Shown here in pieces: positions 1 through 64,000 of a stretch of DNA of 64,000 nt (within the stretch, counting starts at the first letter, position 1; the number at the start of each line of letters is the position of its first letter). The DNA is from Prosthecomicrobium sp. N25 (GTDB taxonomy: Bacteria; Pseudomonadota; Alphaproteobacteria; Rhizobiales; Ancalomicrobiaceae). Location: assembly GCF_037203705.1 (NCBI RefSeq), contig NZ_JBBCAT010000001.1, positions 186,001 to 250,000 on the forward strand. Direction: 5' to 3'. The notes below the pieces were generated by a model. The model made no database searches and was not told the origin of the DNA. It saw nothing but the letters and a program-made list of their open reading frames with translations. Both the position numbers and the translations under genes were made by a program.

Positions 1-477
1 CAGCGGGATCGGGTACTGGATGACGTTGACGAAGATCGGCACGACCTTCACGGGCCAGGCCTTCGGCCGGCCGAAGAAGAGCTCCATCGGCACCTGCAGG
101 CCGTGGTCGACCTCGATCTCCTGGATGATGGTCGGGTCGAACCGGTTCTCCACCATGGTGTCGACGAGATGCCAGGAGAGGTCGGCGGCACCCTCGAAGG
201 GCGGGATCGCACGCGGGCCCCAGCCCTCGTCGACCGGCCGGTACTCCTCGGCGCAGCCGACCGCGAAGGTCGGCACCCGGTCGAGGAAGAAGGAATTGCC
301 GTGGTCGTTGAAGATCACGACCGCGATGTCGGGCCGCGCGGCCTTCATCCAGGCCTTGGCGGGAATGTAGCCGTCGAAGAAAGGCTTCCACGCCGGCGTC
401 TCGGCGAGACCCTTGTCGATCGCCGCCGCGATGGAGGGCACGTGCGAGGTGCCGAGGCCGCCGATGAGCTTCGCCAT
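1..477 (-). CDS. ligB: Class III extradiol dioxygenase, catalytic (beta, LigB-type) subunit, 3' end cut by window edge
   Basis: The first 159 residues are present; the C-terminus lies beyond the window. The protein begins MAKLIGGLGTSHVPSIAAAI and carries the LigB-family iron-site context: the early TSHVP histidine, the NDH segment, GCAEEYRPVDEGWGPR, and VDHGLQVP. It closely follows the protocatechuate 4,5-dioxygenase beta chain, and the same fold occurs in gallate dioxygenases. It opens the ring of a vicinal-diol aromatic acid. Its ATG lies three bases after the stop of the hydrolase-LigA fusion gene, so the two are almost certainly one transcript and translationally coupled. The substrate (protocatechuate or gallate) cannot be settled from this fragment. 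Confidence 0.93.
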   Translation of the reverse strand, partial: MAKLIGGLGTSHVPSIAAAIDKGLAETPAWKPFFDGYIPAKAWMKAARPDIAVVIFNDHGNSFFLDRVPTFAVGCAEEYRPVDEGWGPRAIPPFEGAADLSWHLVDTMVENRFDPTIIQEIEVDHGLQVPMELFFGRPKAWPVKVVPIFVNVIQYPIPL

Positions 478-480
478 GCG

Positions 481-1533
481 CTAGTTCTTCCCCAGTCGCT
501 CGCGCAGGAACGCGTCGTGGTCCATGCCGGCCTGGTGCGCGCCGATCTCGGTGATGCGCACCGGGTCCACGGCCGAGATCTTCAGGATGAAGAAGAGGTT
601 GCCGCCGAGCCGCACCATCTCGCGCCAGTCCCGGCCCATGACGGCCCGCTTCTCCTCGGCCGAGAGGCCGAAGCGGTCCAGATAGGCCTCCTCGTTCTGC
701 AGGAACGCGGCCCGGTTCTCCGGCCGCGACAGGCCCATCGCCATCTTGTTGATGCGGTAGCCGCGGCGCGACCGCGCGCGGTCGAAGAGCGGCACGTCCG
801 GGATCCGGTCCCGCTCGGCGAAGCCCAGGAAGCCGAGGAGCGCCGCCGTCACCTGCTCGGGGCGCTCGACCGGCGACATGTGGCCGCTGTCCTCGATCAC
901 CACGAGTTCGGCGCCCGGGATCGCGGCGGCCATCTCCTCGTGCTGGGCGAGCGGACTCCAGCGGTCCTGCCGGCCGACGGCGACGAGCGTCGGGCAGGTG
1001 ATGGTCGGCAGCAGCGGGCGGGCGTCCGGCCGCTCCAGGAGCGCCTTGATCTGCCGGTGGTGCAGGGCGGGATCGGCGCGCATCACCATGGCGCGCAGCG
1101 GCGCCATCAGGGCCTCGTCCGCGACCCGGGCCTCGTGCACCATCGGGGGCAGCCACTTGTCGGCGAGCGCCGCCATGCCGTCCCGGTCGGCGAGGTCGAG
1201 CATGGCCTGCCGCCCGGCCGCCTCCCCGTCCCGCGCCGGATGCGCGCCCGTGTCCAGCACGGCGAGCCTGACGATCCGCTCGGGCGCCGCGCGGACCATC
1301 TCGAAGGCGACCCGGGCCCCCATCGAATGCCCGACCACCGCGATCGGTCCCGGCCGCAACGCCAGCGCGTCCCGGGCCATGGCGACGATCGAGTCCTGGG
1401 TCGTGCAGTCGGCCACCACCACGTCGTCATGCGGCCTCAGCGCGGCGATCTGGTGCGCCCAGACGCTCGCGTCGCAGAGGAGGCCTGGGATCAGGATGAT
1501 CGGCAAGGTCGGGGCCCGTCGGTCTGGCGGCAT
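481..1533 (-). CDS. Fusion protein: alpha/beta hydrolase joined to LigA-type extradiol dioxygenase small subunit
   Basis: 350 residues in two parts. Residues 1 to about 235 are an alpha/beta hydrolase with nucleophile elbow GHSMG (Ser70), acid Asp190 (VGRQD) and His218 (DSGHMSP), so the triad looks complete. Residues about 250-347 match the LigA subunit of protocatechuate 4,5-dioxygenase: RGYRINKMAMGLSRPENRAA, then WREMVRLGGNLFFILK, and the GAHQAGM motif. LigA is normally a free chain of about 120 residues, or the C-terminal part of gallate dioxygenase; it caps the LigB active site. No start codon with a good ribosome site is visible at the domain junction, so a real fusion is favoured. The hydrolase may feed the dioxygenase by cleaving an aromatic ester, or open a ring-cleavage lactone; both are inference. 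ATG at 1533 has only a weak purine stretch before it. Confidence 0.88.
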   Translation of the reverse strand: MPPDRRAPTLPIILIPGLLCDASVWAHQIAALRPHDDVVVADCTTQDSIVAMARDALALRPGPIAVVGHSMGARVAFEMVRAAPERIVRLAVLDTGAHPARDGEAAGRQAMLDLADRDGMAALADKWLPPMVHEARVADEALMAPLRAMVMRADPALHHRQIKALLERPDARPLLPTITCPTLVAVGRQDRWSPLAQHEEMAAAIPGAELVVIEDSGHMSPVERPEQVTAALLGFLGFAERDRIPDVPLFDRARSRRGYRINKMAMGLSRPENRAAFLQNEEAYLDRFGLSAEEKRAVMGRDWREMVRLGGNLFFILKISAVDPVRITEIGAHQAGMDHDAFLRERLGKN

Positions 1534-1566
1534 GCGGTCCCCGTCAGATGTTCGTAAGCCCGTATG

Positions 1567-1599
1567 TGAAGCAAATGGTTTCTTTGTTGCCTTTCATGA
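1567..1599 (-). promoter_or_regulatory. Operator-like site 1, probable LysR binding site for the dioxygenase operon
   Basis: Read on the minus strand this 33-base stretch aligns without gaps to 2574-2606 on the plus strand, with 26 identical positions. Both copies contain TCATGAAAG near one end and the dyad CAAA-N7-TTTG (here 1583-1586 and 1572-1575). The dyad ends 38 bases before the ATG of the hydrolase-LigA gene, in the same orientation relative to that gene as site 2 has to galD. It also lies 58 bases before lysR, so one site could control both directions. Binding by the adjacent LysR protein is inferred. Confidence 0.7.
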
Positions 1600-1657
1600 A
1601 TTAGTTTCATGCACCGAGGCCGCACCTGCCCGCGCCGGCCGATCAAGGACGCCCGCC

Positions 1658-2566
1658 TTGCGCATCGATTTCCTCGGTCTCCACGCCTTCGTGGCCATCG
1701 CCGAGCGCGGCAGCTTCCAGCAGGCCGCCGCGCACCTGAACCTGTCGCAGACCGCGCTCAGCCACCGGATGAAGAAGCTCGAGGACGACCTCGGCGTCCG
1801 CCTCCTGTCGCGGACCACCCGCGAGGTGGCCCTCACCCCCGCCGGCCTGGAGCTCCTGCCGAAGGTGAAGGGCATGATCGAGGGGCTCTCGGCCTCCCTG
1901 CAGGATCTCCGGCAGCACGGCAAGTTGCGCCAGGAACGGCTGGCGATCGGCTGCCTCCCGACCATCGCGGCCGGCCGGCTGCCGGGCGTGCTGGCGCGCT
2001 TCCGGGCCGCGCACCCGGACGTCACGATCCGGGTCTTCGACAATTCGGCGACCGAGATCGCCGACCTTGTCGACCAGGGGACGGCCGAGTTCGGCATCAC
2101 GCTGCTCGCCGCCCACCGCTGGGACTTCGAGGTCGAGCTGCTCGCCCGCGAGCCCTTCGTGCTGGTCTGCCCCGCCGGCCACCCCATGGCGGCCGCCGCG
2201 GCCGCCGGCTGGGCGGAGCTCGAGGGTGTGCCGCTGATCCGCATCAGCCCGCACACCGGCAACCGCATGATGATCGACGACGCGCTCGGCAGCCGCCGCG
2301 AGCAGCTCTCCTGGCGCTACGAGGTCCAGCATGTCCACACCGCCGTCTCGCTCGTCCGCGCCGGCCTGGGCATGACGGTCGTCCCCCGGCTCGCCCTCGA
2401 CACGGTGGAGCGCGAGGGCCTCGCGGTGCTGACCTTGCGCAACCCGCAGGTGGTCCGCCAGATCGGCATCGTGTCGAAGCGCAGCGCCCCCCTGTCGCCC
2501 CTCGCCGACGAGCTCCGCCGTCTGGTCATCCAGGCCTTCGCGGCCGCCGAGGTGGCTCATTCCTGA
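1658..2566 (+). CDS. LysR-family transcriptional regulator of the aromatic-cleavage cluster
   Basis: 302 residues from a TTG start at 1658, chosen because AAGGA at 1645-1649 is well placed and the helix-turn-helix domain then begins at once (RIDFLGLHAFVAIAERGSF). Residues 1-60 are the winged HTH (QQAAAHLNLSQTALSHRMKK, RLLSRTTREVALTPAG); residues about 90-295 are the two-lobed effector domain. It is divergent from the dioxygenase genes and precedes galD, the usual position of GalR/PcaQ-type activators that respond to the pathway substrate or an intermediate. Two matching operator-like sites flank the gene. The inducer is not evident from sequence. Confidence 0.92.
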   Translation: MRIDFLGLHAFVAIAERGSFQQAAAHLNLSQTALSHRMKKLEDDLGVRLLSRTTREVALTPAGLELLPKVKGMIEGLSASLQDLRQHGKLRQERLAIGCLPTIAAGRLPGVLARFRAAHPDVTIRVFDNSATEIADLVDQGTAEFGITLLAAHRWDFEVELLAREPFVLVCPAGHPMAAAAAAGWAELEGVPLIRISPHTGNRMMIDDALGSRREQLSWRYEVQHVHTAVSLVRAGLGMTVVPRLALDTVEREGLAVLTLRNPQVVRQIGIVSKRSAPLSPLADELRRLVIQAFAAAEVAHS

Positions 2567-2573
2567 ATGCGGC

Positions 2574-2606
2574 TCATGAAAGACGTCAAACAAAGCATTT
2601 GATGCA
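2574..2606 (+). promoter_or_regulatory. Operator-like site 2, in front of galD
   Basis: Second copy of the shared element, lying in the gap between lysR and galD. It holds TCATGAAAG and a perfect inverted repeat TCAAA-N7-TTTGA (2586-2602). It ends about 60 bases before the proposed ATT start of galD. It overlaps the alternative ATG at 2602, which argues against that ATG as the galD start. It implies that galD-galB-galC has its own regulated promoter rather than simply reading through from lysR. Confidence 0.7.
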
Positions 2607-2667
2607 TGGCGGCCGGCCGGTCAGAACTCGTACCCGACGAAAGACAGCCGAGACCGGGAGGCGAGCC

Positions 2668-3777
2668 ATTCAACCGCGTGTCCCCTGCATGGTGCTCCGG
2701 GGCGGGACGTCCAAGGGCGCCTACTTCCTCGCCTCCGACCTGCCCGCCGACCCGGCCGCCCGCGACCGGCTGATCCTGTCCATCATGGGCTCGCCGGACG
2801 CCCGCCAGATCGACGGCATCGGCGGCGCGCACCCGCTGACCAGCAAGATCGCCATCGTGTCGCGCTCCGCGAAGCCGGGCAGCGACATCGACTTCCTGTT
2901 CGGCCAGGTGGTCCTCGCCGAGCCGCGCATCGACTACACGCCGAATTGCGGCAACATCCTCGCCGGAATCGGCCCCTTCGCGATCGAGCGTGGCCTCGTC
3001 GCCGCCGAGGACGGTGTGACCCGCGTGCGCGTCCACACCGTCAACACGGGCACGCTCGCCGAACTCGCCGTCGAGACCCCCGGCCGCCGCGTCCGCTACG
3101 GCGGCGACGCCCGCATCGACGGCGTGCCCGGCACCGCCGCCCCGATCGCCATCGACTTCATGGACGCCGAGGGCTCGGTTTGCGGCACTCTCCTGCCGAC
3201 CGGCAACGCCGTCGACCGGGTGGCCGGCGTCGACGCGACGCTCATTGACAACGGCATGCCGGTCGTGGTCCTCGCCGCCGCGGACCTCGGCCGCACCGGG
3301 CGGGAGCCCCGCGACCAGCTCGACAAGGACACCGCCCTGAAGGCCCGCCTCGAGGAGATCCGCCTGGAGGCGGGCCGGCTGATGGGGCTCGGCGACGTGT
3401 CCGCCAAGGTCGTGCCGAAGATGTGCCTGGTCGCCCCGCCGGTCGCCGGCGGCACCCTGTGCACCCGCAGCTTCATCCCGCACGAGTGCCACGCCTCGAT
3501 CGGGGTCTTCGCCGCCGTGACGGTCGCCACCGCCGCCATGCTGCCGGGCTCGCCCGCCGCCCGCGTCGCCGCGATCCCGCCGGGCCGGGACAAGACCCTG
3601 TCGATCGAGCATCCGACGGGTGAGTTCAGCGTCATCCTGCGGGTCGGGGGCACGCCGCAGGAGCCCGTCGTCGAGCGCGCCGGCCTCCTGCGGACCGCCC
3701 GGCTCCTGTTCGACGGCGTCGCCTTCGCCCGCGAGGACCTCGCCGAGGTGGCCGAAGCCGCGCGCGACGCCGCCTGA
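2668..3777 (+). CDS. galD: 4-Oxalomesaconate tautomerase (PrpF family), probable ATT start
   Basis: About 369 residues. It converts the keto/enol forms of 4-oxalomesaconate in gallate or protocatechuate 4,5-cleavage degradation. Family marks are [49 protein letters not shown], and [16 protein letters not shown]. The family protein normally starts about five residues before IPC/VPC. The only codon that fits is ATT at 2668, with GGGAGG at 2656-2661 six bases upstream. The in-frame ATG at 2602 would add 22 residues, lacks a ribosome site and sits on the operator. An ATT start is rare, and a sequencing error of ATG is the alternative. It is 36 bases ahead of galB. Confidence 0.9.
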
Positions 3778-3813
3778 CCCTTGAAGAACTCCCGAACCGC
3801 GAAGGTCGCGCCC

Positions 3814-4536
3814 ATGTCATCCGGAAAGTCCGGTCTCGTCGTCACCGCCCACCCGGGCGACTTCGTCTGGCGCGCCGGGGGCGCCATCGCGCTGCACGCC
3901 CGGCGCGGCTACCGCATGAAGATCGTCTGCCTCTCCTACGGCGAGCGCGGCGAGAGCCAGTGGGCCTGGAAGAAGGGCGACATCGGCCTCGAGGAGGTGA
4001 AGGCGCAGCGCCGGGACGAGGCCGAGCGCGCCGCCGCGACGCTCGGCGCCGAGATCGAGTTCTTCGACGCCGGCGACTATCCCCTCCGGCCGACCGCCGA
4101 GATGCTCGACCGGCTGGTCGACGTCTACCGCGCGCTGAAGCCCGCCTTCGTGCTGACCCACTCGCTCGAGGACCCCTACAACGTCGACCACCCCGAGGCG
4201 ACCCGCTTCGCCCAGGAGGCCCGCATCATCGCCCAGGCCGCCGGCCACAAGCCGAGCCCGGACCTCGCCTACGCGGCCCCGCCGGTCTTCCTGTTCGAGC
4301 CGCACCAGCCCGAGCAGTGCAATTACAAGCCCAACGTGATCCTCAACATCGACGAGGTCTGGGAGACGAAGCGCGCCGCGTTCGAGATCCTCGCCGCCCA
4401 GAAGCACCTCTGGGAGTACTACACCCGCGTGGCGCTGAACCGCGGGGTCCAGGGCGGCCGCAACTCCGGCAAGGCCATGACGTATGGCGAAGCCTACCAG
4501 CGCATCTTCCCCGAGATCGTCGAGGTCCTGGCATGA
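3814..4536 (+). CDS. galB: 4-Oxalomesaconate hydratase, PIG-L/LmbE fold
   Basis: 240 residues. It hydrates 4-oxalomesaconate to 4-carboxy-4-hydroxy-2-oxoadipate. It belongs to the PIG-L (LmbE) zinc-hydrolase fold, recognised by [20 protein letters not shown] near the N-terminus and [12 protein letters not shown] further on. The AHPGDFVWR variant of the usual AHPDDE metal motif is what GalB-type hydratases, rather than deacetylases, show. This enzyme replaces the unrelated LigJ hydratase of Sphingobium. The ATG at 3814 with GAAGG eight bases upstream is preferred to a TTG at 3781. The stop overlaps the next start (ATGA), so galB and galC are translationally coupled. Confidence 0.92.
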
Positions 4537-5225
4537 AGCCCGTCGTCGTCACCGGCTGCCCGCGCACCGAGGAGGACCTGGTTGCCCGCCTCGGCGCGCT
4601 CGGCGTGGCCACCGCCCACGAGGCGCTCGGCCGCTCCGGGCTGATGAAGCCCTACATGCGGCCCGTCTGGCCGGGCGCCGCGATCGCCGGCAACGCCGTC
4701 ACGGTGCTCGCCCAGCCCGGCGATAACTGGATGATCCACGTGGCCGTCGAGCAGTGCCGCCCGGGCGACGTCATGGTGGTCGCCTGCACGGCCGACAACA
4801 CGGACGGCATGTTCGGCGACCTGCTGGCGACCTCCCTGAAGGCCCGCGGCGTGGTCGGGCTCGTCATCGACGCCGGCTGCCGGGACGTGGCGACCCTGCG
4901 GGAGATGGGCTTCCCCGTCTGGTCCCGCGCCGTCTCCGCGAAGGGCACCGTCAAGGCGACGCTGGGCGCCGTCAACGTGCCCGTCGTTTGCGCGGGCGCC
5001 CTGGTGCGGCCCGGCGACGCGGTGGTGGCGGACGACGACGGCGTGCTGGTGGTGCCGCGCCGGGACGCCGCCGCGACCGTGCAGGCCGGCGAGGACCGGG
5101 TCGCCAACGAGGGCGCCAAGCGCGAGAAGCTCGCCGCCGGCGTCCTCGGCCTCGACCTCTACGGCATGCGCGAGCCGCTCGCCAGGGCGGGCCTCCGGTA
5201 CGTGGCGTACACGGGCGAGGAGTGA
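4533..5225 (+). CDS. galC: 4-Carboxy-4-hydroxy-2-oxoadipate aldolase / oxaloacetate decarboxylase
   Basis: 230 residues, RraA-like fold. It cleaves 4-carboxy-4-hydroxy-2-oxoadipate to pyruvate plus oxaloacetate, the last step of the gallate and protocatechuate 4,5-routes, and usually also decarboxylates oxaloacetate. The metal/phosphate loop is seen as [20 protein letters not shown] with the Arg-Asp pair, preceded by [19 protein letters not shown]. It is the ligK counterpart in Sphingobium naming. It overlaps galB by four bases. Confidence 0.93.
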
Positions 5226-5260
5226 GCGGACCGGCGCCCGCCGGTCCGGGAGGAGCGGGA

Positions 5261-6088
5261 ATGACCCTGAGCATCGCCATCATCGGCTTCGGCGAGGTCG
5301 GCCAGCTGTTCGGCCGGCAGTTCCGCGAGCGAGGCGCCCGCGTCGCGGTCCACGACCGCCTCTTCGACGATCCCGGCCGTGGCCCCGCCCTGGCGGACCG
5401 TGCCGGCACCCTCGGGCTGCGGGCCGCGGCGAGCCACGGCGAGGCGGTCCGCGGGGCCGGGTTGGTGATCTCGGCGGTGACCGCCGACCAGGCCGTCGCG
5501 GCCGCGCAGCAATGCGCCCCGTACCTCGAGCAGGGGCAGGTCTACATCGACCTCAACTCGGTGTCGCCCGCCACCAAGGGCAGGGTCGCCGCCGCCCTGC
5601 CGCCGACCGGGGTGCACTTCGTCGAATGGGCCGTGATGGCCCCCGTCGCCGAGCCCGGCATCGCCGTGCCGATCCTGGCGGGCGGACCCCGGGCGGCGGC
5701 GCTCGCGGCCGACCTGAACCGGCTCGGCATGCGCATCGACCCGGTCGGCGAGGAGATCGGCATCGCCTCCGCCACCAAGCTCTGTCGCTCGATCGTCATC
5801 AAGGGCATGGAGGCGCTGATGGTCGACCTGTCGCTCGTCACCGCCCGGAACGGGGTCCTGCCCGCCGTGCTGAAGAGCCTGTCGGCCTCCTACCCGGGCA
5901 TGGACTGGGCCGAGGTCGTCAAGGTGATGCCCGGCCGCGTGCGCCGGCATGGGCGGCGCCGGGCCGCGGAGATGCGCGAGTGCGCCGCGATGCTGCGCGA
6001 GGCGGGCCTGGCGGGCGACCTCGCCGAGGCCATCGCGGTGCGGCACGAGACCTTCGCGGGCGCCCCAGCCCCCGAAGGCAAAGCCTAA
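5261..6088 (+). CDS. NAD(P)-dependent oxidoreductase, 6-phosphogluconate-dehydrogenase-like with DUF1932 domain
   Basis: 275 residues. The N-terminal Rossmann domain starts with IIGFGEVGQLFG (GxGxxG at residues 9-14), and the C-terminal helical part resembles DUF1932 (SATKLCRSIVIKGMEALMVD, with the conserved Lys). GGGAGGAGC lies just before the ATG at 5261. It is the last gene of the galD-galB-galC block, 35 bases after galC. Related proteins are found next to 4,5-cleavage genes, but the substrate is not known to me. It is not of the LigC (GFO/IDH) type, so it should not be called the CHMS dehydrogenase without testing. Confidence 0.8.
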   Translation: MTLSIAIIGFGEVGQLFGRQFRERGARVAVHDRLFDDPGRGPALADRAGTLGLRAAASHGEAVRGAGLVISAVTADQAVAAAQQCAPYLEQGQVYIDLNSVSPATKGRVAAALPPTGVHFVEWAVMAPVAEPGIAVPILAGGPRAAALAADLNRLGMRIDPVGEEIGIASATKLCRSIVIKGMEALMVDLSLVTARNGVLPAVLKSLSASYPGMDWAEVVKVMPGRVRRHGRRRAAEMRECAAMLREAGLAGDLAEAIAVRHETFAGAPAPEGKA

Positions 6089-6156
6089 GCTGCTGACTTG
6101 AAAAAGTTTTCTACGCAATCGTCCGGATCGGCGGGTGCGTTTTCCGGGCGAATCGT

Positions 6157-6597
6157 GTGAGCCTCCGGGGCGTGCCAACCGGGAGTGCCGCCGTGGACCT
6201 CGCCCCTCCTCCGCCGGCCGTCGTGATCCAGATGGATCCGGGCGGCCGCATCGACTCGCGCATGCAGGAGATCGCCCGCCTGAGGGCCAACGGGACGAGG
6301 GTCGTCATCGACGGCTACTGCGCCTCGGCCTGCACCATGTACCTCATGCTGTCGGGCCAGATCTGCGCCACGAAGCGCGCCGTCCTCGCCTTCCACGCGC
6401 CCTATCGGTGCCGGACGGGGGGAGCGCCCTGCCCGGAAGACCTCAAGGTCTTCGATCCGGCCGTCACCTATGCGCAGCTGAGGTCCAGTCCGGCGCCGGT
6501 CCAGCGCTGGATCCTGGCCCGGGGCGGCCTCACCGCCCAGAACCTGACCATGCCGAACCGGGATGTCCTGCGCTTCGTTCCGCTCTGCGGGGCGTGA
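6157..6597 (+). CDS. Small ClpP/crotonase-like protein of unknown function
   Basis: 146 residues from a GTG at 6157; no strong ribosome site, so the start is uncertain and GTG 6193 is possible. The core resembles the ClpP/SppA fold: VVIQMDPGGRIDSRMQEI, then VVIDGYCASACTMYLMLSG with a likely nucleophile Ser57, and a following LAFHAP with His80. Four to five cysteines (YCASAC, QICATK, YRCR, APCPED, PLCGA) suggest disulfides and an extracytoplasmic home, yet no signal peptide is seen with this start. Similar short proteins are common and uncharacterised in Hyphomicrobiales. It is the only gene between the gal block and ggt. A TTGAAAAAGTTTTC stretch at 6099-6112 lies upstream. Confidence 0.65.
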   Translation: MSLRGVPTGSAAVDLAPPPPAVVIQMDPGGRIDSRMQEIARLRANGTRVVIDGYCASACTMYLMLSGQICATKRAVLAFHAPYRCRTGGAPCPEDLKVFDPAVTYAQLRSSPAPVQRWILARGGLTAQNLTMPNRDVLRFVPLCGA

Positions 6598-6621
6598 CCG
6601 GCCGTCCCGCCCGGTCCGGGC

Positions 6622-8385
6622 TCAGTAGCCCGCCGCCAGCGTGCCGCGCTGGCGCGGGTCGGCGGCGCCGAGCAGGCCTTCCGGGGTCACGTGGATCGAG
6701 TTGGCCGAGCCCGAGGTGGTCCCGACCACGACCTTGTGGCCCCGTCCCTTCAGGATCTCGATCGTGTCGGGCGACAGCCCGGCCTCGGTCAGCAGCGCGT
6801 CCGGCCGCCACTGGTGGTGGACGCGCGGCGCCGCGACCGCCTCGGCGACGTTCATGCCGTTGTCGACGACGTTGACGATCACCTGCAGGGTCGTGGAGAT
6901 GATCCGGCTCCCGCCCGGGCTGCCGGTCACCATGGCGAGCTTACCGTCGCGGAACAGGAAGGTCGGCGTCATCGAGGAGAGCGGGCGGGCGCCCGGAGCC
7001 ACGCTGTTGGTGTCGCCGCCGACCAGCCCGTAGGCGTTCTGGGCGCCGGCCTTGGCCGAGAAGTCGTCCATCTCGTTGTTGAGCATCACCCCCGTGCCCT
7101 CCGCCACGAGCCCGAGCCCGTAGGTGAAGTTGAGCGTGTAGGTGTTCGCGACCGCGTTGCCGTCCCGGTCGACCACCGAGAAGTGGGTGGTCTGGTCGCT
7201 CTCGTACGGCAAAGGGTCGCCCGCCCGGATCGCGTCGGCGGGCCGCGCCGCGGCCGGGTCGATGGCGGCGCGCAGCTTGGCCGCATAGGCCTTCGAGGTC
7301 AGGCCCTTGACGGGAATCTTGACCCGGTCCGGGTCGCCCAGGAACTCGGCGCGGTCCGCGTAGGCCGGCTTCATCGCCTCCGCCAGCAGGTGGATCTGCT
7401 GGCCGCTGCCGGCCCCCGCCTTGGCGATGTCGAAGCCCTCCAGGATGTTGAGGATCTGGATCAGGTGGACGCCGCCCGAGGACGGCGGCGGCATGGAGAC
7501 GACGTCGTAGCCGCGGTAGGTGCCGCGCACCGGCTGGCGCGTCACCACCTTGTAGCCGGCGAGGTCCTCGGCGGTCATCACGCCGCCCGCGCCCTTGACC
7601 GCGGCCGCGATCCTCTCGGCGACCGGTCCCTTGTAGAAGCCGTCCGGCCCCTGGGCGGCGATCGTCTTCAGCGTCGCGGCCAGGTCGGCCTGCACCAGCG
7701 TCTCGCCGCGGCCGAGCGGCTGGTCGCCCCGGTAGAAGATCGCCCGGGTCGACGGGTACTGCTTCAGCCGGGTGGCGGTCGGCAGCGAATCGGCGAGGTC
7801 CTCGGCGACCGGGATGCCGTCGGACGCGAGCGCCACCGCGGGCGCGATCAGGTCGGCGAGCGTGAACTTGCCCGAGCCGTAGCGCCGGTGCGCCTCGGCG
7901 AGGCCCGCGACCGTGCCGGGCACGCCGACCGCGAGGCCGGAGTCGCGCGACTTCTTGGGATCCGGCTCGCCCTTGGCGTCCAGGAACATGTCCCGGAAGG
8001 CGGCTGCCGGGGCGGTCTCGCGGTAGTCGATGGCGACGGTCTCGTTGCGGGACGCCATGTGGACCATCATGAAGCCGCCGCCGCCGAGGTTGCCGGCGCG
8101 CGGCAGCGTCACCGCGAGCGCGAAGCCGACCGCCACCGCCGCATCGACCGCGTTGCCGCCGCGCTTCAGGATCTCGACGCCGACCTTCGTGGCCGTGCCC
8201 TCCTGGGAGGCGACCATGCCCTTGGTGCCGATCACCGGCAGGAGCCGGCTCGCCGCGGACTGGATCGGCTGGCCGGGCTGGGGCATGCCGGGAGGCGCAC
8301 CCTGAGCGAAAGCCGCATTCTGGAGCGAGAGGCACAGGGCCGCCGCGGCGGCGAGGCGGATCGGACGGGCGAGGCGTTGCGGCAT
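6622..8385 (-). CDS. ggt: Gamma-glutamyltransferase (glutathione hydrolase), periplasmic
   Basis: 587 residues, the usual size for a GGT precursor. A signal peptide spans residues 1-28 (LAAAAALCLSLQNAAFA). The precursor cuts itself before the catalytic threonine, here Thr399 in DQTTHFSVVD, to give large and small subunits. Other family marks are NLGGGGFMMVH, the large-subunit Arg region DYRETAP, PPPSSGGVHL, PLSSMTPT and the oxyanion GSPGGSRI. It hydrolyses or transfers the gamma-glutamyl group of glutathione in the periplasm. It stands alone on the minus strand, divergent from the acetate transport genes. Confidence 0.96.
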   Translation of the reverse strand: MPQRLARPIRLAAAAALCLSLQNAAFAQGAPPGMPQPGQPIQSAASRLLPVIGTKGMVASQEGTATKVGVEILKRGGNAVDAAVAVGFALAVTLPRAGNLGGGGFMMVHMASRNETVAIDYRETAPAAAFRDMFLDAKGEPDPKKSRDSGLAVGVPGTVAGLAEAHRRYGSGKFTLADLIAPAVALASDGIPVAEDLADSLPTATRLKQYPSTRAIFYRGDQPLGRGETLVQADLAATLKTIAAQGPDGFYKGPVAERIAAAVKGAGGVMTAEDLAGYKVVTRQPVRGTYRGYDVVSMPPPSSGGVHLIQILNILEGFDIAKAGAGSGQQIHLLAEAMKPAYADRAEFLGDPDRVKIPVKGLTSKAYAAKLRAAIDPAAARPADAIRAGDPLPYESDQTTHFSVVDRDGNAVANTYTLNFTYGLGLVAEGTGVMLNNEMDDFSAKAGAQNAYGLVGGDTNSVAPGARPLSSMTPTFLFRDGKLAMVTGSPGGSRIISTTLQVIVNVVDNGMNVAEAVAAPRVHHQWRPDALLTEAGLSPDTIEILKGRGHKVVVGTTSGSANSIHVTPEGLLGAADPRQRGTLAAGY

Positions 8386-8759
8386 GGGAGGCTCCTCCTG
8401 AGCCCGGCATGATGGCGCGGGACGCCGCTCCGCGCCAGCCCGCCGTCCTTCCTTGGCGTCAGCCGGGGGCTGGTCCGGGTTGCCGGGGAAATCTGCGGGA
8501 AAACACGCACTTACCGCAGTGCACCGCGTCCCACCAAAGTCGCACGACCAAGTACGGGGTCCAGCCGGCGGTCACGATCGGTTAAATCTGGCCTCCAGAG
8601 CGGCGGACCTCGGGCCCGCCGGTCGGGTCGGCGGGAGCGACACCCGGACAAGCGGAAGCGGCGATCGGCGTGCCGGCGGGCGGAGGGCCCGGGGCGCGAA
8701 CGGGCCGTCGCGTGTCCGCTCGCCCGCCCCCGGCACCTGTCAGACGCGGGAGGTCGAAC
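8386..8759. other. Intergenic region between divergent ggt and yjcH-actP
   Basis: 374 bases without a gene. It must hold the promoters of both flanking transcripts. The most structured element is an inverted repeat CTGCGG (8493-8498) and CCGCAG (8514-8519), separated by 15 bases rich in A and C; it could be an operator or a weak hairpin. No clear sigma-70, sigma-54 or EcfG-type box was found. GGGAGG directly before 8760 is the ribosome site of yjcH. Confidence 0.5.
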
Positions 8760-9068
8760 GTGCAAAGCGATGTGGTCGAACGGGTTCGCGCGAATCCGAA
8801 ATTCCAGGAGCTCGTCTCCAAGCGCACCAGCTTCGGCTGGCAGCTGACGATCCTGATGCTGGTCATCTACTACGGGTTCATCCTCGTGGTGGCCTTCAAG
8901 AAGGAATGGCTCGCCGTGAAGCTCGGCGCCGGCGTCATGACCGTCGGCATCCCGGTGGGCGTCGCCGTCATCCTGTCGGCCTTCGTGCTGACCGGCATCT
9001 ACGTGGCCCGGGCCAACCGGGACTACGACGCCCTGATCGCGTCCATCAAGGAGGAGGCCACGAAATGA
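8760..9068 (+). CDS. yjcH: DUF485 inner-membrane protein, partner of acetate permease
   Basis: 102 residues from GTG 8760, which has GGGAGG six bases upstream. Two membrane segments are visible, about residues 25-47 ([18 protein letters not shown]) and 55-80 ([20 protein letters not shown]), with the family motif [16 protein letters not shown] before them. DUF485 proteins are encoded directly upstream of the ActP acetate symporter and are thought to help it. The stop overlaps the actP start (ATGA). Confidence 0.93.
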
Positions 9069-10735
9069 GCCGCACCCAGACCATCCTCGCGGGCGGCCTC
9101 GGCCTCGCCCTCCTGTCCGGCGCCGCGCAGGCCGCGGGTCCGGACATCGGCGCCGTGCAGCAGCAGGCGACCAACTGGACCGCCATCGGCATGTTCCTGG
9201 CCTTCGTGCTCATGACGCTCGGCATCACCAAGTGGGCCGCCGCGCAGACCAAGTCGGCCGCCCAGTTCTACACCGCCGGCGGCGGCATCACCGGCTTCCA
9301 GAACGGCCTGGCCATCGCGGGCGACTACATGTCGGCCGCCTCCTTCCTGGGCATCTCGGGCCTCGTCTACACCTCCGGCTACGACGGCCTGATCTACTCG
9401 ATCGGCTTCCTGGTCGGCTGGCCGATCATCATGTTCCTGCTCGCCGAACCCTTGCGGAACCTCGGCAAGTTCACCTTCGCGGACGTCGCCTCGTTCCGCC
9501 TCGGCCAGACCCAGATCCGCACGCTCGCGGCCTGCGGCTCGCTGGTCGTGGTCGCCTTCTACCTGATCGCCCAGATGGTCGGCGCCGGCAAGCTGATCCA
9601 GCTCCTGTTCGGCCTGCCCTACAGCTACGCGGTCGTGATGGTCGGCCTCCTGATGATCGTCTACGTCACCTTCGGCGGCATGGTGGCCACCACCTGGGTG
9701 CAGATCATCAAGGCGGTCCTGCTCCTCGCCGGCGCCTCCTTCATGGCCTTCATGGTCATGGCGCAGTTCAACTTCTCGCCCGAGGCCGTCTTCGCCAAGG
9801 CGGTCGAGGTCAAGAAGACCGACGCCATCATGGCTCCGGGCGGCATGGTCAAGGATCCGATCGAGGCGATCTCGCTCGGCATCGGCCTGATGTTCGGCAC
9901 CGCCGGCCTGCCCCACATCCTGATGCGCTTCTTCACGGTCGCGGACGCCAAGGCGGCGCGGAAGTCCGTCTTCTACGCGACCGGCTTCATCGGCTACTTC
10001 TACATCCTGACCTTCATCATCGGCTTCGGCGCGATCGTGCTGGTCGCCACCAACCCGCAGTTCCTCGACGCCAAGGGCGCGATCATCGGCGGGACCAACA
10101 TGGCGGCCATCCACCTCGCCAACGCGGTCGGCGGCAACCTCTTCCTGGGCTTCATCTCGGCGGTCGCCTTCGCGACGATCCTGGCGGTCGTCTCGGGCCT
10201 GGCGCTCGCCGGCGCCTCGGCGATCAGCCACGACCTCTACGCGTCGGTGCTCGCCAAGGGCAAGGTGAGCGAGGAGAAGGAGATCAAGGTCTCCAAGATC
10301 TCGACCATCTTCCTCGGCATCCTGGCCATCGGCCTCGGCATCGCCTTCGAGAACATGAACATCGCCTTCATGGTCGGCCTCGCCTTCGCGGTCGCGGCCT
10401 CCTGCAACTTCCCGGTCCTGCTGATGAGCATGTTCTGGAAGGGCACGACCACGACCGGCGCGCTCGTCGGCGGCTTCGTCGGCCTGATCGCCTCGGTCGC
10501 CATGGTGGTGATGGGCCCGGCCGTCTGGGAGGGCGTCCTCCTCAACCCGAAGGGCTCGGCGCCGATCGCCTACAACAACCCGGCGCTCTTCTCCATGACG
10601 CTCGCCTTCGCGATCATCTGGCTCGTCAGCCTGGTCGACCGGTCGCGCCAGGCGGCGGCCGAGAAGCAGGCCTTCGACGCCCAGTATGTCCGTTCGCAGA
10701 CGGGCATCGGGGCGGCGGGCGCCAGCGCCCACTGA
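9065..10735 (+). CDS. actP: Cation/acetate symporter, sodium:solute symporter family
   Basis: 556 residues, with an N-terminal cleavable-looking leader ([18 protein letters not shown]) and about 13 membrane segments of the SSS fold. [20 protein letters not shown] and [13 protein letters not shown] are the ActP signature near TM2-TM3, and [20 protein letters not shown] follows mid-protein. It imports acetate and related short-chain carboxylates with Na+ or H+. It is translationally coupled to yjcH and followed by a strong terminator. The acetyl-CoA synthetase gene often found nearby is not in this window. Confidence 0.96.
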
Positions 10736-10762
10736 TCCGGAGGGGCTCCGGCTCCAACCCCG

Positions 10763-10797
10763 AGGGCCGGGCCGCCGACGAGGTGGCCCGGCCCTTT
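10763..10797 (+). terminator. Rho-independent terminator after actP
   Basis: Perfect 10-base stem GGGCCGGGCC / GGCCCGGCCC (10764-10773, 10785-10794), extended by an A-T pair, with an 11-base loop and followed by TTT. It lies 28 bases after the actP stop and before the next gene. It separates, or attenuates transcription into, the DUF294-exonuclease pair. Confidence 0.85.
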
Positions 10798-10865
10798 CCC
10801 TGTCCGCTCCGCCGGCCCTTGATCGAGCGCATGGCGGCGCCGGTCCCCGCCGCCGAGGATGCCCC

Positions 10866-12680
10866 ATGCCGAAGGCCTTCGACGCCCACAACCCGCCCTT
10901 CGACCGCCTCGCCCACGCCGAGGTGGAGGACCTGCGCGCCCGGCTCGACATCGGCTATGCCGGCCCGGGGACCACGATCGTGGCCGCCGGGAAGGCCTCC
11001 GAGAGCCTCCACGTTATCATCAAGGGCGCGGTCGAGGAGCGCGACCCGGCCGGCGAGCTCAGCGCCGTGCTGGGCCCCAAGGACAGCTTCGACGCCCGCG
11101 CGGTGGTGCACGGCGCTGCGGATTCCGACTTCGTCGCCGCCGAGGAGACGCTCTTCTACATGATCCCCCGCGAGGTCGTGCTCGACCTCGTCCGCCGCAA
11201 CCGCGGCTTCGCGGCCTTCTTCTATTCGGAGATCTCCCGCAAGCTCGAGGCGATCGCCCGCGAGGAGAAGACCGGCGGCGTCGACGCGGTGCTGCGCGCC
11301 CGGGTCAGCGACGCCCGCCCGCGGCCCGCCGCCTTCATCGACGGGCAACGGACCATCGAGGAGGCCGGGCACCTGATGCGCGAGCGGGACGTCAACGCCC
11401 TCTTCGTGCGCGACGGCGACCGCACCGGCATCGTCACCGGCATGAACCTCTCCAAGGGCGTGGTGCTCGGCCGCCTGCCGCTGGAGACCCCGGTCCGCGA
11501 GGTCACCCGCTTCGACCTCGTCGCCGTCGAGGAGACGGACTTCGTCTTCGAGGCGCTGATGCGGATGACCAAGGCCAACAAGCGCCGGCTCGCCGTCACC
11601 CGCGGCGGCGAGATCGCCGGCGTCCTGGAGGACATCGACATCCTCGGCCTGTTCGCCGGCAACTCCCAGCTGATCCCCGGCCGGATCGACCGCGCCCACG
11701 GGCTCGACGACCTGCGCATCGCGGCGCGCGACATCCAGAGCCAGGTCGACCTGCTGCACCGCCAGGGGGTCAGGGTCGAGGACATCGCCGAGATGACCTC
11801 CGACCTCAACCGCCAGCTCTTCGCCCGCCTGTTCGACATGATCGCCCCGCCCTCGATCCGCGAGGCCGGCTGCCTGATGATCATGGGCTCGGAGGGCCGC
11901 GGCGAGCAGACCGTGCGGACCGACCAGGACAACGGCCTCATCCTCGCCAGGGCCGTGCCGGCCGACGACCTCGCCCGCTTCCGCCGTGACTTCTCCGGGG
12001 CGCTCGCCGACTTCGGCTTCCCGCCCTGCCCCGGCAACGTCATGGTGTCGAACCCGGTCTGGTCGCAGACCGTCGACGACTTCCTGGCCCAGATCCGCCA
12101 ATGGGTCCTCGCGCCCGACGCCGAGAGCCCGATGAACCTCGGCATCTTCTTCGACGCGGTCGCGGTCGCCGGCGACGGGAGCCTGCTCGCCCGCGCCAAG
12201 GCGCAATTCGTCTCGCTGATGCGCGGCGAGACCGCCGCGATCGCCCATTTCGCCAAGGCCATCGACCAGTTCCCGGGACCCGGCGGCGTGATCGGCACCA
12301 TCATGGCGACCGTCGGCCGCGAGGAGGTCATCGACATCAAGAAGTCCGGCACCTTCCCGATCGTGCACGGCATCCGCAGCCTCGCGATCGAGGAGGGGCT
12401 GACCGAGACCTCGACGGTGGAGCGGATCGCGCGCGTCCGCCAGACCGGCATCTTCGGCGAGGCGTTCGCCCGCGAGCTGGTCGGCGCCTTCCGGTACTTC
12501 TCCGAGCTGCGCCTGCGCGCGCAGCTGGACGCGGTGCGCCGCCGGGAACCGGAATCCGAGCGCCTGGTCCGGCCCTCGCAGCTCTCCTCCCTCGACCGCG
12601 ACCTGCTGCGGGACGCGCTGCGGGTGGTCCGGCACTTCCGCGAGATCGTCCGCAACCACTACAAGCTGGGGCTCTTCTGA
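10866..12680 (+). CDS. cNMP-binding/CBS/DUF294 putative nucleotidyltransferase
   Basis: 604 residues. Domains in order: a cyclic-nucleotide-binding-like barrel at about 15-125 (HVIIKGAVEERDPAGELSAV), two CBS repeats at about 155-275 (RTIEEAGHLMRERDVNALFV, FEALMRMTKANKRRLAVTR), then DUF294 with the nucleotidyltransferase signature GSEGRGEQTVRTDQDN at about 340-355, and a helical C-terminal part. It resembles GlnD-type nucleotidyltransferases, but the substrate is unknown. In many proteobacteria it sits with actP and an exonuclease, as here, hinting at control of acetate uptake. The stop overlaps the next ATG (TGATG). Confidence 0.9.
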   Translation: MPKAFDAHNPPFDRLAHAEVEDLRARLDIGYAGPGTTIVAAGKASESLHVIIKGAVEERDPAGELSAVLGPKDSFDARAVVHGAADSDFVAAEETLFYMIPREVVLDLVRRNRGFAAFFYSEISRKLEAIAREEKTGGVDAVLRARVSDARPRPAAFIDGQRTIEEAGHLMRERDVNALFVRDGDRTGIVTGMNLSKGVVLGRLPLETPVREVTRFDLVAVEETDFVFEALMRMTKANKRRLAVTRGGEIAGVLEDIDILGLFAGNSQLIPGRIDRAHGLDDLRIAARDIQSQVDLLHRQGVRVEDIAEMTSDLNRQLFARLFDMIAPPSIREAGCLMIMGSEGRGEQTVRTDQDNGLILARAVPADDLARFRRDFSGALADFGFPPCPGNVMVSNPVWSQTVDDFLAQIRQWVLAPDAESPMNLGIFFDAVAVAGDGSLLARAKAQFVSLMRGETAAIAHFAKAIDQFPGPGGVIGTIMATVGREEVIDIKKSGTFPIVHGIRSLAIEEGLTETSTVERIARVRQTGIFGEAFARELVGAFRYFSELRLRAQLDAVRRREPESERLVRPSQLSSLDRDLLRDALRVVRHFREIVRNHYKLGLF

Positions 12681-13354
12681 TGGGGATCCTCGGCGCCGTC
12701 ACCAAGCTCGTCGACCAGCAGCGGCTGTGGGACAAGCAGTGGCTCTGGATGTTCGAGCCGGACCGGACCGGCGAGGTCGTGTCGGTCGACTGCGAGACGA
12801 CCGGCTTCGACACCCGCAAGGACGACGTCGTGTCGATCGCCGCCATCCCGATCCGCGGCAGCCGCATCCTCACCAGCGAGGCCTTCCGGGCGGTGATCCG
12901 GCCCGAGGCGGCCATGCGGGCGGAGGCCATGAAGGTGCACCGCCTGCGCGGCTCGGACGTGGCGGACGCCCGCGTCATCCGCGAGGTCCTGCCCGACTTC
13001 CTGAAGTTCGTCGGCACGCGGCCGCTGGTCGGCTACTGGATCGACTACGACGCCACGATGCTGAACCGCTACACCATCGAGTATTACGGCCTGAGGCTGC
13101 CCAACCGGCGCATCGAGGTCTCTCGGCTCTACTACGACCGGAAATACGCCAAGGCCCCGCAGGGGACCGAGGTCGACCTGCGCTTCGCCTCCATGATGGC
13201 GGATCTCGGCCTGCCCGAGCGCGAGGCCCACGATGCCTTCGAGGACGCGCTGGCGGCCGCCGAGATGTATGTCGTGCTGAAGGACATGATCGCCCGCGGC
13301 GCCTACATCCCGCGTCGCGACCGCGTCCGCGCCGAAGTGGCCGTCGGGGTGTGA
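12680..13354 (+). CDS. DEDD-family 3'-5' exonuclease, DnaQ-like
   Basis: 224 residues. The exonuclease motifs are VSVDCETTGFDTRKDDVVSI (ExoI Asp and Glu), VGYWIDYDATMLNRY (ExoII) and EAHDAFEDALAAAEMY (ExoIII with His and Asp). It resembles the epsilon-like stand-alone nucleases encoded after DUF294/CBS proteins near actP, not the replicative DnaQ. It overlaps the upstream gene by one base, so the two are co-translated. The nucleic-acid or nucleotide substrate is unknown. Confidence 0.9.
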   Translation: MGILGAVTKLVDQQRLWDKQWLWMFEPDRTGEVVSVDCETTGFDTRKDDVVSIAAIPIRGSRILTSEAFRAVIRPEAAMRAEAMKVHRLRGSDVADARVIREVLPDFLKFVGTRPLVGYWIDYDATMLNRYTIEYYGLRLPNRRIEVSRLYYDRKYAKAPQGTEVDLRFASMMADLGLPEREAHDAFEDALAAAEMYVVLKDMIARGAYIPRRDRVRAEVAVGV

Positions 13355-13373
13355 ACGCCCGGCCGCCCCGGTC

Positions 13374-14588
13374 TCACCACATGGCTCGCCCGTGCCGCCC
13401 GGGCGCCAGCCCCAGATGCGCCGCCAGCGTCTCGCCGACGTCCGCGAAGCCCCGCCCGCCCAGGGCGGCCGGCCCGAGGCCGGGGCCGAAGGCGAGGATC
13501 GGGACCTGCTCGCGGGTGTGGTCCGTGCCCCGCCAGGTCGGATCGCAGCCGTGGTCGGCGGTGATCAGTGCCAGGTCGCCCGGCCTGAGCCGCGCCTCGA
13601 GGTCCGGCAGGTCGCGGTCGAAGGCCTCCAGCGCCGCCGCGTAGCCGGGAACGTCCCGTCGGTGTCCGAAGAGCATGTCGAAGTCGACCAGGTTGGAGAC
13701 CACCAGGTCGCCGTCCGGCGCCTCCGCGGCGGCCGCCAGCGTGGCGGCGAAGACCTCGGCGTTCGGGCCCGCCTTGACCTTCCGGGTCACCCCCGACCCC
13801 GCGAAGATGTCCGAGACCTTGCCGATCGCCGTGACGCCGCGTCCGGCAGCCTGGGCCCGGTCGAGCAGCGTCGGCTCGGGCGGCGGCACCGCGAAGTCTC
13901 GCCGGTTCGCCGTGCGCGCAAAGGCGCCGCGGCGCTCGCCCGTGAAGGGCCGGGCGATGACCCGGCCGATGTTGAGCGGATCGCACAGGGTCCGCGCCGC
14001 CTGGCACACCTGGTAGAGGCGCTCCAGGCCGAAGCGCGTCTCATGGGCGGCGATCTGCAGGACGGAATCCGCCGAGGTGTAGAGGATCGGCCGGCCGGTC
14101 GCCAGGTGCGCCTCGCCGAGCCGCTCGATGATCTCCGTGCCCGACGCGTGGCAGTCGCCGAGGATGCCGGGGATGCCGGTCCGCTCGACCAGGGCCGCGA
14201 CCAGGTCCGGCGGGAAGGCCGGCACCGTCTGGGGAAAGTAGCCCCAATCGAACGGGACGGGCACGCCGGCGAGTTCCCAATGGCCGGACGGCGTGTCCTT
14301 GCCCTTCGAGCGCTCGATTCCGAAGCCCCAGCGCCCGCGTCCCGGCGCCGCAGCGAGCCCGGGCGGACGGCCGCCCGACGAGGCCGCGGCGGCGGCGCCG
14401 AGGCCGAGGCCGTCCAGATTCGGCAGGCGGAGCGGTCCCGACCGGAGGCCGGCCCGGTCCCCGGCGCCGGCCGCGCAGGCCTCGGCGATGTGGCCGAGCG
14501 TGTCCGCCCCGGCGTCGCCGTACTGGGCCGCGTCGGCGGCGCCGCCGATGCCGAAGGAGTCGAGGATGATCAGGAAGGCACGCGGCAT
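13374..14588 (-). CDS. deoB: Phosphopentomutase
   Basis: 404 residues, normal for the family. It interconverts ribose/deoxyribose 1-phosphate and 5-phosphate in nucleoside salvage. Alkaline-phosphatase-superfamily metal ligands are at Asp10 ([11 protein letters not shown]) and in [16 protein letters not shown] and [11 protein letters not shown]; the phospho-acceptor threonine is Thr99 in [13 protein letters not shown]. It is the last gene of the punA-deoC-deoA-deoB operon, 14 bases after deoA. It converges on the exonuclease gene. Confidence 0.96.
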
Positions 14589-14602
14589 CCGATGTCTCCC
14601 GA

Positions 14603-15931
14603 TCAGCCGTCGACGCGGTCGAGCAGCGGCGAGGCCGGCGGCGGCGTCGGCGCGCCGGGTTCGGCGAGCATGTAGGCGCCGCGGATCCGCTCCGCCACTG
14701 CGGCGGCCGCGCCGGGGCTGCGCGCATGCACGAGGCAGAGCGGCGCATCCGGCCCGACCGCGGCCCCCAGGCCGGCGAGCGCCGTCAGCCCGACCGCGTG
14801 GTCGATCGGGTCGCTCGCCCGCGTCCGCCCGCCGCCGAGCTCGATCACCGCGACTCCGAGCGACCGGGTGTCGATGCCGGCGACCCGCCCGGCCCGGACG
14901 GGCAGGATCGGGACGGCGTGCGGTGCGGCCCCGAGATGGGTGCCCGCGCGCTCCACGAAGTCGGCCGGTCCGCCGAGCGCCGCGACCATGCGTCCGAAGA
15001 TCTCCGCGGCCCGCCCCGAGGCGAGCGCCTCCCGCTGGGCCGCCCGTCCGGCGTCGAGATCCGGCGCGAGTCCGCCGATCACCAGCATCTCGGCGCCGAG
15101 CTCGACCGTCACCGCCTCGATGCGCCGGTTCTCCGGCCGGGCATGGCCGCCGGTCAGGAAGTCGACCGCATGCGCGACCTCCACGGCGTTGCCGGCCGCG
15201 GGGGCGAGGGGCTCGTTCATGTCCGTGACCAGGGCGCGCGTCGGCAGGCCGGCCCCGTTCGAGACCGAGACGAGGCTCTCCGCCAGCCCGCGCGCCGCCG
15301 CGAAGTCCGCCATGAAGGCGCCGTTGCCGCACTTGACGTCGAGGACCAGGCCGCCGAGCCCGGCGGCGAGCTTCTTCGACAGGATGGAGGCCGTGATGAG
15401 GTCGATGGACTCCACCGTCGCGGTCACGTCCCGGATCGCGTAGAAGCGCTTGTCGGCGGGCGCCAGGTCCGCGGTCTGGCCGATCACCGCGCAGCCGACC
15501 GATCGCACCACTGCGGCGAAGAGGTCGTTTTCGGGCTGGGTGCGGTAGCCGGGGATCGAGTCGAGCTTGTCGAGGGTGCCGCCCGTGTGCCCGAGGCCGC
15601 GACCCGAGATCATCGGCACGTAGCCGCCGCACGCGGCCACCATGGGTGCGAGCATCAGCGAGACGTTGTCGCCGACGCCGCCGGAGGAATGCTTGTCGAG
15701 CGCTGGCCCGGGCAGGTCCCAGCGCAGCACCGTGCCGGAATCCCGCATCGCCCTCGTCAGCGCCACCCGCTCGGCGAGGGTCATGCCCCGGAAGAACACC
15801 GCCATCGCGAAGGCGGCGACCTGGCCCTCCGTCACCGAGCCGTCGGTCAGGCCGCGCACCATGAAGGCGATCTCGGCCTCGCCGAGCTCGTTTCCCTCGC
15901 GCTTCCGGCGGATGATCTCCTGCGGCAGCAT
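14603..15931 (-). CDS. deoA: Thymidine phosphorylase
   Basis: 442 residues. It splits thymidine (and deoxyuridine) with phosphate to the base plus deoxyribose 1-phosphate. The glycosyltransferase family 3 signature is clear: [39 protein letters not shown], and later [10 protein letters not shown]. It lies in the middle of the nucleoside salvage operon, nine bases after deoC. The last 80 residues ([20 protein letters not shown]) form the usual alpha/beta domain. Confidence 0.97.
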
Positions 15932-15940
15932 GGCGGTCCC

Positions 15941-16738
15941 TCAGTAGGCCAGCCGGGGCGCGGACGGGTCCGGCGCGCCGCCGTCGAGATGGGCGAGGAG
16001 GTCGGCGAGGAGCCCGCTGGCGCCGAACCGGAACGTCGCCGGGGTCGCCCAGCCCGCCCCGAGGATGCGGTCCGCCAGTCCGAGGTAGTGGCCCGCGTCC
16101 GCCGTCGTGCGGATGCCGCCCGCGGCCTTGAAGCCCGCCCGCCCTCCCGCGTCGCGGATGGCCTCCAGCATCAGGGTCGCCGCCTCCGGGGTCGCGTTGA
16201 CCGGCACCTTGCCGGTCGAGGTCTTGATGAAGTCCGCCCCGGCCGCGAGCGCCAGGTCGGCGGCGCGGCGGATCGCGTCGGGGGCGGCGAGCCGGCCCGT
16301 CTCCAGGATGACCTTCAGCCGCACGGGCGCCGCGCAGGCCTCGCGCACTAGGCGGATCTGCGCGTCGGCCACCTCCGGCTGCCCCGCCAGGAAGGCCCGG
16401 TAGGGCATGACCAGGTCGATCTCGTCCGCCCCGTCGGCGATCGCCGCCCGGGTCTCGGCCAGCACCGCCGGCGTGTCGGTCCCGCCCGCCGGGAAGTTCA
16501 CCACCGTGGCGACCCGGACCGGCGTGCCGGCGAGCCGCGCCTTGGCGAGCCGCACGAAGCGCGGCCACAGGCAGACCGCCGCCACCGGCCCGTGCGGCGT
16601 CACCGCGCGGGCGCAGAGGTCGGCGACTGCCGCCTCCTTGCAGTCGTCCGCGAGGTCGGTCAGGTCGAGGAGCGGCAGGGCGCGGGCCGCGGTTGCGCGG
16701 CGCGCCGCCTCGGCGAGGGGAAGCAGGGGGTCCGACAT
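15941..16738 (-). CDS. deoC: Deoxyribose-phosphate aldolase
   Basis: 265 residues. It cleaves 2-deoxyribose 5-phosphate to acetaldehyde and glyceraldehyde 3-phosphate. The Schiff-base lysine is Lys172 in DFIKTSTGK, and the second active-site lysine is in [13 protein letters not shown] 16738 was chosen because it gives the normal family length; reading frames running further upstream are shadows of punA. It is 11 bases after punA. Confidence 0.96.
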
Positions 16739-16749
16739 GGTGCTGGCTC

Positions 16750-17562
16750 TCACGCGTCGCCGATCTCGGCCAGGATGCCGAGCAGGAGGTCCCGGAAGCG
16801 GGCCGCACCCCGCGCCGCCTCGTCCTTGGTCTCCTGGTGGCTGAGGGGCCGGCCCGTCATGCCGGCGGCGAGGTTGGTGATCATCGACAGCGCCAGGACC
16901 CTGAGGCCGTGGTAGCGGGCGAGGATGACCTCCGGCACGGTCGACATGCCTACCGCGTCGGCGCCGAGGACGCGCGCCATGCGGATCTCCGCCGGCGTCT
17001 CGAAGGAGGGGCCCGAGAACCACATGTAGACGCCTTCCGGCAGCGCGATCCCGAGGTCCGCCGCCACGCCGCGCGCCACGGCGCGGAGCGCCGGGTCGTA
17101 GGCGTCCACCAGGTCGACGAAGCGCCCGTCGCCCTCCCGCCCGATCAGCGGGTTCATGCCCGACCCGTTGATGTGGTCGGCGATCAGCATCGGGCTCGCG
17201 GGCGGGACCTCCTCCCGCAGCGATCCGGCCGCGTTGGTGAGGACCAGGATTCCCGCGCCGAGGCCCTTCAGGGTCGCGATCGGCATCTCCATGGCGCGCG
17301 GGTCGCCGCGCTCGTAGGCATGCACGCGGCCGGCCATCACCGCCACCGGCGTGCCGGCCAGCCGGCCGAGCACCAGTTCGCCGCGATGGCCCGAGACGGC
17401 CGCCTGCGGGAAGCCGGGCAGGTCGGCATAGGGGATGCGCACGGCTTCGGCGACCTCGTCGGCGAGGCCGGAGAGGCCCGAGCCGAGCACGACGCCGACG
17501 CGCGGGGCCGGCGCGGCCGGCGCCCATTCGCGGATGACGGAGACGAGGTCCCGGACGCTCAT
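16750..17562 (-). CDS. punA: Purine nucleoside phosphorylase (family 2, trimeric type)
   Basis: 270 residues. It releases purine bases from (deoxy)inosine and guanosine with phosphate. The phosphate loop [48 protein letters not shown], the base-site [12 protein letters not shown] and the conserved [19 protein letters not shown] are all present. It is the first gene of the operon that continues with deoC, deoA and deoB, so the whole set degrades nucleosides to bases and glycolytic intermediates. It is divergent from dapD. No deoR-type regulator is in the window. Confidence 0.96.
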
Positions 17563-17682
17563 GATGCTCCTTCGGGCGGTTCGGCGGCGATCTTAGCCGG
17601 TCCGGGGGGCACCGCGCCACAGGGGAGGGGCGGTCGCCGTCCGACCCGCCGTTCGTGCGGGCCGGCGCGGCTCCGCGCGCCG

Positions 17683-17710
17683 TTGACAGCGAGGCCGCGC
17701 CCGGTATGGT
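17683..17710 (+). promoter_or_regulatory. Sigma-70-type promoter of dapD
   Basis: A TTGACA box at 17683-17688 and TATGGT at 17705-17710, separated by 16 bases, end 35 bases before the dapD ATG. The -35 box is a perfect consensus match, which is rare in this GC-rich sequence. Housekeeping control of lysine biosynthesis is expected. Confidence 0.65.
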
Positions 17711-17745
17711 CCCGCGCGCCTCTCGTCAGCTTCCGGAGCCCGTCC

Positions 17746-18600
<855 letters not shown>

Positions 18601-18674
18601 CGCGCCGTTAAATCCACGGTAGGCGCTCCCCGGCGAGGCTCTTCGCGTCGCGCGACGGGCCCGGGAGCGCCGCC

Positions 18675-19196
18675 ATGAACGTCTTCGACTACCTGTTCTC
18701 CTATGACGGCCGCATCGGCCGGCTGTCCTTCCTGGGCGGCACGATCGTGCTCGCGGCCGTGCAGGGCCTGATCACGGCCGCCGTCGATCCGGTGCTGGAG
18801 AGCGGCAGCGCGATCGGGATCGGCGGGCTGGTGGTCGGGGCGATCCTGGCCTTCTGGGCCAACCTCTGCCTCCAGGTGAAGCGCCTGCACGACCGCGACC
18901 AGTCCGGCTGGCGGCTGGTCGTCTCGGTCATCCCCCTGATCGGCTGGATCTATCTCCTCGTCGTCCTCTTCCTCCTCCGCGGCAGCGACGGCGCCAACCG
19001 CTACGGCGAGCCGGAGTCCGGCGGCCTCTTCGCGGGCGGTTTCGCGGCCGATCCGGGCGGCGAGGAGGCCTGGTCGAGCCGACTGGCGGAGCGCGTCGCG
19101 CCTCCCGCCGAGCCCGCCCCCACGGTGCTGCGCAAGCCGGCCGTCGACCGCCGGCCGTCCGGCCCGCGCGGGTTCGGGCGACGCGGCCAGGCCTGA
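18675..19196 (+). CDS. DUF805 family inner-membrane protein
   Basis: 173 residues. The DUF805 core covers about 1-115: YLFSYDGRIGRLSFLGG at the start, hydrophobic helices at about 23-40, 47-65 and 85-102, and the hallmark QVKRLHDRDQSGWR between them. DUF805 proteins are small membrane proteins of unknown role. The C-terminal 60 residues are Pro/Arg/Gly-rich and probably disordered in the cytoplasm. It lies 74 bases after dapD in the same direction. Confidence 0.88.
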   Translation: MNVFDYLFSYDGRIGRLSFLGGTIVLAAVQGLITAAVDPVLESGSAIGIGGLVVGAILAFWANLCLQVKRLHDRDQSGWRLVVSVIPLIGWIYLLVVLFLLRGSDGANRYGEPESGGLFAGGFAADPGGEEAWSSRLAERVAPPAEPAPTVLRKPAVDRRPSGPRGFGRRGQA

Positions 19197-19276
19197 CGTC
19201 CCCCGCCCGTTGACCCGGCCTCGACCCTGCGGCACCCTGCCGCTCCGCCCGCGCTCTTCACCCCCGTGACCTGACC

Positions 19277-20074
19277 ATGGCCGCCGAAACCCTCGATCCC
19301 GCGGCGCTGATCCGCACCGCCGAGCAACTCCGCGCCCGCATCGAGGCGCGCTTTCCCGGCGCGAGCCTTGCGGGAATCGCCGGCGAGGTCGTCGCCCTGA
19401 TCCGGGAGACCGCCGAAAAGGCCGAACGCCTCGCCCGCCCGGACTGGGTGATCCGCCTTCTCGTCGCCGCGGTCCTGCTCGGCGGCGGCGCGCTCGCGGT
19501 GGCGGCCGCGCGGAGCGTCGACTACCAGGCCGAGACCAGCAACCTCTTCGCCCTGGTCCAGAGCATCGAGGCCATCTTCAACATCGTCATCCTCGGGGGC
19601 GCAGCCGTCGCCTCGCTGGTCACCGTGGAGGCCCGGCTGCGGCGCGGGCGCGTGCTGGCGGCCCTGCATCCCTTCCGGGCGGTCGTGCACGTCATCGACA
19701 TGCACCAGCTCACGAAGGATCCCGCCATGGTCGGCGACGACGGGCACCGTACGCCGGTCTCCCCGAAGCGCGACATGTCGGCCTTCGAACTGTCGCGCTA
19801 CCTCGACTACTGCTCCGAGCTCCTGTCGCTGACCGCCAAGGCCGCCGCCCTCTATGCGCTCGCGAGCCGCGACCCGGTGATCGCCACCAGCGTCGCCGAG
19901 GTCGAGCGCCTGACCGCCAACCTCAGCCAGAAGATCTGGCAGAAGATCATGATCGTGGAGGCCCGCCGGTCCGACACCGCGCTGGCCCAGGCCCTGGCGG
20001 CGGGCGGCCCGGCGCCGCTCCGCCCCGTGCCGCCCGCGCCCGCCGCACCCCCGACGAGCGTCGCCGTCGATTGA
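19277..20074 (+). CDS. Membrane protein of unknown function with two transmembrane segments
   Basis: 265 residues. I do not recognise the family. An N-terminal amphipathic segment (residues 1-52, RTAEQLRARIEARFPG, IRETAEKAERLARP) is followed by membrane helices at about 56-75 (VIRLLVAAVLLGGGALAVAA) and 95-116 (IFNIVILGGAAVASLVTV). A well-conserved-looking block, LHPFRAVVHVIDMHQLTKDP, follows, then a helical region and a Pro/Ala-rich tail. It lies 32 bases before dapE, so it probably shares a transcript with it. No catalytic motif is evident. Confidence 0.8.
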   Translation: MAAETLDPAALIRTAEQLRARIEARFPGASLAGIAGEVVALIRETAEKAERLARPDWVIRLLVAAVLLGGGALAVAAARSVDYQAETSNLFALVQSIEAIFNIVILGGAAVASLVTVEARLRRGRVLAALHPFRAVVHVIDMHQLTKDPAMVGDDGHRTPVSPKRDMSAFELSRYLDYCSELLSLTAKAAALYALASRDPVIATSVAEVERLTANLSQKIWQKIMIVEARRSDTALAQALAAGGPAPLRPVPPAPAAPPTSVAVD

Positions 20075-20106
20075 CGTGGCCTCGGCCGGGACGCTAAACC
20101 CCGCTG

Positions 20107-21291
20107 ATGGCCCGCTCCTCCGCTCCCGCAGACCCCGTCGCGATCGCCCGCGATCTCATCGCCTGCCCGTCCGTGACCCCGGATGCCGAGGGCGCGATCG
20201 ACCGGCTGGCGGCGATCCTGGACGGCGCGGGCTTCGCGGCCGAGAAGATCGTCTTCTCGGAGCCCGGCACGCCCGATGTCGTCAACCTCTATGCCCGCAT
20301 CGGCCAGGGTGCCCCGCACCTCACCTTCGCGGGTCATGTCGACGTGGTCCCTCCCGGCGATCCGGCGCGGTGGCGCCACCCACCCTTCGCCGCCGCGATC
20401 GAGGACGGGGAGCTTTACGGCCGCGGCGCCGTCGACATGAAGGGCGGCATCGCGGCCTTTACGGCCGCGGCCCTCGACCACCTGGCCGAGGGCGGCAACC
20501 GCGGCACGATCTCGTTCCTGATCACCGGGGACGAGGAGGGCCCGTCGATCAACGGCACCGTCAAGCTGCTGCGGTGGGCGCACGACCGCGGGGAGCGCTT
20601 CGACGCCTGCATCGTCGGCGAGCCGACCAATCCGGAGAGGCTCGGCGACGCGATCAAGGTCGGCCGCCGCGGCAGCCTGTCGGGCACCGTCACGGTGACC
20701 GGGCGGCAGGGCCACGTCGCCTATCCGCACCTCGCCGAGAACCCCGTCCCGGGGCTGGTCCGGCTGATCAGCCGCATCCTGGCCGAGCCGCTCGACGCCG
20801 GCAACGCGCGCTTCCAGCCGTCCAATCTCGAATTCGTCTCCGTCGACGTCGGCAACCCGGCCTGGAACGTCATCCCGGCCGAAGCGCGGGCGCGCTTCAA
20901 CATCCGCTTCAACGACGGCTGGACGCGCGCGTCCCTGGAGGACTGGCTGCGCAGCCGGCTCGCCGAGGCCGCCGCCGGCGCGGTCTCCTGGCGGCTCGAC
21001 CTGGAATCCCCGTCGAGCGATTCCTTCCTGACCGTCGACGAGGCCCTCGTCGGCACCCTCTCGGGGGCCATCGAGGCCGTCACGGGGCGCTGTCCGGAGC
21101 TCTCGACGAGCGGCGGCACCTCCGACGCGCGCTTCGTCAAGGACTATTGCCCGGTCGTCGAGTTCGGGCTGGTCGGCAGGACCATGCACCAGGTGGACGA
21201 GCGGGTGCCCCTGGAGGATCTCCGGACCCTGACGGCGATCTACCGGCGTTTCCTGGACGACTTCTTCGCCGGCGGGCGGCCCGCCGGATGA
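20107..21291 (+). CDS. dapE: Succinyl-diaminopimelate desuccinylase
   Basis: 394 residues. This M20 zinc peptidase-fold enzyme removes succinate from N-succinyl-L,L-diaminopimelate in lysine and cell-wall precursor synthesis. The metal-binding motifs are [52 protein letters not shown] and the C-terminal [12 protein letters not shown]; the DapE-specific [13 protein letters not shown] is also present. It pairs with dapD upstream. The stop overlaps the next ATG (ATGA). Confidence 0.97.
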
Positions 21292-21881
21292 TCAGCCTCG
21301 GCGAAATGCGCAACGGCTTCGCCGGCAGCTGGCGCATCCTCAAGGGCGACCCCCAGGGGATGCGCTACTTCGACGTCTCGGTGGACGGCTTCTGGCGCTC
21401 CTTCGGGCTGATCGTGCCGCTGCTCCTGCCCGTCCTGGTCGGCGTGGCGGCCGAACGCGCCCTGATCCTGTCCCGCACCGGCATGGACGCGCGCGATTTC
21501 CCCAATCTGCTCTTCATCCTGATGCAGATCCTGTCCTACGCGGGCGCCTGGTTCGGCTTCCCGCTGCTGCTCGCCGCGGTGGCCGGGCCGCTGGGCCTGG
21601 CGACCCGCTACTCGCCGCTCGTTGTGGTGCGCAACTGGTCGAGCCTGCTCGGCATGGTGCCCTTCTTCGTCTCGACGCTCCTCTACGCCGTCGGGCTCGT
21701 CTCCACCCAGGCGCTCGCCTTCCTGACGCTCGTCTCCCTGATCTTCAATCTCTACCTCGGCTATCAGGTGACCCGCATCGCCGCGCTGGTCCCGCCCGCC
21801 ACCGCGGTCGGCATCGTGTTTATGGACCTCGTCTTCACGCTCCTGGTCGCCAACCTGTGCGACCGGCTGGTCGGCGTGTGA
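21288..21881 (+). CDS. Multi-pass membrane protein of unknown function, coupled to dapE
   Basis: 197 residues. The N-terminus ([36 protein letters not shown]) is followed by four or five hydrophobic segments at about 38-58, 75-100, 118-140, 143-160 and 170-190. Proteins of this kind are found directly after dapE in related genomes, but no function is known to me. A four-base overlap with dapE implies coupled translation. Confidence 0.8.
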
Positions 21882-21886
21882 CCGGC

Positions 21887-22459
21887 TCACTCGATCCGGA
21901 AGGGCAGCCGCGCGCTGGCGGTCTTGCCGGTCGAGACGTCGCGCAACTCGGCGACGAGCACGTAGTCGCCCGCCTGCAGCCCCTCCGGCGTGTAGGCGAA
22001 GTGCAGCATGAACTCCCGGTTCCGCCGCCGCGAGGTCAGCGACAGCGGCCCGGAGCGGGGCGGGATGATCTCCGCGCCGGCCGGGCTCGCCACCGACAGG
22101 CGGACCTCGAAGGCGATCCGGTTCAGATCGCCGTCCCGCCCGTAGCCGTACCCGAAGGGCTCGCCGTAGACGAGCAGGGTCTCGCCCGCCTTGAACACGT
22201 TCGAGGCGCGGGGCTGATAGACGCCGTAGCCCTGCGGCTCGCCGGCGACGAACAGCGTCTCGCGGATCTCGAGCGGCGCCACCGCCCAGACCGCGTCGGC
22301 CGCCCGGACCAGGATCTCCCAGGCGGAGCGGTTCTTCCCCGCCTCCGCGAGCCGCTCGGCCTCCGCCCCCGCCTCGGCGGTCGGCCCGGCGAGGGCCGGG
22401 CCTGCGGCGAGACCGGCGAGGATGGCGAGCGGGGCGGCGGACGAGCGGAGGCGGCGCAT
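21887..22459 (-). CDS. Exported protein of unknown function
   Basis: 190 residues. A signal peptide spans about 1-25 (APLAILAGLAAGPALAG). The mature part has a short helical region and then beta-rich sequence (GEPQGYGVYQPRASNVFKAG, then YGEPFGYGYGRDGDL, and GLQAGDYVLVAELRDVSTGK at the end), suggesting an immunoglobulin-like or carbohydrate-binding-like fold in the periplasm. AGGAG stands nine bases before the ATG. It is divergent from the glycosylase gene and converges on the dapE-coupled gene. No family name is certain. Confidence 0.8.
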   Translation of the reverse strand: MRRLRSSAAPLAILAGLAAGPALAGPTAEAGAEAERLAEAGKNRSAWEILVRAADAVWAVAPLEIRETLFVAGEPQGYGVYQPRASNVFKAGETLLVYGEPFGYGYGRDGDLNRIAFEVRLSVASPAGAEIIPPRSGPLSLTSRRRNREFMLHFAYTPEGLQAGDYVLVAELRDVSTGKTASARLPFRIE

Positions 22460-22479
22460 GATTCGGGAGCTCCTGGACC

Positions 22480-23112
22480 GTGAGCGAGGATAGGCCTCCG
22501 CCCGCCCCCGTCCAATCCGGCCCGCCGCCTGCCGGCTTCTTCGAGGCCGGCGCGGTCGCGGTGGCGCGCGCCCTGATCGGCGCCGTGCTGACCGTCGACG
22601 GTGTCGGCGGCGTGGTGGTCGAGACCGAGGCCTACGAAGCCGACGACCCCGCCTCGCACAGCTTCCCCGGCCCGACACCCCGCAACGCCGCCATGTTCGG
22701 CCCGCCCGGCTGCGCCTACGTGTACCGCTCCTACGGCATCCACTGGTGCCTCAACGTGGTCACCGGCCCGTCCGGCCACGGCGCCGCGGTCCTGATCCGG
22801 GCGATCGAGCCGACCCTCGGCCTCGACGCCATGCGGGCCCGGCGCGGCATCGGCGACCCGCGGCGGCTCTGCGCCGGCCCCGGTCGGCTCTGCCAGGCCC
22901 TCGGCATCACCCTGGCGCAAAACGGGCTGCCCCTCGACCGCCCTCCCTTCGCGCTCGACCTGCGTCCCGCCGGCGCCCCGGTCCTGGCCGGCCCCCGGAT
23001 CGGCATCAGCAAGGCCGCCGAGCGGCCCTGGCGCTTCGGCCTCGCCGGCTCGCCCTACCTGAGCCGCCCCCTGCGGCCGGCCGCTCCCGCCTCCGTCGTC
23101 GGCCCGAATTGA
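22480..23112 (+). CDS. 3-Methyladenine DNA glycosylase, AAG/MPG family
   Basis: 210 residues from GTG 22480. It excises alkylated purines in base-excision repair. The AAG fold is shown by ETEAYEADDPASHSFPGPTP with the catalytic Glu, RNAAMFGPPGCAYVYRSYG with the intercalating Tyr region, HWCLNVVTGP, and CAGPGRLCQALGI. It is the mammalian-type AAG family, distinct from AlkA or TagI. It stands alone between the divergent exported protein and the ABC exporter genes. Confidence 0.93.
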   Translation: MSEDRPPPAPVQSGPPPAGFFEAGAVAVARALIGAVLTVDGVGGVVVETEAYEADDPASHSFPGPTPRNAAMFGPPGCAYVYRSYGIHWCLNVVTGPSGHGAAVLIRAIEPTLGLDAMRARRGIGDPRRLCAGPGRLCQALGITLAQNGLPLDRPPFALDLRPAGAPVLAGPRIGISKAAERPWRFGLAGSPYLSRPLRPAAPASVVGPN

Positions 23113-23163
23113 CGCGGGGCGGGCCGGCCGCCACCCTGCCGGCGTCGCCGCGCCGAGGTTTTC

Positions 23164-24180
23164 ATGCGTGTTGTCCGCTGGCTCCTGATCGTCCTCCTCC
23201 TGGCCGGCGCCGCCGCGGGAGCCTGGATCTGGCACGACCGGCCGATCGCGGTCACCACAGTGGCGGTCCGCAAGGGGACGGCGGCCGAGGTCGTCTACGC
23301 GACGGGGGTCGTCGAGCCGCAGCGCTGGGCGAAGGTCCAGCCGGTCGTGCGCGGCCGGATCGTCGATCTCTGCCGCCATTGCGAGGGCGATACCGTCAAG
23401 GCCGGCGAGGTGATCGGCCGTCTCGACGACGGCGTGGCGCGGGCGAGCCTGAAGGAGCTGCAGGCCCGCGAGCAGTTCGCCCGCGGCGAGCTCGACCGAA
23501 GCGTCGAGCTCCTGGCCCGCAAGGTCGTCAGCCAGCAGGCCTACGACCGGGCCTCCAGTGAGCTCTCCGCCATCCAGGCCGCGATCGCGGCCCAGACCGC
23601 CCGGCTCGACGACTTCATCCTGCGCGCGCCCATGGACGGCACGATTCTGAGGCGCGACGGCGAGATCGGCGAGGTGGCGGACACCGGCACGGTGCTCTTC
23701 TGGATCGGCCTGGAGAAGCCACTGGAGGTGGTCGCGGAGGTGAATGAGGAGGACATCCCCCGGGTCGAGGCCGGCATGACGGCTCTGCTGCGCTCCGACG
23801 CCTTCCCGGGGCGCGGCATCGAGGGCACCGTGGCGCGGATCACCCCGAAGGGCGACCCGGTCGCCAAGACCTACAGAGTGCGCATCGGCCTGCCGGACGA
23901 CACGCCGCTCAGGATCGGCATGACGGTCGACGTCAACGTGGTGGTCCGGCGCGTGGCCGACGCGGTGGTTCTGCCCCGCATCGCCCTCGACGGCGACCGC
24001 GTGTTCCTGGTCGGCGCCGACGGGCGGGCGGTGCTGCGGCCCGTGAAGGTCGGCATCCGCAGCGCGTCCGAGGTCGAGATCCTCGAAGGCGTCGGGCCCG
24101 GCGAGCGCGTCGTGGCGCCGGTGCCGGCCGGGCTCGCGGCCGGGCGGCGGGTCACCGCCGATGGGGGAGGCGGATCGTGA
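23164..24180 (+). CDS. Periplasmic adaptor (membrane-fusion) protein, HlyD/MacA family
   Basis: 338 residues. An N-terminal membrane anchor at about 4-24 is followed by the lipoyl half-motif around EPQRWAKVQPVVRGRIVDLC, a short coiled coil at about 100-150 (KELQAREQFARGELDRSVEL), the second lipoyl half (FILRAPMDGTILRRDGEIGE) and a beta-barrel domain. It links an inner-membrane ABC transporter to the outside. It is first in a three-gene operon (adaptor, permease, ATPase) with GTGA overlaps at both joints. The substrate is unknown; an outer-membrane TolC is not encoded here. Confidence 0.92.
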   Translation: MRVVRWLLIVLLLAGAAAGAWIWHDRPIAVTTVAVRKGTAAEVVYATGVVEPQRWAKVQPVVRGRIVDLCRHCEGDTVKAGEVIGRLDDGVARASLKELQAREQFARGELDRSVELLARKVVSQQAYDRASSELSAIQAAIAAQTARLDDFILRAPMDGTILRRDGEIGEVADTGTVLFWIGLEKPLEVVAEVNEEDIPRVEAGMTALLRSDAFPGRGIEGTVARITPKGDPVAKTYRVRIGLPDDTPLRIGMTVDVNVVVRRVADAVVLPRIALDGDRVFLVGADGRAVLRPVKVGIRSASEVEILEGVGPGERVVAPVPAGLAAGRRVTADGGGGS

Positions 24181-25418
24181 GGCTCCTGCTCGACATCGCC
24201 TATACGCACGTGGCCGGCCGCCTGCGGCAGACCCTCGTGTCGATCGCCGGGGTGGCCCTCGGGGTCGGCTTCTCGATCGCCATGGCGGCGCTCATGCAGG
24301 GCTCGCAGGAGGACTTCGTCACCCAGCTCATCGACGCGATGCCGCATGTCAGCGTCTCCGACGAGAGCCGCGAGCCGCCGCGCCAGCCGGCCGAAGACCG
24401 CTTCGACGTGGTCGAGATCCAGGGCCTCCGGCCCGAGGACGACCGGCGCGGCATCCGCAACCCGACGCTCGTCATGGCGGTGCTGAAGGCCCTCGTGCCC
24501 GGTCGGCTCGCCCCCGCGCTGACCGGCCAGGCCGTCGTCCGCTACGGCGGCGGCGATGTCGGGCTGGCGCTCTCTGGCGTCGATCCTTCCGCCGAGCCGC
24601 GCGTCTCCAAGATTGCCGAGGACATGCGCGAGGGCTCGCTGGAGGCGCTGCAGGCGGACCAGAACGGCATCCTGGTCGGCGACGGCGTCGCCAAAAAGCT
24701 CGGCGCCGGCCTCGGCGACCAGATCGCCGTGACCTCCAGCCGCGGCCTCCTGAAGCGCTTCAAGATCGTCGGCCTGTTCCATACCGGTGTCACCAGCCAG
24801 GACGACGCCTCCGGATTCGTGAACCTGAAGGCCGCCCAGATCCTGTTCGAGCGGCCGAACGTCATCAACCAGATCAGGATCCGCCTCGACGACGTCGACC
24901 AGGCCCGGGCCGTCGCGGCGCGGGTCGAGCGGGAGACCGGCTACAAGGCGGTCGCCTGGGAGGAGGCGCACGAGGGCCTTCTGGAGGCCTTCCGGGTCCG
25001 CAACGTCATCATGTTCACGGTCGTCGGCGCGATCCTGCTGGTCGCCGGCTTCGGCATCTACAACATCGTCTCCACCATCGTGCACGAGAAGGCGCGCGAC
25101 ATCGCGATCCTGAAGTCGCTCGGCTTCGCCGAGTCGGACATGCGGCGTATCTTCCTGCTGGAGGGCCTGATGATCGGGGTCGTCGGGTCCGTCGCCGGCT
25201 GGCTGCTCGGCTTCGGGCTGACCGAGCTGCTCGGCACGATCAAGTTCGAGTTCAAGGCCGGCGTCACGGAGGTCACCCACCTGCCCGTGGCCCGCGATCT
25301 CCGCCACTACCTCGTCGCGGCCGCCTTCGCGCTCGCCTCGGCGGGCGTCGCCGGCTACCTGCCGGCCCGCAAGGCCGCCAAGGTGAAGCCGGTCGACATC
25401 ATCCGGGGGGCGACGTGA
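24177..25418 (+). CDS. ABC transporter permease, FtsX/MacB family
   Basis: 413 residues from GTG 24177. Four membrane segments: about 15-40 (TLVSIAGVALGVGFSIAMAA), then three near the C-terminus (IMFTVVGAILLVAGFGIYNI, LEGLMIGVVGSVAGWLLGFG and AAAFALASAGVAGYL), enclosing a large periplasmic domain. This is the MacB/LolE/DevC layout. The motif [20 protein letters not shown] is the FtsX-family coupling loop. It exports or extracts a hydrophobic or peptide substrate with the adjacent adaptor and ATPase. Confidence 0.93.
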   Translation: MRLLLDIAYTHVAGRLRQTLVSIAGVALGVGFSIAMAALMQGSQEDFVTQLIDAMPHVSVSDESREPPRQPAEDRFDVVEIQGLRPEDDRRGIRNPTLVMAVLKALVPGRLAPALTGQAVVRYGGGDVGLALSGVDPSAEPRVSKIAEDMREGSLEALQADQNGILVGDGVAKKLGAGLGDQIAVTSSRGLLKRFKIVGLFHTGVTSQDDASGFVNLKAAQILFERPNVINQIRIRLDDVDQARAVAARVERETGYKAVAWEEAHEGLLEAFRVRNVIMFTVVGAILLVAGFGIYNIVSTIVHEKARDIAILKSLGFAESDMRRIFLLEGLMIGVVGSVAGWLLGFGLTELLGTIKFEFKAGVTEVTHLPVARDLRHYLVAAAFALASAGVAGYLPARKAAKVKPVDIIRGAT

Positions 25419-26146
25419 GCGCGGACGCCGGGCCGGCGCTGATCGAGGCGCGGCGGGTGACCCGCATCCTGCCGGGCGTTGTGCCGACCACGCTCGTGCG
25501 CGACATCGACCTGGCGATCGGGGAGGGCGAGTTCGTCGCCGTCACCGGGCCGTCCGGATCGGGGAAATCGTCGTTGCTCTACCTGCTCGGCCTGCTCGAC
25601 CTGCCGACCGAGGGCGACGTCCTGATCCGCGGCCGGTCGACCCTCCTCATGGACGAGGCGGAGCGGGCCGCCACGCGGCTGTCCACCCTCGGCTTCGTGT
25701 TCCAGTTCCACTTCCTGTTGCCGGAGTTCACCGCGCTCGGCAACGTCATGATCCCCATGCGCAAGCTCGCGCGCCTCTCGGACCGCGCAATGCGCGAGCG
25801 CGCCGCCGAACTCCTCGAATCCCTCGGCCTCGCCGGGCAGCTCGGCAAACTGCCGGACCAGCTCTCCGGCGGTCAGCGGCAGCGGGTCGCGATCGCGCGG
25901 GCACTCGCCAACGATCCGCCGGTGGTGCTCGCCGACGAGCCGACCGGCAGCCTCGACACCAGGTCCTCCGCCCAGGTGCGCGAGATCCTGGCGCGTCTGG
26001 TCGCCGACCAGGGCCGCACCGTCGTGGCCGTGACGCATGACCTGACTTTCGCGGAGGCCATGCGCCGGCGCATCCACCTCGTCGATGGCCGGATCGTCTC
26101 CGACGAGCGCCGGGCCGCGGGCGCGCCCGTCAGCGTGACGAGCTGA
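25415..26146 (+). CDS. ABC transporter ATP-binding protein, LolD/MacB type
   Basis: 243 residues from GTG 25415. Walker A is GPSGSGKSSL at about 43-52, the Q-loop is in FVFQFHFLLPEFTALGNV, the signature is [15 protein letters not shown], and Walker B is VVLADEPTGSLD, with HDLTFAE containing the switch His. It powers the FtsX-family permease encoded just before it. It converges on copZ with an 18-base gap. Confidence 0.94.
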   Translation: MSADAGPALIEARRVTRILPGVVPTTLVRDIDLAIGEGEFVAVTGPSGSGKSSLLYLLGLLDLPTEGDVLIRGRSTLLMDEAERAATRLSTLGFVFQFHFLLPEFTALGNVMIPMRKLARLSDRAMRERAAELLESLGLAGQLGKLPDQLSGGQRQRVAIARALANDPPVVLADEPTGSLDTRSSAQVREILARLVADQGRTVVAVTHDLTFAEAMRRRIHLVDGRIVSDERRAAGAPVSVTS

Positions 26147-26164
26147 GCGCCCGCGCCGGCCGGC

Positions 26165-26365
26165 TCACGCCGCCGCCGCCACGTCGTAGCCGGCGGCCTC
26201 GACCGCCGACACGACCGCGTCGCGGCCGAGCTTCGTGTCGACCTCGACCTTGCCGGTCTCCAGGTCGACCGAGACGGCCGCGGCCGGGTCGGCCGCCCCG
26301 ATGGCGTTCTTGACGCTCTTGACGCAGCCCATGCAGGTCATGCCTTCCACCTTCAGCGTAATCAT
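26165..26365 (-). CDS. copZ: Copper chaperone, heavy-metal-associated domain
   Basis: 66 residues, a single HMA domain. The metal motif is MTCMGC (Cys11, Cys14) in the first loop, and KLGRDAVVSAVEAAGYDV is the usual C-terminal helix-strand. It binds Cu(I) and hands it to a P-type ATPase. No copA or cueR lies in this window, so it is an orphan here. A CueR-type promoter sits immediately upstream, which supports copper-induced expression. Confidence 0.93.
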   Translation of the reverse strand: MITLKVEGMTCMGCVKSVKNAIGAADPAAAVSVDLETGKVEVDTKLGRDAVVSAVEAAGYDVAAAA

Positions 26366-26398
26366 GTGCGGATCTCCGGTTCGCAGTCCCTGCCGGAC

Positions 26399-26429
26399 GA
26401 TATGGACCTTCCCCTCGGGGCAAGGTCAA
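26399..26429 (-). promoter_or_regulatory. CueR/MerR-family copper-responsive promoter of copZ
   Basis: On the minus strand: a -35 box TTGACC (26429-26424), then a 19-base spacer filled by the dyad ACCTTGCCCC/GGGGAAGGT, then a CATATC -10 (26404-26399). Overlong 19-20-base spacing with an ACCTT...AAGGT dyad is the signature of MerR-family metal promoters; this version matches CueR-controlled copA/copZ promoters. It ends 33 bases before the copZ ATG. The regulator itself must be encoded elsewhere. Confidence 0.8.
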
Positions 26430-26566
26430 TGGGTCGCCGCCCCGGAAAATCACGGACCCGGTCGGGCCCGCGAAGGGCACCGGCCGGATGGCGCGGCGGG
26501 CCCAGATCGCGCATAGTCGGCGAGGTGATTCTCGAGGAGCCTGGCCAAAGGACCGCGCACCCACCG

Positions 26567-28027
26567 ATGAGGCGCATCGCCGATCTCTACATCGCGGGCT
26601 GCATCGTGGCCGTCGCGCTCTCGGCCGGCGCGGTGATGCGCTTCCAGCTGGGTTTCGGCTGGGACACCACGGGGCTCCTGTCCCTCGGCCTGCTCCTCGC
26701 CCTCCTGATCCTGCAGATGCAGACCGGCCGCACGCGCGAGCGCGAACGGCTGTCGGCGGACCTCGCCCGCATCGGCGGCCAGCTCGGCCGGCTCGTCGAG
26801 GACCTTGCCAATCTCGACCGCCGGGTGTCCGGCCTGGAATCCGCCGGAGCCCGGCGGCCCGGCAGGGAGCTGGAGCCGGTCATCGCCGAGATCGAGGTGA
26901 TCGGCACGCTGGTCCGGCAGGTCGTCGAGACGGTCGCCGACCTGGAGCAGCGCGCCGCCCAGGGCATGGCACCCCGGGCCTCGGCGATCCCGGCTGCGCC
27001 CCCGGCCCGGGTCGCGCCGCCGCCCGCCGCACCGCCCGCCCCGGAGCCGCCCCGCGCGCTCGACGAGAACCCGCTGGTGCCGAAGCGCTTCGCGCATCTC
27101 GGCGAGGCCGGCCTCGCCGAGGAGGTGCGCCGCGCCGTCGAGGCGGGCCGCATCGAGATCTATCTGCAGCCGGTCGTCACCCTGCCGCAGCGGCGGATCC
27201 GCTTCTACGAGGCGCTGACGCGCCTGCGCACCGAGGACGGCGAGACGCTCTATCCGGCCGACTACATCGGCATCGCCGAGAAGACCGGGGTCTTGGCCGT
27301 GCTCGACCAGGAGATCGTGGTCCGGGCGGTGCAGATCCTGCGCCGCCTCTCGGCCCGTTCGAAAGATGTCGGGCTGTTCTGCAACGTCTCGCTGGCGAGC
27401 TTCGCCGACGGGCGCTTCGCCCGCGAGCTGGTCGCCGTGCTGGAGGCCAACCGCGCGCTCGCCGACAGCCTCGTCCTGGAAGTCTCCCAGCGCGGCCTGA
27501 AGCAGGGCGGACCGATCGAGTTCGAGACCCTGCGCAGCCTGCAGGGGCTCGGCTACCGCTTCTCCATCGACCAGGTGACGGACCTCAAGTCCTCGTTCCA
27601 GCTCCTCGCCGATCGCGGCTTCCGCTTCGCGAAGATTTCCTGCGACCGCCTGCTGAACCGCATGGACGAACTGGCGACCGACATCCATCCGGCCGACCTC
27701 GCCAACTACTTCGCCCGCTTCGGAATCGAGCTCGTCATCGACCGCATCGAGACGGAACCGCAGGTGGTCGACGTCCTGGACTACGGGGTGCGCTACGGGC
27801 AGGGCTTCGTCTTCTCGCCGCCGCGCCCTGTGCGCAGCGAGGTCCTGCAGACCGCCGAGCCCGAGCCTGCCGCGGCCGCCCCGTCGCGGCCCGCCGCGGC
27901 GCCGGCCGGGCGGCCGGTCCCGCCGGGCGGGCGGGCCGGGGCGGGCGAGCCGCGTCCGGCCGAGCCGCGCAATCCGGCCGACCCGCGCCGCAGCGCGCTC
28001 GGCCGCGCGATCCTGCAGAGGCAGTAG
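26567..28027 (+). CDS. TipF-like membrane protein with a degenerate EAL (c-di-GMP) domain
   Basis: 486 residues. Two membrane segments lie at about 5-25 and 36-51, a coiled coil at about 56-130 (RERERLSADLARIG and onward), and a Pro/Ala-rich linker at 141-165. An EAL domain occupies about 185-425, and the tail is Pro/Ala/Arg-rich. EAL is intact (Glu215), as are Asn273, Glu305, Lys356 and QGF, but the catalytic DDFGTG loop reads IDQVTD, losing the second Asp. This suggests c-di-GMP binding without hydrolysis. The layout matches Caulobacter TipF, which positions the flagellum, and cheZ and cheY face it. An active phosphodiesterase is not excluded. Confidence 0.82.
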   Translation: MRRIADLYIAGCIVAVALSAGAVMRFQLGFGWDTTGLLSLGLLLALLILQMQTGRTRERERLSADLARIGGQLGRLVEDLANLDRRVSGLESAGARRPGRELEPVIAEIEVIGTLVRQVVETVADLEQRAAQGMAPRASAIPAAPPARVAPPPAAPPAPEPPRALDENPLVPKRFAHLGEAGLAEEVRRAVEAGRIEIYLQPVVTLPQRRIRFYEALTRLRTEDGETLYPADYIGIAEKTGVLAVLDQEIVVRAVQILRRLSARSKDVGLFCNVSLASFADGRFARELVAVLEANRALADSLVLEVSQRGLKQGGPIEFETLRSLQGLGYRFSIDQVTDLKSSFQLLADRGFRFAKISCDRLLNRMDELATDIHPADLANYFARFGIELVIDRIETEPQVVDVLDYGVRYGQGFVFSPPRPVRSEVLQTAEPEPAAAAPSRPAAAPAGRPVPPGGRAGAGEPRPAEPRNPADPRRSALGRAILQRQ

Positions 28028-28084
28028 GACCCGCCATCGAGTCCTAGGGCTCGCCTGCGGGTCGCTCCGTGCCCGAGGCCCCCG

Positions 28085-28753
28085 TTACGAGAACAGCTTG
28101 TCGATGTCGTCCTGGTCGGAGCTCGCGAAGAAGTCGTCGACCGCCGTCTGGCTGACGCCTTGGCCCTTGTGCTGGGGCCCGTGCAGGATGAGCTCGCGCA
28201 TCCGCCGCTCGTCCTCGGTCTCCTCGATATCTTCCGCGGGCCCGTCCGCGATGTTCAGCTTGCGGCCGATGTTGGTGATGCGGCTCTCGATCCAGTTCAG
28301 GGTCTTGACCACCTTGCGGATGCGCTGCCCGGTCAGGTCCTGGAACGAGCAGGCCTCGAAGACCAGGATCATCTTCTCGTCGACCAGCGCCTTGTAGGCC
28401 TCCGGGTCGGACGCGTCCGCCCCCATGATGGCCTCGGCGGCCGACATGATGGTCTCGGTCGCCTCCTGGGTGGCTTCTACGACCGCGTCGAGCTCGCGCC
28501 CGGCCTCGGGGATGCGGTCGAAGCGGAACTGGTCCGGGCCGAGCTGGGCGACCTCGCGCTTCAGGGTCGAAATTTCGGCCAGGATGGCGCGGAATTCGCC
28601 GTACAGCATGGCGTCCGTGCCCGCGACCGCGTCGTCGAGCACCTGCGCCATCCTCTCAGCGAGATCGATGACGTCGTGCAGCCTGACGTCCTCGCGGCCC
28701 TTCTGCAGGAACTCGACGAGGCGTTCGATTTGGGCCGTCGCGGCCTCAGCCAT
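28085..28753 (-). CDS. cheZ: Chemotaxis phosphatase CheZ
   Basis: 222 residues, mostly helical. The catalytic region is FEACSFQDLTGQRIRKVVKT, with the conserved Asp-x-x-x-Gln that activates water for CheY-P hydrolysis, and the extreme C-terminus DQDDIDKLFS is the CheY-binding tail. It switches off the chemotaxis signal. It follows cheY by 74 bases on the minus strand, so the kinase-output pair is probably co-transcribed. CheA, CheW and receptors are not in the window. Confidence 0.93.
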   Translation of the reverse strand: MAEAATAQIERLVEFLQKGREDVRLHDVIDLAERMAQVLDDAVAGTDAMLYGEFRAILAEISTLKREVAQLGPDQFRFDRIPEAGRELDAVVEATQEATETIMSAAEAIMGADASDPEAYKALVDEKMILVFEACSFQDLTGQRIRKVVKTLNWIESRITNIGRKLNIADGPAEDIEETEDERRMRELILHGPQHKGQGVSQTAVDDFFASSDQDDIDKLFS

Positions 28754-28827
28754 GATGTGACTCCTCGCCCGACCGGCGGGTATGGCACCCGCCGCGGTCC
28801 CTCGCGCGCCCCGCAGGGTCGAGCTCG

Positions 28828-29211
28828 TCAGTCGTTGAAGACCGCTTCGATCTTGCCCTTCAGCGTCTGCGCGTTGAACGGCTTCACGATGTAGTTGTTG
28901 ACGCCCGCCTTCTTGGCGGCGATCACGTTCTCGGTCTTGGATTCCGCCGTGACCATGATGAACGGCGTCTTGCCCAGCGACGTATCGGCGCGGACGTGCT
29001 TCAGGAGCTCGTATCCGGTCATCGGCTCCATGTTCCAGTCCGAGATGACGAGGCCGTAGCGGCGCTCCTTCATCTTGGCGAAAGCCTCGGTGCCGTCGGC
29101 GGCCTCGTCCACGTCCTCGAAGCCGAGCTGCTTCAGGAGGTTCCGGATAATCCGGATCATGGTTTTGTAATCGTCAACCACCAGGATCGGCATCGAAAGA
29201 TCGAGCGCCAT
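28828..29211 (-). CDS. cheY: Single-domain response regulator CheY
   Basis: 127 residues from the ATG at 29211. An ATG six bases upstream is less likely because GGAG (29222-29219) would be only one base from it but seven from 29211. The receiver residues are all present: Asp13-Asp14, phospho-acceptor Asp58 (VISDWNM), Thr88 (MVTAES) and Lys110 (VKPFN). It carries the phosphate signal from CheA to the flagellar motor switch and is dephosphorylated by the adjacent CheZ. About 280 bases upstream separate it from the MaoC gene. That stretch is partly AT-rich (29330-29380) and probably holds its promoter. Confidence 0.95.
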   Translation of the reverse strand: MALDLSMPILVVDDYKTMIRIIRNLLKQLGFEDVDEAADGTEAFAKMKERRYGLVISDWNMEPMTGYELLKHVRADTSLGKTPFIMVTAESKTENVIAAKKAGVNNYIVKPFNAQTLKGKIEAVFND

Positions 29212-29491
29212 CTGCATACTCCACTCTTGGGCTTCGGAAATCCCCTTTACTCCGAAGTCCGGTCATTCAATCGGTCCTGGTCGAGGGCTCCTAGCGTGCC
29301 CCCTCCCTCTGCCCGCCGCCAACATACGACTGACCTTCAGAAAATTCCGTTAATAGGAGAAATGACGTTGGGTCATGAGAGAAAGCCGCGCGACCACGCG
29401 CCGCCGGGACACGACAATATGTCGACTTGCGCGGCCCCCACCCCGATCCTAGCCTCCGCGCCATCCCGGCCGAACGCGGACCCAAGGCGAC

Positions 29492-29935
29492 ATGACGATC
29501 CCCATCCTGAAGACCTATCATTTCGAGGACCTGAAGGTCGGCATGCGCGAAACCATCATGAAGACCGTGATGGACTCGGACGTCGTCGGCTTCGCCCAGA
29601 TCTCCGGCGACGACAACCCGCTGCATCTCTCCGACGTCTATGCCTCGAAGACGCGCTTCGGCCAGCGCATCGCCCACGGGCTCTACACCGCGAGCCTGAT
29701 CTCGGCGATCCTCGGCACCCGCCTGCCCGGGCCGGGCGCCGTCTACATGTCCCAGACCCTCAACTTCAAGGGCCCCGTCCGCATCGGCGACGTTGTGGTG
29801 GTCGACGTGGAGGTGATCGAACTCGTCGAGAAGGGCCGCCGTTGCCGGCTGCACTGCGAATGTTCGGTCGACGGCCAGGTGGTGCTCGAGGGCGAGGCGA
29901 CCGTCATGGTGCCGAGCCGCCCGCAGGCGGCCTGA
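29492..29935 (+). CDS. MaoC-like (R)-specific enoyl-CoA hydratase
   Basis: 147 residues, one hot-dog fold domain. The catalytic segment is FAQISGDDNPLHLSDVYA with the Asp and His dyad, then RFGQRIAHGLYTASLISA. Proteins of this size include PhaJ, which makes (R)-3-hydroxyacyl-CoA for polyhydroxyalkanoate, and related dehydratases. The neighbours (cheY, ribF) give no pathway hint, so the acyl substrate is open. Confidence 0.9.
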   Translation: MTIPILKTYHFEDLKVGMRETIMKTVMDSDVVGFAQISGDDNPLHLSDVYASKTRFGQRIAHGLYTASLISAILGTRLPGPGAVYMSQTLNFKGPVRIGDVVVVDVEVIELVEKGRRCRLHCECSVDGQVVLEGEATVMVPSRPQAA

Positions 29936-30018
29936 CCGCCCTTCGCACGGCTTGACCGGAGAAACCCGGCGGGGCAGGGTCCGGCCGACCCGTTCGTCAG
30001 CCGGACAGCCGAAGCGAC

Positions 30019-31023
30019 ATGCATGATCCCGCCGCCGCGGACCGGCGCCCGTTCCATCTGGTCGAGACCCTGGACGCGATCCCGGCCGCGCTGACGGGCG
30101 GCGTCGTCGCCATCGGCAACTTCGACGGCGTCCATCGCGGCCACCAGGCGGTTCTCGCGGAGGCGCTGGATCGCGGGCAGGCCGCCGGCCGGCCGGTGCT
30201 GGCCATGACCTTCGAGCCGCATCCGCGCACCGTCTTCAGGCCCGACCAGCCCGTATTCCGGCTGACCCCGCCCGGCCCCAAGGCCCGCCTGATGCGGGCG
30301 CTGGGCCTCGACGGCCTCCTGGTCGTCCCCTTCGACCGCGCCTTCGCATCCATCGAGGCGGACGCCTTCGTGTCCGACATCCTGCTCGGCCGCCTGGGCA
30401 TCACCGACGCGGTGGTCGGCTACGACTTTCACTTCGGCCGCGCCCGTGGCGGCTCGCCGGCCTTCCTGGCCGCGCGCGGCGCCCGGGACGGCTTCTCGGT
30501 GGAGATCGTCGAGGCCTTCGCGGACGAGGGCGCCGAGCCGGTCTCGTCGAGCCGCATCCGCGACGCGCTCGCGGCGGGCGATCTCGGCCTCGCCCAGGGC
30601 CTGCTCGGCTACCGCTGGTTCGTCGAGGCCGAGGTGGTGCACGGCGAGAAGCGCGGCCGCGAGCTCGGCTTCCCGACCGCCAACATGCGCCTCGGCCCGG
30701 ACTGCCGCCTGCGCCACGGGATCTACGCCGTCACGGTCGCGGTCGGCGCCGCGGTCCACCAGGGCGTCGCCAGCTACGGCCGGCGGCCCCAGTTCGACAA
30801 CGGCGCCCCGCTGCTCGAGACCTACCTCCTCGATTTCGCCGGCGACCTCTACGGCCGCACCGCGGTCGTCACCTTCGTGTCCTGGCTCCGGCCCGAGCAG
30901 CGCTTCGACGGCGTCGAGGCGCTCGTGGCACAGATGCACCGGGACACCGCCGAGGCGCGCGCGGTGCTCGGCGCCGTCGGCCCCGGCACGGCCCTCGACC
31001 GCGCCCTCGGCGAAGACCCGTGA
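30019..31023 (+). CDS. ribF: Bifunctional riboflavin kinase / FAD synthetase
   Basis: 334 residues. The N-terminal adenylyltransferase domain has AIGNFDGVHRGHQAVLAEAL and VGYDFHFGRARGG, plus the VSSSRIRDALAAGD segment. The C-terminal kinase domain has GRELGFPTANM with the PTAN motif and YGRRPQF. It makes FMN and then FAD from riboflavin. A four-base GTGA overlap joins it to the DMT exporter gene. ileS and lspA follow downstream, a common neighbourhood. Confidence 0.96.
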   Translation: MHDPAAADRRPFHLVETLDAIPAALTGGVVAIGNFDGVHRGHQAVLAEALDRGQAAGRPVLAMTFEPHPRTVFRPDQPVFRLTPPGPKARLMRALGLDGLLVVPFDRAFASIEADAFVSDILLGRLGITDAVVGYDFHFGRARGGSPAFLAARGARDGFSVEIVEAFADEGAEPVSSSRIRDALAAGDLGLAQGLLGYRWFVEAEVVHGEKRGRELGFPTANMRLGPDCRLRHGIYAVTVAVGAAVHQGVASYGRRPQFDNGAPLLETYLLDFAGDLYGRTAVVTFVSWLRPEQRFDGVEALVAQMHRDTAEARAVLGAVGPGTALDRALGEDP

Positions 31024-31934
31024 GCCTCGCCGCCGCCGGCCCGGCGCGGGATGCGCAGACGCTCCGCGGCATGGGGCTGATGACCGCCGCGATGGTGATC
31101 GTGCCGGCCATGGACATCCTCGCCAAGCTGCTCGCCCAGCGCCTGCCGCCCCTGGAGGTCGCCTTCGGGCGCATGCTCGTCCAGATGCTGCTCGCCCTGG
31201 CCTTCGCGGCGGCCACCGGCGCGCTCCGCACGCTCCTGCCGCCCCGCTTCGGGGTCCACCTCATGCGCGGCTTCTGCCTCGCCGGGGCGACGCTCCTGTT
31301 CTTCACCGCGCTCCGCGTCATGCCGCTCACCGACGCCCTGGCGGTCTTCTTCGTCCAGCCCATGATCCTGACCGCCCTGTCGGCCCTGGTTCTCAAGGAG
31401 CGGGTCGACCGCCGCCGCTGGCTGGCCTGCGCGGTCGGCTTCCTGGGTGCGCTCGTCATCGTGCGCCCGAGCTGGCAGGTCTTCGGCATCCACGCGCTGA
31501 TGCCGCTCGGCACCGCCTGCCTGTTCTCCGGCTACCTCCTGATCACCCGCATCCTGGCCGGCACCGGCACCCTGATGGCGACCCAGTTCGTCACCGGCCT
31601 CGGCGGCACGCTCCTGCTCGGCGCCGCGCTCGCGGTCGCGACCCTCCTCGGCCTCGAGGGCGCCGCGGCGCGCATGCCGGCCGGCTCCGACTGGCTGATG
31701 TTCCTCGGCATCGGCCTGATCTCGCTCGTCACCCACGGGCTCGTGGTCAAGGCCTTCGAGAGCGCGCCGGCCGCCGTGCTGGCGCCGCTCAACTACCTGG
31801 AGATCATCAGCGCCACGACCCTCGGCTTCCTGGTCTTCGGCGACTTCCCGGACGGGCCGACCTGGGCCGGCATCGTCCTGATCGTCGGCTCGGGCCTGGC
31901 GATCGTGCGGCGCGAGGCGGGCAAGGCCGCGTGA
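31020..31934 (+). CDS. DMT-superfamily (EamA) transporter
   Basis: 304 residues from GTG 31020. About ten membrane helices are arranged as two EamA repeats (repeat one ends around ALVILRPSW-like VIVRPSWQ at about 145-152; repeat two runs to IVGSGLAIVRRE). Typical DMT features are the conserved LTDALAVFFVQPMILTALSA and APLNYLEIISATTLGFLVFG segments. It exports a small metabolite of unknown identity. Coupling to ribF by overlap does not prove a flavin link. Confidence 0.9.
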   Translation: MSLAAAGPARDAQTLRGMGLMTAAMVIVPAMDILAKLLAQRLPPLEVAFGRMLVQMLLALAFAAATGALRTLLPPRFGVHLMRGFCLAGATLLFFTALRVMPLTDALAVFFVQPMILTALSALVLKERVDRRRWLACAVGFLGALVIVRPSWQVFGIHALMPLGTACLFSGYLLITRILAGTGTLMATQFVTGLGGTLLLGAALAVATLLGLEGAAARMPAGSDWLMFLGIGLISLVTHGLVVKAFESAPAAVLAPLNYLEIISATTLGFLVFGDFPDGPTWAGIVLIVGSGLAIVRREAGKAA

Positions 31935-32182
31935 CGAGGCGCGATCCGGGCTTCCCCAACCGCCCCGGCGCTGGTAGAACCGCCGCCATCCTTCGACCTC
32001 GGGAACGAGCACGCATGCGTCGGCTTCACGCGACCGGGCGGGACCTCCGCCGAATTACGGGCCCGGCCTCCTCCGGGCGCGCCTGATCGCGACCCGGTCG
32101 AGGTCCGGGACTTCCTAAGCCTCGCCCCGCGGCGCGGCCCCTCGAGGCCGCCGCCCCTGTCCCGTCCGATCCGAGTTGACCG

Positions 32183-35122
32183 ATGAACGACACGTCCGCC
32201 TCCGCGACCCGAGACTATTCGGAGACGCTCTTCCTCCCCGTCACCGACTTCCCCATGCGCGCCGGCCTGCCCGAGAAGGAGCCGAAGATCCTGGAGCGCT
32301 GGCAGTCGACGGGCCTGTACCGCCGCCTGCGCGAGGCCGCCAAGGGCCGCCCCCTGTTCGTGCTGCACGACGGCCCGCCGTACGCCAACGGCAACCTCCA
32401 CATCGGCCACGCGCTCAACAAGATCCTCAAGGACGTCATCACGCGCTTCAAGCAGATGGAGGGCTACGACTCCAACTACGTCCCCGGCTGGGACTGCCAC
32501 GGCCTGCCCATCGAATGGAAGATCGAGGAGCAGTACCGCGCCAAGGGCCGCAACAAGGACGAGGTGCCGGCGGTCGAGTTCCGCAAGGAGTGCCGGCAGT
32601 TCGCCGAGCACTGGATCGGCGTGCAGGCGGCCGAGTTCAAGCGGCTCGGCGTCGAGGGCGACTTCGAAAACCCCTACCTGACCATGGCCTACGAGGCCGA
32701 GGCCGTGATCGCCACCGAGCTGCAGAAGTTCGCGGTCTCGGGCCAGCTCTACCGCGGCTCCAAGCCGGTCATGTGGTCGGTCGTCGAGAAGACCGCGCTC
32801 GCCGAGGCCGAGGTCGAGTACCAGGACTACCAGTCGGACACGATCTGGGTGAAGTTCCCGGTGGTGGTCGGCCCGGCCGCAGTGGCCGGCGCCTCGGTGG
32901 TCATCTGGACGACGACCCCCTGGACCATCCCGGGCAACCGCGCCATCGCGTATTCGTCCAAGGTCGCCTACGGGGTCTACGAGGTGACGGCCGCGCCGGA
33001 AGGCAATTGGGCGAAGGCCGGCGACCGCCTGATCCTCGCCGACCGGCTGGCCGAGGAGGTGATGCGCGCCGCGAAGGTGGACTCCTTCGAGAAGCGCGAG
33101 GCGCTCTCGGAGCATGATCTCGCCGGCATCGCCTGCAAGCACCCGCTCGCCGCTCTCGGCTACGGCTTCATGGTGCCCATGCTCGAGGGCGACCACGTCT
33201 CCGACGATGCGGGCACCGGCTTTGTCCACACCGCCCCGGGCCACGGCCGCGAGGACTTCGAGGCCTGGATGCACCATGCGCGGACCCTGCAGGCGCGCGG
33301 CATCGACCCGACGATCCCCTTCACGGTCGACGACGACGGCTATTTCACCGCCCAGGCCCCCGGCTTCGAGAACCGCCGGGTGATCACCGACAAGGGCGAG
33401 AAGGGCGACGCCAACGGGGCGGTCATCCAGGCGCTGGCGGACGCCGGCGCCCTGGTGGCGCGCGGCCGCCTGAAGCACCAGTACCCGCATTCCTGGCGGT
33501 CGAAGAAGCCGGTCATCTTCCGCAACACGCCGCAATGGTTCATCCACATGGACCGCGACATCGACGGCCAGGGCGACACGCTGCGCGCCCGGTCGCTCAA
33601 GGCCATCGCGGAGACCACCTTCTACCCGCCGCAGGGGCAGAACCGGCTGGAAGGCATGATCGCCGGCCGGCCGGACTGGGTCGTCTCGCGCCAGCGCGCC
33701 TGGGGCGTGCCGATCGCCGTGTTCCGCCACGAGGACACCGGCCGCCTCGCGCCGGGACCGGACTTCGCCCACAACGACGCGCTGACCCGCCGCGTCTACG
33801 ACGCCTTCAAGGCCGAGGGCGCCGACGCCTGGTACGCCGAGGGCGCGGAGGAGCGCTTCCTCGGCGGGCTCGTGGACGACCTGCCGAAGTGGCGGAAGGT
33901 GAACGACATCCTGGACGTCTGGTTCGACAGTGGCTCCACCCACGCCTTCGTGCTGGAGAAGCGGCCGGACCTGAAGTGGCCGGCGGACATGTACCTGGAG
34001 GGCTCGGACCAGCACCGCGGCTGGTTCCACTCCTCGCTCCTGGAGAGCTGCGGCACCCGCGGCCGGGCCCCCTACGACTCGGTCCTGACCCACGGCTTCG
34101 TCATGGCCGAGGACGGCCGCAAGATGTCGAAGTCGCTCGGCAACATCGTCGCCCCGCAGGACGTCATCAAGACCTCCGGCGCCGACATCCTGCGGCTCTG
34201 GGTCGTCACCTCCGACTATGCGGACGACCTCCGCATCGGCCCAGAGATCATGAAGACCAACGCGGAGGCCTACCGCAAGCTGCGCAACACGCTGCGCTGG
34301 ATGCTCGGCACCCTCGCCCACCACGAGCCCGGCGACGAGGTCCCGCTCGCCGAGATGCCGGAGCTCGAGCGCTTCATGCTGCACCGCCTCGCCGAGGTCG
34401 GCGACGAGGTGCGCGCCGGCTACGCGGCCTACGACTTCAAGCGCATCGTGCATGTGCTGATGAACTTCATGGTCGTCGACCTGTCGGCCTTCTACTTCGA
34501 CATCCGCAAGGACGCGCTCTACTGCGACCCCTATTCCTCGGTCCGGCGGCGCGCGGCCCTGACGGTGGTCGACCGGCTCTTCGACGCGATCGTCACCTGG
34601 CTCGCCCCCATGCTGCCCTTCACCATGGAGGAGGCCTGGACGCTCCGGCACCGGTCGGAGGAGCGCTCCGTCCACCTGGAGCTCTTCCGCGAACTGCCCG
34701 CCGACTGGCGCGACGACGCGCTCGCCGCCAAGTGGGCGCGGGTCCGCCGGGTCCGGCGGGCCGTCACCGGCGCCCTCGAACTGGAGCGCGCCGCCAAGCG
34801 GATCGGCTCCTCCCTCGAGGCCGCCCCCGTCGTCTACGTCGCCGACGAGGCGCTGCGGACGGCGGCCTGTTCGGTCGACATGGCCGAGATCGCCATCACG
34901 AGCGGCCTCACCGTGCTGGCCGGCGAGGGGCCGGCCGACGCGATCCGGATCGACGAGGTCGCCGGCGTCGCGGTCGTGCCGAAGCCCGCCGAGGGCCGCA
35001 AGTGCGCCCGCTCCTGGAAGATCAGCACGGAGGTCGGCGCCGACCCGGCCTACCCGGACCTCACGCCCCGCGACGCCGCCGCGATGCGCGAGTGGGAAAG
35101 CCGCCGGGGACGCGCCGCGTGA
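32183..35122 (+). CDS. ileS: Isoleucyl-tRNA synthetase
   Basis: 979 residues. The class I signature HIGH is in [15 protein letters not shown], and KMSKS is in [10 protein letters not shown]. The CP1 editing domain contains [16 protein letters not shown], and the tRNA-contact [11 protein letters not shown] is present. It charges tRNA-Ile and edits misactivated valine. The C-terminus is the alphaproteobacterial form and no zinc-finger cysteine cluster was seen. The 248 bases upstream hold no gene and no recognisable T-box. lspA follows after 43 bases, as in many proteobacteria. Confidence 0.97.
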
Positions 35123-35165
35123 GCGGGCGCTTCCGGCACGAGGGTCGGCCCGCGGGGCCCGGCCG

Positions 35166-35666
35166 ATGACGCCCCGCGTCCTCGGCCTCCTCGTGGCCGC
35201 CGTCGGGCTGGCCCTCGACCAGGCCTCCAAGCTCTACGTCCTGCGCGTCGCCGATCTCGGCGAGACGGGCCCGGTCGCGATCGCCCCCTTCGCGGAGTTC
35301 CGCCTTGTCTGGAACTACGGCATCTCGTACGGGCTCCTCCGCCAGGAGGGCGACCTCGGCCGCTGGCTCCTGGTGGTGCTCTCGCTCGCCGCCTCGGTGC
35401 TGATCGTGGTCTGGCTCGGCCGCACCGAGCGGCGGCTCGAGGCGCTGTCGCTCGGGCTGATCCTCGGCGGCGCGGTCGGCAACGCCATCGACCGCTCCGC
35501 CTACGGCGCGGTCGTGGATTTCGTGCACCTGTTCCTGCCGGATCGGTCCCTGTCCTGGTACGTGTTCAACCTCGCCGACGTGTGGATCGTTGCCGGTGTG
35601 GCGGGTCTCCTGTATGAGATGGCCTTCTCCGGCCCCACGGGCGCCACAAAGTCGGGGTCTTCGTGA
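35166..35666 (+). CDS. lspA: Lipoprotein signal peptidase (signal peptidase II)
   Basis: 166 residues with four membrane helices. The catalytic [13 protein letters not shown] Asp118 in AVVDFVHLF and Asp138 in VFNLADVWI, and the conserved GNAIDR precedes them. It cleaves prolipoproteins before the lipid-modified cysteine. A lipoprotein gene with a good lipobox lies directly downstream and is a likely client. ileS is just upstream. Confidence 0.95.
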   Translation: MTPRVLGLLVAAVGLALDQASKLYVLRVADLGETGPVAIAPFAEFRLVWNYGISYGLLRQEGDLGRWLLVVLSLAASVLIVVWLGRTERRLEALSLGLILGGAVGNAIDRSAYGAVVDFVHLFLPDRSLSWYVFNLADVWIVAGVAGLLYEMAFSGPTGATKSGSS

Positions 35667-35753
35667 CTTCGCAAGACTTCCGCCCCGATGCTGCCGAGAC
35701 GGCGCGGCCTTGCTGATTCTCTGAGGCGGGCGCCCGGCCGCCGCGGCCCGAGC

Positions 35754-36389
35754 ATGAGGTTTCCGGTGACGATGTCCGCCTGCCCCCGCCTACTTCGTCC
35801 GGCCATCCTGGTCCTGGCCCTCGGCCTCGCCGGTTGCGCCAGCTCCACGTCGGGCTTCGTCGACGAGGGACAGGAAGACGAGGCGATCGACAAGAATCTG
35901 ATCAAGGGCCTGATGTCCAGCATGGGCGCGATCGACCCGAAGGAGCGGCCGATCGAGTACAAGCCGCGCGCCCCCCTGGTCGTCCCGCCGAAGCGCGAGC
36001 TGCCGGCCCCCCAGGACCCGAACGCGCTGACCGGTAATTTCCCGCGCAATCAGGAGGACGTCGACCTCGCCATGGCGAAGGCCGCCGAGAAGGGCCAGCC
36101 CGATCCGGGCCGCGCCTGGACCCCGGACGAGCTCGCCCGCTACAGGATCGAGGGCGCGGGCCGCACCCGCTACGACACGGACGACCGGGCCGCCGGGCGC
36201 CGGCTGACGCCGGAGGAGATGAGGGGCCAGTCCGTTCGCAACCAGGAGGCCCTCGCCCTCGCCAAGAACCCGGGGCCGCGCCGCTCGCTGGTCGAGCCGC
36301 CGGTCGAGTACCGCAAGCCGTCCCCGAACGCGCCGCTCGAGCCGGCCGAGGAGAAGTCCTCCTGGAAGCCGAGCTGGTGGCCGCTCTGA
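35754..36389 (+). CDS. Outer-membrane-type lipoprotein of unknown function
   Basis: 211 residues from ATG 35754; ATG 35772 would also give a good leader (MSACPRLLRPAILVLALGLAGC). The lipobox LAGC marks the lipidated cysteine, and Ala-Ser at +2/+3 fits outer-membrane sorting. The mature part is charged, Pro-rich and probably extended (PLVVPPKRELPAPQDPNALT, EPPVEYRKPSPNAPLEPAEE), ending in a Trp-rich tail. Similar lipoproteins precede the M16 peptidase pair in related genomes. No function is known to me. Confidence 0.82.
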   Translation: MRFPVTMSACPRLLRPAILVLALGLAGCASSTSGFVDEGQEDEAIDKNLIKGLMSSMGAIDPKERPIEYKPRAPLVVPPKRELPAPQDPNALTGNFPRNQEDVDLAMAKAAEKGQPDPGRAWTPDELARYRIEGAGRTRYDTDDRAAGRRLTPEEMRGQSVRNQEALALAKNPGPRRSLVEPPVEYRKPSPNAPLEPAEEKSSWKPSWWPL

Positions 36390-36413
36390 GGCGTGGCGTC
36401 TCCACATCCGGAC

Positions 36414-36447
36414 TCACGCAAGCGTGACGGGCGCCACATGGGCGCCC
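36414..36447. repeat. Two tandem small inverted repeats between the lipoprotein and M16 genes
   Basis: TCACGC-AA-GCGTGA (36414-36427) is directly followed by GGGCGCC-N5-GGCGCCC (36429-36447). Both can form hairpins in RNA. No T-run follows, so an intrinsic terminator is doubtful; an mRNA processing or stability element, or an operator for the peptidase pair, is possible. Confidence 0.45.
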
Positions 36448-36505
36448 GATTGACCGTCGCTATATGGTGTCGGCGATCGTTCCCGTCGTCCTGCCACGAG
36501 GATCC

Positions 36506-38050
36506 ATGACCTTGCAGCGTCCGCAGCGGCCCCGTGCCCGGATATCCGCGTTCCTGCCGGCCTCCTCCGGGCTCCGCCCGGCCCTGGCCGCCCTCCTCCT
36601 CGCCGGCTCGCTCGGCCTCGCCGCGCCCGCCGGGGCCCAGACCGACCTGAAGGTGGCGAACCAGACGGCCGCCACCCTGCCGGCGGCGACCGACCCCCTC
36701 CCGCCTGCCCCCGTGATCGGCGGCAACGTGGCGACCTTCACGCTCGCCAACGGCCTGCAGGTGGTCGTCATCCCGGACGGCCGCGCGCCCGTCGTCACCC
36801 ACATGGTCTGGTACAAGGTCGGCTCGGCCGACGAGCGTCCGGGGCAGTCGGGCATCGCCCACTACCTCGAGCACCTCATGTTCAAGGGCACGAAGGCCAA
36901 TCCGGCCGGCGCCTTCTCGCGCACCGTGTCGACCCTGGGCGGCCAGGAGAACGCCTTCACGTCCAACGACTACACCGGCTACTTCCAGCGCGTCGCCAAG
37001 GAGCACCTGCCGCTGATGATGAAGCTGGAGGCCGACCGCATGGCGAACCTCGAGCTCGTCGAGGCGACCGCCAAGCCGGAGCTCCAGGTCGTCCTCGAGG
37101 AGCGCAGCCAGCGCACCGACAACGACCCGTCCGCCCAGCTCGGCGAGGCGATGGACGCCGCGCTCTATCGCTCGAGCCCGTACCGCATCCCGGTCATCGG
37201 CTGGCGGCACGAGATCGAGACGCTGACCGCCAAGGACGCGATCGACTTCTACAATCTCTGGTACACGCCCAACAACGCCATCCTGATCGTGGCGGGGGAC
37301 GTGCAGCCGGCCGAGATCCGCAAGCTGGCCGAGGACACCTACGGCAAGGTTCCGCGCCGGGCCGAGCCGGGCGAGCGCGTCCGGCCCACGGAGCCGCCGT
37401 CGCTCGCGAGCCGCACGGTCACGCTCGCCGACGAACGCGTCACCCAGCCGAGCCTGCGCATGGGCTGGGTGGTGCCCTCCTACCGGACCGCCGAGAAGGG
37501 CGAGGCCGAGGCGATCGACGTGCTCGCCGAGATCATCGGTTCCGGCTCGACGAGCCGCCTCTATCGCGACCTGGTGGTCGGCAAGGGCCTCGCCTCCTCG
37601 GCGGGCGGCTACTACCAGTCGACCGCCTGGGACGACACCAAGCTGCTCTTCTACGCCACCCCGCGCGACGGCGTGACCCTGGATGCCCTCAAGGCCGCCC
37701 TCGACGAGGCTCTCGCCGCGGTCGTCCGCGACGGCGTCAACGAGGCGGAGCTGACGCGCGCCAAGCGCAAGATCGTCGCAACCGCCATCCACGCCCAGGA
37801 CAGCCAGGCCTCGCTCGCCCGCATCTTCGGCACCGCGCTGACCACCGGCTCCACCGTCGAGGACGTCCAGAGGTGGCCGGGCCGGGTCTATGCGGTCACG
37901 GCCGCGGACGTGAAGAAGGTGGCCGAGAAGTATCTCGTGCCGGAAGGCAGCGTCACGGCCTACCTGCTCCCCGCCCCGCCGACCGGCAAGAGGCCGAGCG
38001 CGCGGGCGCAATGGCCGGTGGCCGGTCCGGGCGCCGGCGCGATCCGCTGA
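36506..38050 (+). CDS. Zinc peptidase, M16 family, catalytic member of a pair
   Basis: 514 residues. A signal peptide is likely (about 20-45, LRPALAALLLAGSLGLAAPAGAQ), so it should act in the periplasm. The inverted zinc motif HxxEH is seen as HYLEH (His119, Glu122, His123), with the distal Glu in VLEERSQRTDND about 75 residues on. ATG 36506 is favoured, with GAGG before it. It pairs with the next gene, which has lost the zinc motif; such pairs form a clamshell protease for short peptides. The start is the main uncertainty. Confidence 0.92.
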   Translation: MTLQRPQRPRARISAFLPASSGLRPALAALLLAGSLGLAAPAGAQTDLKVANQTAATLPAATDPLPPAPVIGGNVATFTLANGLQVVVIPDGRAPVVTHMVWYKVGSADERPGQSGIAHYLEHLMFKGTKANPAGAFSRTVSTLGGQENAFTSNDYTGYFQRVAKEHLPLMMKLEADRMANLELVEATAKPELQVVLEERSQRTDNDPSAQLGEAMDAALYRSSPYRIPVIGWRHEIETLTAKDAIDFYNLWYTPNNAILIVAGDVQPAEIRKLAEDTYGKVPRRAEPGERVRPTEPPSLASRTVTLADERVTQPSLRMGWVVPSYRTAEKGEAEAIDVLAEIIGSGSTSRLYRDLVVGKGLASSAGGYYQSTAWDDTKLLFYATPRDGVTLDALKAALDEALAAVVRDGVNEAELTRAKRKIVATAIHAQDSQASLARIFGTALTTGSTVEDVQRWPGRVYAVTAADVKKVAEKYLVPEGSVTAYLLPAPPTGKRPSARAQWPVAGPGAGAIR

Positions 38051-38129
38051 GCCCCGCAAGGGCGCCCGTCCCCGAGCGCCGGCCCGTTCCGCCGCCCCGG
38101 CGGCGGCATCCCGTTTCCGACCGATCAGG

Positions 38130-39464
38130 ATGCGAATCCCCATGATGGCCGTTTTCCGCAGCCTCCGTCCCCTGGCCCTGGCGGCCGCCCTCGCCGTCGC
38201 ACCCCTCCTCGGGGCCGCCCCCGCCGGCGCGGTCGAGATCCAGCGCGTCGTCAGCCCCGGCGGCATCGAGGCCTGGCTGGTCGAGGAGCACACGGTGCCG
38301 CTGGTGGCGGTGAACTTCGCCTTCCGCGGGGGCTCCGCGCAGGATCCGGCCGGCAAGGCCGGGCTCGCGAACCTGCTTTCGACCCTGCTCGACGAGGGCG
38401 CGGGCGAACTCGACAGCCAGCAGTTCCAGGAGCGCCTGTCCGACCTCTCCATCCGGCTCTCCTACGAGGACAGCCGGGACGCCTTCTTCGGCGAGATGAA
38501 GACCCTGTCGCAGAACCGCGACGCCGCCTTCGATCTCCTGCGCCTCTCGGTCTCGAAGCCCCGCTTCGACGCGGAGGCGGTGGAGCGCATGCGCGTCCAG
38601 GCGATCGCCGGGCTCCGGCGCGAGTTGCGCGATCCGGAATCCATCGCCGGGCGGGTCTGGGCGCGGACGCTCTTCCCCGACCATCCCTACGGTCGCCCCT
38701 CCAACGGCGACGAGGCGTCGGTGGCGGCCATCACGGCGTCCGACATCCGCGACTACCACGCCCGCGTCTTCGCCCGGGACAACCTCAAGATCGCGGTGGT
38801 CGGCGCCATCGACGCCAAGACGCTCGGCCCCCTGCTCGACCGCACCTTCGGCGACCTGCCCGCCACAGCCCGCCTCACGCCCGTTCCGGACGTCACCCCG
38901 CGCACCGGCGTGACCGTCGCCGAGAGCCTGCCGATCCCGCAGACGGTCATCCGGCTCGCCACCGAGGGCCTGAAGCGCAAGGACCCGGACTTCATCCCGG
39001 GCTTCGTGATGAACCATATCCTGGGCGGCGGTTCCTTCTCGTCCTGGCTCTACGAGGAGGTGCGCGAGAAGCGCGGCCTCGCCTACTCGGTCTTCACCGC
39101 GCTCGCCCCCTACGACCACGCCGGGCTCTTCTACGGCGGCCTCGGCACCCGCGCGGACCGCGCCGGGGAGAGCATCGAGGTGATCCGCCAGCAGATCCGC
39201 CGCATGGCCGAGGTCGGACCGACCGCCGCCGAGCTCGACAAGGCCAAGGCCTACCTGACCGGCTCCTACGCGCTCCGCTTCGACACCTCCGACAAGATCG
39301 CCGGCCAACTCCTCGCCATCCAGATGGACGACCTCGGCATCGACTACATCGACCGCCGCAACGCCCTGATCGACGCGGTTACGCTCGACGACGTCAAGCG
39401 GGTCGCCCGTCGGCTCCTGTCCAAGGACCTCACGGTCGTGACGGTGGGCCCGAGCGGCAGCTGA
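38130..39464 (+). CDS. M16 family peptidase subunit lacking the zinc motif
   Basis: 444 residues with a signal peptide (about 10-35, PLALAAALAVAPLLGAAPAGA). The position of HxxEH reads GLANLLSTLLDEG, so zinc cannot be bound. The C-terminal M16 motif REKRGLAYSV with the substrate-binding Arg and Tyr is intact. It is therefore the non-catalytic half of a heterodimer with the upstream protein, as in mitochondrial processing peptidase alpha/beta and known bacterial M16B pairs. It lies 79 bases after its partner. Confidence 0.92.
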   Translation: MRIPMMAVFRSLRPLALAAALAVAPLLGAAPAGAVEIQRVVSPGGIEAWLVEEHTVPLVAVNFAFRGGSAQDPAGKAGLANLLSTLLDEGAGELDSQQFQERLSDLSIRLSYEDSRDAFFGEMKTLSQNRDAAFDLLRLSVSKPRFDAEAVERMRVQAIAGLRRELRDPESIAGRVWARTLFPDHPYGRPSNGDEASVAAITASDIRDYHARVFARDNLKIAVVGAIDAKTLGPLLDRTFGDLPATARLTPVPDVTPRTGVTVAESLPIPQTVIRLATEGLKRKDPDFIPGFVMNHILGGGSFSSWLYEEVREKRGLAYSVFTALAPYDHAGLFYGGLGTRADRAGESIEVIRQQIRRMAEVGPTAAELDKAKAYLTGSYALRFDTSDKIAGQLLAIQMDDLGIDYIDRRNALIDAVTLDDVKRVARRLLSKDLTVVTVGPSGS

Positions 39465-39508
39465 TCCCAGGCTAATGGCGTCTCGACCCGTTGCCGGGAC
39501 TTCGTTTC

Positions 39509-39593
39509 TGTCATGCCCGGGCATGTCCCGGGCATTCACGACGGGAGTTTCTTACTCGTGGAATGGATTGCCGGGACAAGCCCGGCAATGACA
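39509..39593. repeat. REP-like palindromic element, inverted pair
   Basis: Two imperfect copies of one unit in opposite orientation. The left copy (39509-39541) contains the hairpin TGCCCGGG-CATGT-CCCGGGCA. The right copy (39556-39593) contains ATTGCCGGG-ACAAG-CCCGGCAAT. The outer ends TGTCAT and ATGACA are also inverted, and the inner ends ACGA and TCGT match too. The unit resembles the extragenic CATTGCCGGGCTTGTCCCGGCAAT repeat common in Bradyrhizobium relatives. It lies between the convergent M16 and HAD genes and may also end transcription. Confidence 0.8.
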
Positions 39594-39640
39594 GATCGAA
39601 AGGTGGGCACTTCGCGCGACCGGTATGAGCCGCCCGCGCC

Positions 39641-40378
39641 CTATCGGCCGGACCGGATCGCCTCCAGGAAGCCGGAGAGGTGGTCGGTGACGAAGTCCAC
39701 GTGCGGCGCGTCGCGGCCGTCCATCTCCCAGGCCTCGCGGAACACCTCCCGGGTCCGCTGCGGGACCACCAGCACGGTGCGCATGCCGAGCCCGTGCGGC
39801 ACCGCGAGGTTGCGCGACAGGTCCTCGAACATGGCCGAGCGCTTCGGTTCGATGCCGTGCAGCTTCAGAAAGATGTCGTAGGCGTCCCGGTGCGGCTTCG
39901 GCAACAGGCCGGCCGCCACGATGTCGAACACGTCCTCGAAATGGTGCGCAATGCCGAGCGCGCGGGCGGTCTTCTCCGCGTGCTTGCGGCTGCCGTTGGT
40001 CATGATGAACTTGCGGCCGGGCAGGGCCTCGATGGCGTCGCCGAGGGCGGGGTCGGGGGCCAGGACCGAGTGGTCGATGTCGTGGACATATTCCAGGAAG
40101 GCGTCCGGCGAGATGCCGTGCTCGATCATCAGGCCGCGCAGCGTCGTGCCGTACTGCTGGTACCACCCGCGCTGGAGCCGCTGCGCCTCCTCCTCGTCGG
40201 TGTCGAGAAGCACGCGGACATAGTCGCGGATGCGCACGTCGACCTGGCCGAAGAGGTTGGAATGGGCCGGGTAGAGCGTGTTGTCCAGGTCGAAGACCCA
40301 GGTGTCGACATGTGCGAAGCGGGCCGCACGGTCCTCGGGCTTCGGGGCGGAGACGGGTGTTTCTGTGCTCAGCATCAT
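39641..40378 (-). CDS. HAD-family pyrimidine 5'-nucleotidase
   Basis: 245 residues; two adjacent ATG codons at 40378 and 40375 are both possible. The HAD motifs are WVFDLDNTLYPAHSN (nucleophile Asp), FIMTNGSRKHAEKT (motif II), KPHRDAYD (motif III Lys) and MFEDLSRNL (motif IV Asp). This is the SDT1-like group that dephosphorylates UMP and CMP. It follows argB on the minus strand, a pairing frequent in Hyphomicrobiales. 131 bases separate them and include a GC-rich hairpin (around 40424-40443). Confidence 0.9.
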   Translation of the reverse strand: MMLSTETPVSAPKPEDRAARFAHVDTWVFDLDNTLYPAHSNLFGQVDVRIRDYVRVLLDTDEEEAQRLQRGWYQQYGTTLRGLMIEHGISPDAFLEYVHDIDHSVLAPDPALGDAIEALPGRKFIMTNGSRKHAEKTARALGIAHHFEDVFDIVAAGLLPKPHRDAYDIFLKLHGIEPKRSAMFEDLSRNLAVPHGLGMRTVLVVPQRTREVFREAWEMDGRDAPHVDFVTDHLSGFLEAIRSGR

Positions 40379-40509
40379 GGGTCCGATGGCAGCACGGAAC
40401 CGGTTAGGGTTCCGTTCGCGGGCGGCGAGGGGCCGCCCGCCGGGGTCGGACCATCCAATGTCGGCCTGTTCCGACCGTCCGGCAACCCCCGGGCGGCCGA
40501 AAAGACGCA

Positions 40510-41424
40510 CTACTGCGTGATGAGCGTGCCGGCCCCGTGCTCGGTGAAGAGCTCGAGCAGGACCGCGTGCGGCACCTTGCCGTTCAGGATGACGACCGCC
40601 TCGACGCCGCGGTCGAGCGCCTCCAGGCAGGTCTCGACCTTCGGGATCATGCCGCCCGAGATCGTGCCGTCCTCGATCAGCCGCAGGGCGTCGGCGCGCG
40701 ACAGCTCCTTGATGAGGTTCTTGTCGCGGTCCAGCACCCCGGGCACGTCGGTCAGGAACAGGAGGCGCGACGCCCCGAGCGCGCCCGCGATGGCGCCCGC
40801 GAAGGTGTCGGCGTTGACGTTGTAGGTCTCGCCGTCCTCGCCCGGGCAGACCGGGGCGAGGACCGGGATGATCTCCGAGCGCGCGAGCACCTGCAGGACG
40901 GCGGTGCGCACGGTCTTCGGGTCGCCCACGAAGCCGAGGTCGACCTCGGTCTCGGCACCGGTCTTCGGGTCGCGGACCGTGCGGGTCAGCTTGGTCGCCG
41001 TGACCATGTTGCCGTCCTTGCCGGTGAGGCCGATCGCGCGGCCGCCGGCCTGGCCGATCGACTGCACGATCTCCTTGTTGATCGAGCCGGCGAGGACCAT
41101 CTCGACCACCTCGACGGTCGCCCGGTCGGTCACCCGCATGCCGCCGGCGAATTCCGACTTGATGCCGAGCCGGTCCAGCATGGCGTTGATCTGCGGCCCG
41201 CCGCCGTGCACCACGACCGGGTTCACGCCAGCGAGCTTGAGGAGCGTGATGTCCTCCGCGAAGGCGCGGCCGAGCGCCGGGTCGCCCATCGCATGCCCGC
41301 CGAACTTCACCACGACCGTCTTGTCGTCGTAGCGGAGCATGTAGGGCAGCGCCTTGGAGAGGATCCCGGCCTCGGCGACGAGTTCGGCCTCGGACTTCTC
41401 GGACAAGGTCTTGACGACGGTCAT
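40510..41424 (-). CDS. argB: Acetylglutamate kinase
   Basis: 304 residues. It phosphorylates N-acetylglutamate in arginine synthesis. Family marks are [16 protein letters not shown] at the N-terminus, [20 protein letters not shown], the N-acetylglutamate-binding [17 protein letters not shown], and [12 protein letters not shown]. The N-terminal extension ([20 protein letters not shown]) is the helix found in arginine-inhibited hexameric forms, so feedback inhibition is likely. It stands between pheA and the HAD gene on the minus strand. Confidence 0.97.
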
Positions 41425-41542
41425 GGGCGGGCTCCGGCGGGAGGGGACGGAGGTCTCTTAAGCAAAGGTGCGCGCGGACACAACCGCCGGCCCGGCAGGG
41501 CTCCCCGCCGGCGGCGCGCCCCGCCGGCCCGGCGGCGCGATG

Positions 41543-42430
41543 TCACATGCCGGCGACCGCCGGCCGGTGCCGGGCGGCCTCGCCGTCGCGCACCCGCTCG
41601 CGGAACGGGCTCGCCCGGTAGACCCCGAGGATGCGGTACTGGGCGAAGAAGCCGAGCTCCTCCAGCGCCAGCGCCAGCGGCCGCTCCTCCGGATGGCCGT
41701 CGACGTCGGCCAGGAACTGGGTCGCCGTGAAGGTGCCGCCGACCATGTAGCTTTCCAGCCGGGTCATGTTGATGCCGTTCGTGGCGAAGCCGCCGAGCGC
41801 CTTGTAGAGCGCCGCCGGCACGTTGCGCACCTCGAACACGAAGGTCGTGACGATCGGCCCGATGCCGGGCGCCGCGCGCAGGTCCTGGCGCGACAGGATG
41901 ATGAAGCGCGTGGTGTTGTGCGCCTCGTCCTCGATGTCGGACTTCAGGATGTCGAGCCCGTAGATATCCGCGGCGAGCCGCGACGCGATGGCGCCCTGGC
42001 TCGGATCGCCGCGCTCGGCGATCTCCCGGGCCGAGCCGGCGGTGTCGGCGCCGACGACCGCCGTCAGGCCCAGGCTCCGGAGCGCGTTGCGGCACTGGCC
42101 GAGCGCCTGCGGGTGGCTCTGTACCGTCTTGAGGTCGGCGAGCGCCGTCCCCTTCAGCGCCATGAGCTGGTGACGGATCGGCAGGAAGTACTCGCCGATG
42201 ATGTGCAGGCTCGACTGCGGCAGGAGATGGTGAATGTCGGCGACCCGGCCCGCGATCGAGTTCTCGACCGGGATCATGCCGAGATCGGCGCTGCCGCCCT
42301 CGATCGCCGCGAAGCAGTCTTCGAAGGTCTGGCAGGGCACCGCCTCGTAGTCGGGATAGACCTCCCGGCAGGCGATGTGGGAATTCGCTCCGGGCTCGCC
42401 CTGGAAGACGATCTTCTTGCGGCCGATCAT
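41543..42430 (-). CDS. pheA: Prephenate dehydratase with ACT domain
   Basis: 295 residues. It converts prephenate to phenylpyruvate. The catalytic domain (about 5-185) has FQGEPGANSHIACREVYP, VENSIAGRVADIHHLL and the TRF motif in EDEAHNTTRFIIL. The ACT domain (about 205-280) has GGFATNGINMTRLESYM, where the classic ESRP reads ESYM, a variation seen in alphaproteobacteria. No chorismate mutase domain is attached. It is downstream of kdsB with a 37-base gap. Confidence 0.95.
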   Translation of the reverse strand: MIGRKKIVFQGEPGANSHIACREVYPDYEAVPCQTFEDCFAAIEGGSADLGMIPVENSIAGRVADIHHLLPQSSLHIIGEYFLPIRHQLMALKGTALADLKTVQSHPQALGQCRNALRSLGLTAVVGADTAGSAREIAERGDPSQGAIASRLAADIYGLDILKSDIEDEAHNTTRFIILSRQDLRAAPGIGPIVTTFVFEVRNVPAALYKALGGFATNGINMTRLESYMVGGTFTATQFLADVDGHPEERPLALALEELGFFAQYRILGVYRASPFRERVRDGEAARHRPAVAGM

Positions 42431-42467
42431 TCCGTGCTTCCTTCCTGCTTGCCCCGCGGCGTGCGCT

Positions 42468-43202
42468 TCAGCGCGCGAGCATGCGGCGGGCTTTTTCCAG
42501 ATCCTCGGGCGTGTCGACCCCGAGCGGCACCGTGTCGACGATGCCGACGTCGATGCGCATGCCGTTCTCCAGCGCGCGCAGCTGCTCGAGCTTCTCGCGC
42601 GTCTCGAGCGGCGCCGGCGGCAGCGTGACGAAGCGCTCCAGGGCGGCGCGGCGATAGGCATAGAGGCCGATGTGGTGGTAGAGCGGCCCGGCGCCGGTGG
42701 GCGCCGTGGCGCGCGTGAAATAGAGGGCGCGCAGGCGGTCGGGTCCGATCGGGGTGCCGACCACCTTGACGACATTCGGGTTGGTGCGCTCCTCCTCGAC
42801 GGCGATCTCGGCCGCGATGGTGGCGATGTCGACGCTCGCGTCGTCCAGAGGCGCGAAGGCGGCGCGCACCGCCGAGGCCTCGATGGTCGGCAGGTCGCCC
42901 TGCACGTTGACGACCACGTCGAAGCGGCCGTCGGGATCGTAGCGGCGCAGCGCCTCGAAGATGCGGTCGGACCCGGTCGGGTGCGCCGGGCTGGTCATGA
43001 CGGCCTCGCCGCCGGCGGCCCGCACCGCCTCGGCGATGCGCTCGTCGTCGCAGGCGACCACCACGGGCCCGATGTCGGCCTCGCGGGCGCGCCGCCAGAC
43101 ATGGACGATCATGGGATCGCCCAGGATGTCGGCGAGCGGCTTGCCCGGCAGGCGCGTGGCGCTCAGGCGGGAGGGAATCAGCACCAGGGCGGACAGGGAC
43201 AT
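42468..43202 (-). CDS. kdsB: 3-Deoxy-manno-octulosonate cytidylyltransferase
   Basis: 244 residues. It activates Kdo as CMP-Kdo for lipopolysaccharide core assembly. The nucleotide loop is [16 protein letters not shown], followed by the CMP-Kdo synthetase motifs [28 protein letters not shown] and [16 protein letters not shown]. It is the first gene of the minus-strand group kdsB-pheA and is divergent from the cytochrome gene. Confidence 0.96.
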
Positions 43203-43438
43203 GGGCGGCCTTCTCGGGCGACGGGCACGGGACGGATTAGACGGAAGAGGGTCTGGTCTGGACCGGCGGCCGCTTTATACGTATGGACACGTGCGCTGGA
43301 AAGTGTAGTTTCCGCGCGCAACGCAGAACCCCAGGTCCCATCCGGGCTTTCCCGGACCGCGGCCGCGAGGGCCGGCCCCCGGCCCGGACGCGGATCCGCC
43401 GGCGGACCGCCAGACCGGATCACCGGAGCATCGACCCG

Positions 43439-43990
43439 ATGGATTCCTTCGAACTGAACAAGATGGCCGGGGCCCTGCTCGGCGCCGGCGTCTTCGCGAT
43501 GGGCATCGGCCTCCTCGCCGAGGCGATCTTCCATGTCGAGAAGCCCGCCCAGCCGGGCTACGTGGTGGCGGTCCAGGAAGGCGGCGCGGCAGCCGGCGGA
43601 CAGGCCGCCTCGGGCGCCGCCGCGGCGGCCCCGATCGGCGAGCGGCTCAAGGTCGCGACCGCCGATGACGGCAAGAAGGTCTTCTCCAAGTGCAGCTCCT
43701 GCCACAACGTGGAGAAGGGCGGCAAGAACGGCACCGGCCCGAACCTCTGGGGCGTGGTCGGCGGTCCGCTCGCGCACGCCGACGGCTTCGCCTATTCGGG
43801 CGGCATGAAGGAAGGCGCATCCGCCGGCCAGAAGTGGGACTTCGACCACCTCGACAAGTTCCTCGAGAACCCGGCCGGCGTCGTGAAGGGCACCAAGATG
43901 TCCTTCAAGGGCCTGCCCAAGCCCGAGGAGCGCGCGGCCGTCATCGAGTTCCTGCGCAACCAGGCCGACAGCCCCCTGCCGAAGCCCTGA
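43439..43990 (+). CDS. cycM: Membrane-anchored class I c-type cytochrome, CycM type
   Basis: 183 residues. An uncleaved N-terminal anchor spans about 9-31 (MAGALLGAGVFAMGIGLLAE), an Ala/Gly-rich linker follows, then the haem domain with CSSCH (Cys85, Cys88, His89) and a distal Met in GTKMSFKGL. It carries electrons in the periplasm, typically from the bc1 complex to an aa3 oxidase, as Bradyrhizobium CycM does. The 236 bases upstream, shared with kdsB, hold an AT-richer patch near 43272-43282. A terminator follows the gene. Confidence 0.95.
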   Translation: MDSFELNKMAGALLGAGVFAMGIGLLAEAIFHVEKPAQPGYVVAVQEGGAAAGGQAASGAAAAAPIGERLKVATADDGKKVFSKCSSCHNVEKGGKNGTGPNLWGVVGGPLAHADGFAYSGGMKEGASAGQKWDFDHLDKFLENPAGVVKGTKMSFKGLPKPEERAAVIEFLRNQADSPLPKP

Positions 43991-44015
43991 CGGGCGCCGG
44001 CATCAGCGGATCTCC

Positions 44016-44042
44016 AGGCCGGGCCGTCGCGCCCGGCCTTTT
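44016..44042 (+). terminator. Rho-independent terminator after cycM
   Basis: Eight-base perfect stem GGCCGGGC / GCCCGGCC (44017-44024, 44031-44038) with loop CGTCGC, an extra A-T pair at the base and a TTTT run. It is 26 bases after the cycM stop. Confidence 0.88.
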
Positions 44043-44194
44043 CGCATGGGCCTCGTGCTTTCCGAGGCGCCGCGACGGGTCCCGGGAACGCGGCCCGACT
44101 ATTTTCGTCATAATCTCGTGACCCATGTGGACATGCAGATCGGGCGGCTCATATCGTCGCCCGACTGACGACAGGACAGGAGTGACTCCGCCCG

Positions 44195-46060
44195 ATGGTC
44201 CAGCCCGCCGCCCGCCCGCTCTTCGCCCTCGCCCTCGCGCTCCTGACGGCCGTGGCCCTGCCCGGTCGGAGCCATGCCGAGGAGCCGGCCTGGCGGCACG
44301 GCGCGTCCCTCATGGGGGACATCAAGTATCCGGCGGACTTCAAGCGCTTCGACTACGTCAACCCGAACGCCCCGAAGGGCGGCACGGTGCGGTTCGCCGC
44401 CCAGGGCACCTTCGACAACCTGAACATAGCGGTCACGCTGAAGGGCAATCTCGCGGCCGGCATCGGCAACCTCTACGACAGCCTGATGACGAGTTCGCTC
44501 GACGAGCCGTCCAGCCAGTACGGCGAGATCGCCGAGGCGCTGCGCTATCCCGCCGACTTCTCCTGGGTATCCTTCCGGCTCGACCCCAGGGCCAAGTGGC
44601 ACGACGGCAAGCCGATCACGCCCGAGGACGTGCTCTGGTCTTACGAGATCCAGCGCGAGACCAACCCGAATTTCGCCAAGTACTACAATCACGTGAAGGA
44701 GGCGAAGGTCACCGGCGAGCGGGAGGTCACCTTCACGTTCGACCAGGCCGGGAACCGGGAACTGCCGCAGATCGTCGGCCAGATCACCGTGCTGCCGAAG
44801 CACTGGTGGGAGGGCAAGGGTCCCGACGGTCAGCCGCGCAACGTGCGCAACACCAGCCTGGAGGTCCCGCTCGGCAGCGGCCCCTACCGGGTCAAGTCCT
44901 TCGAGCCGGGCCGCACGATCGCGTACGAGCGCGTGAAGGACTACTGGGGCGAGGGCCTGCCGGCCAAGGTCGGGCAGAACAATTTCGACGAGATCCGCTA
45001 CGACTACTACCGCGATCCGCAGGTCGCCCTTGAGGCCTTCAAGGGCGACAACTACGACTTCCGTGTCGAGACCTCGGCCAAGAACTGGGCGACGGCCTAC
45101 GAGTTCCCGGCCAAGTCGGACGGGCGCGTCATCCTGGAGCGCTTCGAGCAGAAGAGCTCGGGCGGCATGCAGGCCTTCGTGGTCAACCTGCGCCGGGACA
45201 AGTTCAAGGACGTCCGCGTCCGCCGCGCCCTCAACCTCGCCTTCGACTTCGAGACGCTGAACCGCACCGCCTTCTACGACCAGTACCAGCGCACGAACAG
45301 CTACTTCGCCCCCATGGAGCTCGCCGCCACGGGCCTTCCCGGACCCGACGAGCTGAAGTTCCTGGAACCGCTCAAGGCCAAGATCCCGCCCGAGGTGTTC
45401 ACGACCGAGTACAAGAACCCGGTCGGCGGCGACCAGACCGCGATGCGGGCGAACCTGCGCCAGGCCCTGACGCTCCTCAAGGAGGCGGGCTACGAGAATC
45501 AGGGCGGCCGGCTGGTCAAGACCGACACCAAGCAGCCGCTCACCATTGAGTTCCTGCTCGACGCGCCGACCTTCGAGCGCGTCGCGGTTCCCTATCGCGA
45601 AAGCCTGAAGCTGCTCGGCATCGACCTCGTGGTCCGCATCGTCGACGACGCCCAGTACGAGAACCGCACCCGGGCGCGCGACTTCGACATGATTATCAAC
45701 TCCTTCGGCCAGTCGCTCTCGCCCGGCAACGAGCAGCTCTATTACTGGGGCTCGGAAGCCGCCGACATCCAGGGGTCCGCCAACGTGGCGGGCATCAAGA
45801 ACGAGGCGGTCGACAGCCTGATCCGCTCGATCATCTACGCGCCGAACCGCGAGGACCTGGTGGCCGCCACCAAGGCCCTCGACCGCGTGCTGCTGTGGAA
45901 CCAGTACATGATCCCGCAGTGGCACTACGGCTACCTGCGGACGGCCCGTTGGGACCGCTTCGGCAGGCCCGAGACCATGCCGGACTATTTCCCGCCCGGC
46001 TTCCCGACGACCTGGTGGTGGGACGCCGACAAGGCCGCCAAGGTGGGGACCCGCAAGTGA
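44195..46060 (+). CDS. yejA: Extracellular solute-binding protein, family 5, YejA-like
   Basis: 621 residues. A signal peptide covers about 1-28 (LFALALALLTAVALPGRSHA). The mature protein is the family 5 peptide-binding fold, with HGASLMGDIKYPADFKRFDY, VNPNAPKGGTVRF, WHDGKPITPEDVLWSYE and GSGPYRVKSFEPGRTIAYER. The opening block is characteristic of YejA proteins, which bind microcin C-like or other modified peptides. It is first in the yej operon and joins the second binding-protein gene by a GTGA overlap. Confidence 0.93.
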   Translation: MVQPAARPLFALALALLTAVALPGRSHAEEPAWRHGASLMGDIKYPADFKRFDYVNPNAPKGGTVRFAAQGTFDNLNIAVTLKGNLAAGIGNLYDSLMTSSLDEPSSQYGEIAEALRYPADFSWVSFRLDPRAKWHDGKPITPEDVLWSYEIQRETNPNFAKYYNHVKEAKVTGEREVTFTFDQAGNRELPQIVGQITVLPKHWWEGKGPDGQPRNVRNTSLEVPLGSGPYRVKSFEPGRTIAYERVKDYWGEGLPAKVGQNNFDEIRYDYYRDPQVALEAFKGDNYDFRVETSAKNWATAYEFPAKSDGRVILERFEQKSSGGMQAFVVNLRRDKFKDVRVRRALNLAFDFETLNRTAFYDQYQRTNSYFAPMELAATGLPGPDELKFLEPLKAKIPPEVFTTEYKNPVGGDQTAMRANLRQALTLLKEAGYENQGGRLVKTDTKQPLTIEFLLDAPTFERVAVPYRESLKLLGIDLVVRIVDDAQYENRTRARDFDMIINSFGQSLSPGNEQLYYWGSEAADIQGSANVAGIKNEAVDSLIRSIIYAPNREDLVAATKALDRVLLWNQYMIPQWHYGYLRTARWDRFGRPETMPDYFPPGFPTTWWWDADKAAKVGTRK

Positions 46061-47940
46061 ACGGCCCCCGGCTCGACCGCCGGCAGGTGACGGGCGGTCT
46101 CGCGGCCGCCCTCGCGCTGCCGGCCGGGGCCGCCCTGCTCGGGCCGATGCCGGCGGCCGCGCAGGGCGAGGGCGAGCGGCACGGGCTCTCCTATTTCGGC
46201 GACCTCAAGTACCCGGCCGACTTCCGCCATTTCGACTACGTGAACCCCGCGGCCCCGAAGGGCGGCCGGCTCGTCACCGTGCCCTCCCAGTGGGCCTTCA
46301 ACCAGAACCCGAGCACCTTCAACTCGCTCAACACGCTGATCCTGCGCGGCGACGCGGCGGTCGGACTGGAAGGCACCTTCTCGGCCCTCATGGTGCGCGG
46401 CCTCGACGAGCCCGACGCGGTCTACGGCCTCGTGGCGCGCTCGGTCTCGATCCGTGACGGCGGCAACAGCTACGTGTTCCGGCTCAGGCCCGAGGCGCGG
46501 TTCCACGACGGCTCCCCGATCAGCGCCGAGGACGTCGCCTTCTCGCTCAACACCCTGAAGGAGAAGGGCCACCCCGCGATTTCGCTGACCATCCGCGAGA
46601 TGGCCGGCGCCGAGGCGACCGGATGGGATACGGTGGTGGTCCGCTTCACGGGGCGGCAGTCGCGCGGCCTGCCGCTCGTGGTCGCGACGCTCCCGATCGT
46701 CTCGAAGGCCTACTACGCGACCCGGCCCTTCGACCAGACCACCATGGAGCCGCCGCTCGGCTCCGGACCCTACCGGGTCGGCCGCTTCGAGGCCGGGCGC
46801 TACATCGAGTACGAGCGGGTGGCGGACTGGTGGGGCCGGGACCTGCCGGTCTCGGTCGGCCAGAACAATTTCGACGTCATCCGCTACGAGATGTTCCGCG
46901 AGCGCAACGTCGCTTTCGAGGCCTTCAAGGCGGGGCAGTACCTGCTGCGCGAGGAGTTCACCTCGCTGACCTGGGCCACCCAGTACGACTTCCCGGCCAT
47001 TGCCGAGAAGAAGGTGGTCCGCTTCGAACTGGAAGACCAGTCGCCCTCCGGCCGGCAGGGCTGGTACCTCAACACGCGGCGCGAGAAGTTCGCCGACCCG
47101 CGCGTGCGCGAAGCCCTCGGCCTCGCCTTCGACTTCGAGTGGACCAACAAGAACGTCTTCTTCGGCAGCTACACGCGCGTCCACTCCTTCTTCGTCAACA
47201 CCGAGTACGAGGCGACCGGAACGCCGTCGTCGGCGGAGCTGGCGCTCCTGGAACCCTACCGTGGCAAGGTCTCCGACGAGGTCTTCGGCGAGGCCTGGCG
47301 GGCGCCCGTCTCCGACGGGTCCGGACGCGACCGTGCCACGCTCCGCCGCGCCAGCCAGCTTCTCGCCGAGGCGGGCTGGACCTTGCAGAACGGCGCCCTG
47401 CGGAACCGGCGCGGCGAGGCGCTGACCATGGAGTTCCTGGACAGCGACACGAGCTTCCAGCGCGTGGTCGGGCCGTTCCAGGAGAACCTGAAGCGGATCG
47501 GCGTCGACAGCACGAGCCGCATCGTCGACCCCTCGCAATACCAGAAGCGCATCGACGAGTTCGACTTCGACGTCGTCTCCCGCCGCACCTCGATGGCGCC
47601 GACGCCCGAGGAGAGCATGCGCGAGGCCTGGTCGAGCGCCACGGCCGACAAGCCCGGCTCCGCGAACCTGCCCGGCATCAAGGACCCGGTCGTCGACGCC
47701 CTGGTCGACAAGGCGCTCGCCGCGACCACCCGCGAGGATCTCGTCACGATCTGCCGCGCCCTCGACCGGGTGCTGCGGTCCGGGCGCTACTGGATCCCGC
47801 ACTGGTACAAGGGGTCGCACTGGATCGCCATGTGGGACGTCTATGCGCGGCCCGCCGTGAAACCGCGCTATTCTCGCGGCATCCAGAACACCTGGTGGGT
47901 CGACCGCGACAAGGCGGCAGCCCTCGGCAAGGGACTCTGA
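46057..47940 (+). CDS. Second YejA-like solute-binding protein with Tat-type leader
   Basis: 627 residues from GTG 46057. The leader LDRRQVTGGLAAALALPAG carries a twin-arginine, so Tat export is likely, unlike the Sec-type leader of the first paralogue. The mature part repeats the same landmarks: HGLSYFGDLKYPADFRHFDY, VNPAAPKGGRLV, GSGPYRVGRFEAGRYIEYER. It is a clear tandem duplicate of yejA that has diverged. The overlap with yejA and with yejB (one base) shows one transcript. The two may offer different peptide specificities to one permease. Confidence 0.92.
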   Translation: MNGPRLDRRQVTGGLAAALALPAGAALLGPMPAAAQGEGERHGLSYFGDLKYPADFRHFDYVNPAAPKGGRLVTVPSQWAFNQNPSTFNSLNTLILRGDAAVGLEGTFSALMVRGLDEPDAVYGLVARSVSIRDGGNSYVFRLRPEARFHDGSPISAEDVAFSLNTLKEKGHPAISLTIREMAGAEATGWDTVVVRFTGRQSRGLPLVVATLPIVSKAYYATRPFDQTTMEPPLGSGPYRVGRFEAGRYIEYERVADWWGRDLPVSVGQNNFDVIRYEMFRERNVAFEAFKAGQYLLREEFTSLTWATQYDFPAIAEKKVVRFELEDQSPSGRQGWYLNTRREKFADPRVREALGLAFDFEWTNKNVFFGSYTRVHSFFVNTEYEATGTPSSAELALLEPYRGKVSDEVFGEAWRAPVSDGSGRDRATLRRASQLLAEAGWTLQNGALRNRRGEALTMEFLDSDTSFQRVVGPFQENLKRIGVDSTSRIVDPSQYQKRIDEFDFDVVSRRTSMAPTPEESMREAWSSATADKPGSANLPGIKDPVVDALVDKALAATTREDLVTICRALDRVLRSGRYWIPHWYKGSHWIAMWDVYARPAVKPRYSRGIQNTWWVDRDKAAALGKGL

Positions 47941-49052
47941 TGGGCGCCTACATCCTCCGCCGCATCCTGCTCATGATCCCGACCATGATCGGCATCATGG
48001 CGATCAGCTTCGCGGTCATCCAGTTCGCCCCCGGCGGGCCGGTCGAGCGCGTCATCGCCCAGCTGACCGGCACGGACTCGGGCGCGACCTCGCGCGTCTC
48101 CGGCGGCGGCGGCGACTTCGCCGGCCAGCAGCCGGGCGGCGCCCAGCAGGGCGGCGGCGACGTGAGCTCGAAGTACCGCGGCGCCCAGGGCCTCGACCCG
48201 GAGTTCATCAAGAAGCTCGAGAAGCAGTTCGGCTTCGACAAGCCCCCGCTCGAGCGCTTCCTCCTGATGATGAAGAGCTACCTGACCTTCGACTTCGGGC
48301 AGAGCTACTTCCGCGACGTGTCCGTCATGAAGCTGATCGCCGAGAAGATGCCGGTGTCGATCTCGCTCGGCCTGTGGATGACCCTGCTCACCTACCTGAT
48401 CTCGATCCCGCTCGGCATCCGCAAGGCGGTCCAGGACGGCTCCCGCTTCGACGTCTGGACCAGTGGGGTGCTGGTCATCGGCTACGCCATCCCGAGCTTC
48501 CTCTTCGCCATCTTCCTGATCGTGCTCTTCGCCGGCGGCTCCTTCTGGTCGATCTTCCCGCTCCGCGGCCTGTGGTCGGACAACTGGGCCTCCCTCACCT
48601 GGGGCGAGAAGGTCGTGGACTACTTCTGGCACCTCGTCCTGCCGCTGACCGCCATGGCGCTCGGCGCCTTCACGTCCTCCGCCTTCCTGACCAAGAACTC
48701 GTTCCTGGACGAGATCCGCAAGCAGTACGTCATGACGGCGCGCATGAAGGGCCTCACCGAACGCCAGGTGCTCTACGGCCACGTCTTCCGCAACGCCATG
48801 CTGCTCGTCATCGCGGGCTTCCCCGGGGCCTTCATCGGCGCCTTCTTCGGCGGCTCGCTGCTGATCGAGACGATCTTCTCGCTCGACGGCCTCGGCCTGC
48901 TCGGCTTCGAGTCCGTCGTCAACCGCGACTACCCGGTCGTCTTCGCCACCCTCTACGTCTTCTCTCTCGTGGGCCTGGTGGTCGGTCTCGTCTCGGACTT
49001 GACCTACACGTGGATCGACCCGCGCATCGACTTCGAAAGCCGGGAGGTCTGA
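47940..49052 (+). CDS. yejB: ABC transporter permease, YejB
   Basis: 370 residues. Six membrane helices, the first being ILRRILLMIPTMIGIMAISF. A Gly/Gln-rich periplasmic loop at about 43-80 follows the first helix, as in E. coli YejB. The EAA coupling loop is QYVMTARMKGLTERQVLYGH with the conserved Gly. The ending SDLTYTWIDPRIDFESREV is typical of YejB/DppB. It forms the channel with YejE. Confidence 0.95.
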   Translation: MGAYILRRILLMIPTMIGIMAISFAVIQFAPGGPVERVIAQLTGTDSGATSRVSGGGGDFAGQQPGGAQQGGGDVSSKYRGAQGLDPEFIKKLEKQFGFDKPPLERFLLMMKSYLTFDFGQSYFRDVSVMKLIAEKMPVSISLGLWMTLLTYLISIPLGIRKAVQDGSRFDVWTSGVLVIGYAIPSFLFAIFLIVLFAGGSFWSIFPLRGLWSDNWASLTWGEKVVDYFWHLVLPLTAMALGAFTSSAFLTKNSFLDEIRKQYVMTARMKGLTERQVLYGHVFRNAMLLVIAGFPGAFIGAFFGGSLLIETIFSLDGLGLLGFESVVNRDYPVVFATLYVFSLVGLVVGLVSDLTYTWIDPRIDFESREV

Positions 49053-49053
49053 C

Positions 49054-50190
49054 GTGGACGCCCGGACCCGCGATTCCATCGTGCGCAAGAGTCGCTTCGC
49101 CCTGTCGCCGCTGAACCAGCGGCGCCTGCGCAACTTCAAGGCCAACCGGCGCGGCTACGTCTCGCTGTGGGTCTTCATGATCCTCTTCGTCCTGTCGCTC
49201 TTCGCCGAGTTCCTCGCCAACGACCGGCCGATCCTGGTCGTCTACAAGGGCGAGTGGCTGACGCCGGTCTTCGTCGACTACCCGGAGGAGAAGTTCGGCG
49301 GCTTCCTGCCGCGCACGGACTTCCGCGACCCGGTGATCCGCGACGAGATCGCCGCCAACGGCTGGGCGCTCTGGCCGCCGATCCGCTACTCCTACAACAC
49401 CGTCAACCGCGAGATTCCGGATCCGGCGCCCGCCAAGCCGTCCTGGCTCTACGACAAGGACAAGCGCTGCGAGCGCTACGCCAAGGGCGCCGACGACCCG
49501 GACTGCGTGGTCGGCAACTGGAACTGGCTCGGCACCGACGACCAGGCCCGGGACGTGGTGGCGCGGCTCATCTACGGCTTCCGCATCTCGGTCCTGTTCG
49601 GCCTGATCCTGACCATCATCTCGTCCGTGGTCGGCATCGCGGCGGGCGCCGTGCAGGGCTACTTCGGCGGCTGGACCGACCTCCTGTTCCAGCGCTTCAT
49701 CGAGATCTGGACGTCGATCCCGTCCCTCTACCTGCTGCTGATCATCTCCTCCATCCTGGTGCCGAGCTTCTGGGTCCTGCTCGGGATCATGCTGCTCTTC
49801 TCCTGGGTCAGCCTGGTCGGCGTGGTCCGCGCCGAGTTCCTCAGGGCCCGCAACTTCGAATACGTGCGCGCCGCCCGCGCCCTCGGGGTCGGCAACCTGA
49901 CGATCATGTGGCGCCACCTGCTGCCCAACGCCATGGTGGCGACCCTGACCTTCATGCCCTTCCTGCTGAACGGCTCGATCACCACCCTGACCTCGCTCGA
50001 CTTCCTCGGCTTCGGCCTGCCGCCCGGCTCGCCGTCCCTCGGCGAGATGCTGGCCCAGGGCAAGAACAACCTCCAGGCGCCCTGGCTCGGCCTCTCGGGC
50101 TTTTTCGTCATCTCCATCATGCTGAGCCTGCTCGTCTTCGTCGGCGAGGCCGTCCGCGACGCCTTCGACCCGCGCAAGACCTTCTCGTGA
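49054..50190 (+). CDS. yejE: ABC transporter permease, YejE
   Basis: 378 residues from GTG 49054, one base after yejB. Family marks are SPLNQRRLRNFKANRRGYVS, GTDDQARDVVARLIYGFRIS and the EAA loop AARALGVGNLTIMWRHLLPN, plus GFGLPPGSPSLGEMLAQG. Six membrane segments are visible. In other genomes yejF follows directly; here two toxin-antitoxin genes intervene. Confidence 0.95.
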   Translation: MDARTRDSIVRKSRFALSPLNQRRLRNFKANRRGYVSLWVFMILFVLSLFAEFLANDRPILVVYKGEWLTPVFVDYPEEKFGGFLPRTDFRDPVIRDEIAANGWALWPPIRYSYNTVNREIPDPAPAKPSWLYDKDKRCERYAKGADDPDCVVGNWNWLGTDDQARDVVARLIYGFRISVLFGLILTIISSVVGIAAGAVQGYFGGWTDLLFQRFIEIWTSIPSLYLLLIISSILVPSFWVLLGIMLLFSWVSLVGVVRAEFLRARNFEYVRAARALGVGNLTIMWRHLLPNAMVATLTFMPFLLNGSITTLTSLDFLGFGLPPGSPSLGEMLAQGKNNLQAPWLGLSGFFVISIMLSLLVFVGEAVRDAFDPRKTFS

Positions 50191-50216
50191 TAGGATTGGC
50201 GGAAAGGAGTTCGGCG

Positions 50217-50438
50217 ATGAACGAGACGCTCAGAAAAGTGACGGTCGCGTCCGCGCTGCCGGACGATCTCAGAGGCAAAATCGAGCCCGGAAACGCAGTC
50301 CGGGTCACGGTCGAGGATCTCGGTCGGCCGCTGCTGCCCGTGGATCGTGTGCTCGCGCTGCAAGGCGCGGGCTCGTACATGAAGACCTCCATCGACCAGG
50401 CCGTGGCGCGAATCCGCAGCTTGCGGGATGACGACTGA
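50217..50438 (+). CDS. Probable antitoxin of a PIN-domain toxin-antitoxin pair
   Basis: 73 residues. AAAGGAG lies before the ATG. The N-terminal part (VRVTVEDLGRPLLPVD) may be the DNA-binding or dimer part, and the C-terminal SIDQAVARIRSLRDDD looks like the short helix that blocks the toxin. No named antitoxin family is certain. Its stop is three bases before the PIN gene start. Base composition is visibly less GC-rich than the yej genes around it, pointing to acquisition. Confidence 0.72.
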   Translation: MNETLRKVTVASALPDDLRGKIEPGNAVRVTVEDLGRPLLPVDRVLALQGAGSYMKTSIDQAVARIRSLRDDD

Positions 50439-50441
50439 AAA

Positions 50442-50860
50442 ATGCGGATCTACCTCGATGCGAATTTCTTCATCGCCTATGTGGAGAACCCTGAGCTCGA
50501 TCTGAGCCCGGTCGTCCGGTGGTGCGCTCGCGACGGTTGGCGGCTTGTCACGAGCGAGTTCACCTTGGCGGAGGTGCTAGTCCTGCCGCTGAAGATCGGA
50601 GATGCTTCGTTGGCACGATCCTACGAGGAACTGATGGCATCGGAGCAAGTGATCCAGGTCATGTCCGTGTCTCGGGCTGTGTTGATGAAGTGCGCCGAAG
50701 TCCGGGCCACGATCGGGAACCGGACGCCGGATGCCATTCACATCGCGACCGCGCTGTTGGCGGGATGCGATGTCTTTCTGTCGTCGGATCAGCGCATCCG
50801 ACTGCCGGCTGGGCTGAGACGCGTTCCACTGGGCAACATCGCGGAACTGGACTCGAAATC

Positions 50861-50864
<4 letters not shown>
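50442..50864 (+). CDS. PIN-domain toxin ribonuclease, VapC-like
   Basis: 140 residues. The four acidic PIN residues are present: Asp6 (IYLDANFFI), Glu44 (TLAEVL), Asp97 (TPDAIHIATAL) and Asp116 (LSSDQRIR). It should cut RNA and be held in check by the upstream small protein. Composition is nearer 60% GC by eye, against above 70% nearby, with more A/T-ending codons. Its stop overlaps the GTG start of yejF (GTGA), so the importer ATPase is translated behind the toxin. Confidence 0.88.
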
Positions 50865-52489
<1,625 letters not shown>

Positions 52490-52540
52490 CGGCCGCCCCG
52501 GCGCGCCAGCGGACGGTCGCGCCCCGCGCTTTTGCAGTGC

Positions 52541-52565
52541 GGAACCATCCCTGTCCTCACCGGTT
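52541..52565 (+). promoter_or_regulatory. EcfG-like general-stress promoter of treZ-treY
   Basis: GGAAC (52541-52545), 16 bases, then GGTT (52562-52565). The alphaproteobacterial EcfG sigma factor recognises GGAAC-N16/17-CGTT, so this has one mismatch in the -10. It is in the only sizeable gap before treZ, 152 bases ahead of the chosen ATG. Trehalose synthesis is a common EcfG-controlled function. Confidence 0.6.
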
Positions 52566-52717
52566 CTGAGCCCCGACCGCCCCTGACCCGCGCGAGCGCC
52601 GGGGGCGGTCGCGGGTCCGGCGGATCGTCGCCGCCCGCCGTCGTCGGGCAGGACCGGGGCCGTCGCGTGTCAGATCGAGAAGCCAGCCCTCGCCGCCTCC
52701 AGGCCGGACCGGACCGC

Positions 52718-54511
52718 ATGGGCGCCGCACCCCCGGTGGACTCCGACCTCCGCCTCGGCGTCACGCGCTTCGGCCCCCGCGTCCAGGCGGAGGGGACGCT
52801 GTTCCGGCTCTGGGCGCCCTCGGCCCCGGCCGTCGAGCTGGTGCTCGCGAACGGGACGCTCCCGATGGCGGCGCGGGGCGGCGGCTGGTTCGACGTCCTC
52901 GCCCCGGGCACCGGCCCCGGCGCGCGCTACCGCTTCCGTATCGGCGACCGCGACTGGCCCGACCCGGCCTCGCGCCTGCAGGAGGGCGGGCCGGACGGCT
53001 GGTCCGTCGTCCCCCATCCGTCCCTCGCCTGGCGCAGCCGGCGCCTCGGCCGGCCCTGGGCCGAGATGGTGATCTCGGAGCTGCATGTCGGCACCGCGAC
53101 CCCCGAGGGGACCTTCCGGGCCCTGGCGAAGCGCCTCGGGCACTATGCGGAGGCCGGCGTGACGGCGATCCAGCTCATGCCCGTCGCCGAGTTCGCCGGC
53201 AGCCGCGGCTGGGGCTACGACGGGGTGCTGCCCTTCGCCGTCAAGGCCGACTACGGCCGCCCGGAGGATCTCGCGGAGCTCGTCCGCCGCGCCCACACGC
53301 TCGGCCTCTCGGTCTTCCTGGACGTGGTCTACAACCACTTCGGCCCGACCGGGAACGGGCTCGAGACCTACGCCCCCGAATTCTTCGCGGCCGGCGTCCT
53401 GACGCCCTGGGGCCCGGCGATCGATTTCGAGCGTCCGGAGGTCCGGCGCTTCTTCATCGAGAACGCCCGCGGCTGGGTCGAGAACTTCGGCATCGACGGC
53501 CTGCGCTTCGACGCCGTCCACGCCTTCCAGGGCCCGGCGCGGGCGGTCTTCCTGCGTGAACTGGCCGAGACGCTGAACGCCCTGGAGCCGCGGCCGCACC
53601 TGGTTCTGGAGAACGAGCACAACGAGGCCAGTCTCCTCGGTGGGGCGCACGACGTCGCCGCCCATCTCTACCGCGCCCAGTGGAACGACGACTTCCACCA
53701 TGTCTTCCACGTCGCCGTCACGGGCGAATCGGATGGCTACTACGCCGCCTACGCGGAGGGCACCGCCGCACGGGTCGCCCGCGTGCTCCAGCAGGGCTTC
53801 GACTACCAGGGCGACCCGAACCCGCTGCGCGGCGGCGTCCCCCGGGGCGAAGTCTCCGCCGGCCTGCACCCGACCGCCTTCGTCAGCTTCCTGCAGAACC
53901 ACGATCAGGTCGGCAACCGCGCCTTCGGGGAACGGCTCACTGATCTGGCTCCTCCGGAGGCCGTGCGCCTCCTGCGCTTCGCCCTCCTGCTCGCCCCGCA
54001 GGTGCCCATGCTGTTCATGGGCGAGGAATACGACGAGCGCCGGCCGTTCCGCTTCTTCTGCGATTTCGAGGGCGACCTCGCCGAGGCGGTGCGGTCCGGC
54101 CGCCGGGCGGAGTTCGCCCAGTTCGCCGCCTTTGCGGGCACCGAGATCCCCGACCCGCTCGATCCGGCCACCCGCGATGCCTGCCGGCTCGACTGGGCGC
54201 GCCTGGACACGCCCGAGGGCGCCGAGGCCTTCGCGTTCACCCGTCGCTGCCTGCAGTGGCGGCGCCGCTTCGTGACCCCGCTCCTCGGCTCGGCCTTCCG
54301 CGGCGCCGAAGCCGGCGCGGTCGGCCCCATCGTGGTGGCGCGCTGGGACTTCGAGGCCGGCAGCTACGGACTTGCCCTCAATCTCTCGCCCGCCACCCGC
54401 TTCGCCCGCGTCCCCGCGCCCCGCGCGGAGGCGGCGGCCGGCGAGGTCAGGCCAGGCTCGGGGCACTGGGTCTTCGAATCCTTCTCGGGGGCGCTATGGC
54501 TGCCGCAGTGA
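52718..54511 (+). CDS. treZ: Malto-oligosyltrehalose trehalohydrolase
   Basis: 597 residues from ATG 52718; GTG 52667 is an alternative adding 17 residues. It releases trehalose from maltooligosyl-trehalose. An N-terminal early-set domain (VTRFGPRVQAEGTLFRLWAP) precedes the GH13 barrel with DVVYNHFGPTGNGLE, the nucleophile in GLRFDAVHAF, the acid Glu in HLVLENEHNE, and SFLQNHDQVGNRAFG. It overlaps treY by 16 bases, so the two enzymes are made together. The pair makes trehalose from glycogen-type glucans; treX and glycogen genes are not in the window. Confidence 0.95.
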   Translation: MGAAPPVDSDLRLGVTRFGPRVQAEGTLFRLWAPSAPAVELVLANGTLPMAARGGGWFDVLAPGTGPGARYRFRIGDRDWPDPASRLQEGGPDGWSVVPHPSLAWRSRRLGRPWAEMVISELHVGTATPEGTFRALAKRLGHYAEAGVTAIQLMPVAEFAGSRGWGYDGVLPFAVKADYGRPEDLAELVRRAHTLGLSVFLDVVYNHFGPTGNGLETYAPEFFAAGVLTPWGPAIDFERPEVRRFFIENARGWVENFGIDGLRFDAVHAFQGPARAVFLRELAETLNALEPRPHLVLENEHNEASLLGGAHDVAAHLYRAQWNDDFHHVFHVAVTGESDGYYAAYAEGTAARVARVLQQGFDYQGDPNPLRGGVPRGEVSAGLHPTAFVSFLQNHDQVGNRAFGERLTDLAPPEAVRLLRFALLLAPQVPMLFMGEEYDERRPFRFFCDFEGDLAEAVRSGRRAEFAQFAAFAGTEIPDPLDPATRDACRLDWARLDTPEGAEAFAFTRRCLQWRRRFVTPLLGSAFRGAEAGAVGPIVVARWDFEAGSYGLALNLSPATRFARVPAPRAEAAAGEVRPGSGHWVFESFSGALWLPQ

Positions 54512-57099
54512 TCCGCAACCGCCTCCGCGCGACCTATCGCCTCCAGTTCGAGAAGGACTTCACCTTCGCGGATGCGGAGCGCCTGGTACCCTACCTGGTC
54601 GACCTCGGCGTCTCGCATCTCTACGCCTCGCCCATCTTCCAGGCCCGGCCGGGCTCGCGGCACGGCTACGACATCGTCGACCACGCGGCCGTCAACCCGG
54701 AACTCGGCGGCGAGGCCGCCTTCCGCAGCTTCGCCCGCGCCTGCAAGGCCGCGGGCCTCGGCATCATGCTCGACATCGTCCCGAACCACGCCGGGATCGC
54801 CGGATCCGACAACGCTGCCTGGCTCGACGCCCTCGAGTTCGGCCCGCGCTCGCTCCTCGCGTCCCGCTTCGACATCGACTGGCGCCGCGGACCGGTGACG
54901 CTCGCGGTGCTCGACGCGCCGCTCGCCGACGTGGTCGCGGCGGGCCGGATCCGCGCCGAGGTCGACGCCCCCGCCGGGCGCATTCTGGCCGTTTGGCACG
55001 ACACCCGCCTGCCGCTGAGGCCGGCGAGCTATGCCGGCCTCGCCGATCCCGGACAGGACGGGGAGGGCGCGGAGGCCTTCGCGGCCTGGGCGGCCACGGA
55101 CGACCTCGCCCTGCCGGCCGAGGAGCGCGACCGCCTGCGCGACGGGCTCGCTGCGGCCCTCGCCGATCCGGTCTTCATGCGCGCCGTGCAAGCCCGCCTC
55201 GCCGACCCCGACCGGCTCGCCGACCTCCTCGGGCGGCAGAATTTCCGCCTCGTCCCCTGGCAGCTCGGCGCGGCCGCCCTGACCTACCGCCGCTTCTTCG
55301 ACATCACCGACCTCGCCGGCCTCAGGGTCGAGGATCCCGACGTGTTCGAGGCGCTCCATCGCCTGCCGCTCGGCTTCGTGCGGGAGGGGCTCGTGGACGG
55401 GCTCCGCGTCGACCACGTCGACGGTCTCGCCGACCCGGAGGGTTACTGCCGCCGCCTGCGCGCGGCGGTCGGATCAGACGTCACCATCCACCTGGAGAAG
55501 ATCCTCGGGCCCGACGAGGAGCTGCGCGACTGGCCGGTCGACGGCACCACCGGCTACGAGTACCTGAACCGCATCAACGGGCTCTTCGTCGACCCCGACG
55601 GCTACGCGCGCCTCGCCGGCTACGCGGGCTCCCTCGGCCTCCCCGGAACCCCGGAGGAGCGGGTCGCCGACGCCAAGCGCGAGATCCTGGCCACCGGACT
55701 TCGGGGCGAGCTGCGCACCCTGGCGGCGCTCGCGGCCGGGCTGGTCAAGGGCCGCGGTGCGGAGGACCTGCCCAGGGCCGCCCTGCGGCGTGCCCTCGTC
55801 GAACTGATCGCCGCGCTCCCGGTCTATCGGACCTACATCGCCGGCGAGGTCTCGGCCGAGGACCGCCGGCTGCTGGCGACCGCCGCCGAGGAGGCGGCCG
55901 CCCGGCTCGGGCCGATCGGCCGGCGCGCCCTGGAGGCGGTGCTGGGTCTCCTGCTGTTCGCGCCGGGCCGGCCCGGCCCCGACCGGTTCCGCCGTCGCTT
56001 CCAGCAGCTCTCCGGCCCCGCCATGGCCAAGGGCTACGAGGATACCGAGCTCTACCGCTTCCCCGGCCTCCTCTCGGTGAACGAGGTCGGCAGTCACCTG
56101 ACCCATCCCGCCACGGCTCCCGAGGCCTTCCACGCCGCCGCCGCCCGCATCGCCGAACGCCACCCCGCCTGCCTGGTCGCGCTCTCCACCCACGACACCA
56201 AGCGCGGGTCGGACACGCGCGCCCGCCTCAACCTCCTCTCGGAGATGCCGGACGACTGGCTCGCCCTCTGCCGCGCCTGGTCGGAGCGGCACGCGCCCCT
56301 GCGGCGTCGGGTCGAGGGCGGGCCGGCGCCCGACGCCGTCGACGAGGCCTTCCTCTACCAGACCCTCTTCGGGGCCTGGCCCGTCTCGGCCGACCGCGTC
56401 GCGGAATACTGGACCAAGGCCCTGCGGGAGGCGAAGCGGCACACGGCCTGGGTCGGCGGCGACCCCGCCTACGAGGCGGCCGCGATGGACTTCGCGCGGG
56501 CCCTCCTCGAGGGGCCGGACGGCGAGGCCTTCCGGGCCGACATGGCCGGGCTCGTCGAAAGGACCTGCGTGGCGGGACGCCGGAACGGACTGTCCCAGAC
56601 GGTCCTGCAGCTGACCATGCCGGGCGTGCCCGACGTCTACCGGGGCTCGGAGCGCTGGGACCCGGTCCTGGTCGACCCCGACAACCGCCGGCCGCTCGAC
56701 TGGGAGGCGATCACCGCCGGCCTCGCCGCCGAGGTCCTCCCGGATCTCGAACGCGACCACGACGGGCTCGCCAAGCAGCGGGTCGTTGCGGACCTGCTCG
56801 CGCTGCGCGGGGCCTCCCCGCACCTCTTCGTCGGCGCACCGTACCAGCCGCTCGCGCCGGTCGGGGCGGGGGGCGTGGTCGCCTTCATGCGGCGGACCCG
56901 CGACGAGGCCCTCGTCGTCGCGGTCTCGACCCGGGCGCTGGCCCCCGGCGAGGACGTCGTCGCCGTGCCGGTGCCGCTGCAACGCTGGTCGCTGCGCCAG
57001 TCGATCGTCGGCGGACCCGCGGAGGTGGCCGATAACGCGCTACGCCTCCGCAGGTCGGCCCTGCCGCTCGCGGTCGTGCTCGATTGCCTGCCTGATTGA
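54496..57099 (+). CDS. treY: Malto-oligosyltrehalose synthase
   Basis: 867 residues. It isomerises the reducing-end linkage of maltodextrins to trehalose type. GH13 marks are TYRLQFEKDFTFADAERLVP, HLYASPIFQARPGSRHGYD, MLDIVPNHAGI, the nucleophile region GLRVDHVDGLADPEGY, HLEKILGPDE and LVALSTHDTKRGSDTRARL. The ATG lies inside the 3' end of treZ. With treZ it forms the TreYZ route to the compatible solute trehalose, protective in dryness and osmotic stress. Confidence 0.96.
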   Translation: MAAAVIRNRLRATYRLQFEKDFTFADAERLVPYLVDLGVSHLYASPIFQARPGSRHGYDIVDHAAVNPELGGEAAFRSFARACKAAGLGIMLDIVPNHAGIAGSDNAAWLDALEFGPRSLLASRFDIDWRRGPVTLAVLDAPLADVVAAGRIRAEVDAPAGRILAVWHDTRLPLRPASYAGLADPGQDGEGAEAFAAWAATDDLALPAEERDRLRDGLAAALADPVFMRAVQARLADPDRLADLLGRQNFRLVPWQLGAAALTYRRFFDITDLAGLRVEDPDVFEALHRLPLGFVREGLVDGLRVDHVDGLADPEGYCRRLRAAVGSDVTIHLEKILGPDEELRDWPVDGTTGYEYLNRINGLFVDPDGYARLAGYAGSLGLPGTPEERVADAKREILATGLRGELRTLAALAAGLVKGRGAEDLPRAALRRALVELIAALPVYRTYIAGEVSAEDRRLLATAAEEAAARLGPIGRRALEAVLGLLLFAPGRPGPDRFRRRFQQLSGPAMAKGYEDTELYRFPGLLSVNEVGSHLTHPATAPEAFHAAAARIAERHPACLVALSTHDTKRGSDTRARLNLLSEMPDDWLALCRAWSERHAPLRRRVEGGPAPDAVDEAFLYQTLFGAWPVSADRVAEYWTKALREAKRHTAWVGGDPAYEAAAMDFARALLEGPDGEAFRADMAGLVERTCVAGRRNGLSQTVLQLTMPGVPDVYRGSERWDPVLVDPDNRRPLDWEAITAGLAAEVLPDLERDHDGLAKQRVVADLLALRGASPHLFVGAPYQPLAPVGAGGVVAFMRRTRDEALVVAVSTRALAPGEDVVAVPVPLQRWSLRQSIVGGPAEVADNALRLRRSALPLAVVLDCLPD

Positions 57100-57168
57100 C
57101 GTCGGCGGGAACCGGACGGCCGCGCTCACGATTGGTCTGCCGAGAAACCCAGAGTCAGGAGTCCGACC

Positions 57169-57621
57169 ATGACCGCCGACATGACCGACCGTGTGGTGGC
57201 GAACACCACGCCCGACGTGAACGCCAAGATCCAGAAGCGCATGCGCCACAGCTTGCGCTATCACGCCAGGCACCCGCACAAGATCGAGCGCCGCCTCGTC
57301 GAGCTCGACCTCGAATGGGACATCGAGCGGGCGCTCGAGGCCAATGCGGCGACCGTGTCGCTCGCCGGCGTCGTCTTCGGCATCTTCGGGTCGCGCCGCT
57401 GGTTCGTGGTCCCCGGCGTCGTCGCCGGCTTCCTGCTGCAGCACGCGACCGAGGGATGGTGCCCGCCGCTCCCCGTCCTGCGCCGGCTCGGCTTCCGCAC
57501 CGCGCGCGAAATCGAGATGGAGCGCACGGCGCTGAAGGCCTTGCGCGGCGACTTCGGCCCGCTTGAGACCGCTTCGGCGGAGGACAAGCCCGACCTCGCC
57601 CTCGCAGCCGCGCGTGTTTGA
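57169..57621 (+). CDS. Small DUF2892-like membrane protein
   Basis: 150 residues. The first 60 are basic and polar (NAKIQKRMRHSLRYHARHPH), then a hydrophobic stretch at about 63-92 (ATVSLAGVVFGIFG, FVVPGVVAGFLLQHA) followed by EGWCPPLPVLRRLGFRTARE. That GWCPPLPVLRRLG motif and length fit DUF2892 proteins, small membrane proteins of unknown role. AGGAG precedes the ATG. It overlaps the next gene by eight bases. A one-mismatch EcfG box (GGAAC-N16-CGAT at 57108-57132) lies upstream. Confidence 0.8.
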   Translation: MTADMTDRVVANTTPDVNAKIQKRMRHSLRYHARHPHKIERRLVELDLEWDIERALEANAATVSLAGVVFGIFGSRRWFVVPGVVAGFLLQHATEGWCPPLPVLRRLGFRTAREIEMERTALKALRGDFGPLETASAEDKPDLALAAARV

Positions 57622-58516
57622 CCGCGCGGCTCTCGACTGCGCCGTCGTGGGCGGCGGGCCGGCGGGGCTGACCGCCGCCCTCTACCTCGCCCGCTACCGC
57701 CGGCGCGTCGCCGTGTTTGACGGCGGCGCCAGCCGGGCCGCCTGGATCCCCTGCTCGCACAACATCGCCGGCTTCCCGGACGGCCTCTCCGGCCCGGACC
57801 TGATCGCCCGCATGCGCGACCATGCCGAGCGCTACGGGGCGGAGATCCGCTTCACGGCTGTCCGCGGCGTGCTGCGCGGGGACGGCGGGTTCGAGCTGCG
57901 GCTCGCCGGCGGGGACCGCGTGCGCGCCCGCACCCTGATGGTCGCGACGGGGGTCGTCGACCGCGAGCCGGACCTGCCCAACCTGGACCGCGCGGTCCGT
58001 CGCGGCCTCGTCCGGCAATGCCCCGTCTGCGACGGCTACGAGGCGATCGACCGGCGCCTGGCGGTGCTCGGTCCCGGCGACCACGGCGCCCGCGAGGCTC
58101 TCTTCCTGTCGCGCTTCTCCGGCGACGTCACCGTCATGACGCTCGGTGGGGCGGCCCCCGACCCAGGTCTCCTCGACGCCCTGGCGGCACGCCGCATCCC
58201 CGTTATATCGGCCCGGCCGGAGCGCATAGACCTCGCCGCGGACGGTCGGATCGCAGCGCTCGCCATGCCGGACGGCGGCCGGCTGGCCTTCGACCTCCTG
58301 TATTCCGCGCTGGGCGTCCGCCCCCGCAACCGCATTCTCGTCCGGCTGGGCGCGGCGCTTGCGGCGGACGGCCGGGTCCTCACGGACGATCACCAGCGGG
58401 CGTCCGTGCCGGGGGTCTACGCCGCGGGCGACATCGTCGCCGGACTGAACCAGGTGGCGGTCTCGACGGGCCAGGCCGCCATCGCCGCCACGGCGATCCA
58501 CAACGACCTCGACTGA
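57614..58516 (+). CDS. Thioredoxin-reductase-like FAD/NAD(P) oxidoreductase
   Basis: 300 residues from GTG 57614. FAD site VVGGGPAGLTAALYLARYRR at about 9-28, a PCSHNIAGFPDGLSG loop, the two-cysteine motif RQCPVCDGYEAIDRR at about 133-147, and the C-terminal FAD motif GVYAAGDIVAGLNQVAVSTG. TrxB proper has CATC; CPVCDGYE is typical of a related group. The cysteines may cycle as a redox pair. The NADPH loop reads VLGPGDHGAREALFLSRF, retaining the Gly pattern only in part. It is coupled to the DUF2892-like gene, and its partner protein is unknown. Confidence 0.88.
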   Translation: MFDRAALDCAVVGGGPAGLTAALYLARYRRRVAVFDGGASRAAWIPCSHNIAGFPDGLSGPDLIARMRDHAERYGAEIRFTAVRGVLRGDGGFELRLAGGDRVRARTLMVATGVVDREPDLPNLDRAVRRGLVRQCPVCDGYEAIDRRLAVLGPGDHGAREALFLSRFSGDVTVMTLGGAAPDPGLLDALAARRIPVISARPERIDLAADGRIAALAMPDGGRLAFDLLYSALGVRPRNRILVRLGAALAADGRVLTDDHQRASVPGVYAAGDIVAGLNQVAVSTGQAAIAATAIHNDLD

Positions 58517-58524
58517 AGCGGAGC

Positions 58525-58549
58525 GGAACCGGGGCGCCCCCCGCCCGTT
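58525..58549 (+). promoter_or_regulatory. EcfG-type general-stress promoter of the DUF4142 gene
   Basis: GGAAC (58525-58529), exactly 16 bases, then CGTT (58546-58549): a perfect match to the EcfG consensus. It lies 42 bases before the ATG of the DUF4142 gene and just after the stop of the reductase gene. Confidence 0.8.
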
Positions 58550-58591
58550 CTTGCCCGGATACCCGACCGAACGGACCCGAGGAGACGGCCC

Positions 58592-59170
58592 ATGCTGCCG
58601 AGACTGAAGACGACGCTCGCCGCCGCGCTGCTGGCGACGTCCGCCGCGGCCCAGACCGCGGCCCCGCCCGCCGGGGCGCCCGCCACGCCCCCGCCCGCCG
58701 GCTCGCCGGAAAACCCGGCCGGGCTCATCGGCGACGCCATGTTCGTGCAGCGCCTGAAGGAGACCAACGAGTTCGAGATCGAGTCGAGCCGCCTCGCCAT
58801 GGAGAAGGCCGCGACCGGGGCCGTCAAGGAATTCGCCCAGACCATGATCGTCGACCACACCCGTGCGGGGGAGCGGCTGCAGGCGATCCTCGACGATCCG
58901 AAGTGGAAGCTGCCCGAGACGCCCGTCAAGCCGAGCGACCGCAACGCCGACTATTCGAAGATGCTCGAGGAACTCGGCAGCCTCGCCGACACCGGCTTCG
59001 ACCGGCGCTACGTCGCCGCCCAGACCCAGGTGCACGAGGAGGCGGTCGCCCTCATCCGCGACTACGCCGCGCGCGGGTCGGACGCGGCCCTGAAGGCCTT
59101 TGCGGCCGAGATCCTGCCCGAGATGGAGAAGCACCTGGAGGCGATCAAGCGGGTGCCGCTGCCGGCCTGA
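58592..59170 (+). CDS. DUF4142 family exported protein, ferritin-like fold
   Basis: 192 residues. A signal peptide covers about 1-20 (TTLAAALLATSAAAQ), followed by a Pro/Ala-rich linker and a four-helix DUF4142 domain from about residue 45. It includes FVQRLKETNEFEIESSRLAM, EFAQTMIVDHTRAGERLQAI, then YVAAQTQVHEEAVALIRDYA and LPEMEKHLEAIKRV. His and Glu residues are placed as in metal-free ferritin-like proteins. DUF4142 proteins are often stress-induced in alphaproteobacteria, and a perfect EcfG box stands upstream. Confidence 0.93.
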   Translation: MLPRLKTTLAAALLATSAAAQTAAPPAGAPATPPPAGSPENPAGLIGDAMFVQRLKETNEFEIESSRLAMEKAATGAVKEFAQTMIVDHTRAGERLQAILDDPKWKLPETPVKPSDRNADYSKMLEELGSLADTGFDRRYVAAQTQVHEEAVALIRDYAARGSDAALKAFAAEILPEMEKHLEAIKRVPLPA

Positions 59171-59370
59171 GCGATCGGGAGGTCGCGACGTCGCCAGTCC
59201 GGATGGGAGGCGGCCCCCTTGCGGGACGCTTCTCCTCCCGCATGCCGGCCGCAGCGAAGCGGGGCCCGAGCCGGCGTCATCCACCCGCCGCAGCACTGTG
59301 ATCCGGCGCCCGCGCGCCTTCTCGGTGGGGCAGGGGGAAGGCACAGGAGATGGGAATGGGATTCGGGGAA

Positions 59371-59399
59371 AAGGGGGTGCCCCCGCGGGTCACCCCCTT
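59371..59399 (-). terminator. Rho-independent terminator for the minus-strand unknown operon
   Basis: Nine-base perfect inverted repeat AAGGGGGTG (59371-59379) and CACCCCCTT (59391-59399) with an 11-base loop. Read on the minus strand it begins seven bases after the stop of the 106-residue gene and ends in TTTT. On the plus strand the T-run is weaker, but it could also catch read-through from the DUF4142 gene. Confidence 0.8.
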
Positions 59400-59405
59400 A
59401 TCCGT

Positions 59406-59726
59406 TCAGCGCCGCGGTCGCGGACTGACCGGGATCGGCCTCACGGCGAGCCGGCCCGGGCCGGCGCCCGGCCCGTCGTCCCGCAGGCTCATCACCGCGG
59501 TCGCGATCCCGAAAGTCGCGAAGCCCGCCGCGACGCCCAGCATCCAGAGCGCGCCCGCCGCGACCGGGCTCGCGTCGGCCGCCAGAAGGCTGCCGAGTCC
59601 GGCCCCGTCGCTCGCCAGGACGCCCGCGGCGAACAGGCTTCCGGCCAGGGCACCGCCGGCGCCGTTCGCCAGGATCAGGTCGATGCTGCGGCTCCTGGGC
59701 TTCCGTCCGTCTCGATGTGTGGGCAT
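59406..59726 (-). CDS. Small membrane protein of unknown function, second gene of a stress-type operon
   Basis: 106 residues. A basic N-terminus (HRDGRKPRSRS) precedes two hydrophobic segments at about 17-38 (LILANGAGGALAGSLFAAGV) and 54-83 (VAAGALWMLGVAAGFATFGI), and the C-terminus is Arg/Pro-rich. It follows the GTG-start gene by 18 bases and ends at a terminator, so the two form an operon. I recognise no family. Confidence 0.7.
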   Translation of the reverse strand: MPTHRDGRKPRSRSIDLILANGAGGALAGSLFAAGVLASDGAGLGSLLAADASPVAAGALWMLGVAAGFATFGIATAVMSLRDDGPGAGPGRLAVRPIPVSPRPRR

Positions 59727-59744
59727 CTCGCACCTCCTCGTCGG

Positions 59745-60083
59745 TCAGGGCAACGCCGGCGCCGCGAGGCGGGTTCCGCGCGGCCGTCGCCGGCGGTCCG
59801 TGGAGGCGAAGAAGGCGATCTCGTCGAGGCTCGGCTCGTCGTCGCGCGCGACCGGCCGGCGCATGAACCAGGCGCGGTCGCGGTCGGTGCCGATGAAGCG
59901 GAGCACGGTGGGTCGGCCGCTCTCGTCGTAGCCGACGAGGGCGACCGCGGTGCCGTCGGTCGCGGAGGCCTGCGCGACGAGCTCGGCGTCCTCCCGGTCG
60001 ATGAACCAGTAGGAGAGCGGCGGCGGGCTCGGTTCTGGGGCGGCGGGCGACAGGATCAGGACGCGGAAACGAATCGGGGACAC
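59745..60083 (-). CDS. Small soluble protein of unknown function, first gene of a stress-type operon
   Basis: 112 residues from GTG 60083. An initial PIRFRVLILSP is followed by a Pro-rich stretch, then YWFIDREDAELVAQASATDG and VGYDESGRPTVLRFIGTDRD, which look like a small alpha/beta domain. The C-terminus is Arg-rich. No signal peptide or known domain was recognised. A perfect EcfG-type promoter lies 58 bases upstream. Confidence 0.68.
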   Translation of the reverse strand: MSPIRFRVLILSPAAPEPSPPPLSYWFIDREDAELVAQASATDGTAVALVGYDESGRPTVLRFIGTDRDRAWFMRRPVARDDEPSLDEIAFFASTDRRRRPRGTRLAAPALP

Positions 60084-60426
60084 GGGTCTGCCAGCCTCTT
60101 GTTGCGGCGCGGGCGGCGCGCCGGCCGGATCGGCATGACAAACGTCGGCGTCGCCGCCCTGGTTCCGGTCTTTCGGCGGGCGCGAAGGGCCCGTGCCTGA
60201 CGGCCGTTAGGCCCGGCTTAACACCCGTGTCGTCATCATGGCGCGGGGCGCGGAATCCGGCCGGTTCAGGGCGAAGCTCGAGGCCGCCCGGCATGTCTCG
60301 TCTGCCGACTTGTCTGTATCGGCGCGGGCACGAATGTCGGACAACGTCCGGCATGCTTCGCCCGGGCCTCCCGCTCTCGATCGAGCGCGACGGTCCGACG
60401 CCGATTTTCAGGTCGAGAGAGTTGCC
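60084..60426. other. Intergenic region between the divergent stress operon and DMT gene
   Basis: 343 bases. The left part holds the EcfG-type promoter for the minus-strand pair (60141-60166). The right part is an open frame from ATG 60238 that could extend the DMT protein by 63 residues, but that stretch is Arg/Ala-rich with no membrane character and is probably untranslated. No other gene or RNA was seen. Confidence 0.5.
60141..60166 (-). promoter_or_regulatory. EcfG-type general-stress promoter of the two-gene unknown operon
   Basis: On the minus strand: GGAAC (60166-60162), 17 bases, then CGTT (60144-60141), a perfect consensus match. The -10 ends 57 bases before the GTG start of the 112-residue protein. 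Confidence 0.8.
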
Positions 60427-61452
60427 ATGAGCCCGCCGCCCGCCGCGTCCGCGTCCCTGCAGCCTGCCGCCGACCTCGAGGGCCTCCTCGGGGCCCCGCG
60501 GCCGGGTGTCGCGAACCCTCCGGCGAGGACCGGCATGATCGAGAAGGACGGCCTCCTGTCCGCGGCCCCGAGCGTCGAGCGCCCGCTCCTCGGCATCGGC
60601 ATGATCCTGCTCTCGACCCTGTTCTTCGCGGCCTCCGACGCCTTCGGCAAGATGCTGACCGCGACCCTGCCGGCCGTCGAAGTCGCCTGGATCCGCTACC
60701 TGGTCTTCGTCTCGCTGGTCGTCCCCGGCGCGCTCCTGTTGCGCGGCCCCGAGGTCTTCGCCGCCCGCCGGCCCGGGCTCCAGGTCGTGCGCGGCTTCGG
60801 CATGGTCGGCTCCTCGCTCCTCTTCATCCTCAGCCTGCGCCAGCTCCAGGTCGCCGACGCCACCGCCACGAACTTCGTCGCCCCGATCTTCATCACCGCC
60901 CTCTCGGTGCTGATCCTCGGCGAACGCGTCGGCGTGCGCCGCTGGACCGCCACCGCGGTCGGGCTCGTCGGCGTTCTCATCGTGGTCCGGCCGGGCGCCG
61001 ACATCCTGCACTCGGCCGCGCTGCTGCCCATGGCCGCCGCCTTCATCTGGGCGCTCGCCGCCATCGCGACCCGCGTCATGGCGGGCAGCGACCGGCCCGA
61101 GACCACCCTCGTCTACTCGGCCATCGTCGGCTTCACGGTCCTCAGCGCCTTCATGCCGTCGACCTTCGTCATGCCGACCCGCACCGAGATGCTCGTCGGC
61201 GTGGTGTTCGGGGCCACGTCGACGATCGGCCACGTCTTCGTCGTGCAGGGGTTCCGGCACGGATCGGCCTCGGTGCTGGCGCCCTTCTCCTACGCCCAAC
61301 TCGTCTGGGCGACCGCCTTCGGGTGGCTCCTCTTCGGCGTCTTCCCGACGATCTGGACCCTGGTCGGCGGCGCCATCATTGCGGCGAGCGGGCTCTACAT
61401 CGCCCACCGCGAGCACGTCCGCGCCCGCGACGCCAAGGTGACGTCGGTCTGA
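60427..61452 (+). CDS. DMT-superfamily (EamA) transporter
   Basis: 341 residues from ATG 60427; ATG 60538 is a later alternative that still precedes the first helix. About 50 polar residues lead into ten membrane helices in two EamA repeats (GMILLSTLFFAASDAFGKML starts the first; MAAAFIWALAAIATRVMAGS the second). Motifs include LQVADATATNFVAPIFITAL and VLAPFSYAQLVWATAFGWLL. It is a paralogue of the exporter next to ribF but in a separate setting. It converges tightly (four bases) on pyrF. Substrate unknown. Confidence 0.88.
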   Translation: MSPPPAASASLQPAADLEGLLGAPRPGVANPPARTGMIEKDGLLSAAPSVERPLLGIGMILLSTLFFAASDAFGKMLTATLPAVEVAWIRYLVFVSLVVPGALLLRGPEVFAARRPGLQVVRGFGMVGSSLLFILSLRQLQVADATATNFVAPIFITALSVLILGERVGVRRWTATAVGLVGVLIVVRPGADILHSAALLPMAAAFIWALAAIATRVMAGSDRPETTLVYSAIVGFTVLSAFMPSTFVMPTRTEMLVGVVFGATSTIGHVFVVQGFRHGSASVLAPFSYAQLVWATAFGWLLFGVFPTIWTLVGGAIIAASGLYIAHREHVRARDAKVTSV

Positions 61453-61456
61453 GCCC

Positions 61457-62170
61457 TCAGGTCGCCGCGCCGATCTCCGCCACGATCGCCTCCGCGGCCG
61501 CGCGCCGGTCGGCGGCGCCGAGGATCGGGCGGCCGACCACCAGCAGGTCGGCGCCGGCCCGGATCGCATCCCCGGGCGTCATCACCCGCTTCTGGTCGCC
61601 CGCCGCCGATCCCACGGGCCGGACCCCCGGGGTGACCAGCAGCATGTCGGGCCCGACGATCGGCCTCAGCGCGGCCGCCTCCTCGGGCGAACAGACGAGC
61701 CCGTCCATGCCCGCCGCCCGCGCCTGCGCGGCGCGCGTGGCGACGAGGCCCTTGACAGTCCCCGCGTAGCCGGCTTCCGCAAGGTCGCCGTCGTCCATCG
61801 AGGTCAGCACCGTGACGCCGAGCAGCGCCGTCGAACCGCCCGCCTTGCGCTTGGCGGCCACCGCGGCCCGCATCGCCTTCGGGTAGGCGTGGAGGGTCAC
61901 GAAGGCGGGGCCGAGCGCGGCGATCGACTCGATCCCGTGCGCGACCGTGTTGTCGATGTCGAGAAGCTTGACGTCCAGGAACACCTTCTCGCCCGAGGCC
62001 ATCAGGCGCTCGGCGAGCGCGAGGCCCCCCGAGAAGACGAGCTGGTGGCCGATCTTGTAGACCCCGACGCTGCCCCGCGTCTCGGCCACGACCTGCTCGG
62101 CGTCCGCCACGGTCGGCACGTCCAGGGGCAGGATCAGGCGCTCGCGCGGGTGGTTCGGGGCGAAGGGCAT
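61457..62170 (-). CDS. pyrF: Orotidine 5'-phosphate decarboxylase
   Basis: 237 residues. It makes UMP from OMP, the last step of pyrimidine synthesis. The catalytic Asp-Lys-Asp network is seen in [18 protein letters not shown]. The phosphate-binding end is [13 protein letters not shown] and the conserved Arg is in [11 protein letters not shown]. It is a stand-alone gene on the minus strand, divergent from the hydrolase gene. Confidence 0.97.
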
Positions 62171-62294
62171 GGCGGGCTCCGGTCGGATGGCACGCGCTGC
62201 ATAGCCCCTGGGCCCGTCCCCCGCAACCGCCGCGCCTTGCGTTCCCGCGCCGGCCGGCCTACCGCATCCGATGATCGAGCCAGGAGCCACAGCC

Positions 62295-63113
62295 ATGACG
62301 CCGCCCGTCGCCAGCACCCTCACCGTCGGGACCGGACCCGAGGCGCGCGACATCGCGATCCTGAAGCGCGGCGGGCGCGCGCCCGGCATCGTCTGGCTCG
62401 GCGGCTTCAAGTCGGACATGACCGGCACGAAGGCGGCCGCGCTCGACACCTGGGCACTGGAGACCGGCCGCGCCTTCACGCGCTTCGACTATTCCGGCCA
62501 CGGCGCCTCGGGCGGGCGCTTCGACGACGGCACCATCTCGCGCTGGCTCGAGGAGAGCCTCGCGGTCTTCGAGCGCGAGACGGCGGGGGACCAGATCCTG
62601 GTCGGCTCCTCGATGGGCGGCTGGATCGCGCTCCTGCTCGCCCGCGCCGAGCGCGCGAAGGCCGGGGCGGCCTCCCGGGTCCGCGGCATGGTGCTGATCG
62701 CGCCGGCGCCCGACTTCACCGAGCGGCTGATGTGGGCCCGCTTCCCCGAGGCGGTCAGGGCCGAGATCCTGGACAAGGGCGTCTGGTCGCAGCCTTCTCC
62801 CTATGCGGACGAGCCCTACCGCATCACCCGCGCCCTCATCGAGGACGGCCGGCGGAACCTCCTCATGGACGGACCGATCGAGACGGGCTGCCCGGTGACG
62901 ATCCTGCAGGGCGTGAAGGACGAGGACGTCCCCTGGCGCCACGCCGTCGACCTCGTCACCTGTCTGGCGCGCGACGACGTGGTGCTGACGCTCGTCAAGG
63001 ACGGCGACCACCGCCTGTCCCGGCCGGAGGACCTGAAGCGTCTCCTGGACGCGGTCGAGGCCCTGGCCACGGGCGCCGAGGGCCTGCCTTCGCCGGCCGA
63101 GCGCCTGCCCTGA
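62295..63113 (+). CDS. Alpha/beta hydrolase, ABHD10-like
   Basis: 272 residues from ATG 62295, which has AGGAG nine bases upstream; ATG 62271 lacks one. The nucleophile elbow is [14 protein letters not shown]. The oxyanion-side [11 protein letters not shown] and [20 protein letters not shown] are typical of the ABHD10/thioesterase-like group, and the His is in [14 protein letters not shown]. Mammalian ABHD10 removes S-acyl groups and acyl-glucuronides; the bacterial substrate is unknown. Confidence 0.88.
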
Positions 63114-63141
63114 CCGGGCCGGCCCTGTGCGGGAGCTCGGT

Positions 63142-63756
63142 TCAGGACCGGGCGACCACGGCCGCCGCTGCGCCCGCCATCATGGTCCCGGCCGCGCGGT
63201 CGAGCCAGCGCAACGTGCCGGGGCTGCGGAAGAGGTCCCGCGCCCGCGCCGCCGCGGCCGCATAGCCGCCGATCACCGCCAGGAGGACCACCACGACCAC
63301 CCCGGCGAGCTCGGCGAAACCGGTCGTCGTCAGGGCGGGCAGGTCGACCAGGCTCGGCAGCAGGGCGAGGTAGAAGACCATCACCTTCGGGTTGCCGAGG
63401 GTGAGCGCGAGGCCGCCCAGGAAGGTGCGCATCGCGCCGGTCTCGCCCGCCGCCTCCAGCCGGGCCCCCGTGGGCGCCGCCGTCCAGAGCCGGACCGCCA
63501 GCCAGGCGAGATAGCCGGCGCCGACCCACTTCACCGCCAGGAAGACTGTGCCGAAGGTCTGCGCCAGGGCGGCGAGCCCGAAGGCCGCGAAGCTAAGGTA
63601 GGTCAGGTCGCCGAGGACGAGGCCGAGCACCATCGGCAGGGCGCCGCGGAATCCGGTTCCGAGCGCCTTGGCGACGACCGCCACGACGCCCGGCCCGGGC
63701 GAGGCCGCCGCCAGCGCGAGCGCGATCGTGAAGGCGACGAGGGTCGCGGGATCCAT
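63142..63756 (-). CDS. LysE/RhtB-family amino-acid exporter
   Basis: 204 residues with about six membrane helices. The family signature is near the N-terminus, LAAASPGPGVVAVVAKALGT, and GLALTLGNPKVMVFYLALLP lies mid-protein. GGAGG lies ten bases before ATG 63756. Such exporters remove amino acids such as threonine, homoserine or lysine; specificity cannot be read from sequence. Confidence 0.92.
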   Translation of the reverse strand: MDPATLVAFTIALALAAASPGPGVVAVVAKALGTGFRGALPMVLGLVLGDLTYLSFAAFGLAALAQTFGTVFLAVKWVGAGYLAWLAVRLWTAAPTGARLEAAGETGAMRTFLGGLALTLGNPKVMVFYLALLPSLVDLPALTTTGFAELAGVVVVVLLAVIGGYAAAAARARDLFRSPGTLRWLDRAAGTMMAGAAAAVVARS

Positions 63757-63822
63757 GGCGGGCCATCCTCCGGTCGGGACGGGGACCGTCGGCCGCGCGG
63801 GTCCGCCTGTCAAGCCGGCTTG

Positions 63823-64000
63823 TCAGCGGATGTAATGCAAGGTCCGGAACCGGCTCCGGAAGGCGGTCATGTCGGGCGCCACCCGCTCGGGGGCCTCCCC
63901 GTCGACCAGCACCCGGGCGATCAGCCGCCCGAGCGCCGGCATGTCGCCGGCGTCCATGCCCCAGCGGACGATCTCCGGCGTGCCGAGCCTGAGCCCCGGC
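63823..64000 (-). CDS. C-terminal end of a probable serine hydroxymethyltransferase-like PLP enzyme (partial)
   Basis: Only the last 58 residues are inside the window; the gene continues past 64000. The piece reads PGLRLGTPEIVRWGMDAGDM and continues PALGRLIARVLVDGE, ending RFRTLHYIR. A glycine-Leu-Arg-Leu-Gly-Thr-Pro-Glu block followed by a small helical end is the usual C-terminus of GlyA-family enzymes. The spacing suggests a divergent homologue rather than the main GlyA. It lies 66 bases upstream of the LysE-type gene on the same strand. Confidence 0.65.
   Translation of the reverse strand, partial: PGLRLGTPEIVRWGMDAGDMPALGRLIARVLVDGEAPERVAPDMTAFRSRFRTLHYIR

Follow-up and report, generated by a model that had tools for sequence, protein, structure and literature searches.

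A hydrolase-LigA fusion in Prosthecomicrobium sp. N25 and its probable place in the 3-O-methylgallate pathway

The stretch of DNA analysed here, 64,000 nucleotides from Prosthecomicrobium sp. N25 and referred to below as the window, holds near its start a reading frame in which an alpha/beta hydrolase runs straight into LigA, the alpha subunit of a ring-opening dioxygenase. This raises the question of whether such a protein is real and, if so, what a hydrolase would do on that subunit. We conclude that the fusion is real and, with a probability of about 0.68, that it joins an MgaC-like hydrolase to the alpha subunit of an MgaAB-like dioxygenase in a syringate / 3-O-methylgallate (3MGA) pathway. 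The parts of the frame and the gene that follows it are:

1..477, minus strand: LigB, residues 1-159 of 287, leaving the window (PF02900; best PDB match 1b4u_B)
481..1533, minus strand: fusion frame, 350 residues, putatively MgaC-like hydrolase plus MgaA-like LigA (reading frame, Pfam)
484..816, minus strand: LigA half, residues 240-350 (PF07746, alignment)
817..825, minus strand: linker Gly-Phe-Ala, without ATG, the gap between the two stretches of homology
826..1533, minus strand: hydrolase half, residues 1-236, with Ser70, Asp190 and His218 (Abhydrolase_6, conserved triad)

The initial annotation had described one frame leading from a hydrolase with a Ser70-Asp190-His218 triad into LigA, with LigB beginning three bases downstream, and both points stand. 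The frame opens with ATG, remains open for 350 codons and stops at 481-483, and the ATG of LigB lies at 477-475. Abhydrolase_6 covers residues 12-230 (5.6e-17) and the LigA domain residues 261-345 (6.7e-27), both above the curated Pfam cut-offs (for PF07746, 93.9 bits vs 25.3). By tblastn, hydrolase homology ends at residue 236 and LigA homology begins at 240, which leaves the three-residue linker, and free hydrolases from the same bacterial family match the hydrolase half at 61-63%. The triad is invariant across 11 aligned joined proteins. An AlphaFold2 model built from these 11 reached a mean pLDDT of 86.2 and a pTM of 0.72 as the best of five, and should be considered as the single good one, the others having means of 54-58. 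Its ten-residue blocks score 78-98 in the hydrolase, except for the first (51), then 62 at residues 241-250 and 61-88 across the LigA half. The top Foldseek matches of the model are Thermogutta esterase entries (4uhd, 4uhe, 4uhh, 4uhc), followed by the enol-lactonase 2xua.

The hydrolase-LigA fusion is no artefact. Around codon 240 there is neither a stop nor a frameshift. Searches of two further genomes of the genus, G001 (Prosthecomicrobium hirschii) and G002, found the fusion there too as one open frame, 78% identical across residues 10-349, which rules out an assembly error as its source. An internal start of LigA is also unlikely, as the junction contains no ATG and its in-frame GTG, which sits within an IPxVPL stretch, has by eye no evident Shine-Dalgarno sequence. 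The annotators knew of no characterised hydrolase-LigA enzyme, and a literature search covering mainly open-access papers likewise found none.

At E 1e-60, a single open frame with both domains was found in 4 of 397 genomes of an even sample of the order (the window's genome G000, G001, G002 and G521, where the frame is truncated by a contig end), while at E 1e-40 it was seen in G000 alone in a class sample (385) and a phylum sample (398). In G187, G248, G290 and G709, hydrolase and LigA are two genes. To describe the relatives, we collected loci in which the hydrolase immediately precedes LigA, with a minimum of 60% identity for LigA and of 150 residues for LigB. Starting from 51 first-search loci, reading of the frames and addition of loci from further genomes gave a set of 49, of which 48 are distinct (L062 and L134 come from one genome and share the same LigAB row). 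L001, L008, L089, L090 and L091 were dropped as repeats of the same places, loci with a more distant LigA (L087, L095, L130, L131, L120, L123, L140, L150) were left out of the count, and the contig-end locus of G521 (L136) was counted as joined. Hydrolase and LigA are joined in frame at 13 of the 49 loci and are separate genes at 36. An estimate of some 40 fusion loci was rejected, since in most of them the match extends over a pair of neighbouring genes. Across this set the triad is retained throughout (Ser70 in 48/48 loci covering the position, Asp190 and His218 each in 49/49).

What the fused LigA would pair with can be read from the genome. The full LigB has 287 residues, with its remainder beyond the window (L088 7615-8478). 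In the window's genome (99.28% complete), one LigA domain, the fused one, and one LigB were found, so that any alpha subunit that this LigB needs is the fusion. LigB exceeds the cut-off of the PRK13364 subfamily (375.3 vs 290), and its His12, His59 and His193 are present in 49/49 loci and Glu240 in 48/48. The iron ligands of LigAB, which we take to be His12, His61 and Glu242 of SYK-6 LigB (the role of the base is presumed in the same way), align with His12, His59 and Glu240 here, and the pair thus has the LigB partner, iron ligands and base of a LigAB-type class III extradiol dioxygenase. Models of narrower function are not reached. The protocatechuate-type LigA models score below cut-off (TIGR02792, 76.5 vs 108.6; PRK13377, 87.9 vs 173), as does LigB alone against gallate dioxygenase PRK13367 (312.8 vs 412), where one chain is expected and two are found. 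The hydrolase is likewise below the enol-lactonase models PcaD and PcaDC (87.1 vs 255.85 and 107.8 vs 390); among its named relatives are both esterases and enol-lactonases (PcaD), and a lactone substrate is therefore possible.

LigB is the first gene downstream on the strand of the fusion, and after it come genes for a YCII-related protein, a periplasmic binding protein, a Rieske oxygenase of VanA type (VanA_C, 157.8 bits), a reductase resembling VanB and a GntR/FCD regulator. Divergent from the fusion are genes for a LysR regulator, an OMA tautomerase, a PIG-L protein, a CHA aldolase and a dehydrogenase-like protein:

L088 7286-7618, same strand as the fusion: YCII-related small protein, downstream of LigB
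1658..2566, plus strand: LysR-type regulator in a GalR-like position, TTG start assumed (LysR_substrate 158.9 bits, HTH_1 78.4 bits)
2689..3777, plus strand: 4-oxalomesaconate tautomerase (GalD), start approximate (NF033377, 527.4 bits vs 440; PrpF)
3814..4536, plus strand: PIG-L family protein (PF02585), putatively GalB from its position, where that hydratase would be expected
4533..5225, plus strand: 4-carboxy-4-hydroxy-2-oxoadipate aldolase, GalC/LigK (NF006731 and TIGR02798 above cut-off)
5261..6088, plus strand: NAD-binding, dehydrogenase-like protein carrying DUF1932, whose gene is often found close to genes of this kind

On either side of the demethylase genes lies a binding protein of the branched-chain amino-acid type (L088 1791-2963 and 6078-7250). 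The two are similar, each has 390 residues, one of them is adjoined by a permease, and they perhaps serve the uptake of aromatic acids. A gamma-glutamyltranspeptidase gene (6622-8385, minus strand, 598.4 bits) adjoins the cluster with no evident link to it.

Demethylase genes are found in the covered flanks of 23 of the 49 loci, 17 with VanA-like and 6 with GCV_T-like genes. The other 26 loci count against the 3MGA reading, as 17 of them, Neorhizobium and Rhabdaerophilum included, were covered over at least 13 kb and truly lack such a gene within that distance. A VanB-like piece lies at the edge of L125, and PurU- and MetF-like genes occur in L061. Unfused homologues of the hydrolase are found on Roseomonas and Sphingobium plasmids, one (Roseomonas) with LigAB and Rieske/GntR/VanB genes and another with folate and gcvT genes. 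Those of L128, L142, L148, L149 and L152 lie beside VanA- or GCV_T-like genes, and no demethylase gene was found around the hydrolase in L118, L119, L121, L122, L127 and L129. On plasmid pPDL2 of Sphingobium fuliginis (L131), the hydrolase (53%) is part of a hydrolase-NTF2-LigB-LigA-LysR cluster that is likely a 3-O-methylgallate cluster; the organophosphate hydrolase gene opdA is on the same plasmid. G003, G009 and G012, of the same bacterial family as the window's genome, have a free hydrolase and YCII with no LigAB beside them. In the first two (L118, L119) the hydrolase, LysR, YCII and binding protein keep the order of the window's genome, with LigA-LigB missing from between, and G003 has two other LigAB pairs elsewhere.

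A further indication comes from position 103 of LigA. Phe103 of SYK-6 LigA is reported to sense the C5 group, and its mutants to enhance turnover of gallate and 3MGA (PMC10094722). The aligned residue of the fusion is Ile327, and the whole 49-locus set has Ile, Met or Val there, which argues against protocatechuate and does not distinguish gallate from 3MGA. Of the LigA proteins in the distant loci L120 and L123, the one encoded beside a dehydrogenase-like gene carries Phe and the LigI-adjacent one Val; the residue is Leu in L130 and L087, Asn in L131 and Gln in L095. A purely gallate-cleaving LigAB, with the hydrolase unrelated or accessory, would also fit Ile at this position, and the gal genes adjoining the fusion and the sub-threshold match of LigB to the gallate dioxygenase model are also in its favor. 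Cleavage of gallate, however, gives OMA directly with no need for a hydrolase, whereas here the triad is strictly conserved and demethylase genes are nearby, and we consider this explanation improbable. It is the hydrolase and the demethylase genes, rather than position 103, that by gene content point to 3MGA.

The parallel that gives this pathway its form is Pseudomonas sp. NGC7, described in PMC12314914. There, one operon, controlled by the GntR repressor VanR2, comprises vanA1B1, mgaAB, mgaC and mgaD, and a second, controlled by the LysR activator GalR, comprises galBCD and fdhA2. MgaAB opens 3-O-methylgallate to the methyl ester CHMOD, which has a half-life of about 70 min, MgaC is the putative CHMOD hydrolase, mgaD is not essential, and an mgaC mutant gives PDC at 95% molar yield. 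In the scheme that we infer for the fusion, for substrates and products as for assembly with LigB, the role of YCII and the benefit of a tether, the VanA/VanB-type demethylase would convert syringate to 3-O-methylgallate, and the LigA half would pair with LigB and open the ring beside the methoxy carbon, so that the methyl ester of CHMOD would derive from the methoxy group. The tethered hydrolase would then cleave this ester, releasing methanol, ahead of cyclisation of CHMOD to PDC, and the product, perhaps helped by the small YCII protein, would pass to OMA, which GalD, GalB and GalC would convert into pyruvate and oxaloacetate. The YCII gene follows LigB in 44 of the 49 loci, and its product may stand in for the tautomerase MgaD. 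The NTF2 protein of pPDL2, as a query at E 1e-15, had no match in L088.

The order of reactions is where we depart from the initial annotation. It proposed a tethered enzyme in which an aromatic ester (e.g. of gallate) is hydrolysed and LigAB then opens the freed ring. The tether itself holds, as the fusion is real and would attach the hydrolase to LigAB, but by analogy with MgaAB/MgaC and from the methoxylated-aromatics neighbourhood the reverse order is probably correct, with ring opening making the ester that the hydrolase then cleaves. Although a feruloyl esterase and aryl esterases are among the Foldseek neighbours of the hydrolase, hydrolysis of an aromatic ester first would leave both the O-demethylase genes in 23/49 loci and the NGC7 parallel unexplained, and we give it little credence.

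The hydrolase might also act one step later, as a lactonase that opens PDC, the cyclisation product of CHMOD, and takes the role of the amidohydrolase LigI. Its enol-lactonase relatives would allow this, loss of a PDC hydrolase would likewise be consistent with the PDC build-up in the mgaC mutant, and at E 1e-10 the LigI query P0003 (which matches 4d8l) found no LigI-like PDC hydrolase in G000, G001 or G002. The same query has hits, many of them weak, in 31 of 48 genomes, and in 13 of the 49 loci, all Microvirga and 6 of them joined, a LigI-like gene lies in the locus itself, where such a lactonase would be redundant. This coexistence argues against simple substitution and equally against joining as compensation for a missing LigI. 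From the 70-min half-life, the NGC7 authors favour CHMOD (PMC12314914), and we regard PDC as an unlikely substrate. A link between joining and an absent PDC hydrolase was considered and failed on the LigI-like genes of the joined Microvirga loci.

With hydrolysis of CHMOD as the preferred reading, the question is why the two proteins were joined. The relatives present graded junctions. Eight of the 13 joined loci keep an internal ATG (Alsobacter L037, MAG L039, Microvirga L041-L046), preceded by AGGAGG in L039 and, by eye, by weaker Shine-Dalgarno-like bases in the others, and may make both fused and free LigA. The remaining five, namely the window, P. hirschii, G002, Ciceribacter L047 and L136, have no junction ATG; L047 has ACG at the site of the ATG in its relative L066, and the other four have an in-frame GTG. 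On a LigA+LigB tree of 53 rows, of which five have long branches, explaining the joined state takes six changes (5-6 on bootstrap trees), gain and loss not being told apart. None of 200 bootstrap trees shows a single change, and grouping of the joined loci as one clade is rejected (p-AU 1.1e-5, in a test done after a first tree was seen). What is new here is the joined form, its repeated origin and the graded intermediates; the pathway with separate genes was described in 2025.

One explanation, compatible with the proposed chemistry, is that the join is neutral, adjacent operon genes having lost a stop codon with no benefit from the tether. Hydrolase and LigA are two tightly packed genes in most relatives, joined and separate forms coexist in Microvirga, the internal ATG is commonly kept, and joining does not track the absence of LigI. 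Against this, joining in about six events at 13/49 loci compares with none between LigA and LigB (0/49) or between LigB and YCII (0/44), a difference that is suggestive only, as the rows are related and the frames differ. We put a neutral join at even odds. That dioxygenase and esterase were joined several times because the tether hands unstable CHMOD straight to the hydrolase is a tentative proposal. In actinobacterial loci (L080-L083; Nonomuraea, Thermocatellispora, Phytoactinopolyspora), LigA and LigB are 75-81% identical to those of the window, with GCV_T-type demethylase genes nearby in 4/4, possibly a transfer between phyla with an analogous hydrolase. Use of the same hydrolase was considered and failed, as an alpha/beta hydrolase follows LigB in two of the four (L080, L081) and that of L081 has no convincing similarity.

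If the proposal is correct, the fusion would channel CHMOD naturally, with the ester that the dioxygenase forms being cleaved on its own alpha subunit, and the relatives would display the steps of its evolution, from separate genes to an in-frame join with an internal start to loss of that start. On the CHMOD reading, tethered or not, the fusion would be tied to a specific step in the breakdown of S-lignin, that of methoxylated fragments such as syringate, and the pathway demonstrated in 2025 in a single Pseudomonas would appear to run in many Hyphomicrobiales. Natural joined and separate versions allow a test of whether tethering lowers leakage to PDC. As PDC is a polymer building block, loss of the hydrolase would be useful too, as reported for NGC7 without mgaC.

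Among known systems, the closest by gene context is NGC7, which shares the alpha/beta hydrolase, LigAB-type heterodimer, VanAB-type demethylase, GntR regulator and gal genes with LysR. Unlike in the window, mgaC and mgaA are separate there. What would be expected of an MgaC-type hydrolase is present here in its fold with the Ser-Asp-His triad and in the adjoining VanAB-type demethylase, LigAB-type dioxygenase and OMA pathway genes, except that no MgaD-like gene (SnoaL/NTF2 type in NGC7) was seen in the operon, a YCII protein being in that neighbourhood instead. DesC of sphingomonads, a CHMOD methylesterase to which NGC7 MgaC is 13% identical, has the same reaction as is proposed for the hydrolase half (PMC12314914). 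As in SYK-6 LigAB (Sphingobium, 1b4u), LigA and LigB are two chains with aligning LigB iron ligands, but LigA here carries an N-terminal hydrolase, has Ile for Phe103 and is below the protocatechuate LigA equivalog cut-off. GalA and DesB also have LigB and LigA domains and a close lower pathway; these, however, are one LigB-LigA chain with no hydrolase, while LigB is a separate chain in the window. Finally, PcaDC / PcaCD, in which the partner is a carboxymuconolactone decarboxylase and far below whose cut-off the fusion scores, nonetheless shows that fusion of an alpha/beta hydrolase with a different enzyme of a ring pathway has occurred before.
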